The notes beneath the pieces were generated by a model. That model searched no databases, was not told where the DNA came from, and saw nothing but the letters and a program-made list of their open reading frames with translations. From an uncultured Rhodospirillaceae bacterium (GTDB lineage Bacteria; Pseudomonadota; Alphaproteobacteria; UBA8366; GCA-2717185), in contig CAJWOT010000004.1 of NCBI GenBank assembly GCA_913044215.1, forward strand, positions 1 through 44,743: a stretch of DNA of 44,743 nt. The letters run 5' to 3'. Positions 1 through 44,743 of the stretch are shown piece by piece (position 1 is the stretch's first letter; the number at the start of each line of letters is the position of its first letter). The position numbers and the translations under genes were made by a program.

Positions 1-273
1 GCAATCACAAATCTCTTGCGCGACCTGGTCGAATGCATCCTGCGCGACGGGGCCGCTGGGGACGGTGCGGGCGGCGATAGGGATGACGAACTCGGCACCG
101 ATTTCTTCGGCGAGATCGATAAAGGCACCCATAGGAATCCGCGTTCCCTTGAAATGCGCATAGGCCGCCGCCCCTCGAAGAGGCCTGCCGGCAGGCCCAA
201 GGCTCTCCAAAGGTGTTGGAAGCGGCGAGAAGGTATTCGTCTCATGCTTCAACATGGAGATAACGAGTTTAAT
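1..273 (-). CDS. M81 family metallopeptidase (MlrC-like), N-terminal part, runs off the left edge
   Basis: The visible N-terminal ~90 residues contain K-H-E-T-N-T-F-S-P, the signature of the MlrC/M81 family (microcystinase C-like zinc peptidases and relatives), followed by P-M-G-A-F-I-D-L-A and a P-I-A-A-R-T-V-P-S-G-P stretch. There is no ATG, GTG or TTG before the conserved beta strand: the reading frame shows ATT (271-273) encoding I-K-L-V-I-S-M-L-K-H-E-T-N. A strong GGAGG (280-284) lies 6 nt before this ATT, so ATT is probably the start; the only ATG (253-255) would remove the first strand and has no ribosome binding site. The gene overlaps the end of the upstream NTF2-like gene by about 25 nt, which suggests translational coupling. 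The C-terminal part lies outside the window, so activity cannot be judged. Confidence 0.82.
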   Translation of the reverse strand, partial: MKLVISMLKHETNTFSPLPTPLESLGPAGRPLRGAAAYAHFKGTRIPMGAFIDLAEEIGAEFVIPIAARTVPSGPVAQDAFDQVAQEICDC

Positions 274-665
274 GTCCCCCCTCCAAACGACTGACCTGCC
301 GCCGGCAAGATGGTTTCCTGCACGATGCGCCATTGTTCATCTGTCTCGCGCGCAAGAAAGACTTCCAGCCGGTTTCGATTGACCGTACCGTCACGCGCTT
401 CGACCGTCTCTTGCGTCTCGAAACAGATCAGCGAGTCGGTTTCAGACACGATTTGAATATTGTCGTAGCTGATCGCCTTAATGAGATTGCGCGCAAATTC
501 CTCCGCGCATTGCCGCGACCAATCTTCGTAGGCAATCACCTCAAAGCCGGGAACACCATAAACGGCAACGGACTTCGAAATCAGCGCCATGTGCGCCGCG
601 TGATCGCCTTCGATCGCGGTTTCCACGAAGTACGACATGAAAGCGTCGACGGAAAATTGGCTCAC
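249..665 (-). CDS. NTF2-like / SnoaL-type small protein
   Basis: The protein of about 138 residues has the alpha+beta cone pattern of the NTF2/SnoaL superfamily: an N-terminal helix (V-D-A-F-M-S-Y-F-V-E-T-A), a middle helix with N-L-I-K-A-I-S-Y-D-N, and alternating strands ending in E-Q-W-R-I-V-Q-E-T-I-L. Such proteins bind or isomerise small hydrophobic ligands; no catalytic residues can be assigned here. The GTG at 663-665 is preferred as start because GAGGTG sits 6 nt upstream; an in-frame ATG at 692 lacks a ribosome binding site. The stop lies inside the following MlrC-like gene, so the two are probably one transcript and the protein may act on the same unknown substrate. Confidence 0.72.
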   Translation of the reverse strand: MSQFSVDAFMSYFVETAIEGDHAAHMALISKSVAVYGVPGFEVIAYEDWSRQCAEEFARNLIKAISYDNIQIVSETDSLICFETQETVEARDGTVNRNRLEVFLARETDEQWRIVQETILPAAGQSFGGGTLNSLSPC

Positions 666-814
666 GAAACACCTCGTCAGTATCGCGGCCATGATGTCAC
701 GAATGCCACTATCGCGTAAGCCGTCCGGTTGGAGGCAACGGGTGCGGCCTGTTATAAGCAGCGGGAGATCGCGGGCGTGACGTCCGGGGATGAGAAAGAA
801 GGATTGATAAACAA

Positions 815-1609
815 ATGGCTAACTATGGTCCGTATGATGATATCGAGGTGACCGTCGACAATTTCGTCGCAACCGTCGAAATCCAACGTCCGCCGTTCAA
901 CTATTTCGACTACGCGTTGATCCAACAGATCGCCGACGCCTTCGAAGCGTTCGACAACGACACTGCCGTGCGGTCTATCGTGCTGTGCGCGCAAGGCAAA
1001 GCTTTCTGCGCAGGCGCCAATTTCGGTGACCGCAGCCGCTCCTCCGAAAATTCCGACAGCGGCAATCATCTGTATGTCGAGGCCGTTCGGCTGTTCAAGA
1101 CGGGCAAGCCGGTCGTCGGCGCGATGCATGGTGCCGCGGTTGGCGGCGGCCTCGGCCTTGCCATGATGCCCGACTTCCGGGTGGGTTGCCCGGAAAGTAG
1201 GTTCTCGGCCAATTTCACGCGACTTGGCTTCCATCCCGGTTTCGGGTTGACCTACACGTTGCCGCGTTTGATCGGTGAGAAGAATGCTGAACTGATGTTT
1301 TACACCAGCCGGCGCGTGAAGGGCGAAGAAGCCTACCGCCTCGGTCTCATCGACGCACTGGTGCCGCAGGACGAAGTACGCAGCGCAGCCCAAGCCCTGG
1401 CGACCGAGATCGCTGAATCCTCGCCCCTCGGCGTAACCACGACGCGCGCCACGATGCGCGTTGGAATCGCCGACAAGGTGCGGGAAGCGACCGACATCGA
1501 GTTGGAAATTCAGAACAAGCTGCGTGTCACGAAAGATTTTCAGGAAGGCGTCAAGGCGATGGCCGAACGCCGTGTCCCGAACTTCACCGGCACCTGGGAA
1601 GCGGCCTAG
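815..1609 (+). CDS. Enoyl-CoA hydratase/isomerase family protein (crotonase fold), divergent active site
   Basis: This 264-residue protein is a full-length crotonase. The first oxyanion-hole segment is G-K-A-F-C-A-G-A-N-F (about residues 64-73) and the second is H-G-A-A-V-G-G-G-L-G-L-A (about 108-119). In classical enoyl-CoA hydratase the two catalytic glutamates lie in G-G-G-C-E and in P-E-x-x-x-G; here these positions read G-G-G-L-G and F-T-R-L-G-F-H-P-G, so both appear to be absent. It therefore probably binds an acyl-CoA but catalyses another crotonase reaction (isomerisation, C-C cleavage or thioester hydrolysis). AAGGA precedes the ATG. It stands alone on the plus strand and faces a convergent gene across a hairpin. 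Confidence 0.88.
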   Translation: MANYGPYDDIEVTVDNFVATVEIQRPPFNYFDYALIQQIADAFEAFDNDTAVRSIVLCAQGKAFCAGANFGDRSRSSENSDSGNHLYVEAVRLFKTGKPVVGAMHGAAVGGGLGLAMMPDFRVGCPESRFSANFTRLGFHPGFGLTYTLPRLIGEKNAELMFYTSRRVKGEEAYRLGLIDALVPQDEVRSAAQALATEIAESSPLGVTTTRATMRVGIADKVREATDIELEIQNKLRVTKDFQEGVKAMAERRVPNFTGTWEAA

Positions 1610-1632
1610 CCGTTCCAATCCTAATTTCGGGC

Positions 1633-1669
1633 AAAAAAAGAGGGGCGAGCCGATTGGCCCGCCCCTCTT
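1633..1669 (-). terminator. Intrinsic terminator between convergent genes
   Basis: A 10-bp perfect inverted repeat (1638-1647 with 1660-1669; AAGAGGGGCG / CGCCCCTCTT) has a 12-nt centre that can pair further through GCC/GGC. Read on the minus strand, the stem runs into seven Ts (complement of A-run 1633-1639), a typical rho-independent terminator for the gene at 1691-2017. It may also stop the plus-strand crotonase transcript, though no T-run follows on that strand. Confidence 0.8.
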
Positions 1670-1690
1670 CAAGTTCTCAGGGAGGTGTCA

Positions 1691-2017
1691 TTAGTCAGCC
1701 GCATCCGCCTCCACGATCTTAACGGTCTCCGCGTCGCGTACGGACGCGATGAAATTGACCCAGACATCGTGATAACCGGGAAACTTGCCGCTCTCAACCC
1801 GTTCCCAGAGAAAGCGCCATTCCGCTTCTTCCAGGATCACAGCATCCCGGCCTTCATGGGTTTGCAGCTTGGCAACGATTGGATGCGCTTCAAACATCTC
1901 GGCTGCGGACATACCGCCTTCACCCTGCGGCGCGGCGGCGAACTGGATGAGCTGTTGACGATAATCGAACTTGGCAGCGTCCCTTTCGACGGTGCGCAAA
2001 GGGATCTTGCGCGCCAT
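1691..2017 (-). CDS. Small hypothetical protein (108 residues)
   Basis: I do not recognise this family. The protein begins M-A-R-K-I-P-L-R-T-V-E-R-D and is soluble, charged and probably mixed helical, with an aromatic patch W-R-F-L-W-E-R-V and K-F-P-G-Y-H-D-V-W-V-N-F-I near the middle and an acidic tail V-E-A-D-A-A-D. It has no signal peptide or membrane segment. The start at 2015-2017 is chosen because GGAGG lies 8 nt upstream; the longer in-frame reading to 2149 is arginine-rich and has no ribosome binding site. It ends at a clear terminator and is probably monocistronic. Confidence 0.7.
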   Translation of the reverse strand: MARKIPLRTVERDAAKFDYRQQLIQFAAAPQGEGGMSAAEMFEAHPIVAKLQTHEGRDAVILEEAEWRFLWERVESGKFPGYHDVWVNFIASVRDAETVKIVEADAAD

Positions 2018-2316
2018 AGATTGGCCCTCCTGCATATTGTGAAAAAACTGGGTTAAGCGACCACAGCCCGGTCTGTGACCCGGCGCCAGTTGGTCCCGTC
2101 GGAGAATGCGGGCACCGCGCCGACGAGAGCGACTGCCGTCGCGTGTCATGGGCGGAGGATCGCCGGAAATAGGTATCCTCCAACGAAAAAACCGCCGCGT
2201 TCGGCATGTTTTTCAATAAGTTAACGCAACACACGCAATACGACATGCTGATCCAAAGGATAGGTTTCCTGGGGTGTTAGTCAACAACACACAACCGCTA
2301 AATCGCCGAGACCGGA
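2018..2316. other. Intergenic region without a recognisable gene
   Basis: About 300 bases between the small minus-strand gene and the WYL regulator. Short open frames here have no family signature or ribosome binding site. The segment 2200-2290 is more AT-rich than its surroundings and contains a weak inverted repeat GTGTT/AACAC (about 2275-2292). It probably holds the promoter of the small gene and the 3' end of the regulator transcript. Confidence 0.5.
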
Positions 2317-3006
2317 TCAAGCCGACGGCTCTTCCTCCATCGCACGGTATAAACCCGTCAGGGTCTTGCCACGTTCCAGTCGGAAGGTTTCGCCCGTATT
2401 CGTCACCCAATCTATCCAGTACAAGCGGAACATGCGGAAGTCGGCGCGCAACTCGCACCATGCAACCAGCGTCCACACCTTGCCCCAGAACCATAGGCCG
2501 AGCGGGCGTACGGCTCGTTCGGTCGACCGGTCTTCCGCATCGCGATAGGACAATTTCAACCGATTGCGTTTCTCCGCTGCCCGCTCGAGCGCATCGATTC
2601 TCTCACGGACCTGCATCGTCATCTCGGATGCGATAGCGTGAATTTCGATCTGGTCCGTTCGGTGTTTGGTTCCATCTGGCAGCACCGACCCGATCTTGGT
2701 CAGCGCCTCCTCCGCCGCTCGGGCCATCCCGGCACCACCCCAGGCACGGATCAACCGCGCTCCGGCGACTAGGGCTACCACCTCATCGCGTGTGAACATA
2801 AGTGGCGGCAGGTCGTAGCCATCGCGCATCAGATAACCGACGCCGGCTTCACCATCGGTTGGCACACCACTCGATTGCAAGTCGGCGATATCGCGGTAGA
2901 TCGTCCGTTCCGATACTTCCAGCCGCTCGGCGAGCATCGCCGCAGTGACGAGCCGACCGCCGCGCAGATACTGCACGATTTGAAACAAGCGGTCGGCGCG
3001 TCGCAT
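2317..3006 (-). CDS. WYL-domain transcriptional regulator (YafY/DeoR-type HTH)
   Basis: The N-terminal HTH (residues 1-60) reads R-A-D-R-L-F-Q-I-V-Q-Y-L-R and V-S-E-R-T-I-Y-R-D-I-A-D-L, the hallmark of YafY-type regulators, followed by G-V-P-T-D-G-E-A-G-V-G-Y. A WYL-type ligand-sensing domain follows (about residues 140-225), with L-K-L-S-Y-R-D, R-A-V-R-P-L-G-L-W-F-W-G and W-C-E-L-R-A-D-F-R-M-F-R. At 229 residues it has the usual length of the short class. AGGA lies 7 nt before the ATG. It starts 9 nt after the VOC gene, so the two are co-transcribed. The palindrome at 3435-3458 upstream of the pair is the probable autoregulatory operator. Confidence 0.9.
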   Translation of the reverse strand: MRRADRLFQIVQYLRGGRLVTAAMLAERLEVSERTIYRDIADLQSSGVPTDGEAGVGYLMRDGYDLPPLMFTRDEVVALVAGARLIRAWGGAGMARAAEEALTKIGSVLPDGTKHRTDQIEIHAIASEMTMQVRERIDALERAAEKRNRLKLSYRDAEDRSTERAVRPLGLWFWGKVWTLVAWCELRADFRMFRLYWIDWVTNTGETFRLERGKTLTGLYRAMEEEPSA

Positions 3007-3015
3007 TGCGAAGTC

Positions 3016-3387
3016 CTATTTAGAGAAGACACCGATTGAATTTCCGTCCGGGTCGAGGCAATAGGCGAAGCGGCCTGCAGGAATCCAAATTACGTCCGAG
3101 ACAACCTCCCCTCCCGCGTTCTTCACCCGCTCCAGCGCCGCTTCCAGCCTGTCCGGGGTGGCAAGATGAACGGTCGGTCCCGTGCCTTTGGCTGCGGATT
3201 TCCCGGGATAGAGATGCCCGGCCAAGCCGGCATCGTTCGGGGTTGGGAACATGGCAAAAGGGTTCTCCTCGCAATCGACCTTCTTCAACTCCGTGCCGAA
3301 AACAAGGTTGTAGAAAGTCATGGCGCGGTCCAGACCGGTAACGGGAATCTCCGTCCAGACGGTAAAGTTTTCCGGGGCGAAACTCAT
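3016..3387 (-). CDS. VOC family protein (glyoxalase/bleomycin-resistance fold)
   Basis: A single VOC unit of 123 residues: F-T-V-W-T-E-I-P-V-T-G-L-D-R-A-M-T-F-Y forms the first beta-alpha motif, and the C-terminus P-A-G-R-F-A-Y-C-L-D-P-D-G-N-S-I-G-V-F is the standard D-P-D-G-N ending. Such proteins dimerise to form a metal or small-molecule site; the substrate is unknown. The ATG at 3385-3387 has GGAGA 7 nt upstream. It is the first gene of a two-gene operon with the WYL regulator, an arrangement common for small detoxification enzymes controlled by their own regulator. Confidence 0.88.
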   Translation of the reverse strand: MSFAPENFTVWTEIPVTGLDRAMTFYNLVFGTELKKVDCEENPFAMFPTPNDAGLAGHLYPGKSAAKGTGPTVHLATPDRLEAALERVKNAGGEVVSDVIWIPAGRFAYCLDPDGNSIGVFSK

Positions 3388-3434
3388 ACTCTTGTCTCCG
3401 TAAGCGGTTGCGATGGACCGACAATCGCACACCC

Positions 3435-3458
3435 CTCCTGACAACATTCTGTCAGGAG
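3435..3458. promoter_or_regulatory. Perfect palindrome, candidate operator of the WYL regulator
   Basis: CTCCTGACA and TGTCAGGAG form a perfect 9-bp inverted repeat around a 6-nt centre, about 48-71 nt upstream of the VOC start. No T-run follows on either strand, which argues against a terminator for the molybdenum hydroxylase gene ending at 3483. The core TGACA-N6-TGTCA is a plausible dimer site for the regulator encoded in the same operon. That assignment is inference. Confidence 0.6.
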
Positions 3459-3482
3459 CCCGTCACCGGAGACAGAAATTTT

Positions 3483-5792
3483 CTACTTTGCCCGAGCATC
3501 CTCAATGGCGCGCCAAACCCGCTCCGGCGTCGCCGGCATTTCGATATGTTTTATGCCGAATTCGGACAACGCATCGGTAATAGCGCCGATCACCGCCGCG
3601 GGTGCACCGGTCGCGCCGCCTTCGCCGCCGCCCTTGACGCCAAGTCTGGTGCTAGGGGCGATCACCTCATTGAATTCTAGATCGTAATTCGGCAATTGGT
3701 CGGCCCGCGGCATAGCGTAATCCATGAAGGATCCGGCGATAAGTTGCCCGCTCTCTGAATCGTAGACACCGTTTTCCATGAGCGCCTGGCCGACCCCTTG
3801 GGCTATTCCGCCGTGGGTCTGACCGTCGACAATCAGAGGATTGACGATGCGTCCGACATCGTCGATCGCCGTATAGCGCACGATGCGAACGACCCCGCTA
3901 TCAGGCTCAATTTCAACTTCCACGACGTGGGTACCGTTCGGATAGGCCGGAATCAGCTCCGTTACCTGCGCCGCGCCTTCCAGCCCGCCTTGCAGTTCCT
4001 CCGGCAGGCCCTCCTGGCCGGCTGCTTCGAAAAGACCTAGGCTGCGATCAGTTCCCTTGATGCGAAATTCACCGCCGGTAAATTCAATGTCTGCGGGATT
4101 CGCCTCCAACACATGGCCCGCGATTCGCTTGCCCTTGTCGAAAATCTGGTCTGCCGAGAGACCAAACAGGTGCCCCGCCAAACGCATCGAACGCGAGGAA
4201 TGCGACCCGCCACCGATTTTCACGAAGGCCGTATCGCCGGCTTTCAGCACGATGGTTTCGAACGGCACCTCCATCATGTCGGCAACGACCTGGGCGTAAG
4301 CTGTCTCGTGCCCCTGTCCGCTCGCCTGGGTACCGATAACCAACTCGATACGGCCCTCTGGCAATATCTTCATTTCCCCGCGCTCGGCCGGCCACCCGGT
4401 TGCCGTCTCGATATAATTGGCGATCCCGATGCCGCGATAGACACCGCGCGATCGTGCCTCTGCGCGTCTTGCTTCGAAACCATCCCAGTCGCCGTGCGCC
4501 AGCGCCATATCCATGCCGCGCTCGAACTCGCCGCTGTCATATGTTTTGCCGGTAGGATTTCTGTAAGGAATAGATTCGGGCGGGATCAAGTTGCGACGCC
4601 GCAGTTCGACGCGGTCGATACCCATTTCGGCCGCCGCCAAGTCGATCAGCCGCTCCATCACGAATATCGCCTCCGGACGCCCGGCGCCGCGATAGGCGGT
4701 CGTCGGCGAACTGTTGGTCAACACGCCCTTGGAGACGACGTAGGCATCGGGAATGTCGTAGACGCTGGTTGTGACAGACGGCCCGCGCGCCAATGGCACA
4801 TAGGTGATCGCGTGCGACCCCAAATCCCCGTAATTTTCGGTTCGCATGGCGAGAAACTTGCCGTCCGCATCGAGCGCCAGCTCCGCCCGGGTCAGCAAGT
4901 TTCGGCCGCTATAGTCGCTGAGAAAACACTCACCGCGATCCGCTGTCCATTTGACCGGCCGGCCGATCCGCTTTGCCGCCCACAGTACGAGGGCAAATTC
5001 TGAATAGGTCGAGTTGCGGGTACCATAGCCGCCGCCGACGTCACGGCTGATAACGCGCATCTGGTCGGTACTGACGCCGAACACCGGGGCCAGTTCGTTC
5101 ATGAAGCGCACCACGCCCTGGCCGCCCGCGTTGAGGACAAATCCGCCGTCAAGGTATTCACCGATCGCGGCCCTAGGCTCCATCGGCACACCGGTCACCC
5201 GGTTGTTGAAGGTTTCGAAACGGACGGTATGCGCCGCGCGCGCGAAAGCGGCGTCTACCGCGGCCGCATCACCTTTCACATCGTCGACAACGATGTTGTT
5301 GGGGACCTCGTCCCAAATCGCCGGCGCGTCCGGCGCCGTCGCGGAAGCGATATGCGGCAGGGGTGCGAGCGGCTCTATCGCCACGTCGATTAGCTCAGCG
5401 GCATCTTTCGCCTGGTCCAGGCTTTCGGCAACCACCAGAGCGAGCCCTTCACCGACGCGCCGAATCTTCTGATATGCCAACGGATAAAGCGGCATTTGAA
5501 AAATCGGAGCACCGTCCCGGTTCTTCAGTTCGACATCCTTGGGGTTGCCGTACTGAACGATCGGCTCCAGCCTGTCCGCCAGATAATCGTCGGCTGTCAG
5601 CACTGCCAGGACACCGGGGGCCTCCAAGGCAGCCACGATACCAATCGAACGGATGCGGCCGTGCGCCTCCTGCGCGCGTAATACGTAGAGGTAGGCCTGG
5701 TTTGGCCGGTTCAAATCGTCGCTGAACTCTCCGGCGCCGGTCAGTAATCGATGATCTTCGACCCGAACCCGATGCTCCCCGACATAGCTCAT
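3483..5792 (-). CDS. Molybdenum hydroxylase large subunit (xanthine dehydrogenase / CoxL family, form II-like)
   Basis: This 769-residue protein is the molybdopterin-binding subunit of the xanthine oxidase/aerobic CO dehydrogenase family. Visible hallmarks are the N-terminal H-R-V-R-V-E-D-H-R-L-L-T-G-A-G region, D-V-G-G-G-Y-G-T-R-N near residue 250, the A-Y-R-G-A-G-R-P-E-A motif near 370, and G-V-K-G-G-G-E-G-G-A-T-G-A-P near 725 holding the catalytic glutamate. True CO dehydrogenase has A-Y-x-C-S-F-R at the second site; A-Y-R-G-A-G-R is the form II type, so the substrate is likely an organic compound. The partner FAD and 2Fe-2S subunits are not adjacent. Its ATG overlaps the stop of the upstream crotonase as ATGA, indicating translational coupling. 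Confidence 0.92.
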   Translation of the reverse strand: MSYVGEHRVRVEDHRLLTGAGEFSDDLNRPNQAYLYVLRAQEAHGRIRSIGIVAALEAPGVLAVLTADDYLADRLEPIVQYGNPKDVELKNRDGAPIFQMPLYPLAYQKIRRVGEGLALVVAESLDQAKDAAELIDVAIEPLAPLPHIASATAPDAPAIWDEVPNNIVVDDVKGDAAAVDAAFARAAHTVRFETFNNRVTGVPMEPRAAIGEYLDGGFVLNAGGQGVVRFMNELAPVFGVSTDQMRVISRDVGGGYGTRNSTYSEFALVLWAAKRIGRPVKWTADRGECFLSDYSGRNLLTRAELALDADGKFLAMRTENYGDLGSHAITYVPLARGPSVTTSVYDIPDAYVVSKGVLTNSSPTTAYRGAGRPEAIFVMERLIDLAAAEMGIDRVELRRRNLIPPESIPYRNPTGKTYDSGEFERGMDMALAHGDWDGFEARRAEARSRGVYRGIGIANYIETATGWPAERGEMKILPEGRIELVIGTQASGQGHETAYAQVVADMMEVPFETIVLKAGDTAFVKIGGGSHSSRSMRLAGHLFGLSADQIFDKGKRIAGHVLEANPADIEFTGGEFRIKGTDRSLGLFEAAGQEGLPEELQGGLEGAAQVTELIPAYPNGTHVVEVEIEPDSGVVRIVRYTAIDDVGRIVNPLIVDGQTHGGIAQGVGQALMENGVYDSESGQLIAGSFMDYAMPRADQLPNYDLEFNEVIAPSTRLGVKGGGEGGATGAPAAVIGAITDALSEFGIKHIEMPATPERVWRAIEDARAK

Positions 5793-6514
5793 TTCGGTCG
5801 GGTCGCGACCGTTGCGAGCGTATAACCGGCCAGGTCCGACATAGTGCTGGGATCGAGCTGCGGCCCGGTGGCGAGAAAGCGCTTAATGGTCCGAATCGCC
5901 GCGACATCGTAGCTGGCAAGCCTTCCAAGCAAGCTGTCGAGCGTGTCGTCCAAGCCATCCGCATTCACAACCTGACTGACCAGACCGACGGCCAAGGCCG
6001 CCGGTGCGTCGATTTCTTCCATCGAATAGACCATGTTGGCGACAGCCTTCGGCGCAACCTTCGCCAGGGCCGACATCGCCAATGTCGGTGCAATGCCGTG
6101 CCCCATCTCTGGCAGCGCAAACCGCGCCCCGTCGGACGCGATCGCGATGTCCGAACCGCCGACAAGCGCGCAACCGAAACCAAGAGCCTTACCCTGCACC
6201 ACGGTCACGATGGGCGCCGGGCAGTCACGGAACGCCTTGTAGACATCAAGGATCTTGCTGAACACCTTGCCATGCAGATCGAACGCGTTGTCTGGCGGCG
6301 GGCCGCCCGGCCCCTTCGGATCACGGCCGTGACAGAAATCCTTCCCGTTACCGCGCAGGATGATTGCCCGCAACTTCGGATCCGCCGCAATCTCGTCCAC
6401 ATGCGCGGACAACTGCTGCATCATCGTATGGGTGAAAACATTACCACGCCGCGGCCGGTTCAACGTGATGGTGGCGAACGGCCCCTTCCGTTCGACGATG
6501 ATCGGTTTCGCCAT
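5789..6514 (-). CDS. Enoyl-CoA hydratase/isomerase family protein (crotonase fold)
   Basis: A 241-residue crotonase beginning M-A-K-P-I-I-V-E-R-K-G-P. The first oxyanion-hole region is G-N-G-K-D-F-C-H-G-R-D-P and the second is V-Q-G-K-A-L-G-F-G-C-A-L. The first catalytic Glu of enoyl-CoA hydratase is replaced (G-C-A), but the second is kept in F-A-L-P-E-M-G-H-G-I. A single acidic residue suggests an isomerase or other crotonase reaction. The start at 6512-6514 is preferred because GGGAGG is 8 nt upstream; the ATG two codons earlier is too close to that site. It overlaps the molybdenum hydroxylase gene by 4 nt, so both probably work on the same carboxylate or CoA ester. Confidence 0.88.
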   Translation of the reverse strand: MAKPIIVERKGPFATITLNRPRRGNVFTHTMMQQLSAHVDEIAADPKLRAIILRGNGKDFCHGRDPKGPGGPPPDNAFDLHGKVFSKILDVYKAFRDCPAPIVTVVQGKALGFGCALVGGSDIAIASDGARFALPEMGHGIAPTLAMSALAKVAPKAVANMVYSMEEIDAPAALAVGLVSQVVNADGLDDTLDSLLGRLASYDVAAIRTIKRFLATGPQLDPSTMSDLAGYTLATVATRPK

Positions 6515-6586
6515 CGACATGTCCTCCCGTTTCATTGTTTCGCCCAGCTTACGAATTGAAGCCGGTGGAGCAAACGGCCGCAAACG

Positions 6587-6612
6587 AAAAGGGCCGCCAC
6601 AAGGGCGGCCCC
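6587..6612 (-). terminator. Intrinsic terminator downstream of the GST gene
   Basis: GGGCCGCC (6591-6598) and GGCGGCCC (6604-6611) form a perfect 8-bp stem with a 5-nt loop. On the minus strand it is followed by TTTTCGTTT. It lies 25 nt after the GST stop and separates that gene from the crotonase/molybdenum hydroxylase operon. Confidence 0.82.
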
Positions 6613-6636
6613 AAATCCGTGCAATACCTTATGTTG

Positions 6637-7335
6637 TTATTCGGCCGCCGCCGCGGGATCCGCGAACAGCGATCCGACGTAAAAGCCCCGCCGCTTCAAG
6701 CTCTTCACGAACTCGTCGTTGAAGTGACTTACGACGGATCCCGTTATCGTATCGCTGGCCAACAACGCGTCGGACCAGGCCTGAACTCTTGGGAAATCAT
6801 TCAGGACACCGGTCTTCAGTTTGGCTTCGACGAAGGCGAAACGCTGCAAGAAAGGCGCATAAGCCGCATCGACGAGGCAGAGCTTGTCCCCGTTGAAATA
6901 GGGCCCGTCATTGTCGCGCTCCTTGCCGAGAGCCTCTTCGAGCTTGGCGATGCGCTTCGGTGCTTCTGCCAAACCCGCCTGCATCTCCTCTTCCGACTTG
7001 GTGTAGTAGATACCGCTGAGCCCCTTGGCGAAGTCCGGCACGAAATCAGTCCAGGCGCGATTGCGGGCGCGCTTGATGGGATCGGCCGGGTGCAGATGCG
7101 GTTCGACCATCTCGTCGAGATATTCCGCGATCGCGTTCGACTCGAACAACGGCACGCCGTCGACGGACAACACCGGCACTTTGCCGTGCGGCGAAATCTC
7201 CAGGAACCAGTCAGGCTTGTCTTGCAGGTTGATATATGTAACTTCGAATTCGATATCCTTGGCACGCAAAAGAATCACGGCGCGCTGGACCCAGGGTCAC
7301 GTGTACGAGCTGATCAGGTGGTATTTCACCGCCAT
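6637..7335 (-). CDS. Glutathione S-transferase, candidate selenoprotein (in-frame UGA at codon 13)
   Basis: The protein has a thioredoxin-like N-terminal domain and a helical C-terminal domain, 232 residues if TGA (7297-7299) is read through. It starts M-A-V-K-Y-H-L-I-S-S-Y-T, then TGA, then P-W-V-Q-R-A-V-I-L-L-R-A-K. In related GSTs the TGA position is the catalytic Cys of C-P-W/Y-V-Q-R. Later G-K-V-P-V-L carries the cis-proline and E-S-N-A-I-A-E-Y-L the glutathione-binding Glu-Ser. The ATG at 7333-7335 has GGAGG 7 nt upstream, so the segment before the TGA is a real translation start. A hairpin with SECIS geometry begins 11 nt after the TGA. Conventional calling gives only a 213-residue GTG-start form lacking the active site. 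A plain nonsense mutation is the alternative, but the rest of the gene is intact. Confidence 0.87.
7262..7299 (-). promoter_or_regulatory. Candidate bacterial SECIS element in the GST mRNA
   Basis: After the TGA (7297-7299) come 17 nt, then a loop beginning CGTGAT. The stem is GCGCGC (7280-7285) with GCGTGC (7262-7267), 6 bp including one G-U pair, and the loop is 12 nt (7268-7279). Known bacterial SECIS elements have a short upper stem, a G within the first two loop bases, and the loop about 16-37 nt from the UGA; all three hold here. The same TGA-N15-GCCGTGAT arrangement occurs in the UGSC gene at 12470-12501. Confidence 0.75.
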
Positions 7336-7360
7336 ACCGCTGCCTCCTAGCTATTGGTGT

Positions 7361-7383
7361 GTCGCTTTTTCAACTAAAGCGAC
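7361..7383. promoter_or_regulatory. Perfect inverted repeat upstream of the GST gene
   Basis: GTCGCTTT (7361-7368) and AAAGCGAC (7376-7383) are perfect inverse complements around a 7-nt AT-rich centre. The repeat lies 26 nt before the GST start codon, between the GST and the amidohydrolase stop. No T-run follows on the minus strand, so it is more likely an operator for GST control than a terminator of the upstream gene. The regulator is unknown. Confidence 0.55.
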
Positions 7384-7455
7384 AATAAGACCGGCGTCGC
7401 GCCCGTGTCAAAACAGACCGTTGCCCCGAGCCGATAATTTGAAGTTCGCGAGTCA

Positions 7456-8295
7456 TCACGCTGTCGGCGCCCAGCCATAGGCTTTTGCGCAGGCACCGCC
7501 CATTAGTGTCGCGCGCTCGCTGTCGCTCAAACGATCGGTAAGCCGGAATGGTTCAACCGCCTGCTCATAATTTACGACAGCGAAAGCGCGGGTCCAGTCG
7601 GTGCCCCACAAGCAGCGGTCAAGTCCCCAGGCGTCGAATACGCGTGCCAAGGGGTCCCAGATATCCGGGAACGGGTAGGGTTCCTTGGACAAGGTGCAAG
7701 CGCCACTCACCTTGATGACCGCGTTGGGGCGCTTGGCAAGGTCGAGTACCTTTGGCAATTCGGCCCAAGGTTCTTCGGGGGCCGGCGGCGTGCGCGGCTG
7801 CACCAAGGCGAGATGGTCGATGATGAACCTTGTGTCGGGGAAACGGTCCACCAAGGATATACCCGCATCGATATTGCCCCAGCACAGCATGTTCACCGGA
7901 AAGTCATGCCGGACCGCTTCGCGCAGGATGACACCGAGACCCGGATGGCTTGGATCGCGCCCCACCTCTGGCGCCATCATGATGCGGATACCGACGGTGC
8001 CCGGCGTCCGCTTCCACTCGGCAATAACATCCGCGACGGCCGGATCGTCCGGGTCGACCGGTTTGACGAGGGCAAAGCGGCTCGGATGCGCCTGTTGCAC
8101 CTCCACGGCGTAGCTGGCGTCGTACTGATACATGGAAAACGCGGAGATGAAGATCGCGCCATCGACACCGACCGCATCCATGGCCGCCACCATCTCGTCG
8201 CCATTGACCTGATCGGGCCAGTTGGGCACCGAATGCCAGGGGCGTGCCGGCGTGTTGGCTTCATAAACATGAACTTGGGAATCGATGATGGGCAC
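7456..8295 (-). CDS. Amidohydrolase family protein (2-pyrone-4,6-dicarboxylate hydrolase-like)
   Basis: A 279-residue TIM-barrel metal-dependent hydrolase of the amidohydrolase-2/LigI-like group. It opens M-P-I-I-D-S-Q-V-H-V-Y, where the first-strand metal motif is reduced to Q-V-H as in this subgroup; R-F-I-I-D-H-L-A carries a later His, and C-L-W-G-T-D-W-T-R the last-strand Asp. Relatives open lactone or ester rings of aromatic breakdown products. The start is GTG with GAGGAG upstream. A close paralogue lies at 33470-34312. The gene precedes the GST on the same strand, but a 120-nt gap with a palindrome suggests separate control. Confidence 0.88.
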   Translation of the reverse strand: MPIIDSQVHVYEANTPARPWHSVPNWPDQVNGDEMVAAMDAVGVDGAIFISAFSMYQYDASYAVEVQQAHPSRFALVKPVDPDDPAVADVIAEWKRTPGTVGIRIMMAPEVGRDPSHPGLGVILREAVRHDFPVNMLCWGNIDAGISLVDRFPDTRFIIDHLALVQPRTPPAPEEPWAELPKVLDLAKRPNAVIKVSGACTLSKEPYPFPDIWDPLARVFDAWGLDRCLWGTDWTRAFAVVNYEQAVEPFRLTDRLSDSERATLMGGACAKAYGWAPTA

Positions 8296-8435
8296 GGGGC
8301 GGCTCCTCGCTACGAATTGGTGATGTTCATATTGCAGCAGCCCATGACCGCCTCGTCCAGAGAAGCTGGCATTTCCCTGCGCGGCGGGGTAAGCAGCAAG
8401 CGATAATTGGCCCCGCCCGTCGAAAGAGACCTGCC

Positions 8436-9656
8436 ATGAAATACGCCGCTTCGCGTCTGGCCGTCGTCCAACCCTCCGCCTCGATGGCCGTCAGCGGTAT
8501 GGCAAAAGCGCTGACCGATGAAGGTCACGACGTCATCGATTTGGGCCTTGGCGAGCCGGATTTCGACACGCCAGCGCACATCGTCGAAGCGGCGCACGCG
8601 GCGGCCCTGGCCGGCAAAACGCGCTACGAGCCAACCGGCGGTGCGCCGGAACTGAAACAGGCCATCGCGCGCAAGCTCGCCCGCGAGAACGACCTGACCT
8701 ACGCACCCGATGAGATCATCGTCTCGAACGGCGCCAAACAGGTCATCTACAACGCTCTGATGGCCACCTTGGACCCCGGTGAAGAGGTGATGCACTGCGC
8801 ACCCTATTTCGACATTTACAAAACCATAACCCTGGTCTTGGGCGGTGTTCCGAAGATCCTATCCTGCAGCGCGGCGGACGGGTTCCGCCTGACGCCGGAA
8901 GCACTGGAACAGGCGATCGGCGAGTCGACAAGATGGCTGCTGCTCAATTCGCCCTCTAACCCCGCCGGCGCCACCTACGACAAGGCGCAGCTCGCAGCGT
9001 TGGGCGAGGTTCTCGCTCGCCACCCTCAGGTTTTCGTCCTAGCGGACGAAATTTACGAACACATCATTTTTGACGACCAGCCCTTCACCTCGTTCGCGAC
9101 AGCCTGCCCCGACCTGCGCGACCGCACGCTGACAGTTAATGGCGTGTCGAAAGCTTTCGCGATGACGGGATGGCGCATCGGCTACGGCGCGGGCCCGCGT
9201 GAGCTGATTAACGCCATGACGACGGTGCAGTCACAGGTGACTTCGGGCGCCTGCGCCATCGCTCAGGCCGCCGCGGCGGCCGCGTTGGACGGGCCGCAGG
9301 ACGATGTCAGGCGGTTCCGCGAAGCGTTCGAGCGCCGCCGCAACCTGGTCGTCGCCGAGGCCGAGAAAATTCCAGGGCTGACCCTCGCACCGCCGGGCGG
9401 CGCTTTTTACACCTTCATCGGCTGCGAAGAGTTTATCGGCGCCACAGCACACGATGGGACGGTGATCGAGGACGATATCGGCTTCGCCAAATACCTACTG
9501 AACGAGGGCAAGGTTGCCGCCGTGCCCGGCAGCGCCTACGGCCTGTCGCCATTTATCCGTTTTTCGACGGCGACCTCCGATGAGAAACTTTCACAAGCAA
9601 TGACGCGCATGGCCGACTGCCTCTCGAAACTGACGACGTCACCGAGTAGAAACTGA
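8436..9656 (+). CDS. Pyridoxal-phosphate aminotransferase, class I/II (aspartate aminotransferase-like)
   Basis: A 406-residue fold-type I enzyme. Typical sites are L-G-E-P-D-F-D-T-P near residue 35, the N-S-P-S-N-P-A-G segment near 170, A-D-E-I-Y-E-H near 205 for the cofactor ring, and N-G-V-S-K-A-F-A-M-T-G-W-R-I-G-Y near 235 with the Schiff-base lysine. The C-terminal S-P-F-I-R-F-S-T contains the arginine that binds the substrate carboxylate. It transfers amino groups between an amino acid and a 2-oxo acid in the cytoplasm; the substrate is not evident. It is divergent from the amidohydrolase and 24 nt ahead of the flavin monooxygenase, with which it forms an operon. Confidence 0.92.
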   Translation: MKYAASRLAVVQPSASMAVSGMAKALTDEGHDVIDLGLGEPDFDTPAHIVEAAHAAALAGKTRYEPTGGAPELKQAIARKLARENDLTYAPDEIIVSNGAKQVIYNALMATLDPGEEVMHCAPYFDIYKTITLVLGGVPKILSCSAADGFRLTPEALEQAIGESTRWLLLNSPSNPAGATYDKAQLAALGEVLARHPQVFVLADEIYEHIIFDDQPFTSFATACPDLRDRTLTVNGVSKAFAMTGWRIGYGAGPRELINAMTTVQSQVTSGACAIAQAAAAAALDGPQDDVRRFREAFERRRNLVVAEAEKIPGLTLAPPGGAFYTFIGCEEFIGATAHDGTVIEDDIGFAKYLLNEGKVAAVPGSAYGLSPFIRFSTATSDEKLSQAMTRMADCLSKLTTSPSRN

Positions 9657-9680
9657 GCGCAAAGATTCGGAAGCAGCACA

Positions 9681-11093
9681 ATGGCACAGGCGGCAACGGC
9701 GCCGGTTCTCCCTCAAACCGACCACGCGAGCAAACGCATTGCGGTGATTGGCGCCGGTGCGGCGGGTATCTGCATGGCGAAGTACCTGCGCGAAGTCGGT
9801 TTCGCGGTCACCATCTTCGAGATCGGCTCGCAGATCGGCGGCATGTGGTGCTATCAGAACGACAACGGCCTATCGTCAGCCTACCGCACCCTGCACATCA
9901 ACACCTCGCGCGGCGTTACGCGATTCCACGATTTGGATTTCGACGATGACGTTCAAGCATTCCCCGACCATTGGGACATGCATCGCTATCTTGAGAAATA
10001 CGCAAGGCATTTTAACCTGGTACCGCTCATTCGATTCAACAGCCGTGTCGCGGACATCCGTCCGGCCTTCGACCCGGCCTCCGACCCGCCGCGCTGGGAC
10101 ATTGTCTTGGAAGACGGCAAGACGGAGGAGTTCGACACGGTGATCGCGGCGACGGGCCACCTGGCCGATCCCATGCACGTCCCGATATTTCGCGACAATT
10201 TCACCGGCACCTACGTGCATTCGCATCATTATAAGGAGCCCGAAGATTTCGTCGGCCAGCGTATCTGCGTCGTCGGCGTCGGCAACAGCGCCTGCGATAT
10301 CGCCAGCGATGTTTGCGTTACTTCACCGCGTTGCGTGCTGGTCGCGCGGTCGGGTGCCATCATCTTGCCGAAACTGTTCTGCGGCATCCCGTTTACGGAC
10401 ATCACGCGAAAGATTCAGCGGCCTTGGATTCCGGGATGGCTGCGGCGCAAGCTGACAGGCATCTTGACCTTCCTGGTCCATGGCAACATGCAGAAGCTTG
10501 GCTTCCGGCCGATGGAGAAACGGGTCCATACCACCAGCAACGGCACCATCGTGACGGACATCGCCTATAGCCGGATCGCGGTGAAACACGAAATCGAGAA
10601 AATCGACGGCAAAGTGCTGCATTTTTCCGACGGGACGGCGGAAGAGTTCGACACGATCATCGCGGCGACCGGATATCAGATCCAGCTGCCTTTCATTTCT
10701 CGCGACATCGTCCCGCTGGAGGACAACAAACTTCGCCTTTACAAACGCATGGTGCAGCCGGGCTGGCCAGGCCTGTATTTTCCGGGCTTCTTCAACACCG
10801 ACACAGCCCTGAACATGGTGTTCGAGCATCAGGCCCGTTGGATTCGCGCCGTTGAAATGGGCGAAGCGGTGCTGCCGAGCGACGATGACATGTGGGCGGA
10901 CATTAAGGCGCAGGAGCGCTGGGTCGGCGAACGGTTCAAGGACACGGCGCGTCACACGATCGAGGAAGAGCATGTCGTTTATCTGGGCGCGCTCAAGAAA
11001 TCGCTGCGCCTCATGAAACGATTGGCGAAGTGGCGGAAGGGAAAATTCCCCACACCGCAAACGAAGCTCGGCAAACTTTCGCCGGAACGCTAG
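9681..11093 (+). CDS. Flavin-containing monooxygenase (FMO/BVMO superfamily)
   Basis: A 470-residue class B flavoprotein monooxygenase. V-I-G-A-G-A-A-G near residue 22 is the FAD Rossmann motif and I-G-G-M-W follows. F-T-G-T-Y-V-H-S-H-H-Y near 173-183 fits the FMO fingerprint F-x-G-x-x-x-H-x-x-x-Y, and V-V-G-V-G-N-S-A-C-D-I-A is the NADPH site. I-A-A-T-G-Y appears near 330. It oxygenates a soft nucleophile (N or S) or a ketone using NADPH and O2. The C-terminus is basic. The gene shares a transcript with the preceding aminotransferase, which suggests oxidation of an amine or its keto product. It converges on the UGSC gene with a 16-nt gap. Confidence 0.93.
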   Translation: MAQAATAPVLPQTDHASKRIAVIGAGAAGICMAKYLREVGFAVTIFEIGSQIGGMWCYQNDNGLSSAYRTLHINTSRGVTRFHDLDFDDDVQAFPDHWDMHRYLEKYARHFNLVPLIRFNSRVADIRPAFDPASDPPRWDIVLEDGKTEEFDTVIAATGHLADPMHVPIFRDNFTGTYVHSHHYKEPEDFVGQRICVVGVGNSACDIASDVCVTSPRCVLVARSGAIILPKLFCGIPFTDITRKIQRPWIPGWLRRKLTGILTFLVHGNMQKLGFRPMEKRVHTTSNGTIVTDIAYSRIAVKHEIEKIDGKVLHFSDGTAEEFDTIIAATGYQIQLPFISRDIVPLEDNKLRLYKRMVQPGWPGLYFPGFFNTDTALNMVFEHQARWIRAVEMGEAVLPSDDDMWADIKAQERWVGERFKDTARHTIEEEHVVYLGALKKSLRLMKRLAKWRKGKFPTPQTKLGKLSPER

Positions 11094-11109
11094 TGATCAG
11101 CGCGAAATT

Positions 11110-12810
11110 TTAGCCAGGGATGCGGATTTGCTTGCTCGTCGGAAAGCCGTGCATGCCGTTGCTCGCAAAGGCGTACGCATTGGACCTTAACGGATCGCCG
11201 CTGACGATGATGAGAATGTCTTCCGGTTTTTCAACGATCGGCACCAGACGCTGCGGATCATCTTGCGATGCGAAGTGCGCCGCCGCGGTGCCGCCGGCGA
11301 CCAGCTGATCCAAAGTCGGTTTGCCCGGAACCAAATTCGTCCATTGGCCGATATAGCGCTCCAATTTCTCCGCCGGCAGCCTTGCGTAGTTGAACAGCGC
11401 CGAACGAAGGTTTTCTTTCGACATACCAGCGCGCTGCAAGGTCTTGGCAACCAACGGACTGATCACCAGTAACGGCCGATAGGTGCCCCGCGCGAATCCG
11501 ACGGTGAAAATAAGTTCCCAGCTGGTATGTCGCACCAGCCCGTCGGCGAGATATCGGGCGATCTCTTGCGGGTCATTGCCGTAGATAGAGCCGATCCCGC
11601 CACCACTGGTAAAACGGCCGATGGTGACGAGATTCTCCTCTGGACCAAAGCCGCGGTCTTCACCCAAACTCGGCCACCCAATCGACTTTGCTTCCGCTTC
11701 GTGCTCCGCCAGCACGACGCGCCAGGTATGCCCGAAAGTTCCCTTGTCGGCACCTTCAGGCAAAATCCCGGCGACGTTGCGTTGGTACAGCCGGATAAAC
11801 CGTCCAACACTGGTGTTCGCTTGATAACCATCGCGCAGCGCCGCGCCAGCGCAATTGAATCCCAAATTTTCTATCACCGGCCCGTTCAGGATGATCAGCG
11901 GGTCCCCGCCCGTCGTGTCACCGCTGTGTTCGACTCCATAGACCGGATCGCAGAGCACCTCCGCTATCGCGATCAGCACCGGCATGTATTCCGGTCGGCA
12001 GTTCGCCATCACGCCGTTGATCGCCACATTCGTAACTGTCGCAGCCGACCCGGACGGTTGCAGGACCCCAATCAGCCGGTCAGGGTCATCGCGGGTCTCT
12101 ACCAAAAACGCCGCGACCCGGCCCCGCGTCGGCGGAACGATAGGCAGCCCATCACTCCATTGCCGACCCAGGAAAAGGCGATTAATCGCATCGAAATCGC
12201 CGCATCCGACGACCGTGCCGTTTGTGTAACATTCGGCCGCTCCATCTGAGACCGCGGGCTCGAGCAGGCAGCGGATAACCTCGGGCGCGGTGACCTCATC
12301 GATGTTGCGCTGCAACTCCTCAACCGACTGCCCATCCACATGGCCCACGATACGCGCGATCGGGATCGTCTCGACGCCCAAACCGGGCGTGATCGCGGCC
12401 GCCTGACCAACAAACCCGTCGCAAACAAGCGACGCCGTCGGCACGCCCGCCTTCTCGACCGCAGCGCTGGCCCGCATCACGGCGGGCGTACAAGCACCTC
12501 AGCAGCCTATGCCGCTGATAACGGCATCGACCTCCAGCTTCTTTAGACGGTCGGGCAGTGCCGCGACAACGGCGTGCTCGTCGCCGCCAAAAATAGGGCC
12601 GAAGGCGTCATAATTCACAAACTCGACACCATCGAACGTCGCGGAGAGGTTCCGCTGCAGAGCCGGGAAAATCTCTTCGCCGCGGAACATGTCGTCCCAC
12701 AGAAACCCGATTCGCTTGCCGGAAAGATCGTTCCGCGGCGCCGGCGGCACCGTGTTGACGGCGCTCACCCCGCCGGGCCAAAGCGCCTCGAACTCTTCCT
12801 TTTCCGCCAT
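11110..12810 (-). CDS. UGSC-family selenoprotein (in-frame UGA at codon 104)
   Basis: Read straight through TGA (12499-12501) the frame is open for 566 residues. Around it the protein reads V-I-S-G-I-G-C, TGA, G-A-C-T-P-A-V, then M-R-A-S-A-A-V-E-K-A-G-V-P-T. This matches the UGSC family, named for Sec/Cys-Gly-Ser-Cys; here the motif is U-G-A-C, a Sec/Cys redox pair. The N-terminal ~100 residues form a Rossmann-like unit (K-R-I-G-F-L-W-D-D). The long C-terminal part (from about 190) includes D-G-L-P-I-V-P-P-T and is of unknown function. A SECIS-like hairpin follows the TGA. AGGGAG precedes the ATG. It is the last gene of a minus-strand set, 28 nt after the TauD gene. Conventional calling would give a 103-residue stub and a 456-residue fragment. 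Confidence 0.93.
12470..12501 (-). promoter_or_regulatory. Candidate bacterial SECIS element in the UGSC mRNA
   Basis: Seventeen nt after the TGA (12499-12501) comes a 6-nt loop CGTGAT (12476-12481) closed by a perfect 6-bp stem GCCCGC (12482-12487) / GCGGGC (12470-12475). G is the second loop base and GU is present, matching the bacterial SECIS consensus for SelB binding. Spacing and loop start are identical to those in the GST gene. Confidence 0.85.
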
Positions 12811-12838
12811 ATGCCGAACTCCCTGCCATTCTTTTTGT

Positions 12839-13783
12839 TCAAGCCGGAATCACCGCCTCGCCCTTGGTCTGCGTGCGCCACATGAAGCGGTTTAGGTCCT
12901 CATCGACCGGATGGCGCATATGCAGCAGCATGCGGTTGTCCCATACGACGACCTGCCCGACCTGCCACTTGTGCCGGTAGCAGAATTGCGGCTGGGTCGC
13001 ATGCGCCCAAATCTCGTCGAGCAGCGCCTCGCTTTCCTTGAGCGGCAAACCGGGGATGTACCCGTTCGTCCGACGGCCGAGGAAAATCGCCTCGTCGCCG
13101 GTGGTCGGTACCTTGCGCAGAATGGGATGTGCGTGGCCCATCGCCTCGATCGGCGAGGGCGGCGGCGACATGCCGGGACGCAACTCTCCACTGCTGCCGT
13201 ACGTCGAATCATGCTTGGCGGTTCGGCTGGCGATCCGGGCCCGAAGTTCAGCCGGCAAAGCCTGCGCAGCCATGACCTGGCTGCAGAATCCCGTATCGCC
13301 GCCTTCCGCCGGAATTACCCGGGCATGCAGCAGGCTGAAGGTCGGCGGCACCGGAACGTATGACATGTCGGAATGCCACTCCCATTCGCCGAAGAACTTT
13401 TTCTCGCGTTCCTTCCGTTGCAGGGTTTTCGGATCGAGATTGCCGATGAAGGTCATGTAGGGGTCGACGCCTTCGGCTTCGAGCCGAGAGATCTGCTCTT
13501 CGAATGTCAGATGCGCCTCGCCTTCCGGCGTCATCTTGCCCATACCGTTGATCAGGCCGGGCGCCACTTCCTTCTCACCGAAAATCCTGGTGATCGCGTG
13601 CAGTTCATCTTCTTCGATCATGCGGTCAAAGGCGAAGCAGATCAGACCGTGCCGGTCGCGATAGACCTGCCAAATAGCCTCGCGCTGCGCGTCGGTGATT
13701 TCACGCGGCTCGAGTCCTGAAATTTCGGCCCCGAACCGGGCGCCCTCCAACGGCGTGACCGTCAATCTGGCCGTTTCGGCCAT
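12839..13783 (-). CDS. TauD/TfdA-family Fe(II)/2-oxoglutarate dioxygenase
   Basis: A 314-residue non-haem iron dioxygenase. The iron triad is H-S-D (W-E-W-H-S-D-M-S-Y, about residues 135-143) plus the distal His in D-N-R-M-L-L-H-M-R-H-P near the C-terminus; the 2-oxoglutarate-binding Arg is in N-R-F-M-W-R-T. The N-terminus L-E-G-A-R-F-G-A-E-I-S-G-L matches the family. The start at 13781-13783 is chosen because GGGAG lies 8 nt upstream. Relatives hydroxylate sulfonates, aryloxyalkanoates and other small acids; the substrate here is unknown. It lies between a threonine-aldolase-like gene and the UGSC selenoprotein on one strand. Confidence 0.91.
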   Translation of the reverse strand: MAETARLTVTPLEGARFGAEISGLEPREITDAQREAIWQVYRDRHGLICFAFDRMIEEDELHAITRIFGEKEVAPGLINGMGKMTPEGEAHLTFEEQISRLEAEGVDPYMTFIGNLDPKTLQRKEREKKFFGEWEWHSDMSYVPVPPTFSLLHARVIPAEGGDTGFCSQVMAAQALPAELRARIASRTAKHDSTYGSSGELRPGMSPPPSPIEAMGHAHPILRKVPTTGDEAIFLGRRTNGYIPGLPLKESEALLDEIWAHATQPQFCYRHKWQVGQVVVWDNRMLLHMRHPVDEDLNRFMWRTQTKGEAVIPA

Positions 13784-13840
13784 GTTCCATTCTCCCTCGG
13801 TTCCCAAACGCGGAAAGCGTTATATCATCGGGCGCTCCCG

Positions 13841-14863
13841 CTACAAAAGCAGGCCCGACAGGCTGCCGCACAACGCGTCCCCGGCGGCCTCGTCAACATC
13901 CAGATGGGTCACCAATCGGATGCGGCGATCGCCGAAGGCGCCGGCCTGAATACCGTCCTTTTCCAGGGAAGCCACCACTTCCGCCGCGCTCAGCGCCGTC
14001 TCACAAAGGTCGAAGATGACGATGTTCGTGTCGGCGGGCAGCACACGGTCAACCTTCCTGAAACCGTCCAACATTTCGGCGATCCGCGCTGCGAGCGCGT
14101 GATCGTCCGCGAGCCGTTCCACATTGTAGTCGAGCGCGTAGAGGCACATAGCGGCGAGGATGCCCGACTGCCGCATCGCACCCCCGATCTGTTGCTTGAT
14201 GCGCCAGGCCCGGTCGATAAAGGCCGCGGAACCCGCCAGCACCGCGCCGACCGGCGCACCCAGCCCTTTCGAGAAATCGATCCAGCAGGAATCGTAGCCT
14301 TCCACCCAGCGAGAGGCGTCGATACCGGACTGGACGACCGCATTCAGCAGCCGCGCCCCGTCCATATGCGTCGCCAGCCCCGCATCCTTCGCGGTTTTGG
14401 CCACGTCGTCGATCCGGTCGAGCGGCCAGACCGTGCCGCCGCTCATATTGGCCGTCTGCTCGACACAGACCAACCGGCATTCAGGCATGTAGCGAGACGC
14501 CGGTCGCAGTGCCTGCCGAACCTGGGCGCCGGTAAAGGTCCCTCTTTCACCGTCGATGGGCTGCATCATGACGCCGCTGATCGCCGCAGGTCCACCGGTC
14601 TCGAAATTGATCAGATGGCAGGATCGCTCACAGATCACTTCATCGCCGGGCTTGGTATGCACACGGACTGCGATCTCGTTGCACATGGTGCCGGACGGCA
14701 GGAAGACGGCGGCTTCCTTGTCCAATAGGGCCGCGACGCGGTCGCACAATTCGCGGGTCGTCGGGTCCTCATCCTTCTGCTCGTCACCGACGATCGCGTC
14801 GAGCGCAGCTTCGCGCATGGCACGGCTCGGTTTGGTCTTTGTGTCGGAATAGAAATCATGCAT
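13841..14863 (-). CDS. Threonine aldolase / beta-eliminating lyase family PLP enzyme
   Basis: A 340-residue fold-type I PLP enzyme. D-F-Y-S-D-T-K-T-K-P-S-R-A-M at the start, the P-S-G-T-M-C-N cofactor segment near residue 57, H-M-D-G-A-R-L near 165, and D-F-S-K-G-L-G-A-P-V-G-A near 197 with the Schiff-base lysine are the signature of low-specificity L-threonine aldolases. Such enzymes cleave beta-hydroxy amino acids to glycine and an aldehyde. The upstream VOC gene ends 17 nt before it and TauD begins 57 nt after it, so it lies inside a probable operon. Retro-aldol cleavage after dioxygenase hydroxylation is a possible joint pathway (inference). Confidence 0.9.
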   Translation of the reverse strand: MHDFYSDTKTKPSRAMREAALDAIVGDEQKDEDPTTRELCDRVAALLDKEAAVFLPSGTMCNEIAVRVHTKPGDEVICERSCHLINFETGGPAAISGVMMQPIDGERGTFTGAQVRQALRPASRYMPECRLVCVEQTANMSGGTVWPLDRIDDVAKTAKDAGLATHMDGARLLNAVVQSGIDASRWVEGYDSCWIDFSKGLGAPVGAVLAGSAAFIDRAWRIKQQIGGAMRQSGILAAMCLYALDYNVERLADDHALAARIAEMLDGFRKVDRVLPADTNIVIFDLCETALSAAEVVASLEKDGIQAGAFGDRRIRLVTHLDVDEAAGDALCGSLSGLLL

Positions 14864-14880
14864 GGCGGTATCGCGGGTTC

Positions 14881-15609
14881 CTACGATTGAGAGTCTTCAA
14901 AAAGGAGTTCGACATAGCCCGTTTCGTCTGCAGCGGGAACCCGTATCGACTCTGCGGGAACGTGCAAATGCTGCAGTTCGAGGGTCGTATAGGGCCGCTG
15001 CCAGAGCCAGGGCCGGTTGCCGACCGCCCGGAGATCCGTATCGGGCGGGCACTCGTCCGTATGGGCCAGGAAGTAGAGCGTGAAATTGCGGCCATCCACC
15101 GGCTGGACCGACAACAGTTTCATTCCTCGTCTTGTTCGGTAGAGATCGAGCGCCCGGTCGATGTCGCCGGTCCGCACTGTAACCTGCCCGATCTCGCCGC
15201 CGCCGCCGAGGGGCTGGCGGGGATCGCCCTCCGCGGTGCGCGGCTGGCCCGCAAACGTGTGCTGAAGCAACTCGAACTGGAACCCCTCCGGATCGGCGAG
15301 GTGACACATATAGCCGATGTCCTGAAAGTGACGCGGCTCGGTCACCGCAACGTCCGCATTTCGAGGCTGCTCAAAGGCGACGTCGATGTCGGGCAGTGTG
15401 ATCCCAACCTTCCAATAGACATCCAGCCCGTCATGCCGATAGCGGATCCCCGCCGGTGACGGACGCAATTCAAGACAGCCGCCCTGCCTTCCATATCCCA
15501 GCCGCATGAAAGGTGTCTTGCGCAGCACGCGCATGCCGAGGGTCTCGACATAGAACGGCGCCAGTGCCTCTGGCGAGACGATATTTAAGGCGACGCCGGC
15601 GAACTGCGT
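14881..15609 (-). CDS. Two-domain VOC family protein with no canonical start codon
   Basis: Two VOC units are visible. The second starts near I-G-Q-V-T-V-R-T-G-D-I-D-R-A-L-D-L-Y-R and ends G-Y-V-E-L-L-F. The first begins F-A-G-V-A-L-N-I-V-S-P-E-A-L-A-P-F-Y-V-E, upstream of the first ATG (15532-15534). That stretch is clearly the N-terminal VOC strand and helix, but no ATG, GTG or TTG precedes it in frame. The nearest plausible initiator is ACG (15607-15609, giving M-T-Q-F-A-G-V); otherwise the start or a base is misread. The conservative 217-residue form is 14881-15534. The gene lies about 19 nt after the aldo/keto reductase stop, so coupling may help initiation. Family members are ring-cleavage dioxygenases or lyases. 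Confidence 0.75.
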   Translation of the reverse strand, partial: TQFAGVALNIVSPEALAPFYVETLGMRVLRKTPFMRLGYGRQGGCLELRPSPAGIRYRHDGLDVYWKVGITLPDIDVAFEQPRNADVAVTEPRHFQDIGYMCHLADPEGFQFELLQHTFAGQPRTAEGDPRQPLGGGGEIGQVTVRTGDIDRALDLYRTRRGMKLLSVQPVDGRNFTLYFLAHTDECPPDTDLRAVGNRPWLWQRPYTTLELQHLHVPAESIRVPAADETGYVELLFEDSQS

Positions 15610-15628
15610 TCCACATCCAGTCGGCGCG

Positions 15629-16639
15629 CTATCCTGTGCGCGCGGCCCGCCCCATCGGTGGGTGACGGTTCCAGATCAGGCCCGGCGATGCGGGGTGGCC
15701 GGCCGCCACGATCCCATCCACGAACGCCTCGTCTTCCGCCGTGAAGGTGTGTTTCAGCGCACAGAGATAGGCCTTCCACTGCGCCGGGGTGCACGGGCCG
15801 GCGATGACGCTTGTCACGACCCGGTTGTTCAACACCCACAGCACGGCGAAGTCCGCGGGCGTCATGCCGCGCTTCGCCGCGTGTTTGCAGATCTTTCCCA
15901 CCGCGGCGAAGGTTTCCTTCCGCATGTCGCGGTTCAACACGCTGCCGTCGCCCCGTGCAACGCGGCTGCCCTTCGGCGGCGCCTTCTTGGGGTCGTGCTT
16001 TCCGGTCAGCACGCCGCGGGCCAGCGGGGAGAAGGGCGCGACGCCGATACTGAAATATTCGCAAGCCGGCAGGTGATCGTTTTCCGGCATTAGCATTGCC
16101 AGATTGTACATCGACTGGCTGACGACGGGACGCGGCACGCCGAGTTGATCGCACTGGCGAATGATCTCTGCCACTTCCCAGCCATAATGGTTGGAGCCCC
16201 CCCAATAGAACGCCTTCCCGCTGGCGATTATGTCACCCATCGCCGCGACGCTCTCGCCGATCGGCGTATCCCGATCGCTATGGTGCATGTAGTGGATGTC
16301 GACATAATCGGTGCCGAGGCGTGCCAGGCCGCCGTCGATCGCCTCCATCATCCAACTCCGCGACAGGCCGCACTTGCGTTCCGGCGGCCCGTCCTGCTGA
16401 CCAACCTTCGTGGCCAGTACCCAAGCCGCCCAATCCTTTTTAATCAGCTTACCGACAATCTTTTCCGAGGCACCGTTCGAATAGGCATCCGCGGTATCGA
16501 TGAAATTGACCTGATTGACCCGCGCCGTATCGACGACCTTGCGGGCCGTTGCATCGCTCATCTTCGCGCCGAAATCCATCTTGCCGAGGCAGATCTGCGA
16601 AACCCGCAGCCCGCTATTGCCGAGATAGCGAAAATCCAT
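15629..16639 (-). CDS. Aldo/keto reductase
   Basis: A 336-residue TIM-barrel oxidoreductase beginning M-D-F-R-Y-L-G-N-S-G-L-R-V-S. The catalytic tetrad is visible: Asp and Tyr in D-T-A-D-A-Y, Lys in A-T-K-V-G, His in I-H-Y-M-H-H-S-D. The late segment matches the cofactor-binding loop of the family. It reduces carbonyl groups with NADPH; the family branch resembles the K-channel beta-subunit/YajO-like group. The start at 16637-16639 has AGGA upstream; a longer in-frame reading to 16846 has no support. It is the first gene of a minus-strand set AKR, VOC, aldolase-like, TauD, UGSC. Confidence 0.91.
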   Translation of the reverse strand: MDFRYLGNSGLRVSQICLGKMDFGAKMSDATARKVVDTARVNQVNFIDTADAYSNGASEKIVGKLIKKDWAAWVLATKVGQQDGPPERKCGLSRSWMMEAIDGGLARLGTDYVDIHYMHHSDRDTPIGESVAAMGDIIASGKAFYWGGSNHYGWEVAEIIRQCDQLGVPRPVVSQSMYNLAMLMPENDHLPACEYFSIGVAPFSPLARGVLTGKHDPKKAPPKGSRVARGDGSVLNRDMRKETFAAVGKICKHAAKRGMTPADFAVLWVLNNRVVTSVIAGPCTPAQWKAYLCALKHTFTAEDEAFVDGIVAAGHPASPGLIWNRHPPMGRAARTG

Positions 16640-16730
16640 CGGCAATTCCTTTCCTATGGTGCGATCGCCCGCTTCACAAATGAGCCCGCACCCCGGGAAG
16701 TGGGACGGGTTGCGGGCAAAGAGCGCCTGA

Positions 16731-16883
16731 TCAGTAGCGCGCGCTAATACAGCGGATCTTACGTTTGCCGACATACTCGATGCGGACAAGGAAGCAGGCC
16801 GTGATGGGTTTATTGTCTGCCACCAGCCACAGGGTGTTGACCGCATAGGCGGTGCGGATGCGGCAAATCGTCCGAACGTCGTT
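16731..16883 (-). other. Short unexplained open frame in the 327-nt intergenic region
   Basis: Between the aldo/keto reductase and the class V aminotransferase a 50-codon frame, bounded by TAG and TGA, reads A-Y-A-V-N-T-L-W-L-V-A-D-N-K-P and later V-R-I-E-Y-V-G-K-R-K-I-R-C. The composition looks protein-like, but there is no ATG/GTG start at its head and no ribosome binding site. It may be the remnant of a lost gene. The remaining intergenic DNA should hold the two divergent promoters. Confidence 0.25.
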
Positions 16884-16966
16884 CTATTCCGCCTCCGCCT
16901 CTTGTCCGGTGCGGTTGGAATGAATAATCAAAGGCCAAATCGCAAAAGATCGGCACAGGAGCGGAG

Positions 16967-18112
16967 ATGCCAGGAATAAATCCCGAGGTCGATCCCGATG
17001 GGCTGCTGGAATACTCAGTCGTCTTTACGGATCGCTCGCTGAACCACATGTCGCAAACCTTCCAGGAGGTCATGCGCGACATCTCATTGATCCTGAAACA
17101 GGTTTATAACTCCAAGTCCGTTGCGCTCGTACCAGGCGGCGGCACCTACGGCATGGAAGCCGTCGCACGGCAATTCGCTACCGACAGGAAATGCCTCGTC
17201 ATTCGCAATGGCTGGTTCAGCTTCCGCTGGAGCCAGATTCTGGAAACCGGGAACATTCCCTCAGAAACCATCGTCCTGAAAGCGCGGCCGGTCGACAATG
17301 GCCGTCAGGCCGCCTTCGCGCCCGTCCCAATCGACGAAGCTGTGGCGGCGATCAAATCAGAGCGGCCGGAAGTGGTCTTCGCACCGCATGTCGAGACCTC
17401 GTCCGGCATGATCCTGCCGACCAACTATATGCGCAGCCTCGCCGAGGCGGTGCACGAAGTCGGCGGATTGTTCGTGCTCGACTGCATCGCTTCGGGGGCG
17501 ATCTGGGTCGATATGGAAAACGCCGGTGTCGATATCCTGATCAGCGCCCCTCAGAAGGGCTGGAGCGCCTCGCCCTGCTGCGGCGTCGTGATGATGAGCG
17601 GCAATGCCCGCGCGGCAATCGAAAACACGGCCAGCACCAGCTTCGCCTGCAATCTCAAGCAATGGCTCGAGATCATGGAGGTCTATGAAGGCGGTGGGCA
17701 CGCCTATCACGCCACCATGCCGACGGACGGCATCTTGACCTTCCGCGATGCAATGTCCGAGACCGGCGAATACGGCTTCGAAAAGGTTCGTGCCGAACAA
17801 CAGGAACTGGGAGACCGGGTCCGAAGACTGCTTGCAGAGAAAGGCTTCAAGAGTGTCGCGGCGGAGGGGTACCAGGCGCCGGGGGTCGTCGTGTGCTACA
17901 CTGATGACGGTGATATACAGAACGGCAAGAAGTTCGCCGCTGCGGGCCTGCAAATCGCCGCCGGGGTTCCGTTGCGCTGCGACGAGCCGGACGATTTCCA
18001 AACCTTCCGTCTCGGCCTGTTCGGCCTCGACAAGCTGCACAATATCGATCGTTCGGTGGCGAGCCTCGCCGGCGCTCTGGACGCTGTCACCGGGGAAACG
18101 AACGTCCGCTAG
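16967..18112 (+). CDS. Class V aminotransferase (alanine-glyoxylate / serine-pyruvate type)
   Basis: A 381-residue fold-type I PLP enzyme. L-V-P-G-G-G-T-Y-G-M-E-A near residue 55 binds the cofactor phosphate, H-V-E-T-S-S-G near 143 and F-V-L-D-C-I-A-S near 168 stack on and hold the ring, and I-S-A-P-Q-K-G-W-S-A near 190 carries the Schiff-base lysine. Relatives transaminate alanine, serine or related substrates with glyoxylate or pyruvate; some are aspartate/glycine specific. AGGAG lies 5 nt upstream of the ATG. It is divergent from the five-gene set and its stop overlaps that of the convergent MFS pseudogene. Confidence 0.9.
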   Translation: MPGINPEVDPDGLLEYSVVFTDRSLNHMSQTFQEVMRDISLILKQVYNSKSVALVPGGGTYGMEAVARQFATDRKCLVIRNGWFSFRWSQILETGNIPSETIVLKARPVDNGRQAAFAPVPIDEAVAAIKSERPEVVFAPHVETSSGMILPTNYMRSLAEAVHEVGGLFVLDCIASGAIWVDMENAGVDILISAPQKGWSASPCCGVVMMSGNARAAIENTASTSFACNLKQWLEIMEVYEGGGHAYHATMPTDGILTFRDAMSETGEYGFEKVRAEQQELGDRVRRLLAEKGFKSVAAEGYQAPGVVVCYTDDGDIQNGKKFAAAGLQIAAGVPLRCDEPDDFQTFRLGLFGLDKLHNIDRSVASLAGALDAVTGETNVR

Positions 18113-19251
18113 CCTTGCGGATCGCGTTGCAACACCGCGAGCCCGCCACCGGCAAGGAGCAGCAGGCCGGATACCCATAGCACACCGTCGCTGGTGCCCA
18201 GCAGATCTGCAGCCCATCCGCCAAGTATGGGCCCGACCGTCTGGCCAAGTTCGAATGCGATGGTGAAGTAGCCGATCCATTTGGGCTACGCCTCCGGCTT
18301 GCGAGCCAGCCGGACGATGTACGTCGTCGACACGACGACCACGAGAAATGTGCTGCAAAACAAGACGAACGAGAGAAACAGCATGATGAAGCCCCCGTCG
18401 ATCAGGGGCAGCAGCGCGGCAACGCCGGTCGTACTCGTAATCACGTCAAGCGAGCGCGCGTTCCCGGCGGCCAAAGCCAAAACGACGCGACCGACATGAT
18501 GCCGAGCGCCATCCAAAAGAGACTTGCCTGAAAGGCAAATCCGCCGCCCTCGCGTACCGACGCGATGATGAAGGTCATGTAGCCGATATAGCCCGCAGCA
18601 TAACAGGTTTAGGACACCATTGCCGGCGTAAGCAAAACCGTGCCGCTGCCTGTGGTCTGATTCCCGCGGCTCTCCGCACCGCGCGTCCGCCGCACGGCAA
18701 GGGCCGCGATGCCGGAGCAGACCGAGCAGGCGACCCCAGCCCGATCCAGGCGGACGGCCAGGTGGCGGCCTCCTCCCGCAGCAATGGCGGAACGATCGCA
18801 CCGGCGAGAAAGATACCGACGCCGGGACCCGTATAGAAGACCCCAATCCCCACGGGCGCGCGCCCGCCTAGGCCGGAGGCGACCTCCGTATCCAGCACCC
18901 CGCCCGCTAAGAATGCAAGCGCTCCCGCGATTCCGGGCAGGAGGCGCAGGACAAGCAGCAGCCCGAAATCCGTTGCGAATGCCGTTCCGAGCACCGCCAG
19001 TCCCGACGCCACAGCACCGGCGATGAAGACCGCGGCGGTCCCGCGACGCGCATCACACGGGCCGCTGCCATCGCGCCGATCAGGTAGCCCGCCGCATTCG
19101 CCGCGTTGAGTGCGCCGGCCTCGACTTAGCTCCACGCGAAGCTCCCCAGCATTGCCGGCAAGACGAGGACGTAGGGGAACCGGCTCAGCCCGACGGCCAC
19201 CGCGGCGTTTAAGCCGAGTGCGAAGCAAATGAAGTAGGGACGTGAACCCAT
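18109..19251 (-). pseudogene. Decayed MFS transporter (YbfB/YjiJ type)
   Basis: Pieces of one transporter lie in successive frames. N-terminal M-G-S-R-P-Y-F-I-C-F-A-L-G and F-P-Y-V-L-V-L-P-A-M are cut by TAA (19126-19128), after which A-G-A-L-N-A-A-N-A-A-G-Y-L-I-G continues in frame. A shift follows before G-L-L-L-V-L-R-L-L-P-G-I-A-G-A-L and G-V-F-Y-T-G-P-G-V-G-I-F, and another before S-F-V-L-F-C-S-T-F-L-V-V-V and the end at 18109. The order and motifs match YbfB/YjiJ-family MFS proteins. The first stop is TAA and there are at least two frameshifts, so this is a dead gene and not a recoding case. Confidence 0.82.
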
Positions 19252-19364
19252 CGCGTGAACCCAGCCTGAGGATCCGGCACGCCAACACAACCGCCAGCCC
19301 TCTTGCGCTTCAGGACGGTTCCGGTTCTTGTGGGGGCAAGAAGAACCAAGGGAAAGGACGCCCC

Positions 19365-20249
19365 ATGACCGATCTCGATACCGGCCTGAACGTCTGGCAG
19401 ATGACCAGCAATCACAACCGGATGATCGACCTGCAGGAGGATACCTCGGCACCGCAGGACGGGCCGGTGGAGTTGGCCTATTTCGGCAGCTCCGCCTTCC
19501 GTATCACCTCGCCGCGCGGCGTCAGCGTGATGATCGATCCGTGGCGCAACCACCCGTCACGACGCTGGGACTGGTATTTCCACGACTTCCCCATCGTGCC
19601 GGTCGATATCGGCACATCGACGCACGCCCATTTCGACCACGACGCGCTGCACCGGCTCGACGCGCATGTCCTGCTCGACCGTCTGATCGGCATGTACAGG
19701 TTCGGCGACATGACTATATACGGCCTCGCCGACAAGCATGCGGTTGACTCGACGTGCGCCATCTACGACTACAAGAAAATCCATAAGCGCTTCCACGGCA
19801 CGGACATCGAGCCGCCCGACAACCCGCGGTCCTGGGACCACTGCCTGATCGTCGTCGAGACCGGCGGCATGCGAATCGTCCATTGGGGCGACAACCGCCA
19901 CAACCCGCCGGAGAATATCTGGAAGGCGCTGGGTAATATCGACATCGCGCTGCTGCCGATCGACGGCTCGCAGCATGTCATGGGCCATGTGCACGCCGAA
20001 TCGATCATCGACCGGCTCAAGCCGCGAGTGATCGTGCCGCATCACTACTACATCTGGGACGTGTTGCAGCGGCAGAGCACGCTGCAGGTCGCCGATGGCT
20101 GGGTGAATAGCCAAGAGGAAGTCGAGCGCATCGCCGGCCCATCCCGGATCTACGAGATCAAGGCGATGGACAAGATGGAACAGGTCGTCCACTTCTTCGG
20201 CGACAATGTCGCCTTCGACAAGGACGCGTGGATGAAGAACGGCCGCTAG
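19365..20249 (+). CDS. MBL-fold metal-dependent hydrolase (UlaG-like)
   Basis: A 294-residue metallo-beta-lactamase-fold protein. The metal motif T-H-A-H-F-D-H-D near residue 81 is H-x-H-x-D-H; later ligands are H-W-G-D-N near 171 and I-V-P-H-H-Y-Y near 224. F-G-S-S-A-F-R-I-T and M-I-D-P-W at the N-terminus match UlaG-like lactonases and RNase Z-like relatives. The ATG at 19365 has GGAAAGGA upstream; the longer reading from 19242 has no start signal. It hydrolyses an ester, lactone or phosphodiester bond that cannot be specified. Its neighbours on both sides are pseudogenes. Confidence 0.88.
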   Translation: MTDLDTGLNVWQMTSNHNRMIDLQEDTSAPQDGPVELAYFGSSAFRITSPRGVSVMIDPWRNHPSRRWDWYFHDFPIVPVDIGTSTHAHFDHDALHRLDAHVLLDRLIGMYRFGDMTIYGLADKHAVDSTCAIYDYKKIHKRFHGTDIEPPDNPRSWDHCLIVVETGGMRIVHWGDNRHNPPENIWKALGNIDIALLPIDGSQHVMGHVHAESIIDRLKPRVIVPHHYYIWDVLQRQSTLQVADGWVNSQEEVERIAGPSRIYEIKAMDKMEQVVHFFGDNVAFDKDAWMKNGR

Positions 20250-20265
20250 CGTCCCGCAAGGCGCG

Positions 20266-20822
20266 TCAATTCATCGCGTCCGCGGCGTGCAGCCTGATCG
20301 CGGCGCCCACCGTCGTGGCGCGCCGCTTTAGCTCTCCGTCGATCATTTTGCGGTTGGCTGCCGTAAAACGGCGGATCGGTCCCGTCGCGCCGAAGCTGAA
20401 GGTCGCGCCGATATTGCCGATGCGGATCGGCGCCGCGACGCTGAAGTCGCCCATCTCGATCTCTTACACGCATTCCGCATAATCGCGTGCCTGGAGCGTC
20501 TCGAACTCCACGTGCAGCTCGTCAGCCGCAATTTAGGTGTGTTCTGTGCAGGCCTTCAGCGGCCCGGCCACGATATCGTCGCGAAAGCTTTCCTCGGGAA
20601 AGACCGCGATCGCCTTGGAGCAAGAGCAGGCGTGCATCGGCCAGCAGCCTTGCCCCAGATGGAAATATGCACGCGCCGGATCACCGGGCGTTTCCACATG
20701 AATAACCTCAAATTCCTTGTTGAGGAAGCGGTAAAGGCGCCGTGCGCGAAGCTGCTCCGGGACCAGGTAACAAGCCGCCCGGGCCGCGTTGCTAAATCTG
20801 GAATGGAGATTGAGTGCGATCC
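20266..20822 (-). pseudogene. IclR-family regulator remnant (effector domain)
   Basis: In one frame the sequence reads Y-L-V-P-E-Q-L-R-A-R-R, then A-C-S-C-S-K-A-I-A-V-F-P-E-E, V-A-G-P-L-K-A-C-T-E-H-T, TAA, A-A-D-E-L-H-V-E-F-E-T-L, another TAA, and finally D-F-S-V-A-A-P-I-R-I-G-N-I-G-A-T-F-S-F. This is the IclR ligand-binding domain to its normal C-terminus. Two in-frame TAA stops and the missing HTH domain make it non-functional. The 5' end stops at the fragment of the acyltransferase gene, which points to a deletion junction near 20823. Confidence 0.78.
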
Positions 20823-21480
20823 GATTTGGCGCAAATAGGCCGTTCTGGTACCTGAGCTACGAAGCAACCTATTACCCGCTTTTCGGTAACGCTGCCTTCA
20901 CAAAAGGGCTGATCGCACCGATCCTAATCACCAACCCGGCCGTCCTACTGCTGCCGATACGGCTAGCCGGGATTGTCGTTTACAACGGCTCACCGAAGCC
21001 ACCGCAGCACCGACGATAACGCTTTGGATTTTGGTCCTGGCACCGCCGGTTCTGTACATCGCCTTTCTAGCCTTGCGGGTCCCGCCGTTCTTTCTGGAAC
21101 TCACACACCAATTGCTAGGCAGCGACATCGTCAACGGGCGACCATAGTTTTCCAATAAATTCGCATGCAAATGGATCTTCGGCGCTAAGGTCGGGCTTCA
21201 TCTAATAGGCGTTGCCTGATTGGTGCAGGTTCCGGCCCGAAACACACCTTAGCCACGCCCGAACCGACACAGTTTTCAGCCTTTATCCGCTGGGGCACCG
21301 GGGACAGCTTCTCAATTTATCTCGCCCACTATCCGGGCCAACAATTGATCGATCCCGTGATGCTGGAAGCGATAGCCCGGTTGTTAAACGATACCGTGTT
21401 TCTGAGTCTTGTTCTTGTCATATGCTTTTTGTTCGCGCACTATTTCAAGCGGCCGAACGGTAACCTGCACATAACGCTCG
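20823..21480 (+). pseudogene. Acyltransferase 3 (OafA/YrhL-type) remnant
   Basis: The fragment N-R-P-F-W-Y-L-S-Y-E-A-T-Y-Y-P-L-F-G (about 20835-20890) matches the conserved W-S-L-S-Y-E-x-x-Y-Y region of membrane acyltransferases. L-L-L-P-I-R-L-A-G-I-V-V-Y, L-Y-I-A-F-L-A-L-R-V and S-F-S-I-Y-L-A-H-Y-P (about 21300-21340) follow in shifting frames, in the order expected for that family, ending with F-K-R-P-N-G. The N-terminal third is missing and stops interrupt the rest. The region is visibly less GC-rich than its surroundings. Confidence 0.7.
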
Positions 21481-21548
21481 CGCTCTTACTACGGGGTCAG
21501 AACAAGAGCGCAAGCCGCGCCGAATCAAATACCGTCCCGCAGGTCGGG

Positions 21549-22478
21549 TTAGCTATCAAGCCGTGCCAGGTACTGCCTGACGAAATCGCACCCCACCGAT
21601 TCCGCATAGGCATCAATCAGCCGTTGTGTGACCGGACCGGGTACCGCGCCGCTGCCAATCGCAGCACCGTTCACCGAGCGCACACTGCAGAGGCATAGGC
21701 TGGTCGAGGTTAGGAAAATTTCGTCCGCACTCATCGCATCGAACGGATCCAGATCCATCTCCTCGCAGGGGATGCCAAGCTCCGCCGCTAGCTCCATCAC
21801 CATTGCACGACTGATGCCCGGCAGGACGAACTGTTCACGCGGGGTCTGCAACGCGCCGTCGCGCACCAGGAAGATGTTCGAGCCCATTGCCTCGCAGAGA
21901 TTGCCGTTCACATCCAGCAGCATCGGCCAATTCTCCGGGTTAGCCGCCTTGGCCTCCATGTCGGCCATGATCAGGTTCAGGTAGTTGTGCGTCTTGGCAC
22001 GCGGTGAAAGGCTGTCCGGGGACGTTCGGCGCACGGAGGAAAGCACCAAATCGATGCCGTCGCGGTAGATGCGCGCGCGCTTGCCGAAGGGCAGCGGCGT
22101 CGCCTCAACGATCACCGTCGGACCGGCATGTTCGATCTCCGACGGGTCGATCCCGTCAATGCCGCGGCTGACCCGCTGCGCGATCCAGTAATCGTCGCCG
22201 TGCCCGCGCATATGCTCGTTGCGCCGCGTCACCTCCTCGCTGATCTCAATCATCTCGTTGGCGCTGACACCCGGGTCGATCTGCAAGTAGTTGAGCGAAC
22301 GGTAGAAGCGCTCGATATGCTCGCGCAGCTTAAAGGGCGTGCCGTTGAAGGTCCGCGTCATGTCGAACGCCGCGTCGCCGAGCCGGAAGCCGCGGTCGCG
22401 GAACGAAATCATCACCTGGTCTTCAGGAACGTAGTCGCCGTTGAAATAGGCGATGCGCTGGTTCGACAGGGCGGGCAT
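21549..22478 (-). CDS. Class IV aminotransferase (branched-chain / D-amino-acid transaminase type)
   Basis: A 309-residue fold-type IV PLP enzyme. F-N-G-D-Y-V-P-E-D and F-R-D-R-G-F-R-L-G-D begin the small domain; S-P-R-A-K-T-H-N-Y-L-N near residue 165 contains the Schiff-base lysine, and L-C-E-A-M-G-S-N-I-F near 195 the cofactor-binding Glu. F-L-T-S-T-S-L-C-L near 260 binds phosphate. The group includes branched-chain aminotransferases, D-amino-acid transaminases and amine (R)-transaminases; the specificity loops do not settle it. GAGGAG precedes the ATG. It follows the hydantoinase/oxoprolinase genes on the same strand after a 190-nt gap. Confidence 0.91.
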   Translation of the reverse strand: MPALSNQRIAYFNGDYVPEDQVMISFRDRGFRLGDAAFDMTRTFNGTPFKLREHIERFYRSLNYLQIDPGVSANEMIEISEEVTRRNEHMRGHGDDYWIAQRVSRGIDGIDPSEIEHAGPTVIVEATPLPFGKRARIYRDGIDLVLSSVRRTSPDSLSPRAKTHNYLNLIMADMEAKAANPENWPMLLDVNGNLCEAMGSNIFLVRDGALQTPREQFVLPGISRAMVMELAAELGIPCEEMDLDPFDAMSADEIFLTSTSLCLCSVRSVNGAAIGSGAVPGPVTQRLIDAYAESVGCDFVRQYLARLDS

Positions 22479-22615
22479 GACGGACTCCTCGGTTGGTTGA
22501 GGCGAGAAGTCTAGCAGGCTTTGGCGGTGAATACCCAGTTTGTCATGGTGGACAAGGCGTGTTGCGCCGCAGATTCAGTATCCGGAACAACTATGAAATT
22601 TCGATGGCGCCTGGG

Positions 22616-22634
22616 CCCCGGATCACGTCCGGGG
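22616..22634. repeat. CCCCGGA/TCCGGGG intergenic hairpin repeat
   Basis: A perfect 7-bp inverted repeat with loop TCACG, flanked by GGGCC and GTGACAG. Elements of this form (CCCCGGATCA-GTCCGGGGTGAC) are scattered between genes in many alphaproteobacteria as REP-like sequences. Here it lies 36 nt after the stop of the last hydantoinase gene, where it could also slow transcription. Only one copy is visible in this window. Confidence 0.6.
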
Positions 22635-22670
22635 TGACAGTGTGGCAATGCCGCAGCGGGTCTGTGCCCC

Positions 22671-24350
22671 CTACTCCGCCGCGACGTCCGCCATGTCCAG
22701 CCCGTAGACGTCGCGTGCCGCTTTCTCGCTGATCCGGCCGCAGGCGAGGTCGTCGCGGACCGCGGCGCATTCGCGAAGCTTGGGGTCGCCATAGCCGCCG
22801 CCGCCGGAGATTTCGATGACGAAGCGGTCGCCCTTGCGGCATTGGATGTTGGAGGCGCCGGGATAGCGGATTTCCTCGCCGTCGCGGATCAGGGTGAAGG
22901 CGACGAAGCTGCCGTCATAGCCGCCCGCGAGGCCCCAGGGCGTGTTGTTGTGACGGTCGCTGTTGGTGCTGATCAGCACGTCGTCACCCAGGATGTCATA
23001 GACCCGGCGCGCGCCGAGACCGCCGCGCTGCGCGCCCGGCCCACCGCTATCGGTGATCAGGGAATATTCCGCGATCCGCACGAAATCCGTGTCCATCTCG
23101 ATCGCCTCGGTCGGCGTGTTGCCGGTATTGCTCAGCATCTGGGCCACCACTTCCGCACCGTCGTTCGACGGGCCCGCCCCGTTGCCGCCCATGATGATCT
23201 CCGCGAACATCTGGTAGCCCTCCGGACCACGCTGGCTCATTGTCACCGTGTTGGTCGTATCGGCGCCGGCGGCGGAAAACAGCTCGGGCGCCGCTTCGGC
23301 AAGCGCCCGCTTAACCGCCGAGGCGGCGCGGTAGGAGGCCGACATGCGGCCGCGCACCGGGGCCGGACGGTGTGGGTCGAGCATCGTGCCCTTGCGGGTC
23401 GTAATATCGATCGGGCGATAGATGCCGTCATTGGTCGGCACGCCGGCGCCGGCGAGCTGGCCGAACACGGTCAGCACGGCGGAATGGGTCGAGGCGACCG
23501 GGTTGTTGACCGGCCAGGAGACCTGCGGGTCGCTATCGGAGAAATCGACCATGGCGCTGTCGCCGTCGATCTTCACCTTGGCACGGATCACCGGCTGCGG
23601 GCTGTTCAGCTTCTGCCCGTCGAGCTTGTCCTCGGCGTAATACTCGCCGTCCGGCAGTTTGGCGATGGTCTGGCGCAGCATCGTCTCGGAATAGTCCTGC
23701 AGCGCGCCCATGCATTGCGTCGTCAGCTCGAAACCGTAGCGGTCGAACAACGCCTGCATCAGCTCACGCCCGCGCATCACGGCGGAAATCTGCGCATGAA
23801 AATCGCCGATCACAATCTCCGGCAGGCGCACATTGGCGGCGATGATCTGCTCGACCGGGCCGTCGCCGAGATCCTTCTCAATGTCGATGCGCATGGTCGG
23901 CAGGATTAGCCCTTCCTGGAACAGCTCGGTCGCGTCCGCATTCGAGCCGGCGACCGCGCCGCCGACTTCCAGATGATGGCAGATGCTGCCAGCAAACGCG
24001 GCCAGTTTGCCCTCATGGAACACCGGCAGGATGAAGATGATGTCGTTTAGATGCTGCCCGTTCTCATACGGGTTGTTTGTGACGAAGGCGTCGGTCGGCC
24101 GCACCTTTTCCAGATCGTATTTGGCGCGGATGAAGGGCACCGCCGCGGCGAGCGAATTCATATGCATCGGGATCGCCTCGGCCTGGGCCACCGTGCGCGC
24201 CTGGGCATCCATGACGCAGGTCGAACAGTCCTTGGCCTCGCGCACGATGGAGGAATAGGCCGATAGCAGCAGGATGTCGCTCATCTCCTGCGCGATGGAT
24301 TTGAAGGCGCTGGTGATGACGTTGAAATCGGCCGGGTCGATCTTGCTCAT
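22671..24350 (-). CDS. hyuB: Hydantoinase B / oxoprolinase family protein (copy 2 of a tandem pair)
   Basis: A 559-residue HyuB-type subunit. It starts I-D-P-A-D-F-N-V-I-T-S-A-F-K-S-I, contains the E-A-K-D-C-S-T-C-V-M-D segment, and has the conserved T-N-N-P-Y-E-N-G-Q-H-L-N-D and G-S-I-C-H-H-L-E-V-G metal-site regions, ending with V-I-E-I-S-G-G-G-G-Y-G-D-P. With HyuA such subunits carry out ATP-dependent opening of hydantoin/5-oxoproline rings, or acetone/acetophenone carboxylation in related enzymes. It is very similar over its full length to the copy directly upstream, 12 nt away, indicating tandem duplication. Confidence 0.91.
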   Translation of the reverse strand: MSKIDPADFNVITSAFKSIAQEMSDILLLSAYSSIVREAKDCSTCVMDAQARTVAQAEAIPMHMNSLAAAVPFIRAKYDLEKVRPTDAFVTNNPYENGQHLNDIIFILPVFHEGKLAAFAGSICHHLEVGGAVAGSNADATELFQEGLILPTMRIDIEKDLGDGPVEQIIAANVRLPEIVIGDFHAQISAVMRGRELMQALFDRYGFELTTQCMGALQDYSETMLRQTIAKLPDGEYYAEDKLDGQKLNSPQPVIRAKVKIDGDSAMVDFSDSDPQVSWPVNNPVASTHSAVLTVFGQLAGAGVPTNDGIYRPIDITTRKGTMLDPHRPAPVRGRMSASYRAASAVKRALAEAAPELFSAAGADTTNTVTMSQRGPEGYQMFAEIIMGGNGAGPSNDGAEVVAQMLSNTGNTPTEAIEMDTDFVRIAEYSLITDSGGPGAQRGGLGARRVYDILGDDVLISTNSDRHNNTPWGLAGGYDGSFVAFTLIRDGEEIRYPGASNIQCRKGDRFVIEISGGGGYGDPKLRECAAVRDDLACGRISEKAARDVYGLDMADVAAE

Positions 24351-24362
24351 GGTCCTGCTCCG

Positions 24363-26042
24363 TTACTCCGCCGCCGCCTCGACGGCGTTCAATCCATAAA
24401 TTTCACGCGCGGCCTTGGCGCTGATGCGGCCGCAGGCCAGATCATCGCGAACCGCGGCGGGGTCGCGCAATTTCGGGTCGCCATAGCCACCACCGCCGGA
24501 AATCTCGATGACGAAGCGGTCGCCCTTGCGAACCTCGATATTGGTCGAGGCCGGGATGCGGATCGCCTCCCCGTCGCGATGGATGGTGAAGGCGGAAAAA
24601 CTGCCCTCATAGCCGCCTTCCAGGCTCCAGGGCGGCATATTGTGGCGGTCGCCATAGGTGCTGAGCAGCACGCCGTCCTTCAGGATCTCATAGGTCCGCC
24701 GCACGCCGAGCCCACCGCGCTGCCGCCCGGGCCCGCCTGTATCGGGTATCAGCGCGTATTCGGCGACCCGCACGAACCCGTTATCCATCTCGATCGCCTC
24801 GGTCGGCGTGTTGCCCGTATTGCTGAGCATCTGCGCCACCACTTCCGCGCCGTCATTGGCCGGGCCCGCGCCCATCCCGCCCATGACGATCTCGCAAAAC
24901 ATCTCGTAACCGTCTTCGCCCACGCGGCTCATGGTGATCGAATTGGTGGTGTCGGCGCCGGCGCAGGAGAACTGTTCTGGCGCCACCTCGGCGAGCGCCT
25001 TCTTGACCGCGGACGCGGTGCGGTAAGCCGCGTTCATGCGGCTCTGCACCGGCGCGGGGTGGTGCGGATCGACCAGCGAGCCATTGCGGGTGACCATCTT
25101 GATCGGCCGGTAGATGCCGTCATTGGTCGGCACACCGGAACCCGCGAGCTGGCCGAACACGGTCAGCACGGCGGACTCGGTCGAGGCCACCGGGTTATTG
25201 CAGGGCCAGGCGAGTTGGTCGTCGGTCTCCGACAGATCGACTAGCGCCTCGTCCCCGTCGATCACCACACGGGCACGGATGACCGGCTGCTCGCTGTTCA
25301 GGGTGCGGCCGTCCAGCTTGTCCTCACCGAAATACTCGCCATCCGGCAGGCCGGCGATGGTGGCCCGGATCATGCGCTCGGAATAGCTCTGCAGTTCCGC
25401 CATACATTCCGTCGCCAACGCCAGCCCGTGCCGCGCGAACAGCCCGTGCAGCAGATCGCGGCCGCGCATGACGGCAGAGATCTGGGCGTGGAAATCGCCG
25501 ATGATCGTCTCTGGCAGGCGAACATTGGCGGCGATGATTTGCTCCACCGGCCCGTCATTCAGGTCCTTCTCGGTGTCGATGCGCAGGGTCGGCAGGATCA
25601 GCCCTTCCTGATACAGCTCGGTCGCGTCCGCGTTCGAACCGGCGACCGCGCCGCCGAGCTCCAGATGGTGGCAAATGCTGCCGGTGAAGGCCGCCAACTT
25701 GCCCTCATGGAAAACCGGCATGATGAAGATGATGTCGTTCAGATGCTGGCCGTTCTGATAAGGGTTGTTGGTGATGAAGGCGTCGGTCGGGCCCAGGGTG
25801 GTCAGGTCGTGCTTTTCCTTGATGAAGGGCACAGCGGCGGCGAGCGAGTTCATATGGACGGGAATGGCTTCCGCCTGCGCCACCGTCCGAGCGTCCGCAT
25901 CCATGACGCAGGTCGAGCAGTCCTTCGCCTCGCGCACCAGCGAGGAATAGGCCGCACGCAGCATGATGTCCTGCATCTCCTGCGCAATGGATTTGAAGGC
26001 GCTGGAGACGACGTTGAAGTCGGCGGGATCGATCGCGGTCAT
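24363..26042 (-). CDS. hyuB: Hydantoinase B / oxoprolinase family protein (copy 1 of a tandem pair)
   Basis: Also 559 residues, with the same landmarks as its downstream copy: I-D-P-A-D-F-N-V-V-S-S-A-F-K-S, T-N-N-P-Y-Q-N-G-Q-H-L-N-D, G-S-I-C-H-H-L-E-L-G and the C-terminal I-S-G-G-G-G-Y-G-D-P. Differences are spread along the protein, so the duplication is not very recent. Its ATG overlaps the HyuA stop as ATGA, so A and this B copy are translationally coupled and probably form the primary complex; the second B may give an alternative partner. Confidence 0.92.
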   Translation of the reverse strand: MTAIDPADFNVVSSAFKSIAQEMQDIMLRAAYSSLVREAKDCSTCVMDADARTVAQAEAIPVHMNSLAAAVPFIKEKHDLTTLGPTDAFITNNPYQNGQHLNDIIFIMPVFHEGKLAAFTGSICHHLELGGAVAGSNADATELYQEGLILPTLRIDTEKDLNDGPVEQIIAANVRLPETIIGDFHAQISAVMRGRDLLHGLFARHGLALATECMAELQSYSERMIRATIAGLPDGEYFGEDKLDGRTLNSEQPVIRARVVIDGDEALVDLSETDDQLAWPCNNPVASTESAVLTVFGQLAGSGVPTNDGIYRPIKMVTRNGSLVDPHHPAPVQSRMNAAYRTASAVKKALAEVAPEQFSCAGADTTNSITMSRVGEDGYEMFCEIVMGGMGAGPANDGAEVVAQMLSNTGNTPTEAIEMDNGFVRVAEYALIPDTGGPGRQRGGLGVRRTYEILKDGVLLSTYGDRHNMPPWSLEGGYEGSFSAFTIHRDGEAIRIPASTNIEVRKGDRFVIEISGGGGYGDPKLRDPAAVRDDLACGRISAKAAREIYGLNAVEAAAE

Positions 26043-28087
26043 GCGTCCTCCTTGGACAGTTTGATCGCACCGTTGCCGACGACCTCGAAGCGCCAGCCCG
26101 GCGGCACCGGCGTGCTGGTCGTCGTCTCGACGATGATGGCGGGCCCTTCCGCGGCGAAGCCTTGCGGCAGCCCGTCGCGCTGATAGATCGCGTAGGAGCC
26201 GGTCAGGCCGGGCAGGCCGATATCGCGCGATCCCGTGCTTTCCGTCGCGCCCGTACCGGACACGTCATGCGATAGGGCCGGCCGCGGATGCTCGGCTGTC
26301 AGGCGGAAGGAGATCGCCTCGACGCGGCTGTTGCGGAAGGCGTGGTTGTATTGCTGTTCGTGCAGCTGATGGAACCGCTCGACCAGGCTCTCGACCCCGT
26401 CACGCGCGACATCGGCCGGGTCGATCGGCACGCGCAGCTCGTAGCCCTGGCCAACATAACGTGCATCGACCGCGAAGGTGAGGTTGAGGGCGTCGGCATC
26501 GTAGCCCAGCGCACCATATTCCGCCGCGGCGCGGCCGCGCAGATCGTCGATCCGTTCGGCGAAATCTTCCTTCGTCATCGTGTCCGTGCGCACCGCGCCG
26601 TCGGCCCGGACATAGTCGATGCGGACATCGGCGACCGCCAACCCGTACGCGGAGAAAATACCCGGATGCGGCGGCACAAGGATATTGTCCATCCCCATCT
26701 CGACCGCCAGCGGGCCGGCGATCAGCGCCCCGGCGCCGCCGCAGGGCAGCAGCGCGAACTGGCGCGGGTCGTAGCCGCGCTTGACGCTGACCCGGCGTAG
26801 CGCCTGCGCCATATTCACGATGGCGATGCGGTAGACCCGCTCCGCCAGCTCGATCGGCATCAGCTCCAGCCGGCCGCATAATTTTCCGGCAGCTTCTTCC
26901 GACAGTTTCGGGTTCAGCACGATCCCGCCCGGCAACTCGGCGCCCGCTTCGAGCAAACCGAGCAATAGCATGGCGTCGGTCAGGGTGAAGCCTTCGCCGC
27001 CATGGCCGTAGCAGGCAGGCCCCGGCACGGCGCCCGCACTCTGCGGCCCGACCTGCAGCATGCCGCCCGCATCGATATGGGCGATGCTGCCGCCGCCGGC
27101 ACCGATGGTCACAATGTCGGTCATCACCACGTTGAGCGGCAGCCCGTCGACGCTGAATTCCGCCGTACCCTTGACCGTCGTCTGCGGCATACCGCCCGTA
27201 ATCAGGCAGACATCACAGCTCGTGCCGCCGACATCGATGGAGATGACGTCGGAGATTCCGGTCGCCTGCGCCACTTCCGAGGCCGCGGTCACCGCCGCAG
27301 CCGGGCCGGAGACAAACATGTTGGCCGTACGCCGCCGCGCCGTTTCCAGCGGCACCGCCCCGCCATTCGACTGCATGATCAGCGGCGTGCCGTCGAAGCC
27401 AACCTCGCGCACCGAATCGCCGAAGCGGGTCAGGTACTTCTCCACCGCCGGACCGATATAGGCGTCGATAACCGCCGTGCTGGTACGCTCGTACTCGCGG
27501 TGCTCCGGCGCCACTTCGGAGGACAACGAAACCCTGACCTGGGGATGCTTGCGCGCGATGATCTCGCCGATCGCCTGCTCGTGCACCGGATTGGCGTAGG
27601 CGTGCAGCAGGCAGACCGCGATCGATTCGATGTCGTGCTTAGCGACAAGCGCGTCGATCAGCGCTTCCGCCGCCGCAGGATCGAGCGCAGTCACCACCTC
27701 GCCGTCCGCCCCCATGCGCTCATCGGCCTCGAAGACCTTGTCGCGGGTCAGCAGCGGTTCCGCCTTCTGGTAGAACATGTCGTAGACGACGGTCTTGTCC
27801 TGACGCTGGATGAACAGCACGTCGCGGAAGCCCTTGGTCGTAATCAGCGCCGTACGCGCGCCGCGCCGCTGGATCAACGCGTTGGCCGCGATGGTCGAAC
27901 CATGCAGCAGTTCCGAGACCGCACCACCCAAAACCCCCGCCGCGTCGATGATTTCACGCAGCCCGGTCACGGCAGCGACACTGGGGTCGCTTGGCGTCGA
28001 TGGCAGCTTGTGGACGCGCAGCCGACCGGCATCGTCGACCATGACCAGGTCGGTAAAGGTACCGCCGACCTCGATTCCTACGATCAC
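26039..28087 (-). CDS. hyuA: Hydantoinase A / oxoprolinase family protein
   Basis: A 682-residue ATP-binding subunit of the actin/Hsp70-like ASKHA fold. V-G-I-E-V-G-G-T-F-T-D-L at the N-terminus is the phosphate-1 loop, and I-S-I-D-V-G-G-T-S-C-D-V near residue 290 is phosphate-2. I-G-A-G-G-G-S-I-A follows. With HyuB it hydrolyses ATP to drive amide-ring opening. The GTG start at 28085-28087 is chosen because AGGAG lies 8 nt upstream and the protein then begins V-I-V-G-I-E-V-G-G; an ATG 60 nt earlier adds non-family residues. It is the first gene of an A-B-B operon and follows the WD40 gene by about 60 nt. Confidence 0.92.
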   Translation of the reverse strand: MIVGIEVGGTFTDLVMVDDAGRLRVHKLPSTPSDPSVAAVTGLREIIDAAGVLGGAVSELLHGSTIAANALIQRRGARTALITTKGFRDVLFIQRQDKTVVYDMFYQKAEPLLTRDKVFEADERMGADGEVVTALDPAAAEALIDALVAKHDIESIAVCLLHAYANPVHEQAIGEIIARKHPQVRVSLSSEVAPEHREYERTSTAVIDAYIGPAVEKYLTRFGDSVREVGFDGTPLIMQSNGGAVPLETARRRTANMFVSGPAAAVTAASEVAQATGISDVISIDVGGTSCDVCLITGGMPQTTVKGTAEFSVDGLPLNVVMTDIVTIGAGGGSIAHIDAGGMLQVGPQSAGAVPGPACYGHGGEGFTLTDAMLLLGLLEAGAELPGGIVLNPKLSEEAAGKLCGRLELMPIELAERVYRIAIVNMAQALRRVSVKRGYDPRQFALLPCGGAGALIAGPLAVEMGMDNILVPPHPGIFSAYGLAVADVRIDYVRADGAVRTDTMTKEDFAERIDDLRGRAAAEYGALGYDADALNLTFAVDARYVGQGYELRVPIDPADVARDGVESLVERFHQLHEQQYNHAFRNSRVEAISFRLTAEHPRPALSHDVSGTGATESTGSRDIGLPGLTGSYAIYQRDGLPQGFAAEGPAIIVETTTSTPVPPGWRFEVVGNGAIKLSKEDA

Positions 28088-28147
28088 GTTGTAAACTCCT
28101 GAATTCCTGAGGAGGCCGAGTGTCGCGATTAGCGCCCGGCTTGGCAA

Positions 28148-30067
28148 CTATCGCGTGGTGTTGGCGACCCGGGTCAGCTCCTTGCGCTGTGCCCGCGTCA
28201 ATTCGCGCGGCAGCACCTCTTTCAGATGCACGGCAATTTCGGCCAGGGTCGGGAAGATCGTGTAGAGCCGCACCGGCCCATTTCCGGAGAGCGTTGCCAA
28301 CCTGGTTCCCGTCGGATCGACCAGCACCGATTTTGGTCCGTCGAAACGCCCGGACAGCATCGCCAACGTCCAGCCGCTGGTCACATCGACAATCCGGGCC
28401 TTGCCTTGCGCATCGATTTCGACGGACAGCACACCCGATGCCGCGCTCGCCTCGAGCTCGTTAACCTTGTAGCGGTGTTCGGTTTCGAGGTTCCAAACTT
28501 CGATTTCGCCCATTCCGGTCGACGTCGCGAGATGGCTCGGCCCGTTGAATTGCAGCAGGCTGCCCCCGTCCGCGATCGGCAGCCGGGTCGCGGAAATCCC
28601 GTCATGCGTTCGCCACAGCCGCGCGGTACCGTCCGCCGAAGCGGTCAGGATGGTCTCGCCATCCGGGCTGAAGGCGGCAGTGTAGACCTGGTTGGCATGT
28701 CCCGCCAGAACGCTGAGCGCAGCGCCGGTCGCCGCGTCCCAAACTCGCGCCGTCCGGTCGCCGCCCGCCGTCACGATGTAGCGGCTGTCCTTGCTGAACG
28801 ACGCACCGTTGACCTCGCCCTCATGACCGTCCAGCACCGCGACCGCCGTCCCGCTTCCCGCGTCCCACAGCCGCGCCGCGTTGTCGCCCCAGGCGGCGGT
28901 GATCACCCGGCTGCCGTCCGGACTGAAATAGGCGGCGGTGACATAGCGGTCGTGGCCGCTCAGCACCGCTATAGTCGTGCCCGTCGCCGCATCCCACAGC
29001 CGCGCCGACCCGTCCGCCGACGCGGTCGCGACGCGGCTGCCGTCTGGGCTGAAAGCGGCGACGCGGACCTCCCGCGTATGACCGCGCAGGATAAGGATTT
29101 CCGCGCCCGTCGCCGCATCCCAGATTCGCGCGGTGCCGTCGCGCGAAGCGGTGACCACGCGGCTGCCGTCGGCGCTGAAGGTGGCGGAACGGATCAGCGC
29201 ATCATGCCCTTTAAGCTCTGCGACAGTGGCAGCATCCGCCACGTCCCAGACACGCGCCGTATTGTCATAGGAGGCGGTCAGCATGCGGCGGCCATCCGGA
29301 CTAAAGGCCGCGGCGTTGACCTCTCCGCGATGGCCTTTCAGCACCGCTACCGTGTCGCCGGTCGTCACGTCCCACAGTCGCGCCGTTTTGTCGAAGGACA
29401 CGGTCATCACCCGCTTTCCATCATGGCTGAAAGCGGCCGACCAAACCTCCGCTTCGTGCCCGTCGAGCTTCGCGATCTCCTTTCCCGTCGCCACATCCCA
29501 AAGCCGCGCCGTCTGGTCCGACGACGCAGTCACCGCCATCGTCCCCGCCGCGTTGAACGCCGCCAGCCGTACGAACTTGCCGTGCCCGCGCAGCACGGAC
29601 ATCTCGTGGCGCTGCAAATAGACATCGTACAGCACCGGCAGCGCCGCCGCGGCGACATCGGGCGATACCGCACCGCCGTCGTCCGGCAAGGCGGCCAGCG
29701 CCAACAAGCCGCCCGTCACCAAATCGTGTTCAGCGACCCGTTCGCGCGCCAGATCGAGCAGGATGTTTGCCGGAGGCAGCCGGAATGCGCCCTGCGGCGC
29801 CGGGATGATCGGCGCGACCGGCGCCGCAGTCACCGCTTCTGGGTCCTCGCGCGCTTGCACCACCTCCACCGGTCCGGCCTTGCGTTTTTTCTCCGCGGCG
29901 CGGGTCCAGGATTTCGGCTGCAATCCGGCGCGGATCGCCGCATCGGACAGCATGCCGACGCCGTACAAGCCTAGCAGGCCGACAAGGACCGCGCCGACGA
30001 TCAGAAACAACAGCTGTCGCTTCGCCCTCTTGGCTTCCGGTTCCTCGGTCTCAGCGTCGATCGCCAT
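28148..30067 (-). CDS. Membrane-anchored WD40-repeat protein
   Basis: A 639-residue protein with an acidic/basic cytoplasmic start, one membrane segment (about residues 18-40, L-L-F-L-I-V-G-A-V-L-V-G-L-L-G-L), a low-complexity linker rich in Ala, Pro and Val (about 65-100), a short helical domain (100-155), and then at least eight WD40 units from about residue 158 to 490. Each unit has a G-H near its start and ends in L-W-D, V-W-D or I-W-D (the last L-W-R), spaced about 42 residues. Further degenerate blades may follow. The propeller would sit in the periplasm if the N-terminus is inside. Its job is unknown; scaffold or sensor roles are usual. No kinase, NTPase or peptidase domain is attached. 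Confidence 0.9.
   Translation of the reverse strand: MAIDAETEEPEAKRAKRQLLFLIVGAVLVGLLGLYGVGMLSDAAIRAGLQPKSWTRAAEKKRKAGPVEVVQAREDPEAVTAAPVAPIIPAPQGAFRLPPANILLDLARERVAEHDLVTGGLLALAALPDDGGAVSPDVAAAALPVLYDVYLQRHEMSVLRGHGKFVRLAAFNAAGTMAVTASSDQTARLWDVATGKEIAKLDGHEAEVWSAAFSHDGKRVMTVSFDKTARLWDVTTGDTVAVLKGHRGEVNAAAFSPDGRRMLTASYDNTARVWDVADAATVAELKGHDALIRSATFSADGSRVVTASRDGTARIWDAATGAEILILRGHTREVRVAAFSPDGSRVATASADGSARLWDAATGTTIAVLSGHDRYVTAAYFSPDGSRVITAAWGDNAARLWDAGSGTAVAVLDGHEGEVNGASFSKDSRYIVTAGGDRTARVWDAATGAALSVLAGHANQVYTAAFSPDGETILTASADGTARLWRTHDGISATRLPIADGGSLLQFNGPSHLATSTGMGEIEVWNLETEHRYKVNELEASAASGVLSVEIDAQGKARIVDVTSGWTLAMLSGRFDGPKSVLVDPTGTRLATLSGNGPVRLYTIFPTLAEIAVHLKEVLPRELTRAQRKELTRVANTTR
28616..29590 (-). 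repeat. Direct repeats of about 126 bp encoding WD40 units
   Basis: Eight consecutive units, recognisable in DNA by recurring blocks such as GGGCTGAA-GCGGC and GTCGCCGCATCCCA, each about 126 bp. Neighbouring units are similar enough at DNA level to allow unequal recombination, so copy number may vary between strains. Confidence 0.75.
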
Positions 30068-30088
30068 CGAGCGTCTGCCGCCCCATTA

Positions 30089-30415
30089 TTACGGATTAAC
30101 GGGATATAAGCCTGGACTAGCCCCATCGCAACGCCGCCGCTTGGCTCCGGCCGCGACGGCGCGCTCTGGTTTGACCGGAACCTTGAGCCGCATAAACGAA
30201 ATAGCACCATGACCGATCTTGACCGGCCCCGTGACGATATTAACGACATTCTCGAAATCATCCATGAAGGCATAGGACCGACAGACATAACCAACGCCGA
30301 AAGGTGCGGCGCCCTTCAACGCTAGCGTCAGATCGAAAGCGAAACGCTGCCGGTCAGGATACATGACAAATTGGCCGAAGCCGCGATGAACATTCCGGAT
30401 CAATTTGCTATGCAC
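30089..30415 (-). CDS. Doubtful hypothetical protein
   Basis: An open frame of 108 codons with a GTG start at 30415. It includes F-V-M-Y-P-D-R-Q-R-F-A-F-D-L-T-L-A-L and Y-A-F-M-D-D-F-E-N-V-V-N-I-V, which look protein-like, but the C-terminal 30 residues are basic and unstructured, and there is no clear ribosome binding site. I recognise no family. It may be a fragment of an older gene ending in the 30068-30631 gap. Confidence 0.3.
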   Translation of the reverse strand: MHSKLIRNVHRGFGQFVMYPDRQRFAFDLTLALKGAAPFGVGYVCRSYAFMDDFENVVNIVTGPVKIGHGAISFMRLKVPVKPERAVAAGAKRRRCDGASPGLYPVNP

Positions 30416-30631
30416 TTTTTAAATCCGACCAAAGGCTCACCTATCGGAAATTCTGCGAGTAGCGCGCCTTTTTGATGCAGGGCTTGAACGGCGATTGCTG
30501 AGATCACGCGTAGGCCGGCACCTGGTAAGTCATCTGGACGGGACCTTGCTTTCTATCGCGACGCCGTTTGCACCGCCTTCCGCACATGGTACGAATTATG
30601 CAAAGTAATTCGAAGGATGGGAGAACCTTAA
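30416..30631. other. Non-coding region upstream of the glyoxalase gene
   Basis: About 215 bases with no supported gene, more AT-rich than average. It should contain the promoter of the glyoxalase I gene, whose ribosome binding site GGGAG lies 8 nt before the ATG. No clear palindrome or terminator is visible. Confidence 0.45.
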
Positions 30632-31072
30632 ATGCGTTATTTACACACTATGGTCCGTGTCTCGAATCTCGACGAGACCTTGAATTTTTTCTGCAACTTA
30701 CTGGGCATGGTCGAAACACGCCGGACGGAAAGCGAGAAAGGCCGCTACACCAATATTTTTCTGGCGGCCTCAAAGGACGAGCAAGCAGCCAAGACCAACA
30801 AGGCGCCGGTCGTTGAACTGACCTACAATTGGGACCCAGAGGATTACGCCGGTGGCCGGAACTTTGGGCACCTAGCCTTTGAGGTTGAAGACATTTACGA
30901 CACTTGCCAGAAACTGATGGATAATGGCGTGACCATCAACCGGCCGCCCCGTGACGGCTACATGGCCTTTATTCGCACACCGGACAATATCTCAATTGAG
31001 TTGCTGCAGGCTGGTGGCCCGAAGGACGCGCAGGAACCCTGGGCCTCAATGGAGAATACTGGCAGCTGGTAG
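30632..31072 (+). CDS. gloA: Glyoxalase I (lactoylglutathione lyase)
   Basis: A 146-residue VOC protein beginning M-R-Y-L-H-T-M-V-R-V. The four metal ligands of the GloA type are in place: His-5, the Glu of P-V-V-E-L-T-Y-N, the His of N-F-G-H-L-A-F-E-V and the Glu of I-S-I-E-L-L-Q. N-L-L-G-M and G-Y-M-A-F-I-R-T-P-D are typical. It isomerises the hemithioacetal of methylglyoxal and glutathione to S-lactoylglutathione in the cytoplasm. With the nearby GST it shows that glutathione is used. It stands alone and converges on an MFS gene. Confidence 0.92.
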   Translation: MRYLHTMVRVSNLDETLNFFCNLLGMVETRRTESEKGRYTNIFLAASKDEQAAKTNKAPVVELTYNWDPEDYAGGRNFGHLAFEVEDIYDTCQKLMDNGVTINRPPRDGYMAFIRTPDNISIELLQAGGPKDAQEPWASMENTGSW

Positions 31073-31090
31073 TTACTGCCGCTCTCTTGT

Positions 31091-32281
31091 TTATTCTTGG
31101 GCGAGCCGCGCTTGCGGCGCCTCTCGAATCGGCCAGTGCAATGCCGTAGCCAAGAGACCCACTACGGCCGCCGCAAGCCACATCAGATCGTAGGTCCCAG
31201 TAACGTCATAAATGTAGCCACCCACCCAGGCGCCTGCAAAGCTGCCGAACTGGTGGCTCATCATGACCACGCCGAACAGCATCGAAAAATAGCGTGTGCC
31301 GAAGATCTGCGCGACAATACCACTGGTTAGCGGCACCGTGGCGAGCCAGAGCAGACCCATACAGATGCCAAAAATGATCGCGGTTACACCGTTGATCGGC
31401 ACGATTAGCATCATACCCGTCACGACGGCGCGCGCAGCGTAAATCAAGCACAGCAAGTTCTTCTTGCTAAACCGATCTCCCAGCGCACCGAAGATATAGG
31501 CGCCTGCAACGTTGAACAGACCTATCATTGCCAGCGCGTTGGCCGCAAAAGTCGGCGACACATCATTATCGACCAGGAAGGCGGGCAAATGGGTTGCGAT
31601 GAAGGTGACGTGAAATCCGCAAACGAAAAATCCCGCCGTTAGCAGCAGATAGCCGGAATGGCCCCCTGCTTCGTCGATAGCTTCGCGGAGCGACTGTTTC
31701 TGCCCCTTAGCAGGCACCAGCGGAGCACTGCCCAACCCGAATGCGACGAATGGCACCAGGACAATGAGCAGCGACAAATAGAGAAACGCGTCCCGCCAGC
31801 CGACAGCATCAAGAAGAAATTGTGCGCCGGGCACGAACAGGAACATACCGAGCGACGAGGATGCGATAATCGTTCCGAATACGACACTGCGCCGGTTCTC
31901 CGGAACGGCCTTACCGACTACGCCCAGGACAAGCACCTGGGTCGGGCCGCTAAGCCCCAAACCGACGGCAAGGCTGAGACCCAGTCCCAGATCGGTTGCC
32001 GACGTAGCGATACTGGCCAGCCAAAGGCCGAGCGCGTACAAAGCAGCGCCGGCAATAATCATCCGGATTGCGCCGAACCGGTCTGCCATCATTCCCACGA
32101 TCGGTTGGGAAACGCCATATATCAGAGCCTGCGCTGCGATCACGAGGCCGAACATTTCGCGACCGATCTCCAAGTCCAGCGACACGGGGCGCAGGAACAC
32201 GCCAAAGGACTGCCGCAGCCCACCGCAGATCAAGACGATCAGCACGCCGCAAAAGATCATAAAACAGACGCGGCCGGTCAT
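31091..32281 (-). CDS. MFS transporter
   Basis: A 396-residue major facilitator with about twelve hydrophobic segments. The first loop carries G-M-M-A-D-R-F-G, the A-type motif between helices 2 and 3, and F-G-A-L-G-D-R-F-S-K-K sits at the matching place in the second half. The style (F-G-V-F-L-R-P-V-S at the first helix) matches monocarboxylate/oxalate-formate-antiporter-like members. A related transporter is at 40976-42175. It likely moves a small carboxylate; the direction is unknown. It is divergent from the TauD gene at 32640. Confidence 0.88.
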   Translation of the reverse strand: MTGRVCFMIFCGVLIVLICGGLRQSFGVFLRPVSLDLEIGREMFGLVIAAQALIYGVSQPIVGMMADRFGAIRMIIAGAALYALGLWLASIATSATDLGLGLSLAVGLGLSGPTQVLVLGVVGKAVPENRRSVVFGTIIASSSLGMFLFVPGAQFLLDAVGWRDAFLYLSLLIVLVPFVAFGLGSAPLVPAKGQKQSLREAIDEAGGHSGYLLLTAGFFVCGFHVTFIATHLPAFLVDNDVSPTFAANALAMIGLFNVAGAYIFGALGDRFSKKNLLCLIYAARAVVTGMMLIVPINGVTAIIFGICMGLLWLATVPLTSGIVAQIFGTRYFSMLFGVVMMSHQFGSFAGAWVGGYIYDVTGTYDLMWLAAAVVGLLATALHWPIREAPQARLAQE

Positions 32282-32477
32282 GGGGCGGCCGCGCCAAAGC
32301 CCGAATCAAAGTTAAAGGATGGCATGATGTTTAAGTTAAGATGATGTTCCGCCAGGGTTAACGGTCATAGCCCAGTATGTCCAGCCCTGACAAAGCCGAC
32401 TGTTAAAACTTGTCTGTCGAAGCAGCCTTCCGCACGCATCCCGCGCGCCCTTCTCAAAGGGATAGGGAGAACCATTT

Positions 32478-32493
32478 GATACGAAACCGTATC
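32478..32493. promoter_or_regulatory. Perfect palindrome in a divergent intergenic region
   Basis: GATACG-AAAC-CGTATC is a perfect 6-bp inverted repeat with a 4-nt centre, in the 358-nt gap between divergent MFS and TauD genes. It is about 150 nt upstream of the TauD start and about 200 nt upstream of the MFS start. The size fits a dimeric regulator (TetR, LacI or GntR type). No regulator gene is adjacent. Confidence 0.45.
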
Positions 32494-32639
32494 TTCTTCA
32501 CCCTTTAGAGGGAGGATAGAGGAGGAGATGGATGCGGACGGCAGCGAAAGGGGAGGTAGCTAAATTTGCAACTCAAGATTAGCTATTTGAACGCAACCGC
32601 CTGGCGCGCAAAGATAGGAGTACGTATAGGAGGACGGCG

Positions 32640-33473
32640 GTGAAAGATAGCTCTAACCTGCCCAAGAACATGACAGTGATCCCGACCGGTGCCGCTCTGG
32701 GCGCGGAGATCACCGGACTGGACCTTAGCCGGCCCCTGCCCGCCGAGAAGATAGCGGCCGTGCGCGAGGCAGTGTTGGAACATGGTGTAGTCTTCTTCCG
32801 CAACCAATCTCTCGACGACGCGGCCCAAGTCGCTTTCACGCGTTATTTCGGACCAGCCTCAGTACATATCCGGGACAATCAGCCGGATCGACCAACCGAT
32901 GAGATCATGGTGGTCTCTAATGTGCGGGAACACGGCAAGCCGATCGGTTCGCTCGGTCATGGCGAAATCCGGTTCCATTCGGACCTTTCCTATATGTCGC
33001 ACCCGGGCACGTTCTCGGTCCTATACGCCGTAGAAATTCCGGAGGCGGGCGGCACGACATCCTGGTGCAACAACAACGCCGCCTATGACGGGCTGGACGA
33101 CACGATGAAGGCGCGGCTGGCGGGGTTAAGAGCGCTCCATTTGCATTTCCGACCAGAACAGAATCCGGACCCTGCCGTCGACCACCCTATCGTCTGCACC
33201 CATCCGGAAACCAACCTCAAAACACTTTTCGTCAGCCCTTATTTCGCCAAATCCGTTGTCGGCATGAGTGAAGATGAAGGCCGGGCACTGCTTGAAACAT
33301 TATTCGCGCATCAGACCCAGGACGAATACATTTGGGCGCACGAATGGAGGGTCGGCGATTTGGTCATATGGGATAATCGCGCGACGATGCACCGCCGAGA
33401 GCCTTTCCAAGACTCCCAGCGACGAATCCTAAAACGCACCCAAATCTTCAGCGAGTCCCGGCCAGTCGGCTAA
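32640..33473 (+). CDS. TauD/TfdA-family Fe(II)/2-oxoglutarate dioxygenase
   Basis: A 277-residue dioxygenase starting at GTG with AGGAGG just upstream. T-G-A-A-L-G-A-E-I-T-G-L-D-L and V-L-E-H-G-V-V-F-F-R open the fold. The iron ligands are H-S-D in R-F-H-S-D-L-S-Y-M near residue 118 and the His of R-A-T-M-H-R-R; the Arg of R-R-I-L-K-R-T binds 2-oxoglutarate. The length is the TauD standard. It is a distant paralogue of the enzyme at 12839-13783. It converges on, and overlaps by 4 nt, an amidohydrolase gene. Confidence 0.92.
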   Translation: MKDSSNLPKNMTVIPTGAALGAEITGLDLSRPLPAEKIAAVREAVLEHGVVFFRNQSLDDAAQVAFTRYFGPASVHIRDNQPDRPTDEIMVVSNVREHGKPIGSLGHGEIRFHSDLSYMSHPGTFSVLYAVEIPEAGGTTSWCNNNAAYDGLDDTMKARLAGLRALHLHFRPEQNPDPAVDHPIVCTHPETNLKTLFVSPYFAKSVVGMSEDEGRALLETLFAHQTQDEYIWAHEWRVGDLVIWDNRATMHRREPFQDSQRRILKRTQIFSESRPVG

Positions 33474-34312
33474 TCAGTACACGGCACCCAGCCATAGACT
33501 TGGCTAAGACTGCCACCCATCAGCATCGCACGTTCACCCTCGGTCAGCCGGTCGGTGATACGGAACGGCTCCACCCCATCGCGGTAGCTCACCATGTTGA
33601 TCGCTCGGGTCCAGTCAGTACCCCACAGACAGCGCTCGAAACCGAAGGCGTCGAAGACACGCGCCAGTGGATCCCAGATATCGTCGTGCGGAAAGGGTTG
33701 GCGCGACAGGGTGCACGCACCGGTCACCTTGACGACGATATTATCGTGTGGCGCCAGCGCCAACAGGTCCGGCAAAAAGGCGAACGGCTGTTCCGGGACC
33801 GGCGGGTGTTGTGGCTGCTTTATCCCCAAGTGATCAACCACGATGCGAGTGTTGGGGTGGCGTGCCGCCATCTGGGCGACTTGCGGCAGTCGCCCGCTGC
33901 AGGCGAGGTTGAGTGGCAGCCCATGTCGGGCCGCCGCTTCGCAAATGCGATGGATACCGGGATCGTCGGCGGCTTCCGAAACTCCAGACCGCATCATGAT
34001 GCGCACGCCGACCGTCCCATCGCGCGCCGCCCAGTCGGCAATCGTCTCCGCTGCGGAACTGTCGTCCGGGTCGATCGGTTTGACCAGCGCAAAGCGATCC
34101 GGATGTGAAGCGTGCACGTCGATCGCGTAGCTGTCGTCGTAGCGATACATGGTCCAGACTGACACCAGGATCGCGCCGTTAACCCCAACATCGTCCATCG
34201 CTTTGACCATGTCGTCACCGGTGACCTCCGGCGGCCCGGTAAGCACCTCAACCCATGGCCGGCCCGAATGGTCCCGTTCATAACAATGTACCTGCGCGTC
34301 GATGATCGGCAT
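33470..34312 (-). CDS. Amidohydrolase family protein (2-pyrone-4,6-dicarboxylate hydrolase-like), paralogue
   Basis: A 280-residue TIM-barrel hydrolase very similar to the one at 7456-8295: M-P-I-I-D-A-Q-V-H-C-Y, R-F-A-L-V-K-P-I-D-P-D-D, R-I-V-V-D-H-L-G, C-L-W-G-T-D-W-T-R. The start at 34310-34312 has GGAGG 5 nt upstream. In both copies the first-strand metal motif is Q-V-H, as in the LigI branch that can act without metal. Probable substrates are lactones or cyclic acids. The stop overlaps that of the convergent TauD gene. Confidence 0.88.
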   Translation of the reverse strand: MPIIDAQVHCYERDHSGRPWVEVLTGPPEVTGDDMVKAMDDVGVNGAILVSVWTMYRYDDSYAIDVHASHPDRFALVKPIDPDDSSAAETIADWAARDGTVGVRIMMRSGVSEAADDPGIHRICEAAARHGLPLNLACSGRLPQVAQMAARHPNTRIVVDHLGIKQPQHPPVPEQPFAFLPDLLALAPHDNIVVKVTGACTLSRQPFPHDDIWDPLARVFDAFGFERCLWGTDWTRAINMVSYRDGVEPFRITDRLTEGERAMLMGGSLSQVYGWVPCTD

Positions 34313-34451
34313 CTCAACCTCCTCTATTTTTCTCTCCTTCAGCGTAGCACCCAAAGTCAGTCCCGCAATTGACCCGTGTAAACTTGGCCTGAGAAGCCCG
34401 CTGCCGTAACATCGAGCTCAAACTGAACACCGTTATACGAAGGGGACCGCC

Positions 34452-35567
34452 ATGCGCCTCGGCATGTTCATGCAACCAGTCCACGATCCAAAACGCGACC
34501 TGACCCAAGTTCTGGAAGAGGACCGCCAGACGGTTCTAATGGCCGACCGACTTGGTTATCACGAAGTCTGGGTCGGCGAGCACACCGCTGCGACGTCGGA
34601 GCCCATCACTGACCCTATGGTGTTCCTCGCCACGCTGTTGGGCGAAACCAAGCAGATCAAGATGGGAACGGGCGTCTATTGCCTGCCGCACCACCATCCT
34701 TCGCGGATCGCCGGTCAGGCGGCGCTGTTCGACCATCTGTCCAAGGGCCGGTTCCAGATGGGCATCGGCAATGGCAGCCTGTCCTCAGACGTGGAGTTGT
34801 TCGAAGTCGGCGGCGACACCGACCGTGGCGCCATGGTGCGCGAGTCGATCGAGCATATCCTGGCGATCTGGGACGGCGAGCCGCCCTACTCCCGCGAGGG
34901 TGAATTCTGGAACGTAAAGATCGAGGATACTGGCCGGGTCGATTATGGCGTCGGCTGTTTCATTAAACCCTATCAGCAGCCGCATCCGCCGATCGCGATC
35001 TCGATCATGTCGCCGAATTCCAGCAGCGCGCGCATGGCCGGCGAGGAAGGCTGGATTCCGATCTCCGGCGCAGCCTTCCTACACCCGCGTTACACGGCAA
35101 GCCACTGGCAGGCCTACCAGAAAGGTTGCGAGGCCGCGGGCCGGGCGGCCGACCCGGATATCTGGCGCGTCTCGCGCAATATCATCGTCGCCCCCACAGA
35201 CCAGGAAGCGCATGACTACATCTTGGACCCGGACGGGCCGGTGAGCTTCTGGTTCCGCTACCTGCTGTCCTCGCTGAAGGCGCGCGGCCTGCTCGCCTTC
35301 GTGGCACCCGAAGGCCATCCCGACCCGGACACGATTACCTGGCAGGAAGTGGCCGAGTACCAGGTCGCCTGGGGCTCGCCCGCCACGGTCACCGACAAGC
35401 TGGTGGCGCTGCGCGACCAGACCGGCCCGTTCGGCGTGCTGACCGCCATGGCGCTGGAATGGAGCCCCGCATTCGGCGAGCAGACCATGACCCTGCTGGC
35501 CAACGAGGTGATGCCGGTCTTCGCCCAGCACGCCGACGCGACAAATGTCGCCAGCGCGGCGGAATAG
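34452..35567 (+). CDS. LLM-class (luciferase-like) flavin-dependent oxidoreductase
   Basis: A 371-residue protein of the bacterial luciferase-like TIM-barrel family. M-R-L-G-M-F-M-Q-P at strand 1, the E-V-W-V-G-E-H-T segment near residue 40, G-T-G-V-Y-C-L-P-H-H-H-P near 80 and F-Q-M-G-I-G-N-G near 110 are typical F420/FMN-binding features of the FMN monooxygenase branch. Members use reduced flavin supplied by a separate reductase to oxidise alkanes, sulfonates or aromatic compounds. It is the first of a three-gene plus-strand operon and lies 42 nt ahead of a second LLM protein. Confidence 0.91.
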   Translation: MRLGMFMQPVHDPKRDLTQVLEEDRQTVLMADRLGYHEVWVGEHTAATSEPITDPMVFLATLLGETKQIKMGTGVYCLPHHHPSRIAGQAALFDHLSKGRFQMGIGNGSLSSDVELFEVGGDTDRGAMVRESIEHILAIWDGEPPYSREGEFWNVKIEDTGRVDYGVGCFIKPYQQPHPPIAISIMSPNSSSARMAGEEGWIPISGAAFLHPRYTASHWQAYQKGCEAAGRAADPDIWRVSRNIIVAPTDQEAHDYILDPDGPVSFWFRYLLSSLKARGLLAFVAPEGHPDPDTITWQEVAEYQVAWGSPATVTDKLVALRDQTGPFGVLTAMALEWSPAFGEQTMTLLANEVMPVFAQHADATNVASAAE

Positions 35568-35609
35568 CGCGCGAACGGCCGAAAAGTATAGCAAGGAAGG
35601 AGACGCCCG

Positions 35610-36701
35610 ATGGATGTCGGCATGATGATGTTGTTCACCAACTATGGCTGGGACGACTGTTCAGACGGAAGGGTCTGGGAAGAAGAGTTACGACTGGCCG
35701 CCATCGCAGCGGATTCCGGCTTCGATTGCCTGTGGTCGGCGGAGCATCACTTCAACGACTATTCCTTCGTGCCGGACAACATGCACTTGATGTCGCATCT
35801 TTGCGCACTGTATCCGCATATGGATGTGGGCACGGCAGCGGTCATCCTGCCCTGGCACGATCCACTGCGGGTGGCGGAGAATGCCGCCGTTCTCGACCTG
35901 TTGAGCAAAGGCAAGCTACGACTCGGCTTCGGACGCGGGCTGGCGCGGCGCGAGTTCGAAGCGTTCCGGATCAGCATGGACGAGTCGCGCACCCGCTTCG
36001 ACGAAGCGGCGCCGATGATCGTCGAAGCACTTAAGTCTGGCTTCATCGAAGGCGACGGACCGCACTACAAGCAGCCGCGCACCGAGATCCGGCCGCGGCC
36101 GCAGCATTCTTTCGACAACCGCATCTACGCCGTCGCTTCCAGCGAGGATTCGGTGAAGTCCGCCGCCAAGCTGGGTGCGCATGTGGTGATGTTCGCCGAT
36201 CGGCCCTGGGAGATGCGTCTGCCGGTGATCGAAAAGGGCCGCGAGATGCATCGCGAAATCCACGGCACCGAGCCGCCGACGATCATGCTAACCGAGTTCG
36301 TCATCTGCGGCACCGATCTGGAGGCCTGCGAAGAAGAGGCGCGGCAGTATCAAGGCAAGTTCGTCGAGAGCAACTTCTACCATTACGAATTCCTCGGCGA
36401 GCATTTCGCGACGGTGAAGGGTTACGATTCCTACCAACAGAAAGCCGCTATCGCGAAGGAAGCGGGCATGGGCGGCGCCGTCGACGGCTTCATGAAGGCG
36501 GCAAGCTGGGGCACCCCGGACAAGATCCTGCGCGGCCTGGAGGAACGCCACGCCCTGATCGGCGATTTCGAGCTCAACGTCGCCTTCCGCTTCGGCGGCA
36601 CCCCCTACGATGTCTGCGAGCGCGGCATCAAGCTGTTCGCCAAGGAAGTCTTGCCGGTGCTGAAGAGCTGGGGACCGGCGAAGGCGGCAGCCGCGGAGTA
36701 G
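35610..36701 (+). CDS. LLM-class (luciferase-like) flavin-dependent oxidoreductase
   Basis: A 363-residue luciferase-like protein, clearly related to but different from the one upstream: M-D-V-G-M-M-M-L-F-T-N-Y, C-L-W-S-A-E-H-H-F-N-D-Y, L-P-W-H-D-P-L-R-V-A-E, L-R-L-G-F-G-R-G-L-A. The E-H-H-F segment is close to bacterial luciferase alpha-chain relatives. Two adjacent LLM genes could encode a heterodimer, as in LuxA/LuxB. AAGGAGA precedes the ATG. The next gene follows after 4 nt. Confidence 0.91.
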   Translation: MDVGMMMLFTNYGWDDCSDGRVWEEELRLAAIAADSGFDCLWSAEHHFNDYSFVPDNMHLMSHLCALYPHMDVGTAAVILPWHDPLRVAENAAVLDLLSKGKLRLGFGRGLARREFEAFRISMDESRTRFDEAAPMIVEALKSGFIEGDGPHYKQPRTEIRPRPQHSFDNRIYAVASSEDSVKSAAKLGAHVVMFADRPWEMRLPVIEKGREMHREIHGTEPPTIMLTEFVICGTDLEACEEEARQYQGKFVESNFYHYEFLGEHFATVKGYDSYQQKAAIAKEAGMGGAVDGFMKAASWGTPDKILRGLEERHALIGDFELNVAFRFGGTPYDVCERGIKLFAKEVLPVLKSWGPAKAAAAE

Positions 36702-36705
36702 GTCC

Positions 36706-37863
36706 GTGACTGCGGACCGTATCCTCACCACCCATGCCGGCAGCCTGCCACGGCCGCCGCGGCTGGTCGAACTCTACGCCGCAAGGGTCGCGGGCGAGCC
36801 GGTCGACGAGGCGGAGCTGGTGCGCGAGGGCAAGGCGGCGACTCGCTGGGTTGTCGAGCGCCAGCGCGAGGCCGGCATCGATATCCCAAGCGACGGCGAG
36901 CAACTGCGTGAGGCCTTCTTCCTCTACGTCCAGCGCCGTATGACCGGTTTCTCCGGCGTCTGGCAACGACCGGCGCGCACCGAACTGGACGACTATCCGG
37001 AGTTTGCCGCCCGAATGCGAAAGGGTCTGGAAGGACAGGTCGCGGTCAGCAATTTCGAGCCGCCGAAGGCGACCGGCCCCGTCGCCTACGCCGATCCCGA
37101 CGCCAACAAGGCGGAGCTCGACACGTTCGCCGCGGCGCTGAAGAACGCCGGGGGCGACTTCGAGGACGCTTTCATGACCGCCCCCTCGCCCGGTATCGTC
37201 GCCACGGCGATGAAGAACGAGCATTACGACAGCGAGGACGCGTATCTCGACGCGCTGGCGGAGGCGCTGCGGATCGAATACGAAGCGGCGCATCAGCACG
37301 GCTATCTGCTACAGATCGACGCGCCGGACCTGGCGATGGAGCGGCACTTCTCCTACGCCAGCCACTCCCTCGATACCTTCGTCGATTTTGTCGAACGGGT
37401 CATCGCGCGGATCAACGCAGCGCTGCGCAACGTGCCACGCAAGCGGGTGCGGCTGCATGTCTGCTGGGGCAACTACGAGTCGCCGCACGACAAGGACGTG
37501 GCGCTGGAGGCGGTCTTGCCGGCGATCCTTCAGGCCAATGTCGGCGCCTTCCTGCTGCCCTTCGCCAATCCGCGCCACCAGCACGAGATCAAGCTGTTCC
37601 GCGACGCGCCACTTGGCGCCGACCAGTCGCTGATAGTCGGCGTCATCGACACACAGACCGCCTTCGTCGAACATCCGGAGACTATCGCCGACCGGTTGGA
37701 ACGGGCGGCGGAGATGGTCGGCGACCCGGCCCGCATCCAGGCCGGCACCGATTGCGGCTTCGATACCTCCGCGGGCATGGGCCGCCTGACCCCTGACGTG
37801 GTGTGGGCCAAGCTCAAGGCAATGCAGGACGGCGCGCGGCTTGCCAGCGAACGGCTGTTTTAG
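36706..37863 (+). CDS. Cobalamin-independent methionine synthase II family protein (MetE C-terminal-like)
   Basis: A 385-residue barrel of the MetE C-terminal domain family with GTG start. I-L-T-T-H-A-G-S-L-P-R-P at the N-terminus is the family signature; zinc ligands are likely the His/Cys of V-R-L-H-V-C-W-G-N-Y and the Cys of A-G-T-D-C-G-F. It lacks the N-terminal half of true MetE, so it is not a stand-alone methionine synthase. Such proteins transfer methyl or other groups to or from thiols. Placed 4 nt after two flavin monooxygenases, it probably handles their product or a methylated substrate (inference). Confidence 0.9.
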   Translation: MTADRILTTHAGSLPRPPRLVELYAARVAGEPVDEAELVREGKAATRWVVERQREAGIDIPSDGEQLREAFFLYVQRRMTGFSGVWQRPARTELDDYPEFAARMRKGLEGQVAVSNFEPPKATGPVAYADPDANKAELDTFAAALKNAGGDFEDAFMTAPSPGIVATAMKNEHYDSEDAYLDALAEALRIEYEAAHQHGYLLQIDAPDLAMERHFSYASHSLDTFVDFVERVIARINAALRNVPRKRVRLHVCWGNYESPHDKDVALEAVLPAILQANVGAFLLPFANPRHQHEIKLFRDAPLGADQSLIVGVIDTQTAFVEHPETIADRLERAAEMVGDPARIQAGTDCGFDTSAGMGRLTPDVVWAKLKAMQDGARLASERLF

Positions 37864-37869
37864 CGCAGG

Positions 37870-38421
37870 TTAGTCCGTGATTCCCGCCTCGCGGCGCATC
37901 TTGAAAACCGGATCGTCCGGGCTGCGCTGCTGCTGCGTCCAGTCCGGCTTGATCGCCGGGGCCTTACCGGTGAAGACACGGGTCGATTCGAACACGCAGA
38001 TACGGTTGGCGATCAGCCAGGGCCCGCCGTCGCGGCGCTCCACCCGGTCCACATAGCGGCCATAGGCCGAAATCTGCATCGGATCGGCGCCGTCGCCTGC
38101 TCCGTAGGCCTTCTGGCCCTGTGCGTCCAGGGTATGCGCGGTCATGAAATAGGTCTCGCTGACCGCGAGCGTGTCCGAGGCGAACTCGATCAAACAGTTA
38201 CCGAGGAAATGCATGCATTGCGGCAGCGGTCCGACCTTCTCGCTGGCGAAAGCGATGAATCCCGGCACATCGCCGACGAATTCGCCGTGATCATCGCGCG
38301 CATCCGGATGATAGACCGCGCGCACCATCTCCCAATCACCACGGTCGACGCCACGCGCGTAACGCATCATCAAATCGCGGATTTCCTCACGGTCGATGAC
38401 CTGCTGCATCGTCAAACCCAT
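37870..38421 (-). CDS. NTF2-like / SnoaL-like protein
   Basis: A 183-residue protein opening M-G-L-T-M-Q-Q-V-I-D-R-E-E-I-R-D-L-M-M-R-Y-A, followed by R-G-V-D-R-G-D-W and V-Y-H-P-D-A, the pattern of SnoaL-like polyketide cyclases and ring-hydroxylating-dioxygenase beta subunits. A-Y-G-R-Y-V-D-R-V-E-R-R follows near residue 125. The function could be isomerase, dehydratase or binding protein. A G-rich site (AAGGGGGGG) precedes the ATG. It is the last of a minus-strand group behind PdxA and a small membrane protein. Confidence 0.84.
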   Translation of the reverse strand: MGLTMQQVIDREEIRDLMMRYARGVDRGDWEMVRAVYHPDARDDHGEFVGDVPGFIAFASEKVGPLPQCMHFLGNCLIEFASDTLAVSETYFMTAHTLDAQGQKAYGAGDGADPMQISAYGRYVDRVERRDGGPWLIANRICVFESTRVFTGKAPAIKPDWTQQQRSPDDPVFKMRREAGITD

Positions 38422-38444
38422 GGCACCCCCCCTTCACGTATAGG

Positions 38445-38705
38445 TTATTTAGCGAGTGGCGGCGCGTCCGGTTCGAACCAGGAATCGACATATTGTTCGA
38501 GCACGCAATAGATCGAACAGTCGAAGCTGGCCCGACCCCACGGCGCGATGATCGCGATCGCCAACGCCCCGCCCAGCACGATGACGACGGTGAGATATGT
38601 CAACGCCACCCCGGTCGACTTGAGCGCATCCAGCCACAATGGCTCGCCGAACTCCGTCTTCCGGCTGATCCCGCCGCCTTCGCTATCCGGTTTCTCTTCG
38701 CTCAT
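38445..38705 (-). CDS. Small single-span membrane protein
   Basis: An 86-residue protein with an acidic N-terminal half (M-S-E-E-K-P-D-S-E-G-G-G), one membrane segment (about residues 31-53, V-A-L-T-Y-L-T-V-V-I-V-L-G-G-A-L-A-I-A) and a C-terminal tail with two cysteines (F-D-C-S-I-Y-C-V-L) and W-F-E-P. I do not know the family. The start is the ATG at 38703-38705; the ribosome binding site is weak. It lies 52 nt after PdxA and 23 nt before the NTF2-like gene. Confidence 0.6.
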   Translation of the reverse strand: MSEEKPDSEGGGISRKTEFGEPLWLDALKSTGVALTYLTVVIVLGGALAIAIIAPWGRASFDCSIYCVLEQYVDSWFEPDAPPLAK

Positions 38706-38757
38706 GACGGCAGAGTGGCCCACGGTCCCGTTCTTCGCAAGCACGACAACAGCATGC

Positions 38758-39789
38758 TCACGCCGCCCGCCCCTCATAGAGCGCGCGATTGCGCGCGATC
38801 TTCGCGGCCAGCGCAACGCCGCGGGCGAGCGGCTGCGGGTTGGCTTTGCCCTGGCCGACAATGTCGTAGGCTGTGCCGTGCGCGGTGGTGACCGTCGGGA
38901 CCGGGGAGCCGCCATGGATGACCACGCCGCGGTCGAATTCCAGCAGCTTGTTAGCGATCTGGCATTGGTCGTGATACATGGCGACGATGCCGTTCGTGCC
39001 CTTTTGCTTGGCATCGATAAAGACGATATCGGCGGAGAGCGGGCCATCGACCTGGATACCGTCGCCTCGCGCCCGCTCGATCGCCGGGATGATGGCGTCG
39101 ACCTCCTCGGTGCCGCACAGCCCACCCTCGCCGCAATGCGGGTTGTAGCCAGCGACGGAAATCCGTGGGCTATCGACACCGGTGGCGGACAGGGAACGGT
39201 GCAGCAGATCGATGATCGCGTGCACCCGATCGGTGGTGAGATATTTGTGCACGTCCTTCATCGGCACGTGGGAGGTGACGCGCGCGACCCAGAGATGGTC
39301 GAGGATATTGAGTTCCGAGAAGATGCCGTCATAGCCGAGATGGCTGGTGCAGAAGTCCATCCCATCGCGAAACTTGAACCCGGCCAGGTTCATCGCCTTC
39401 TTGTTCATCGGCGCATAGGCCACCGAGTCGATCTTGCCGGCAACGACAAGATCGAGCGCGTGCGCCAGGATTCGCATGGTGTGCCCGCCTGCCATTTCGT
39501 TCGCCGTACCTTCCGACAAGGCTGCGAAATCGAGCGGTTCGACCGGTACGGGCAGGAAGGGGGTTGTGGGCGCGGCGAAGTCAAACGCGGCCACGTCGTC
39601 CCGCACCTGCAGGTCGAGAGTCACGCCCATGCGCCCCACCTCGCGCTCCAGCACCGCCCGATCGCCGACGACGACCACATCCGCGCCCGGATCGAAAGCA
39701 GGGTCCGCCAGCAGTTTCACGACAAGTTCCGGACCGATGCCGGACGGATCGCCGAGCAGCAGCCCGACCTTGGGTTTGGATACGCTCAC
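38758..39789 (-). CDS. PdxA-family dehydrogenase (4-hydroxythreonine-4-phosphate dehydrogenase-like)
   Basis: A 343-residue isocitrate-dehydrogenase-fold enzyme. G-L-L-L-G-D-P-S-G-I-G-P-E at the start, Y-N-P-H-C-G-E-G-G-L-C-G near residue 213, M-Y-H-D-Q near 270 and H-G-T-A-Y-D-I-V-G-Q-G near 307 are PdxA signatures. The usual D-Q-G-Q segment reads D-Q-C-Q, and the family branch resembles PdxA2 of sugar-acid catabolism rather than vitamin B6 synthesis. It oxidises a phosphorylated hydroxy acid with NAD and a divalent metal. The start is GTG with AGAGG 6 nt upstream. Confidence 0.88.
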   Translation of the reverse strand: MSVSKPKVGLLLGDPSGIGPELVVKLLADPAFDPGADVVVVGDRAVLEREVGRMGVTLDLQVRDDVAAFDFAAPTTPFLPVPVEPLDFAALSEGTANEMAGGHTMRILAHALDLVVAGKIDSVAYAPMNKKAMNLAGFKFRDGMDFCTSHLGYDGIFSELNILDHLWVARVTSHVPMKDVHKYLTTDRVHAIIDLLHRSLSATGVDSPRISVAGYNPHCGEGGLCGTEEVDAIIPAIERARGDGIQVDGPLSADIVFIDAKQKGTNGIVAMYHDQCQIANKLLEFDRGVVIHGGSPVPTVTTAHGTAYDIVGQGKANPQPLARGVALAAKIARNRALYEGRAA

Positions 39790-40035
39790 GGGATGCCTCT
39801 TTGACTGGCCGGTTCAAGTTCAGACTCTATTGTGCAGAGCGGTGCGGATCAGGTCAGCCCCGGACATCAACGTCAAGGCGCTGGCGACCGTTTCACTTTA
39901 AAGAGAATTGCAGGCTATTTCTTCGGAAACGGAATGACGACGGCGCTCTTGGGCGCCGCAGCACCAAAATTTTTCTCGATGGCCTTCAACGCTTCGTCCA
40001 TAGCGGCCTGTTCTGTCTCAAACCGGCAGGTCCGC
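39790..40035. other. Intergenic region upstream of PdxA
   Basis: About 245 bases without a supported gene. It should contain the PdxA promoter (minus strand). A 27-codon minus-strand frame (about 39917-40000) has no ribosome binding site and is not called. Confidence 0.45.
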
Positions 40036-40960
40036 CTTCCCGCTGATCCTGCCCGATATCGCGACCGAGGCTGCGGCTGCTTCGGACCAAGCGGCGGAAA
40101 GAATGCAGTACAGGCCGCTGATGGGCCTGGATGATTTGCGCGACAGCATCGCCGCTTATGCAGGCTAGGACGGCGTCCGATGCGACCGCGAGAATATTCT
40201 GGTCACCAACGGCACCAAACATGCGACCGAACTGGCTGTTCGGGTCTTCACCGATGTCGGTGACCGCATCATTGTCAGTGCCCCAACTATATGACCACGT
40301 TGCAGACCTTTCGAAATCACGGCCTGAACCTGCTCGCAATTCCACAAGACGATGAAGGGCTCGATGCCGAAACTGCTGTTCGACGTGCCGGATTTTCACA
40401 ACCCGACCAGGATCGCCATGTCGCTTGCCCGGCGCCAGCGCTTGCTGACGCTGGCGTATGAATTCGGGTTCGTCATCGTCGAGGACGACCCCTACCGAAG
40501 GTTGCGCTTCGAGGGCACATCCGTTCGCCGATCAAATCCCTGGACGAGAACGGCATCGTCATCGCAGTCGGCACCGTATCGAAAACCCTGGCACCGGGTC
40601 GGCTGGGCGATCGCCGAACCCGAGATCGTCAAACGGATGGCATTGCAAAAATCCGATGGCGGATCCTCTCCATTCAGTCAGCGAATCGTGGCGGACCTGA
40701 TGCGATCCAACAGGAACTGCCGGAAGCCACGGTGTGCACGCCGCACGGCGACTATTTCCTGTAGCTCGAATTGCCGCAAGGCGTTTGCGAAGCGCGCCGT
40801 AGCGCATGGTGTGGAAGTCAGTTCCGGACGCGTTTGTTTTCCCGACAACGACCCGGGGCATTTTCAGCGCCTCGCCTACAGCTTCGTCGGCCCCGATCAA
40901 ATTCGGGCGGGTATCCGGCAACTCGGCACGGCGTACCGGGAAATCTCAGACGGATCCTGA
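40036..40960 (+). pseudogene. Decayed MocR/ARO8-type PLP aminotransferase
   Basis: Successive frames give F-P-L-I-L-P-D-I-A-T-E, Y-R-P-L-M-G-L-D-D-L-R-D-S-I, TAG, N-I-L-V-T-N-G-T-K-H-A-T-E, a frameshift, L-Q-T-F-R-N-H-G-L-N-L-L, another shift to P-D-F-H-N-P-T-R and V-I-V-E-D-D-P-Y-R-R-L-R-F-E, a shift through the catalytic-lysine region, and finally A-Y-S-F-V-G-P-D-Q-I-R-A-G-I-R-Q-L. This is the order of a 2-aminoadipate-type aminotransferase. Multiple stops and shifts make it dead; the N-terminal part is absent. Confidence 0.8.
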
Positions 40961-40975
40961 CGCCGGTATCGCGTT

Positions 40976-42175
40976 TTACCTCCGCTTGAGGGCGAACGAC
41001 AACCAGAGCGATAGCAAGAACACCGCCGCGCCCGCATGGAAGGCCGGAGCATAGGATTGCGCCGCATCGAAGATCGCGCCGCTCAGCACCGGGCCGCCCG
41101 CCCCGACGATCCCGACCAGCGCCAGTACCGCCCCCATCAGCGCGCCCGCGGACGCGGTGCCGAACAGAGCGACGCTCACCGTCGAGATCTGCGTCGACGC
41201 ACCGCCGACGAAGATGCCCAGAACGACCGACAACAGGTAGAGGCTTGTCGCTCCCTCGGCGAGCGCGAACGCCACCATCACCAGGGCCGAGATGCCGATC
41301 GACCAGCGATAGGCGGGCACCGCGCCGATGCGGTCGCACAGCATCCCCATCGCGATACGCCCGATGCAATTGCCGGCCCCGAACAGGGCGACGACGGCGG
41401 CCGCGCCGACGCTGTCGAGGCCTTTCTCGATCACGAAAGGCGCAATGTGGACATAGACGATGGCCCCGGCAAACCACCACAGACCGAGGGTGAGAGACAT
41501 TAGCCAGAACAGCCCGTCGCGCAGGAACGAGTCGGCTCCCTCAACACCCCCGCCGGGCGGCATGCCGCCGATGGCCGGACCGGCTCCCGTCGCGCCATAA
41601 GGCCGCATCCCCTTCCGGCCCGGATCGCGGGTCAAAAACAACGCCGCAAGCACGATCAGGCCACCGGATATTACGCCTAGCCAGAGATAGGCCTGCCGCC
41701 AGCCCAATTGCCCAATCAGCAGTTCGGCGAGCGGTGCCATGAAGAAGGTCCCGGCGCCGCCGCCCAATGTCGCAATGCTGATCGCGACACCGCGCCGCGC
41801 CTCAAACCAGCGCGAAATGGTCGCGACCAGCGGCGACCAGACCGCGCCCATGCCGATCGCCGACAACCCGCCATAGAGCGCGAAGAGTTGCCAGACCTCT
41901 GTAACGAGGGATCCCAGTCCGGTACCGAGGCCGAAAATCAGCCCACCCGCGACCACGGTCGGCCTTGGCCCGAAGCGATCGGCGCACCAGCCCATGGGAA
42001 ATCCGCAGATGCCATAGGCGATCAGTCCGACCGACATGGCGCCGGAGATCGCTGCGCGGCTCCAACCGAATTCCGCTGCCAGATGCTCATAGAAAAGGGT
42101 GAAGGAAAAGTAGGTGCCGTAGCCGCACACGCCGACCACCAGACAGGCGGCGACAATGACCCAGCCGAAATGCAC
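40976..42175 (-). CDS. MFS transporter
   Basis: A 399-residue major facilitator with about twelve hydrophobic segments. The start M-H-F-G-W-V-I-V-A-A-C and F-S-F-T-L-F-Y-E-H-L, and the loop motif G-W-C-A-D-R-F-G-P-R, match the monocarboxylate/oxalate-formate antiporter group. The second half has G-M-L-C-D-R-I-G. A central hydrophilic loop with G-G-M-P-P-G-G-G is typical. It starts 18 nt after the dehalogenase stop, so the two probably form one unit in which the transporter brings in the acid that the HAD enzyme uses. Confidence 0.88.
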   Translation of the reverse strand: MHFGWVIVAACLVVGVCGYGTYFSFTLFYEHLAAEFGWSRAAISGAMSVGLIAYGICGFPMGWCADRFGPRPTVVAGGLIFGLGTGLGSLVTEVWQLFALYGGLSAIGMGAVWSPLVATISRWFEARRGVAISIATLGGGAGTFFMAPLAELLIGQLGWRQAYLWLGVISGGLIVLAALFLTRDPGRKGMRPYGATGAGPAIGGMPPGGGVEGADSFLRDGLFWLMSLTLGLWWFAGAIVYVHIAPFVIEKGLDSVGAAAVVALFGAGNCIGRIAMGMLCDRIGAVPAYRWSIGISALVMVAFALAEGATSLYLLSVVLGIFVGGASTQISTVSVALFGTASAGALMGAVLALVGIVGAGGPVLSGAIFDAAQSYAPAFHAGAAVFLLSLWLSFALKRR

Positions 42176-42193
42176 CCCGCCCCCGCTCCGGCC

Positions 42194-42871
42194 TTACAAC
42201 AAGTCCGGCACGCCGCTCAGATCAGGCAATTCGACCGTCGCCGAATAGCGCGGGTCGAGCAGCCGGTCGCCATGCCGGTTCGACCACGCGCAGCGCATCC
42301 CCGCCGCGATCGCCCCCAGCACATCGTTCGGGCTGCCGGCGACATGCAGCACATCCGCCATCGCGATTCCGAGCACGGTCGTCGGCAGATCGTAGACGGC
42401 GGGATGCGGCTTGTACTTGCCGGCCCTTTCCGATGAGAGGACATGGTCGAAGCCCGATTCGAAATTCTCCGCCACCGCCTCCAACATGTCCTGGTCACCG
42501 TTCGAGAGGATCGCAGTCGCACAGCCCTTTGCCTTGACCGCGGCGACCACCCCGTCCGCTTCCGACCACGGGTTCATCCTGTCCCAGGCGAAAACCAGCG
42601 CGTCGTGCGTCGCGTTGTCGATCTCGATCCCGGCGCGGCCCGCCACATAGTCGAGGCCCATCCGCGTCGCGTCGCGGAAACGGGTCCGTTCCCGCTCCAG
42701 CGAATTGCTCGACGCGGCACGCTCCATCTGCTTCGCCCGCCAAGTGCGGACGAAGGGCACAGCCTCTTCCTCCGATAGGCCCAACGTCTCGCGCACGACC
42801 GGCACGAGACTGCCTTCGATATCGAGCAGTGCCATGTAGACGTCGAAGGTCACGAGTTTCGGTGTCGCCAT
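42194..42871 (-). CDS. HAD-superfamily hydrolase, haloacid dehalogenase type II-like
   Basis: A 225-residue HAD protein. T-F-D-V-Y-M-A-L-L-D at the N-terminus contains the nucleophile Asp but, as in type II dehalogenases, lacks the second Asp of HAD phosphatases. A-I-L-S-N-G-D near residue 120 is motif II, K-Y-K-P-H-P near 152 motif III, and V-A-G-S-P-N-D-V near 178 motif IV. Members hydrolyse 2-haloacids, although other C-X substrates are possible. It is followed closely by an MFS gene of a carboxylate-transporting group, which fits uptake and hydrolysis of a haloacid. Confidence 0.88.
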   Translation of the reverse strand: MATPKLVTFDVYMALLDIEGSLVPVVRETLGLSEEEAVPFVRTWRAKQMERAASSNSLERERTRFRDATRMGLDYVAGRAGIEIDNATHDALVFAWDRMNPWSEADGVVAAVKAKGCATAILSNGDQDMLEAVAENFESGFDHVLSSERAGKYKPHPAVYDLPTTVLGIAMADVLHVAGSPNDVLGAIAAGMRCAWSNRHGDRLLDPRYSATVELPDLSGVPDLL

Positions 42872-42983
42872 GGCGCGCGGTCCCCCAGGTTACGGCATCA
42901 GCGCGGACGCTAGCACAGGCCGCCGGTTTGTGCGCGTCTGCAGCGGTTCGTATAGTTTTCGCATCATTTCAGGGAGGGATATC

Positions 42984-43826
42984 ATGGCGGAGACTGACCG
43001 GCGCGTGGCGCTTATAACCGGGTGCGGCAAAGAAAACGGGATCGGCGCGGCGACCGCGCAGAAGCTGGCGCGCGACGGGTTCATCGTCGCCGTCTCCGAC
43101 GTCGCGGCGGCGGGTGTCGATAACGACAATACGGTCGAAAAGGCGCCGAGCAGCTGGCAGGGGCTCGACTCCCTGGTGGCCCGCATCGAGGAAGCCGGCG
43201 GATCCGCAACCAGCTTCACCGGCGACGTGTCGACCGAAGACGGCGCCGCCCATCTGGTCAACAGCGCGATTGAGAAATACGGACGTTTGGATGCGCTGGT
43301 GAACAATGCCGGCGCGCCGCACGGCCAGGATCGCGGTCAGATCGAAACCGTGCCGCTCGACGCCTGGGAAAATGTCATGGCGATCAATGTGCGCGGCCCC
43401 TTCCTGATGAGCCGCGCCGCCGTGCCGCATATGAAGTCGCGCGGCTACGGCCGGATCGTCTCACTTGCCTCGGTCGCCGGGTTGGAGGCGCTGCCGGAAC
43501 GCGCCGCCTATTGCGCGTCGAAGGCGGCCGTCATCGGCTTCACCCGCTCACTTGCTTACGACATGGCCCGGCACGGCGTCACGGTGAATTGCGTCTGCCC
43601 CGGTTCGATCCGTACTGACCGCGCCATCAGTTCGACCATGAAAGCCGGCTATACGGACGTGGAGGCTGGGTTGGCGGAGCGCGCCAAGCCGATCCCTGTT
43701 GGCCGGCACGGCAAACCGGAAGAAATCGCCGCCGCGATCGCCTATCTGGCGTCGGAGGACGCGGCCTTCACCACCGGCCAGGCGATCGTCGTCGATGGCG
43801 GCGGCCTGCCGCCGAGCGCGTTTTAG
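42984..43826 (+). CDS. Short-chain dehydrogenase/reductase
   Basis: A 280-residue classical SDR. I-T-G-C-G-K-E-N-G-I-G is the NAD(P)-binding glycine motif, N-N-A-G-A-P follows near residue 112, the catalytic Ser lies in S-L-A-S-V-A-G and Tyr/Lys in Y-C-A-S-K. C-P-G-S-I-R-T and D-G-G-G-L-P-P end the fold. A 20-residue insertion after the second strand is longer than usual. The ATG at 42984 has AGGGAGG upstream. It oxidises an alcohol or reduces a ketone; the next gene is a second SDR 30 nt away. Confidence 0.91.
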   Translation: MAETDRRVALITGCGKENGIGAATAQKLARDGFIVAVSDVAAAGVDNDNTVEKAPSSWQGLDSLVARIEEAGGSATSFTGDVSTEDGAAHLVNSAIEKYGRLDALVNNAGAPHGQDRGQIETVPLDAWENVMAINVRGPFLMSRAAVPHMKSRGYGRIVSLASVAGLEALPERAAYCASKAAVIGFTRSLAYDMARHGVTVNCVCPGSIRTDRAISSTMKAGYTDVEAGLAERAKPIPVGRHGKPEEIAAAIAYLASEDAAFTTGQAIVVDGGGLPPSAF

Positions 43827-43856
43827 ACTGGACGACGAACTCACAGGGAGGAAGAC

Positions 43857-44636
43857 ATGATTCTCAAGGACAAGGTCGTGTTGGTCACCGGGTCCGGCGC
43901 CGGGATCGGCGAGGCGATCGCGGTCGCGATGGCGGAAGCCGGGGCGCAGGTGATCTCGATCGATATCGACGGCGACGCGGCGCAGAAGACCGCCGACCGT
44001 GCCGGTGCATTCCAGGTCAAGACGAAGGCGATCCAGGCGGACGTCGGCGACCTGGACGACATCGAGCGCATGGTCCAGGCAACGGTCGACGATTTCGGCC
44101 GGCTGGACGTGATCGTCAACAATGCCGGCGTGACACGACGCGCCTACATCATGGACCTGACAGAAGAGGATTGGGACCGCATCCACCGGCTCAATGCCAA
44201 GGGTGTTTTCTTCTGCCTGCAACGCGCGGCAAAGCAGATGATCGAGCAAGGCGGCGGCTGCATCATCAACACCGCTTCGATTGCCGGACGCGGCTATGCC
44301 GGCACCTCGAACGCCGCCTATGCGGCGAGCAAGGGCGCGGTGATTTCATTGACACGGACGGCCTCGCAACAGTTGGGCCAGCACAACATCAACGTCAACG
44401 CGATCTGCCCCGGTGTCACGCGCACGCCGCTCAGCGACCGCAATTTGGCGGTCCGCGCGCAGGAACAGGGGGTCAGTCTGGAAGAAGCGTTGAAGCGTCA
44501 CGTCGCGCCGATTCCGATCGGCCGAGCGAACCAACCAGAAGACATCGCGGCGCTCGCGGTCTTCCTCGCCTCGCCCGGTGCGCGCAACATCACCGGCCAG
44601 TCCTACAATGTGGATGGCGGATTGGTGACCAGCTAG
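43857..44636 (+). CDS. Short-chain dehydrogenase/reductase
   Basis: A 259-residue classical SDR: V-T-G-S-G-A-G-I-G-E-A, V-N-N-A-G-V-T near residue 88, catalytic Ser in T-A-S-I-A-G, Y-A-A-S-K with Tyr and Lys near 155, C-P-G-V-T-R-T and the C-terminal N-V-D-G-G. An Asp after strand 2 (I-D-I-D-G-D) favours NAD over NADP. GGGAGG lies a few bases before the ATG. It shares an operon with the preceding SDR. Its stop overlaps that of the convergent membrane protein gene. Confidence 0.92.
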   Translation: MILKDKVVLVTGSGAGIGEAIAVAMAEAGAQVISIDIDGDAAQKTADRAGAFQVKTKAIQADVGDLDDIERMVQATVDDFGRLDVIVNNAGVTRRAYIMDLTEEDWDRIHRLNAKGVFFCLQRAAKQMIEQGGGCIINTASIAGRGYAGTSNAAYAASKGAVISLTRTASQQLGQHNINVNAICPGVTRTPLSDRNLAVRAQEQGVSLEEALKRHVAPIPIGRANQPEDIAALAVFLASPGARNITGQSYNVDGGLVTS

Positions 44637-44743
44637 AGCGCCAGCGCCAGATTGGTCGCCGCCAGCGAGAGAATGGCGCCAAAGGTCAGGATCATACCCG
44701 ACACCCGCAATGGCGGATTGTTTGCGGTAAATGCGAAGGCGTA
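44633..44743 (-). CDS. C-terminal part of a membrane protein, runs off the right edge
   Basis: The last 36 residues of a minus-strand gene read Y-A-F-A-F-T-A-N-N-P-P-L-R-V-S-G-M, then one hydrophobic span (I-L-T-F-G-A-I-L-S-L-A-A-T-N-L-A-L-A-L). The N-P-P-L-R before the last helix resembles the end of MAPEG-family proteins, but this is weak. The N-terminal part is outside the window. Confidence 0.45.
   Translation of the reverse strand, partial: YAFAFTANNPPLRVSGMILTFGAILSLAATNLALAL

Follow-up and report, generated by a model that had tools for sequence, protein, structure and literature searches.

Probable selenocysteine codon and gene context

The window, the whole stretch of 44,743 nucleotides that was analysed, carries on its minus strand a glutathione S-transferase (GST) gene interrupted by an in-frame TGA at codon 13. 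The following features were located at and around the gene:

6637-7335, minus strand: coding sequence of the putative selenocysteine-containing GST (Sec-GST), 232 residues, with selenocysteine (Sec) predicted as residue 13 and a TAA stop at 6639-6637
7297-7299, minus strand: in-frame TGA, codon 13, at the catalytic Cys position; TGA in 59 distinct orthologues
7343-7347, minus strand: GGAGG ribosome-binding site, 7 nt upstream of the ATG at 7335-7333
6637-7278, minus strand: GTG-started truncated open reading frame of 213 aa in the ORF list, without the active-site residue
7262-7285, minus strand: SECIS-like hairpin, delineated by codon constraint, pairing counts and the bacterial SECIS model
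7285-7280, minus strand: 5' arm of the hairpin, GCGCGC
7279-7268, minus strand: loop region of the hairpin, CGUGAUUCUUUU
7267-7262, minus strand: 3' arm of the hairpin, GCGUGC
7382-7411, minus strand: promoter-like site TTGACA-18-TATTGT on the 5' side of the GST, a consensus match only
6590-6612, minus strand: terminator-like GC hairpin with TTTCGTTT following, just 3' of the GST stop codon

The twelve codons before the TGA encode M-A-V-K-Y-H-L-I-S-S-Y-T and those after it (CCC TGG GTC CAG CGC) encode P-W-V-Q-R, from where the frame stays open through an intact GST as far as the TAA. An earlier reading made from the sequence alone, which gave no strand, had described this arrangement of GGAGG site, ATG, twelve codons, TGA and intact GST, and all of it is seen in the sequence. 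It had also expected annotation to start the gene at a GTG beyond the TGA, and the GTG-started frame at 7278-6637 in the ORF list is such a case. Gene callers would shorten genes of this kind, with loss of the active site.

Between 2317 and 8295 the minus strand of the window encodes a WYL regulator, a glyoxalase, a molybdopterin (xanthine-dehydrogenase-like) subunit, an enoyl-CoA hydratase, the GST and an amidohydrolase. The amidohydrolase, enoyl-CoA hydratase and molybdopterin dehydrogenase neighbours lie beside the GST only in the closest relatives, within the genus. A conserved operon, as the sequence-only reading had supposed, was rejected because of this restriction of the common neighbours to the genus and because the GST is flanked by a promoter-like site of its own (1 found, 0.3 expected) and by a terminator-like hairpin, the latter a weak signal with 2 found against 1.6 expected.

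Conservation of codon 13 and of the downstream hairpin

Orthologues were sought in 40 relatives and in a genome collection of 84,980 species. The search returned 59 distinct orthologue sequences of 56-100% identity, all with TGA at codon 13 and with otherwise intact reading frames, from many genera of Alpha- and Gammaproteobacteria, the latter represented by several drafts. All remaining homologues that align over codon 13 have TGC or TGT (Cys) there, both the more distant homologues and six orthologues nested within the TGA clade; L105 is truncated at codon 13 and lies outside this comparison. The Cys that had been proposed as a check on the reading was found at exactly this codon. An in-frame UGA that aligns with the Cys of homologues and is kept in relatives, one of the marks of a bacterial selenoprotein gene, is present. 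No further Sec-GST was found in 397 drawn Pseudomonadota genomes at E <= 1e-45 besides that of the source genome itself, indicating that the gene is rare.

Synonymous variation was gauged relative to the codon usage of the TGA orthologue genes. Among 101 conserved columns, the least variation was found at codons 17, 18, 19 and 20, which form the 5' arm and the start of the loop, and R24, in the 3' arm, ranked fifth-lowest. The probability of drawing exactly codons 17-20 at random is 1 in 4.1 million, and since all columns lie on one tree, common descent by itself does not account for the contrast. The consensus of the arms is GCGCGC/GCGYGC with an invariant GU in the loop region, and all six pairs (6/6) are possible in 56 of the 59 TGA genes as against 0 of 11 Cys genes.

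The bacterial SECIS model, as summarised in one review, has an upper stem of 4-16 bp, an apical loop of 3-9 nt with G in the first two loop positions, a spacing of 16-37 nt and an MFE <= -7.5 (PMC13188914). The MFE fold of the hairpin (-11.7 kcal/mol, 19 nt from the UGA) extends the 6-bp stem by a lone G-U pair and has a loop of 8 nt, UGAUUCUU, in which G is the second base. It lies within these published constraints only thanks to the lone G-U pair, the omission of which gives a loop of 12 nt, above the 9-nt limit. Fold energy does not discriminate TGA from Cys genes, the latter falling within the energy limit as well. Single-sequence folds gained no stability over shuffled sequences (z 0.29 and 1.49, and -0.50 in the shortest stretch), and RNAalifold covariation on the stem was empty, its support being nearly nil because the arms hardly vary. 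For these reasons the weight was placed on the codon test, and it is the synonymous constraint that supports a function of the hairpin. The constrained hairpin lies inside the stretch, 7255-7300, in which a SECIS element had been suggested; a search with Rfam at gathering thresholds gave no match in the window.

Selenocysteine machinery and its association with the TGA codon

The source genome is a draft of 525 contigs, 93% complete. In it, selA (contig C79, 9840-10952) adjoins selB (C79, 11000-12886), both full-length and above family cut-offs, and selD is found on contig C23 with an in-frame TGA within the motif HGGG-U-GCK. The combination of selA, selB and selD expected of a bacterium with selenoproteins is present, and the absence of Sec machinery, which the sequence-only reading had named as grounds for abandoning its proposal, does not apply, with SelA, SelB and a Sec-type SelD encoded. 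The TGA of selD (L128, 1497-1560) stands at the active-site position and marks a second selenoprotein; downstream of it lies a hairpin, AGCACC-GUC-GGUGCU, with the loop starting 17 nt after the TGA.

A tRNA-Sec was not found in the source draft assembly, nor by ARAGORN on the selAB contig. The tRNA-Sec, with anticodon TCA, is present in most relatives with SelB and in the sister genome G001, which has a GST 98% identical to that of the source genome. The G001 contig that bears it has weak partial matches in the source genome (64-68% identity), none of them over the tRNA. As the sister genome has the tRNA and its contig is poorly represented here, the missing tRNA-Sec is taken as an assembly gap.

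Sec-GST and SelD were the only selenoproteins found in the source genome, formate dehydrogenase having been checked, short of a full selenoproteome survey. The usual Sec formate dehydrogenases carry an in-frame stop. The top-scoring match to formate dehydrogenase alpha in the source genome (L156, contig C76, 10743-12797) has none, and the other formate dehydrogenase matches are also stop-free.

SelB above the family cut-off was found in 14 of 16 relatives with a TGA-GST as against 4 of 24 others (Fisher p=1.3e-5) and, in a wider set, in 36 of 38 TGA genomes as against one of the six nested Cys reverters (p=1.1e-4), both p-values being optimistic since the genomes are related. Five of the six reverter genomes are without SelB, and in the sixth (L101) selB is broken by an in-frame TAG. 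This selB (L155, G441:C88:4500-9500, reverse strand) is otherwise full length; the TAG, close to base 1811 of the reverse complement, is possibly a recent inactivation or a sequencing error. No SelB was detectable in four TGA-GST genomes, G009 (64% complete), G011 (88% complete) and the small drafts L098 and L106 (2.8 and 2.4 Mb), a gap likely due to missing contigs. The genomes of the more distant Cys homologues L108, L110, L111 and L112 contain SelB, so that its presence in a genome does not imply a Sec-GST.

In a maximum-likelihood tree all Sec sequences fall in one clade of 66 (support 99/97), within which the six Cys sequences occupy three separate nested positions: L084/L090/L091, L060/L101 and L080. 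Four Sec/Cys label changes are required on the tree. Most simply, these sequences suggest one gain of Sec and about three Sec-to-Cys reversions, with the root and the long branch of L080 leaving room for doubt. That Sec-GST is a principal client keeping the whole Sec system in these Rhodospirillales relatives, with SelB lost or broken once the GST has turned to Cys, is a speculative and rather unlikely proposal.

Sec as the probable catalytic residue of an Omega/Tau-like GST

When the TGA was read through, Pfam GST_N_2 and GST_C_2 were both above cut-off, with PF13409 as the best domain. The N-terminal thioredoxin-like and C-terminal all-helical domains of the cytosolic GST superfamily are both present (Foldseek E 2.7e-14). 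In the structure model (pLDDT 92), residue 13 follows strand beta1 and stands directly before helix alpha1 (14-25); as in the Omega class, the catalytic Cys, here Sec, lies at the N-terminus of this helix and is followed by Pro. The Cys-Pro-Phe-x-Gln-Arg motif (CPF.QR) of Omega GSTO1, whose catalytic residue is Cys32, aligns with U-P-W-V-Q-R. Omega and Tau GSTs rank among the best matches both by sequence and by structure and are the top PDB structural matches; they differ in having Cys in place of Sec, and sequence identity is about 24-31%. The protein was not assigned to the Omega class proper, because Tau structures score equally or better. The Cys GSTs of Ruegeria, Vibrio, Bradyrhizobium and Rhizobium share the domain arrangement at about 35-42% identity, their Cys (codon TGC or TGT) aligning with the Sec. 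The enzyme is very probably an Omega/Tau-like GST in which Sec replaces the catalytic Cys.

The sequence-only reading had proposed a candidate Sec-GST with UGA at the catalytic Cys position, and the conserved TGA at the active site, the Cys homologues, SelA, SelB and SelD, and the constrained hairpin bear this out. We consider it highly probable (about 95%) that the gene encodes a cytosolic, Cys-active (Omega/Tau-like) type of GST with selenocysteine as its catalytic residue and a SelB-decoded UGA. The UGA at codon 13 would be decoded by SelB and Sec-tRNA-Sec, guided by the mRNA hairpin directly downstream, and Sec would be incorporated at residue 13. In Omega GSTs the catalytic Cys makes a mixed disulfide with glutathione. 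The selenol, presumably a more reactive nucleophile than Cys, may serve in glutathione-dependent thiol-transferase or reductase chemistry and not in classical conjugation.

Gene-calling convention would permit a start at GTG 7278, with the TGA as the stop of a short upstream frame and a truncated GST, without active-site Cys, as the product. This is very improbable: in the 59 orthologues the stretch ahead of the TGA shows conservation at the protein level (KYHLISSYT-like), with mean entropies over the ten upstream codons of 0.51, 0.38 and 1.21 bits at codon positions 1, 2 and 3. Variation that is mostly third-position indicates that these codons are translated and under protein-level selection. 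Cys homologues, moreover, read straight through codon 13, and the truncated form would lack both the beta1 strand and the beginning of helix alpha1. The fragmented draft state of the source genome might favour a pseudogene or a sequencing or assembly error, a reading of negligible probability that conservation has already refuted. The TGA recurs, in intact frames, in independent assemblies of many genera, and its recurrence across species excludes the sequencing error that the sequence-only reading had named among its refuting outcomes.

Read-through alone does not identify the inserted residue, and Cys is misinserted at Sec UGA codons in other systems at low selenium; UGA might accordingly be read as Trp or Cys through a variant code or a suppressor. 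This too is very improbable, and the reading as Trp was rejected along with the truncated gene and the pseudogene. Where the gene has a conserved Trp, at four sites, TGG is used in 59 of 59 orthologues, other likely genes in the window end in TGA, the exchange partner at codon 13 is always Cys, and the presence of the TGA tracks SelB.

As a Sec-GST, the gene is a further member of a family already described as 'GST-like selenoprotein' (COG0625/PF13409), with 4 sequences catalogued from the Sargasso Sea in 2005, 12 from GOS in 2008 and single accessions in two reviews (PMC1088965, PMC2398784, PMC9312934, PMC13188914). The precedent that the sequence-only reading had placed in marine metagenome surveys is to be found in the first two of these. 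Published GST-like selenoproteins include PPR62222.1 and MEK9676863.1. In the parts of these sources that describe the family, Sec stands where homologues have a conserved Cys, a CxxU redox pair is not listed, and a bacterial SECIS lies downstream in a PF13409 protein, as here; the domain and the Sec/Cys pairing agree with those of the Zhang and Gladyshev family. The published members are given there as a few metagenome sequences or single accessions without lineage or history, and the 2026 review describes the functions of such families as mostly uncharacterised (PMC13188914). A search of the open-access literature gave no description of this Sec-GST lineage, its history or its SelB-coupled reversions. 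The present set comprises about 60 orthologues, natural reverters from Sec to Cys, an ancestry and a hairpin delimited by synonymous constraint. In it the ancestry of Sec-GST can be traced, as can its RNA signal and its repeated losses alongside the selenium machinery. What selenocysteine brings to a GST, and whether a single client gene can hold the Sec machinery in a genome, become testable questions.

Among 28 provisional genes of the window, picked by eye from the ORF list, the stop codon is TAG in 15, TAA in 7 and TGA in 6, a preference for TAG that is unusual if the gene list is right.
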